Positions 1-13,553 of a DNA stretch of 13,553 nt are shown here, piece after piece (the stretch's first letter is position 1; the number at the start of each line of letters is the position of its first letter). The notes beneath the pieces are model-generated. The model was not told where the DNA came from. It saw only the letters and a list, made by a program, of their open reading frames with translations, and did no database searches. This stretch comes from Thalassiosira profunda (taxonomy: Eukaryota; Bacillariophyta; Thalassiosirophyceae; Thalassiosirales; Thalassiosiraceae), in the NCBI GenBank assembly GCA_036939355.1, contig JALLAP010002388.1, positions 1 to 13,553 on the forward strand, read 5' to 3'. The position numbers and the translations under genes are program-made.

Positions 1-1
1 T

Positions 2-424
2 GCCACAATCTCCGCAACCGGGACAGGAACGGTGAGAACGTTCGACTTGGACCCCAGAAGCAACACTTGGGAGCATTCCCAGATCATCGAGCCGAATGAC
101 AACCTCGCCGGAGATATCTTTGGCCACTGCATCGACATTGAGGGCAACACAATGCTGGTTGGGGCGCCGTGGGGAGGGGAGGGAGACGACGGGACGGAGG
201 CTGGCGTTATTTATCATTATGAGAGAATTGGAGGCCTGTGGAGCAAGATTTCTGTCACCCAGAACTTGGACTACCTCCCAGGCGAAGATACCGATTTCGG
301 ATGTCCCATCGCTTTGCAGGGCGATCGGATTGTCGTTGGATCCACTGCGGACAGCACCCTCGGTCCCTTCAGCGGCGCTGCGTACATTTACGACTTGTGC
401 CCAAACATTGAACCGGCCCTCTGA
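2..424 (+). CDS. FG-GAP (integrin-alpha-like beta-propeller) protein, 3' end only
   Basis: The frame is already open at the left edge, so this is the C-terminal 140 residues of a longer protein ending at TGA 422-424. Two propeller-blade signatures are visible. The first reads DIFG, then about 13 residues later VGAP, then GVIYHYER. The second reads DTDFG, then IVVGS, then GAAYIYDL. This D-x-FG ... VGxP ... G-x-x-Y-x-Y rhythm is typical of FG-GAP repeats, which form seven-bladed propellers in secreted or surface proteins and often bind calcium. No ligand or partner can be named. The protein stops ten residues after the last blade, with no membrane anchor at the C-terminus. The neighbouring gene converges on it and also encodes an adhesion-type protein. 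Family assignment is fairly safe. The true start, signal peptide and total length lie outside the window. Confidence 0.75.
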   Translation, partial: ATISATGTGTVRTFDLDPRSNTWEHSQIIEPNDNLAGDIFGHCIDIEGNTMLVGAPWGGEGDDGTEAGVIYHYERIGGLWSKISVTQNLDYLPGEDTDFGCPIALQGDRIVVGSTADSTLGPFSGAAYIYDLCPNIEPAL

Positions 425-589
425 GTCCGAAGAAGAGAAGTGCCAATGCCACTCTGGTTATGCTCAGCCAGTAGAGTAATAATGTAGAGATTATTGGGAT
501 TCTGTCACCTCGACTCGTCTTCTCGCTGCATCTTTCATGCATTGGTAGCTGCCAATGTCAACGGAGAAGAAGACTTTTCAAGAGACAAC
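425..589. other. convergent intergenic region between FG-GAP and VWA genes
   Basis: A 165-bp gap separates two stop codons facing each other, so it must hold both 3' UTRs and both polyadenylation sites. No canonical AATAAA is visible on either strand. A short AT-rich inverted repeat (AATAAT, six bases, ATTATT) lies near 476-493. No reading frame here looks coding. Confidence 0.5.
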
Positions 590-3500
590 CTAGTCACGAA
601 ATTGTGTGCAAGTGGCGAGTGTACCCGCACCTTCTGGCGGAGGATCTCCACAGTACGACGCCCTCTTGATTGCTGCCTGAATGCCTGGCCCGACGCCTCC
701 CTGCGGCACCTGACACCATCCTTGGTTACTGAAAGAGGTTGGTTGGTGAGACGAGACAGCATGTGATTGATTAGGCACAATGCCAAGACAAGCATTTCTC
801 ACCAAAGGTTTTGTCTCGCCTCGAATCTATTTGTGCCGTATGTGTTGTGGAGGAAAGCGATCCGCTGATAACAATTGAAGCTGCTGAACTTCCACTGCAG
901 CGCCGACGTGAGCACCCGAGAACGAGCAAAGAAGCCGCAGCCGAAAGCAAAAGTGTACGTACCGTGCAGTAGCCACAAAAGTTGCAGGGCAACCCGCGGA
1001 TCTGCGCCGTCATCTCTGCCTCAGTAACTTCCCGGCAAGGATACGTGCCCCCGCCGTCTGGGAGAGGAAAGTCTTGCAAAGAACAGGCGTTCGGTTCGTT
1101 GACAAGCTGATTGGCAGGGTAGGGGCATAAGATGAGCGACGTCTTGGAACGCAAATATCACGCAAATGATCTCTGATCACACCTATCACACCTGACAACT
1201 CAGATGTTGGACAATGTCTTCCTGCAGGTCGGTCAAAAACCCAAAGCCGTCCACATTGAACACCTTTCCATCGCTGCTGATTCCTTGCAGATAAGACTGA
1301 TTGGCGGACAGCGTTGAATTTGGCTCTGTGATCACCACGGGAACAATCACCATTCCCTCGCCTTTGGCTTCGCTCGCCGCCACCTCGGCAGCTTCCTGCG
1401 GCGCTCCTTCTGGCAAGGATGGATCACTGTCCGTGATCAAAAGTATCAGGTCCGTCGTGTCCCCATCATTAGACCGGAGGGTAGAAGCGCATGCAGAAAT
1501 TNTCCGTGATCAAAAGTATCAGGTCCGTCGTGTCCCCATCATTAGACCGGAGGGTAGAAGCGCATGCAGAAATTGCGTCGGCGTGGTTGGTTCTGCCACC
1601 TGTGTACACGAGGTCGTCCAACGCATTCAAAGCGTCGTCCGAAGAGCCAAGAGACAGTGACACGCCAGCCCCAGACCCAAACCCAACGACCGAATAGGAC
1701 TGATCCACCGGGAGGGACCCGAGGGACATCACGACCAACTGCGCGAACTCCGTCAGAGAGAGGAAGTTTGTGCAACAATTCTCCTTGACGACGCCAGCCT
1801 CATTGCAAATCAGCGGCGGATCGCATTCCTCACAGAAAAATCCTGTTCCTTGATTGCAAACGCTCCCGCTCATGTCGATGGCAAAGCACAGGCTGAAATC
1901 TTGATAGACCGAATCATCAATGCAGGTGGGGTTCTGCGTGGGAGATTCTGTGGTTATGAACCTCACAGGTGGGCTCGTCAAGGGCGCCACAGGACTCCCT
2001 ATGGGCGACGTCGACGGTGCCGGCGTTACAAGACTCTGCGTTGGCCCCACACTGGGCTCGTTCGTCGGCCGTTTCGATGGACTAGATGTCGTGGCAAGCG
2101 CCAGCTCGCCGATGGATCCCGTTGCGCCGATGGACCCTGTTTCTCTGGCGGGAGAAGTTGTTGGCATGCCTGTAGATGGTTTCGCAGTTGGAGACTGCAC
2201 GGGCGCATCGGTGGGCGGAGGGTCAGCAGTGGGCGAAGGATTAGCAATGGGCAGAGGGCCACAAGACGACGCCCTTTCTATCGCCGCTTGGACTTCCGGC
2301 CCGACGCCTCCCTGCGGCACTTGACACCAGCCTTGGTTGCAAAGATTTTGTCGCGCCGTTAATTGCCCGACTTGGTACGTGTTGTATAAGAAAGAGACTC
2401 GCTGATAGCAGTTAAATGATGGCCCTCCCTCCCACTGACAGTGTCCGCAGAACTTGCAATCGAGACCGATGATCAGTCCTGCCATTTCGGCCTGTGCGAG
2501 TACATCTGGCGTGAGCAACAAGGCAAGTCTAAAGCAGTAAGATGCAGCTTAGTGATTGCACTCACCTCGATGACCTCTCGGCAAGGGTAGATGCCTCCAT
2601 CAGGAGGAAGGACAATGTTCGTGGAAGGCGGCAGCGGAGATTGGGTGGTTGGCTTGTTGGTAAGAACGATTGATGGAGTCGAACCCACGGCTAGAGATTC
2701 AGGACTCGGGCAGGGTACCAAACTTGTTCCAAAGGTCGTTGTAAGCTCGTCAAAGCTCAGGCTGACAGTGCCACCCTCCTCTCCCTCTTTGCCCTGGGGC
2801 CAATCGCCCCGCACGACAACAATGTCATCGTAGGTTGCGACGAACGTTTCGGGTGCGAAGCCGCAGCACGAGGCCCCTCCCCTGATGATTGGCTCTACCT
2901 CGAAGATATACTCCTTGTCATTTGAGAGGCATCCGTTGAAATAATTGGGGCCGCCACTTGCTGCAATCTCAGTCCCCAACAATTGTGGCGCACTGACTGG
3001 AGGGCTCGTCGTCGGAGCGTCTGTATCCAAATCTCTGTCCTGCACGCGCTTGCCGCAAAAATGATTGGCCAACGTGACCACACCGGAAATCTCCCCAACA
3101 CCCGCCACCGCCTCGCCAGTGTTGACCTGATCCAACGCGTCGCTTCCCCCCAGCACCCCCTCGTCGTACAGACATCGACATTCCTTTATGGCGCAGTTGA
3201 AGTCAAAGCCCCGGAATGAGTCGCTCAACGCAAGGATTTCTGGTGGATCTTGAACGCACCGCTCCGCGCAGTCGCCAAAGTCAGTGGCGCTGATCTTGAG
3301 CCACTCGTATCGGCGTCCCCGGCTGTCGATGCACGCACCACTGCCGAAGGAGTTGACGTGCAGATTGAAGCGGAATCGTTCGCTGCCGCGCCTGGGACGC
3401 GGCCTCGTTGTCTCCCCAATGCAAACTTCGTCAAAGGAAAGGGTGCTGGTTGCAGTCGGTGCAGGAGTGGCGACCTCCTCGAACAAAGACGAGGATTGGC

Positions 3501-4717
3501 TGTTCACTTCGGCGCAGGTCGGACATCGCAGCACCACATCGCCCGTGCACGCGTCCTTCACCGTCCAGGTGTGCTGGCTATTCTCCGGCGGGTTCAGCCC
3601 GCGTTGCAACACGAACATTGTTTCGTCTGCAGGACATTCGCCGGGCCGCGGTGGCGGTACCAGTACTTGGAATGCCGAGGTGGGAGATGCTGTTGGGGTT
3701 GTAATCTCTTCGCTGCCAATACCACCTCCATCGACGGCCTTGCTGCTGTCTTCGTCGGACTGGTCGCCGCCCAACAGCACGCCGAGCACGATGGCGATGA
3801 TTGCCACAATCACGAGCAGGAGCAAGAGAAGCAGGCATCTTTTCTTCTTCTTTTTCTGATCCTCCTCCGATGCCTTTTCCGCCTCTTCATCAGGCACAGC
3901 CGCAGGCTCTTCCGCCGTCTGCCCTTCCACAGCTAAAACTGCAGGCGTCGCCTTGGCCCCGAGTTTCACCTCCTCCCATTCCGTAGTACTCGTTTGGTCC
4001 TCTACGTCCACCGCCTCCTTCACGTCCGGCTTCGCATCTTCTCCCTCCACCAGCTCATCCACATCCACCCCCTTCTTGCGCGCAAAGCTCCCCTCAAACG
4101 TCTCTTCGGTGGTGTCCCCTCCCTCTCGAATCTTCAGCTTGCCCACGCTTCGCAGTTCCTTCGGCTTGGCATCTTCGGGCTCGTGCTCAATTTCCGCCAC
4201 CTGCTCTTGGACGTGCTCCACGTTGTGGGCCTCGGAGGGCCTCAATTTGGGCTCGTACTTGCCCACCAATTCCGACGCTTCCTTGCCTAAAAACGAAGAT
4301 GGTGCATGCCAGTGCACATTGTGTGAGATGCAATTCTCATTTGCAACATATCTCATACTCATAGAACTGCAATGATACGCCTGCAGTTTGTGCATCATCA
4401 GACATCGCAAATCACTCACCCTTCACGACACTCCCCGCGGCGAACGAGGAGTACCCCTGTGTCTTTTTCGCCGACTCGATGAACCGCCACCGCGGGGCCT
4501 GGGGCGCCGAGAAGCGCTTCGGGCTGCCCGCCTCCTTCCCCGGTTGGTCCCCGCTGCCGGCGGCCGCGCTGGCGTCGGCGGCCGACGCGATGGCGACCCG
4601 TTCGGAGGCCGAGATGTCCCGCCCCGCGGAGGTCCCGAGGGCGTCGGAGGGAGGGCCCGCATCCTCCGCCGCGGGGGGTTTGCCGGGCTCGGCGTCGGTG
4701 GCTGGCGTCTCGCTCAT
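590..4717 (-). CDS. single-pass membrane protein with PAN/Apple-like region, VWA domain and twin Cys-rich modules
   Basis: Six exons are read by eye: 4717-4420, 4286-2566, 2491-1192, 1106-963, 894-803 and 728-590. All introns are GT-AG, and 73 bp in exon 3 are discounted as an assembly duplicate. The total is 3621 nt, or 1206 residues. Residues 1-249 are acidic and presumably cytoplasmic. KKKKKR then precedes a membrane span at about 250-272, giving an N-in topology. Outside follow a PAN/Apple-like Cys-rich region (about 414-510), Cys-rich module 1 (662-751), a Pro/Thr linker, a VWA domain (about 870-1080) and Cys-rich module 2 (1099-1188). The VWA metal site is complete: DMSGS at 879-883, T974 and D1003. 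VWA domains bind protein ligands through a divalent metal, so a surface adhesion role is inferred. The ATG at 4717 is chosen because no earlier in-frame ATG is seen. The frames agree at every junction, and the E|AEM junction is confirmed by the intron-free equivalent in module 2. Confidence 0.8.
647..1058 (-). repeat. Cys-rich module, copy 2 (coding)
   Basis: Residues 1099-1188 of the VWA protein, spread over exons 4-6. The introns are 895-962 (donor gtacgt) and 729-802 (donor gtgaga). Splicing restores CGYC-T-W and ARQNL-C-NQGW, which line up residue by residue with copy 1. This supports both the intron calls and an internal duplication. It lies after the VWA domain and close to the C-terminus. 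Confidence 0.8.
1430..1574. other. 72-bp duplication around one N (scaffold-join artefact)
   Basis: Bases 1430-1501 and 1503-1574 are the same 72 bp, separated by a single N at 1502. The duplicate breaks the VWA frame just before the conserved metal-binding Asp. Discounting 73 bp rejoins ...LILLIT with DSDPSL..., which is exactly what a VWA domain needs. The pattern of two overlapping contig ends left unmerged fits better than a biological tandem repeat. Confidence 0.9.
2258..2601 (-). repeat. Cys-rich module, copy 1 (coding)
   Basis: Residues 662-751 of the VWA protein, interrupted by an intron at 2492-2565. Conserved landmarks shared with copy 2 are DGG-x-YPCREV-x-EAEM, C-x-FCG-x-C, SFNCYQR, the run NT then Y, ARQNLCNQGWCQVPQGGVGP and ASxCG. 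Eight or more cysteines are conserved, suggesting a disulfide-stabilised extracellular fold. I do not recognise a named family. Confidence 0.8.
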
Positions 4718-4939
4718 GTTCTCGGGCTGTTCAATCAGCGATCCTACGTCCAACTGTTACGGCACTGCACCCCACCTCGCCATTTGCAACTCAGCTTGCC
4801 TCAAACAATCCGAAGGATCGTGTGAAGGGGTGAGAGGAAGCCCCAAGCAGAGAGGAGTGAGGGTGAGGGTGAAGGAAGGCGCGCGATTTTCCCGCCTCTT
4901 TTGACTCCTACGTAAGAAAATCTACGAAGGAACCCTTAC
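4718..4939. promoter_or_regulatory. divergent promoter region, VWA-gene side
   Basis: This 222-bp stretch lies between the VWA-gene ATG and transposon copy 1. It contains a purine-rich tract on the plus strand (about 4824-4880, repeated GTGAGG and GAAGG units) followed by TTTTCCCGCC at 4888-4897, which resembles an E2F-type site (TTTSSCGC). No TATA box is evident. Promoter function is inferred from position only. Confidence 0.4.
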
Positions 4940-5230
4940 CACTGCTGGTAATAAATGTGTTTTGAGCCACTCTTCGAAACGCTTGCTTCGCCTAACAACG
5001 GGTTTCGAAATTCAAACCGCCCGTGGTATGCGGCTCGAAGCCGTCTCGCCCTCAATGCTCGCTCAACGCCCCGATTCGGAGCCAACCACCCACAGCAACC
5101 TTCTCTCCCATGCCAGGGCCAACTCCCGCGCGCTTGGTGGCGTCGAAATCGGACCGCAACTGGCCGAGAACGCTTGATTTCCGGTTCAAAACACATTTAT
5201 TTCCCAAAACACATTTGTTCCCAGCGCTAG
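4940..5230 (+). mobile_element. non-autonomous TIR DNA transposon (MITE-like), copy 1
   Basis: A 291-bp element is flanked by a perfect 5-bp target duplication, CTTAC at 4935-4939 and at 5231-5235. The ends are imperfect inverted repeats. The left end starts CACTGCTGG and continues AATAAATGTGTTTTGAG. The right end, read inward, starts CTAGCGCTGG and continues AACAAATGTGTTTTG, then repeats the AATAAATGTGTTTTG block. No transposase is encoded. The small frames on both strands simply start at the ATG inside the terminal AAATGTGTTTTG block. The 291 bp match 12590-12880 in reverse complement with no difference that I can find. The superfamily is not assigned. A 5-bp duplication is known for Transib and for some hAT elements. 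Confidence 0.88.
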
Positions 5231-5313
5231 CTTACCAAACTTTGGCCGGATCATTTTTGCCGCTCCCGCCCCCTCGAGCAGGCGCTCGCCGCGCTTCGCC
5301 CAGTCCGCAAATC
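5231..5313 (+). promoter_or_regulatory. leader region of the K+ channel gene
   Basis: Only 83 bp separate the transposon end from the channel ATG, and the first five are the target duplication. The stretch is C-rich and stays open in the channel reading frame. The ATG at 5314 has A at -3, a favourable context. The original promoter was probably pushed 291 bp or more upstream by the insertion, unless the transposon itself supplies a start site. Confidence 0.4.
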
Positions 5314-7054
5314 ATGAGCTTCTTCACGCGGGCCCCGCACACCCCCGCAGAGCGGTCGGTCAGCACCCGCGTCCTCCTCCGGGCCGAGGAAGAGGCGCTG
5401 ATCGCGGAGGCCGCCAAACTGAGCGCCGACGACGAATCATCGTCATGCGATGCATCCGGCACGCGCCGAAGCCTGTCGCAGTCCGGGCCACCGGCGCCGA
5501 TGCAGCGCCTCGTGGCCCGCGATCTGCCCTTCCATCAATCGTCGAACTCGCTGCGGGTGCGGCACCAGGCCTCCGACCGGACGAAGCACCACCAGCACGC
5601 GCTGATATTTCCATTGAGATTTTTCCACTGGTATATTGAGGATTGGTTCCACGTGCTGCTGCGGCTGCGCACACTCGTCTCCGTGGTCATGCTGGTGGCG
5701 GTGTGGACGTGCTTTCTGCTGATATTCGCGGCGATATACAGGGGCATTGATCTAAATGAGCCAGATGTGGACTGTGGGCTGGGCAATCCGGGAGAACCAA
5801 TTGGCTTTCACGGGGCTTTTGCCTTCTCTTTGGAGACTACCACGACTGTCGGGTACGGGCTGCCCAACGGCTCGAATGGATTCTTTGAGGCGTGCCCCGA
5901 ATTGCAAGTCGCCATCTACTTCCAAATGCTGTGAGTTAGAATTGAACAGGAGATGCACACTGTCTTGTGTTGGCCCGTTTTTGCTCAATCAGCGAGTGAT
6001 TAATGTCTTCAATCTCTTTAGCATCTCGATGTTCTTCAACGCCTTCTTGCTCTCATTTATGTTTGCGAGATTGGCCCGATGCGAGGCCCGGGCGGCGCAG
6101 GTTCTGTTCTCTGACAAGGCCATCATCAATCGCGAGGTACTGCCGAATGGGATTGTGCGATACATGCTCTCGGCGAGAGTGTACGATGCCGACAGCATGT
6201 ATCCAATCGTCGAGGCGCATGTCAGATTCTACGCGGTGAAGCATAGATCGATGCACTGTGACGAGAACCGGGGAGTGAGGTATCCGCTGAAATTCGAGCC
6301 AATGCGTGTCTCAATACCAAACGATGACCTGGGAGCTGTGCTGTACACGTCAATACCAACGCGAGCGATGCACCACATTGATTACCATTCTCCGATATTG
6401 CCACCGTCGATTCGGAAGCTCGGACCGGAGGATGGGAGAGTGAAGGGAGATTTCGCCATGCATCCTTGTGGTTTGAGTCTGCGAGAAAACGACAGCTACA
6501 CCGGTGCCCAGGATGGATTACGCTGTGTGATTTGTGGAGAAACGTATGGCACTGCTGCAAATCTCGTTCAGCACATTCGATACAATCAACACATGGAGAA
6601 GCACGACGATGTGCCGGTTGCTGGCTCGCATCAGGAGCTGGACGTCGACGCCCTCTTCAAGGATAGGAGGCCTTCCCGGAAGATTGCGAGGCTGCACAAA
6701 GACGAAGGCTCGGACAAGCGGATAGACATTGACAAACCAGCCTCGCCTTGGTATCAAGAGTACGAACAATACATGCGAGAGTCGAACCTCGAGATCATCT
6801 GCGTCATGGAGGCCATCGACCCGATTATGAGTGGCACGTTCGGAGCTTGCCAGTCATACACAATGGACGACATCATCTTCGACGCCGAATTCGCTCCGTG
6901 CGTCCTATCTGATCCAGTCACAAAGCAGAGCCAGCTTAGATTGAGATGCACTCGATGGCTGCGGAGGATATTCGTCGGTCGGAGCGCCGTTGGACGCTCC
7001 GTAAAGGTGGATCTCGACACGTTTCATGAAACGGTCAAGGTTGGGGAAGGCTAA
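5314..7054 (+). CDS. inward-rectifier (Kir-type) potassium channel with inserted C2H2 zinc finger
   Basis: Two exons, 5314-5930 and 6022-7054, flank a 91-bp intron (donor gtgagt, acceptor ctttag) and encode 549 residues. The order is a cytoplasmic N-terminus; slide helix and first membrane span (about 105-141); pore loop with filter TTTTVGYG (175-182); second span (about 197-222) with Asn212 at the Kir rectification position; and a C-terminal immunoglobulin-like domain containing IVEAHVRFYA and, later, LEIICVMEAIDP. C154 and C194 fit the conserved extracellular disulfide pair. Kir channels are tetramers that set membrane potential. Asn rather than Asp at the rectification site predicts weak rectification, by analogy with Kir1.1. 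Unusually, about 110 residues (337-450) interrupt the cytoplasmic domain and include C374-x2-C377-x12-H390-x5-H396. An in-frame ATG at 5110, inside the transposon, could add 68 residues. Confidence 0.9.
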
Positions 7055-7186
7055 GTGCACGTGTAGGCGAATTGTGAGCCTCCGTCAGAAAGAAGAGATG
7101 ATGAATTTACGCCCTACACACAGCAACCACAGAAGAATCCCCAACCTGAAATGAAGCTGCCCAGTGCAGCTTCAAGTAAACGTTGC
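7055..7186. other. convergent intergenic region with a 9-bp hairpin
   Basis: A 132-bp gap separates the stop codons of the channel gene and the large minus-strand gene. It carries a perfect inverted repeat: TGAAGCTGC at 7152-7160, five-base loop, GCAGCTTCA at 7166-7174. This would form the same hairpin in either transcript's 3' UTR. No AATAAA is visible. A role in 3'-end formation is possible but not shown. Confidence 0.5.
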
Positions 7187-10100
7187 TCAAGATGAGCTGA
7201 AGTACGCATGCACCCGCCGGGCCATCATGGCGAAGAGAAGAGTAATCACCAACAACGGCTGAGACTGCACAGTGCAACGAGGAATTCTCTTTGGCGCATT
7301 GCTGCTGGGTTCATTCGAATCGCTCTCTTCGTCCTCCTCCTCCGCCACCACGTGCTCTTTCCCAAAATAAACGTCGTGGAATAGAACCGGCCCGGGACTG
7401 GCTAAGACGAGAGAGCTCAACTCCAGCCCGGACTGAACAGAGGCATTGTCATCCAAACCGTAGTACACGCCATAAAAGTGGACAGGTTCAGACTCGTCAA
7501 CACTGTCTCGTTCCTCCTCCATCACGTGCTCTTTCCCAAAGTAGACGTCGTGAAACGAAATCGTGTGCGGAATGGGGACGAGCGAAAGCAACTCGTGCTC
7601 GGCTTGAGCAAAGGAGCAGTTGTCGTCTAGTCCAAATTGAACCCCGTAAAATGGTTGTTGACAGATGGACTCGGCTTCGTCGTCACTGCCTTCCGCAAGA
7701 GCCGCCGCTCCAAACAACACGTCAAAGAACGGCTGAGACTCATCTGGTTCCACCATTTGGTGCACAAGCAAAGAGCTTGGTTGCTGACACAACTGGTCTG
7801 ACGAGCAACTTCCACCCTGACCGAACAGAGCATCGAAGAAGGGCTGCTGCGTGGTCGAGCCAGGTTCTTCTGCATCAGCTCCAAAGTCACTTTCAAAGGA
7901 CACTGAAGCCCCGCCGATGGAGAGAACGCTGCCCTCGTCGTTCGCAACACCAGCCGCTGCGCCTTCGCCCTCGAGGTTCTCCACGCCGAGATCTTCACCA
8001 TTAGCTAGCCCAGCCCCAGTTGGAGGCACAGAAGTAGCCAATCCAGAGGCTCTGCTCGCCTCGTTCCGGCCGCCTCCGACAACGCGATCCAACTCGAACT
8101 TATCACGCGTGCGCCGGCTGCTCTTTTTCGCAGTGCTCTTCGAGCGAACAGATTGGTTGGTTTTGGTCCGTGTGATTTGAAGTGCATCGCGACGACGCAG
8201 AGAAAGCCGGCTAGGATTCAATGTCTGGCAGGGCGCTCGTGCGTTTTGAGACTCGTTGGCCTCGCCGGGCGTGGAGCGCTTCGATGATTTGTCACTGGCG
8301 CCGCTCTTGCGGCGATCACGCGATAGCGATGTCCTCTTTGCCTCGCCTGCCTTCTCCTTCGCCGGCTCGAGCTTGATGACAGTTTCTTCGAAAAGACCTG
8401 CAATGCCCACTTTCCTTGGTTTCTTCCTCGATGTCGAAGGCGCACTGCCGACAGTCTCTCTTGTTCTCTTCTTCGCAGCGCCCCGCTGGTCGAATGAATC
8501 AGAGGCCCTGCGACCAGATTTTGCGATAGACGCCTTCTTGCGCAAGGGGGGCTCACTTTTTTGTCCTTTCAGACGCCGCGTGGTAATCACTTCCGAAGGA
8601 GATGCCGTGCTGCGACTGAGGCTGAGCCTGCTTCCACGCTTTGTCGTGTCGCGTTTCTGTGTGATGTCTGCGCCACTCTGCCTGCGGCGAGCATCGCTTC
8701 CTCGGCGAGACTTGACGAGCGGTTCGATGCTATCGTCGTCGAGCACAATGCTTCGCCTCTTCCTTTGCTGCGCAGTCTTGGCAGATCGACGCCCGTCATT
8801 TTTGGTATCTTTGGGTTTGCTCTCGGCACGGGGCAGTTCGAGCTGAGTGCTCTTGCGGCTCTTCTCAAAGTCGCCGTAGGCATCCACGAGCGACGGTTCG
8901 TCGGCTGGACTGGTTTCGAGCGCGTCTTCGTTGGCCTTGTCTTCAACGGGCTCCTCGTCTTCCAGCTTGTTCTTAGTTTCGTCGCCAAACCGGTCACCGC
9001 CCGAAGCTGCAAATGAAACATCTTCCAGCATTCCGTCTCGACCTTTGTCGCCAGCATCTTTCATCGTGGCGTGCTGGTCTGCAGTAGTGTCGACAGGCTC
9101 GGCTCCCACCTCCCCGGGAGCGGACGCTTCCACTTCTGCCTCGGATGGAAGCTGATCTTGCAACTTTGCCGCTTCCTCCTCCTGTTCGTCGATGGATGGC
9201 GCGTCATCTCTTTGCACTGCCTCTCCGTCGCGTGCACTCGCTGGCACACCGTCTGCCCTGTCTGCGTCTCCGCCATTGCCCTCGCCAACGGCAGACTCTT
9301 GAACCGGCCCCAATTTCCCTCCGCCAGCGTATCTCGGCGCGTTCCTCCTGAGCCAGCGCTCCATCGACAGCCCGACGTTCGAGCCGACGCGACGCTGGTG
9401 TTCCGACAACAGCGACTTCGTCAGGCCAAGGGACTGCGTCGACGAGCTTCGCCGCGCCCTGGGCTTCCGGAAGAGAACGTCGATTGCCGTCACGCGAAAC
9501 TGGTTATCGTGGGACATCAGGAATGAATAGTCGGCGTCGAAGCCCAGCTTGCACGGAATTAGCACGCCAGCGACATCGCGCTGCTCTCCGTACATCTTGA
9601 GCAATTGATCGCGCCTCGTTTCGGCACCGATCCTCGACGGAGGGCGACACCCCGCCAGCATCGCCTCGGACGCATCCTTGCCCTCGATCACGCCCACGGA
9701 CGAGGACGTGAACCCCCCAAACGCGGCGATTGACACGCAGCCAATGTGATAGGAGTCATTCAGCACCTTCTCCTCTTCTTCGTCGCAGTATTCTTCCTCC
9801 TCGTCCCTGAAAACGCCCTGCTTGACGAACGACNAGCACCTTCTCCTCTTCTTCGTCGCAGTATTCTTCCTCCTCGTCCCTGAAAACGCCCTGCTTGACG
9901 AACGACAGGACGCGGTTGATCGAGGGGTCGAAGAGCGAGACGACGTTCCCGTTCGGGTGGGCCTTGCGGCTGGCGTAGAAGTCTTCGAGTGGCGTCGATG
10001 GCGCATGGTTGTGTCGGAGGGAGATGCGGAGGGAGCTGAGCGCCCCGCCATTTGCACTGCCTGCTGGAGAGGCGTCGTCGTCGAGGACGAGTGCCTCCCA

Positions 10101-12342
10101 CTTGCCGGGCATGACGGACCCGGGAAGCTCCACGATGCGGCCGCGATGGGGCAGGGCCCCTCCCTTCTCCACTTCCTCTGTGCAGGATGAAACACAGTGG
10201 TGTGAGACGTGGACGAAATCAGAGATGCATGCAAAAGACCTGACGAACTTACCCACGCCACCTCCCATTCCTTCGATGAGGCCGAAGTGCTTCCTGTCCT
10301 GGTACGCGCCACCCTCGTCTTGATCGAACGCGGGGACGAAGAACTGGACGGCGTTCGTCGCCGTCGCCGTTCCACTCTCGACCGAGCTCTTTGACAACGC
10401 AGACGTGGGATGGGAGAGCTTGCGCCTCTTGCGAGACGACTTGGAGCCGCGAAGGCCTCCGAGGGCGGCACCTTTGGATGCTGCTTGGAAGATATGAGGT
10501 GCAGTACGATTGGTGAGGGGAACAGTAGTGCGTGAGAAAGGCTCAAGTAGTGCGAGCGTGGACTTACCCCTCCCGTCTCCCTCCTGACCGCGGCCGGCAG
10601 TGTTGGACCGATCGCCGAGCACCCTCCTCTCCTTCTTGGGCTTCTCCGCCGACCCCAGGGTATCGACGAAGGTGAACCCATCGACATCGGCGCTCGTCTC
10701 CAAATCGCCCCGGCCGAGCCTGTTGGCGCGAGGCGAGGCGGCCTTGTCCTCCGTCTTGGCGCGCGCAAAGACGCCCTCGAACGTGGGGAGCCGCGACGAT
10801 CGCTTCCCCTTGGGCCTCTGGGGCCTTTCCTCGACCTCCATCGCCGACAAATCGAAGCTGGGCTTGCTGCTGGCCCGCGATCGGGACATCGATCGAGATC
10901 GGGACCTCGATCTCGCGTCGGCGCTCGCCTCCGATCCGTCCGAGCTCCGCTCCTCCTCCTCTTCGTGCTGCATGAGCTGCGTCGCGGCCTTCTCCCGGCG
11001 CCGGCGCGCGGCGTACTCCCGAATCGTGCCCGCGTTGGTCAATCCCCGAAACTGGCACGCGTCGCCCTCCTGGCCCTCCTCTCCATCGCCGCCCTCCGAG
11101 ATGTCCGAGAGGCGGCGCTTCTTCTCGCTCGTCCGGCGCGCCAGCCCGTCGTGCGTGGGCTTCGTTCTCGTCGATTCCGCCCCGCCCCGGGCGCCCGTGC
11201 GCCTCCTCCTCCCTTGAATGGCGCCCTCGCCTCCCTTCTTCGAGCTGGTCCTGCCCTTTCTCGAGGCTGTCGTGGCCCGCTGCCGCTGCGTCTCGGTCGA
11301 TTCCAAACCGTCCCGAGGGCGGCTCTTGCGGCCTCCCCTCGCGTGGGTATCTTTCTCCTCCTTCAACTCCTCCACGGTCCGGCCACCGTAGCTCACCTCG
11401 CTGCTGGGCTGCAAATCGTCCCCGCCCTCTTCATCGTGGTAGATGTCGAAATCACCGGCGATACCCCTCCCCTCCCCCGCCCGGCGCGGCAGCTGTGGCA
11501 CCCCCGCCGCCGGACGTGCGGCGCCCCGCCCCCCTCGCGGCGCCCCGGCGGCCAATGCCCCGGCGGCCCTCCCTCCCCCTTGCCCTCCCCGCCACGCCGT
11601 CCGCTCCCATCTCCCCTCGCGAGACCGAGTCCCCATGTTCGGAGAGCAGCGCCGACGACAATTTGCTCTCCTCGTCGCTGTAGATGCCGCCCATGTCCGC
11701 CGTCGCCCGGGCCGTGCTCCCCACGCTCGAGGTGGAGCTCGAGGCGGAGCTCGAGGCGGAGGACGGTCCTGCCCCCCCTCCCCCGCTGCCCCTCCCCTTG
11801 CCCCTGCTCGCGCCCTGCTTGCGCGAGCCCCGCCCTCTCCCACGCTCCTCATCCTCAGCCGCCATGGGAGCCTCCCCAGCCGACCGATCGCGAGCACCAA
11901 CAGTGCGAGCACCCGCCGGCCTATACTTCTTGGCCGTGGCCGGGGAGAGGGAGCTCAGTCCCGTGTTCCCCCCTCCCCCACGTCCAATGACGCCCCCCCT
12001 CCCGGCGTTCCCGGGGGTCTTGGCATGTTTCGCGTCCGCCACGAGACGAGCAATGCCCTCCCTGGCCTTGGATTTGCTCCCCTCGCCCCCCTCGCCGCCC
12101 GTGATGCCCGTGATGCCCTTGCGACCACCCTTGTCAGCGTCGCCTGGGGCTTGGGGATTGTTGGTGGCGGTAGTGCCGTCGGGCACGGACACGTTGCGGG
12201 GCACCCGCCGCTCGTTTCGGACGAGGGAGCCGACGCGGGGATCGTACGACGAGGCGCGCTTCCCGAAGGCCTTGCGCTTTCGCTGCCGGGATTGCTGGTC
12301 CTTCTTCGCCCCGGCCGCCCTGCCTTCTCCGGAGGTCGTCAT
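7187..12342 (-). CDS. large, mostly disordered, probably nuclear protein with C-terminal FxxVxFG repeats; function unknown
   Basis: I do not recognise this protein. The model has four exons: 12342-11596, 11492-10568, 10483-10253 and 10177-7187. Discounting 73 bp of assembly duplicate gives 4821 nt, about 1606 residues. The ATG at 12342 follows an A-rich leader. Residues 1-440 are Gly/Arg/Ser-rich with Lys-Arg clusters such as KRKAFGKR and EKKRR. An SR run lies at about 443-455. Residues about 600-840 have normal composition and may fold (FFVPAFDQ, HFGLIEGMGGG, GCVSIAAFGGF). A long Lys/Arg/Ser/Glu region with many NLS-like clusters follows. The tail has three repeats and a hydrophobic tip (PLLVITLLFAMMA). 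A nuclear or chromatin role is inferred from composition alone. The first intron (donor gtggcg) is the weakest call: a GC donor at 11583 also keeps frame, and a sequencing indel is possible. Confidence 0.65.
7310..7905 (-). repeat. three-fold ~58-residue repeat carrying paired F-x-x-V-x-F-G motifs (coding)
   Basis: Six motif copies occur: QPFFDALFG, QPFFDVLFG, QPFYGVQFG, ISFHDVYFG, VHFYGVYYG and VLFHDVYFG, with a degenerate seventh (VSFESDFG) just upstream. They pair into three units, each an A motif, a Ser/Leu linker, a B motif and an acidic run. The last two units are close to identical in their motifs (FYGV-x-x-GLDDN, then FHDVYFGKEHV) and share an exact 18-bp DNA repeat at 7349-7366 and 7523-7540, 174 bp apart. 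This indicates a fairly recent in-frame duplication. Confidence 0.85.
9762..9906. other. 72-bp duplication around one N (scaffold-join artefact)
   Basis: Bases 9762-9833 and 9835-9906 are the same 72 bp, with one N at 9834. Read on the minus strand, the segment encodes FVKQGVFRDEEEEYCDEEEE twice, and the second copy falls out of frame with the first. Discounting 73 bp joins the upstream and downstream parts of the large minus-strand gene in one frame. The duplicate length is identical to the one at 1430-1574. Confidence 0.9.
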
Positions 12343-12589
12343 TTAATTTTTCCCTGGACCGTTGATGGATGGATTGAGTCGGGCGGTCGTAGGGACCGAG
12401 CCAGCCGCCAACCAGCCAGGGACAGCCGCCGCCTCCAACCCGGGCCAACCGAGGTGTGGGGGTACGAGCTGCGTCTCTGGGAGGGGGGCGCCGGTGGACC
12501 AGAGGAGCCGCGTTGCTTGCTTTGTTGGTCGCTTTGGGTTCTCTCTTCCCCTCCAAGCGCAAAAATGACCGTCACGTGACGAAAGATAT
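12343..12589. promoter_or_regulatory. divergent promoter region, large-gene side, with a CACGTG palindrome
   Basis: This 247-bp stretch lies upstream of the large minus-strand gene, bounded by transposon copy 2. It contains a perfect 12-bp palindrome, CGTCACGTGACG at 12570-12581, four bases from the transposon-side target duplication. CACGTG is the G-box/E-box core bound by bHLH and some bZIP factors. The start codon is preceded by AAAATTAA. No TATA box or coding frame is seen. Confidence 0.5.
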
Positions 12590-12880
12590 CTAGCGCTGGG
12601 AACAAATGTGTTTTGGGAAATAAATGTGTTTTGAACCGGAAATCAAGCGTTCTCGGCCAGTTGCGGTCCGATTTCGACGCCACCAAGCGCGCGGGAGTTG
12701 GCCCTGGCATGGGAGAGAAGGTTGCTGTGGGTGGTTGGCTCCGAATCGGGGCGTTGAGCGAGCATTGAGGGCGAGACGGCTTCGAGCCGCATACCACGGG
12801 CGGTTTGAATTTCGAAACCCGTTGTTAGGCGAAGCAAGCGTTTCGAAGAGTGGCTCAAAACACATTTATTACCAGCAGTG
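12590..12880 (-). mobile_element. non-autonomous TIR DNA transposon (MITE-like), copy 2
   Basis: The reverse complement of the element at 4940-5230, 291 bp, with no mismatch seen. It has its own 5-bp target duplication, GATAT at 12585-12589 and at 12881-12885. The different duplication shows an independent insertion event. Identity with copy 1 means both moved recently or were homogenised. It encodes no transposase. Confidence 0.88.
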
Positions 12881-13024
12881 GATATTTCACGTATGTAATT
12901 TCACGTGATTTTGAGTTTGGGCTTCTTTGTTGGTGAAGCGCGCGTCGTCGACACCCCGCCGAAGAAGAACCAAGCCGACGCGGCCCTCTACATACACCGC
13001 CACAGCAGCGTCGAACGGCCCACC
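12881..13024 (+). promoter_or_regulatory. promoter and leader of the right-hand gene, with two TCACGT boxes
   Basis: Just right of the transposon are two ATTTCACGT-like units, with TCACGT at 12887-12892 and TCACGTGA at 12901-12908, in direct repeat 14 bp apart. With the palindrome at 12570-12581 on the other side, they would have formed one compact three-box cluster before insertion. The rest of the leader is GC-rich and ends CCCACC directly before the ATG, a strong start context. Confidence 0.5.
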
Positions 13025-13553
13025 ATGCTGCCGGCCCGATTGCCCTCCGGGGCGGCCGCCATCTTATCCCGGAGGCCGTCGCGGGCGGCGGGCACATATC
13101 AAGCTCGTCCGGCATCCTCCCTCTGCCACCGGAATTCCTTGGCGCAAAGACCAGCAGCCCCTGCACTCCACCGCCCGACAGCCTCGTTGCAACGGCGCTT
13201 CCAATCCACAACTCCGCCCACCAATGGCGGCGGCAACTCGCCGTTTCGCAAGGACGCCCACAGCGCCCTCTCCACCCTCTCCACGCTGGGGCACCTCCTG
13301 GCCGCGGGCACCGGCACCTTCGCCTCCACCCTCTTCGCGCTCTACCTCGCCACCGTCGTGGAGTCGTCGGCGCACGAGTCTCTCTACGAGAATTTTCCCC
13401 ACTGGTACGCCGAAATTCGGGAGGAGGACCTGCCGATGTGCGTGAGGGAGCGGGAATTATCGAGGAGGGTTACGGGGGTGGTGGTGGAGGGGAATCGAGC
13501 CAAGGGCGTGGAGGGGAGGGACGGATTGATGGGCATGGACGGCTGGATGGAGG
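13025..13553 (+). CDS. probable mitochondrial membrane protein, 5' part only; function unknown
   Basis: The frame opens at an ATG in near-ideal context (CCCACCATGC) and stays open to the window end, giving 176 residues with no stop. Residues 1-62 contain many Arg, Ser and Ala and no Asp or Glu, which is typical of a mitochondrial matrix-targeting presequence. RRFQS at about 57-61 resembles a processing site. After a Gly/Pro spacer, residues about 85-111 form a hydrophobic segment that could span the inner membrane, then a charged stretch (ESLYENFPHWYAEIREED). The family is not recognised. A longer-looking frame starting at 12927 is a shadow. An intron near 13470, where the sequence becomes GTGG- and GGA-repetitive, cannot be excluded. 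Confidence 0.6.
   Translation, partial: MLPARLPSGAAAILSRRPSRAAGTYQARPASSLCHRNSLAQRPAAPALHRPTASLQRRFQSTTPPTNGGGNSPFRKDAHSALSTLSTLGHLLAAGTGTFASTLFALYLATVVESSAHESLYENFPHWYAEIREEDLPMCVRERELSRRVTGVVVEGNRAKGVEGRDGLMGMDGWME

What the first reader, a model, noticed from the sequence alone, without database searches (positions are those of the whole stretch)
4940..12880. Two identical 291-bp MITE-like elements in inverse orientation, each with its own 5-bp target duplication
4940-5230 and 12590-12880 are perfect reverse complements as far as I can read. The flanks are CTTAC/CTTAC and GATAT/GATAT, so these are two separate insertions, not one large element. Zero divergence implies very recent movement, so a source of transposase is probably still in this genome. 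Both copies lie in divergent promoters.
Basis: seen in the sequence. Interest (0 to 1): 0.75.

Follow-up and report, generated by a model that had tools for sequence, protein, structure and literature searches.

The report
Low-copy MITE family in a diatom

Summary
The repeat is real: 4939-5230 (+) and 12590-12881 (-) are identical over 292 bp in inverse orientation. The genome search found five complete copies (two here, C170, C65, C686), one match cut by a contig end after 54 bp (C508) and one bare terminus (C969); counts are lower bounds. All five complete copies have matching 4-bp flanks: CTTA, ATAT, GAGA, TTCT, TTTT. The fifth base matches in 4 of 5. The two ends align without gap only with the 292-bp reading (C686 22 of 24, against 8 of 24 one base off). 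The C170 copy lies in the last codons of a fumarylacetoacetate-hydrolase-family ORF; the collapsed site reads ...CEFVMGEPE, the C-terminus of the Thalassiosira profunda relative. Best reading: a MITE-type non-autonomous element of a thalassiosiroid diatom, moved by a transposase from elsewhere. No longer element with these ends was found, but C508 and C969 run off or near contig ends, so the inferred transposase source is neither shown nor excluded. Superfamily unassigned. A core of about 133 bp is shared with two loci that have different ends. New family of a known kind; low interest.

The parts
4939..5230 (+). copy 1 of the 292-bp element
4935..4938 (.). 4-bp target duplication CTTA, left of copy 1
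5231..5234 (.). 4-bp target duplication CTTA, right of copy 1
4939..4962 (+). terminal inverted repeat, end A (CCACTGCTGGTAATAAATGTGTTT) of copy 1; holds TAATAA and AATAAA
5207..5230 (-). terminal inverted repeat, end B (CTAGCGCTGGGAACAAATGTGTTT) of copy 1
5187..5201 (-). second, inner repeat of the end motif (AATAAATGTGTTTTG) next to end B
5041..5173 (+). 133-bp core shared with C476 (87%) and, over 135 bp, with C1196 (86%), which have different ends; no coding signal
12590..12881 (-). copy 2 of the 292-bp element, inverse orientation, identical to copy 1
12586..12589 (.). 4-bp target duplication ATAT, left of copy 2
12882..12885 (.). 4-bp target duplication ATAT, right of copy 2
12590..12613 (+). 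terminal inverted repeat, end B of copy 2
12858..12881 (-). terminal inverted repeat, end A of copy 2
12647..12779 (-). 133-bp core in copy 2

Best explanation
A low-copy MITE-type element: a 292-bp non-autonomous cut-and-paste DNA transposon with imperfect terminal inverted repeats (C[CT]A[CG][TC]GCTGG[TG]AA[TC]AAATGTGTTT) and no sign of coding capacity, inserting at varied sites and duplicating 4 bp of target. Shown: ends, flanking duplications, copies found, near-identity of four complete copies, a derived insertion in one gene's last codons. Inferred: that a transposase encoded elsewhere recognises the end motif (doubled at end B) and moves the element; its superfamily is not known from these data.
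For: Five of five complete copies have matching 4-bp flanks of different sequence. Ends pair 22 of 24 without gap in the older copy C686 and 21 of 26 in the young copies; shifting end A by one base gives 8 of 24 in both. Three copies identical, C65 with 2 differences in 292, C686 86%. C170: collapsed site gives ...CEFVMGEPE, identical to the C-terminus of the best-scoring relative P0121 (T. profunda), while the filled site gives ...CEFVMGDHCW. No Rfam match for 4700-5500; no third-position bias in the core; no protein relative at E <= 0.1 of the 91-aa ORF inside the element. The end motif occurs in the assembly only in these copies, C508 and C969, with 0 matches to the reversed control patterns.
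Against: Few copies for a MITE (five complete, one cut, one bare end; lower bounds). No autonomous partner with these ends found. The fifth flanking base matches in 4 of 5, more than expected if it is only chance. The ends of the young copies match in only 21 of 26. Identity among copies could be inflated by assembly.
Confidence: 0.92

Rival explanations
1. The element has 291 bp and makes 5-bp duplications, as first read, e.g. by a Transib-like transposase (5-bp duplications and CAC-type ends of Transib are recalled).
For: Four of five complete copies have a matching fifth base, and end A reads CACTG after its first C. The collapsed C170 site does not decide: 292+4 and 291+5 remove the same 296 bp. 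One of the 120 listed hydrolase relatives ends GDPE, the reading that a GAGAC target would give.
Against: C170 has GAGAC against GAGAG. The ends align 22 of 24 in C686 with the C included and 8 of 24 without it. C969 has the same C before CACTG. 20 of the 120 listed relatives, the best one among them, end GEPE, the reading of a GAGAG target.
Confidence: 0.07
2. Solo long terminal repeats of a retrotransposon.
For: 292 bp with a short duplication is in the range of some solo LTRs (recalled).
Against: Ends are CC...AG with inverted repeats of over 20 bp, not TG...CA. Ten chosen frames of the window gave no retroelement domain in Pfam. I ran no genome-wide search for retroelements.
Confidence: 0.02
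3. Identical copies are an assembly artefact (one repeat unit placed twice).
For: The contig has two places where identical 72-mers flank a single N (1430-1574 and 9762-9906), which shows imperfect joining; contig C508 ends inside a match.
Against: The two Ns, at 1502 and 9834, are not at the element borders; the flanks and duplications of the copies differ, so the insertions are separate. The zero divergence could still be inflated.
Confidence: 0.03
4. Introner-type element that makes introns: end A carries GTAATAA and, in inverse, TTATTACCAG, which resemble splice sites (resemblance recalled).
For: Motifs visible at the ends.
Against: No copy was shown to lie in an intron; in C170 the element adds a stop codon to the ORF. 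No RNA data were available.
Confidence: 0.04

Closest known systems
MITEs in general
   Same: under 500 bp, terminal inverted repeats, target duplications (passages of PMC10741241), no sign of coding capacity
   Different: few copies found here; parent transposon not found
Sola DNA transposons
   Same: 4-bp target duplications and variable termini (passages of PMC10741241); Sola is listed in the diatom Cyclotella cryptica (PMC7466962 section 17)
   Different: no Sola transposase was searched for; the link rests on duplication length only
Chapaev (CMC) DNA transposons
   Same: 3-4 bp target duplications (passages of PMC4079192)
   Different: Chapaev ends are given as invariably 5'-CAC...GTG-3'; here CC...AG
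piggyBac
   Same: 4-bp duplication; piggyBac-type transposase domains occur in this genome on C924 and C628
   Different: piggyBac duplicates TTAA (passages of PMC9587614); none of 5 targets here is TTAA
Kolobok and KolobokP
   Same: 4-bp duplications; solo repeats of KolobokP with 3-5 bp duplications (passages of PMC9587614)
   Different: Kolobok ends are 5'-RR...YY-3' and its target is TTAA; here CC...AG

Membership tests
MITE | short, non-coding | tested here: met
   292 bp; core without third-position bias; 91-aa ORF without relatives at E <= 0.1
MITE | terminal inverted repeats | tested here: met
MITE | target site duplication of constant length | tested here: met
   4 bp in 5 of 5 complete copies
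MITE | many homogeneous copies (typical, not required) | tested here: inconclusive
   five complete copies, one cut, one bare end; lower bound in a fragmented assembly
MITE | related autonomous element with the same ends | tested here: inconclusive
   none seen at up to 3 mismatches in 24 nt or with a gapped pattern; C508 is cut after 54 bp, and C969 has one end with its contig ending about 0.9 kb behind it
Chapaev | CAC...GTG termini | tested here: not met
   rule from passages of PMC4079192
piggyBac | TTAA target | tested here: not met
   0 of 5 targets; rule from passages of PMC9587614
Kolobok | 5'-RR...YY-3' termini and TTAA target | tested here: not met
   rule from passages of PMC9587614
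Sola | 4-bp duplication | tested here: met
   rule from passages of PMC10741241
Sola | Sola transposase with the same ends | not tested
   no model of it was searched
Ginger | TG...CA ends | tested here: not met
   rule from passages of PMC10741241
Mutator | 8-11 bp duplications (recalled) | tested here: not met
   4 bp; blastn of the element against the four fetched MULE loci gave no hit better than E = 1.0; the ends of those MULE loci were not determined

The most novel reading that the evidence does not exclude
The roughly 133-bp core, itself part of an imperfect fold-back, is a module carried by short elements with different ends (the 292-bp family, and the C476/C1196 pair); and the ends, which hold an inward-reading AATAAA on both sides and TAATAA on end A, let the element land in gene ends as a ready-made stop and poly(A) cassette, as it has supplied the stop in C170.
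Probability: 0.12. Interest if true: 0.4.

Novelty: new member of a known kind. Interest (0 to 1): 0.18.

Why it matters
It documents a young, low-copy MITE family in a thalassiosiroid diatom and one clean insertion in the last codons of a gene that swaps three residues for four and supplies a new stop. The sites could serve as polymorphism markers, and the ends as a handle to recognise the parent transposon in a fuller assembly. It changes no general idea.

Tried and rejected
Autonomous partner: end patterns searched three ways. C969 was followed because it carries one end. Directly behind that end lies a tandem repeat of about 205 bp, then a second repeat that also occurs inside C999 and at the ends of C1237, C791, C608, C980 and C544. 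I read C969 as a bare end, but its contig stops about 0.9 kb behind the end, so a longer element is not excluded; nor is it at C508. MULE transposase domains: six matches, four over the cut-off (C46, C74, C178, C186); those four were fetched and showed no similarity to the element better than E = 1.0; inverted repeats there were listed but none was recognised as its ends (the five longest per locus shown). EnSpm-type PF02992: no match, but the control rang nowhere either, so no conclusion. PiggyBac PF13843: two matches; not linked, since targets are not TTAA. Sola, Ginger and other 4-bp superfamilies were not searched as proteins.

Core as captured gene fragment: not supported. In the frame open in all four sequences on the plus strand, differences by codon position are 43, 31, 28; one search had one sequence misaligned by a base and is discarded. 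Exact 21-nt end and 23-nt core patterns in viral contigs: 0 matches each. Rfam: 0 matches in 4700-5500.

Literature: searches. I saw the listings, passages of PMC4079192, PMC9587614 and PMC10741241, and passages plus the whole of section 17 of PMC7466962. No paper in those listings was seen to describe this family; most listed papers were not opened.

Changed after checking: the rival 5-bp reading was raised from 0.05 to 0.07, because the collapsed C170 site cannot by itself tell 4 from 5 bp and one listed relative ends GDPE.

Full report
What is in the window. One search gives a pair of perfect inverted arms, 4939-5230 and 12590-12881, 292 nt; one search confirms that they are exact reverse complements.

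Copies. A search of the assembly (21.8 Mb, 1366 contigs) with the 292 bp gave nine matches. Five are complete: the two of the window, C170 (identical), C65 (2 differences) and C686 (86%). C508 matches 54 of 54 bases up to its contig end. C476 and C1196 match only in the core (133 and 135 bp), and C590 in about 41 bp. A search with the 15-nt end motif, up to 1 mismatch, gave 18 matches: 15 in the five complete copies, 2 in C508, 1 in C969; the reversed control gave none. The 24-nt end pattern with up to 3 mismatches gave 11 matches: 10 in the five complete copies and 1 in C508; control none. A gapped pattern gave six: end A of the five complete copies, and C969; control none. The tool says that its counts are lower bounds.

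Duplication length. Oriented with end A first, the flanks are CTTA/CTTA, ATAT/ATAT, GAGA/GAGA, TTCT/TTCT and TTTT/TTTT, five of five. The next base agrees in four of five: in those the right flank starts with C, which is also the base before CACTG in every copy; in C170 the flank has G. With that C included the two ends align without gap (C686 22 of 24, young copies 19 of 24 and 21 of 26); without it they match in 8 of 24. So the element is best read as 292 bp with a 4-bp duplication. That four of five targets are followed by C is more than chance would favour and may be a target preference; I did not test it.

A gene-level check. In C170 the element lies in a fumarylacetoacetate-hydrolase-family ORF (the listed relatives carry PF01557). 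As found, the ORF ends CEFVMGDHCW and two stops, the stops coming from the element's TAATAA. With one copy of GAGA and no element it ends CEFVMGEPE. The best relative, from T. profunda (82% identity), ends CEFVMGEPE. Of the 120 relatives listed (8000 scored), 20 end GEPE, 1 of them CEFVMGEPE, and 1 ends GDPE. This shows that the insertion is derived and that it added 296 bp in all. It does not by itself separate 292+4 from 291+5; the GEPE ending favours a GAGAG target and so the former, the one GDPE ending shows that this is not strict.

Host. A PRP38-family protein from contig C980 has its first named matches in Thalassiosira (67 and 69%; most listed matches bear no species name), and the hydrolase from C170 has its best match in T. 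profunda. The host is thus inferred to be a thalassiosiroid diatom from two proteins on two contigs.

Place of the copies. Both window copies and C65 lie between ORFs that point apart; C170 lies in the last codons of an ORF; C686 lies beside a stretch whose frames read as repeated peptides; C508 is at a contig end. So three of five complete copies lie between divergent ORFs; gene starts were not confirmed by transcripts or homology. By my arithmetic, two of six copies within 7.7 kb in 21.8 Mb would be met by chance in about 1% of cases (15 pairs x 2 x 7651 / 21.8 million). This hints at local hopping, but it was noticed after the fact, because the window was chosen for the pair.

Inside. The end motif is doubled at end B. 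Read inward, end A holds TAATAA (position 11) and AATAAA (12), end B of the young copies AATAAA (30), end B of C686 also TAATAA. As single-stranded DNA the element folds better than all 200 shuffles (z -3.4). The core is shared with C476 and C1196, which match each other over 209 bp (90%) and have other ends; C1196 holds a second, inverted, diverged part of the core. I have no tested explanation for the sharing; nested insertion, or a common ancestor with exchanged ends, are both open. Coding was tested and not supported.

Mechanism. Shown: discrete ends, duplications of constant length, several sites, a derived insertion. Inferred: cut-and-paste by a transposase acting in trans. Superfamily: a 4-bp duplication without fixed target fits Sola best among those whose rules I read, but this is a lead only; no Sola protein was searched. 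Chapaev, Ginger, Kolobok and piggyBac each fail a stated rule.

Verdict. Real, correctly recognised in kind, off by one base in length and most likely in the duplication; a transposase source was not found, and is not excluded.

Noticed in passing
window 1430-1574 and 9762-9906: Two places where identical 72-mers flank a single N, at 1502 and 9834; they look like overlapping contig ends joined without merging, and would shift a reading frame across them (73 bp).
   Followed up: partly
L003 (C170) 1783-1792: Element inserted in the last codons of a fumarylacetoacetate-hydrolase-family ORF, swapping the last residues EPE for DHCW and supplying the stop.
   Followed up: yes
L006 1429-1637 and L007 1498-1706: Two loci share the core plus about 70 bp with other flanks (TACCAGTC...ACTGGTTTGT); perhaps a second short element family.
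   Followed up: partly
L017 1530-2362; C999, C1237, C791, C608, C980, C544: Tandem repeats of about 205 bp (C969) and 176 bp (C999); a repeat near the end of C969 recurs inside C999 and at the ends of five other contigs, so it probably breaks the assembly.
   Followed up: partly
C46, C74, C178, C186; C924, C628: Open frames with MULE (four over cut-off) and piggyBac-type (two over cut-off) transposase domains.
   Followed up: partly
window 5314-7054: Inward-rectifier potassium channel domains (IRK, IRK_C) in two different frames, as in a gene with an intron; a C2H2-finger match before the IRK_C part is below the family's cut-off.
   Followed up: no
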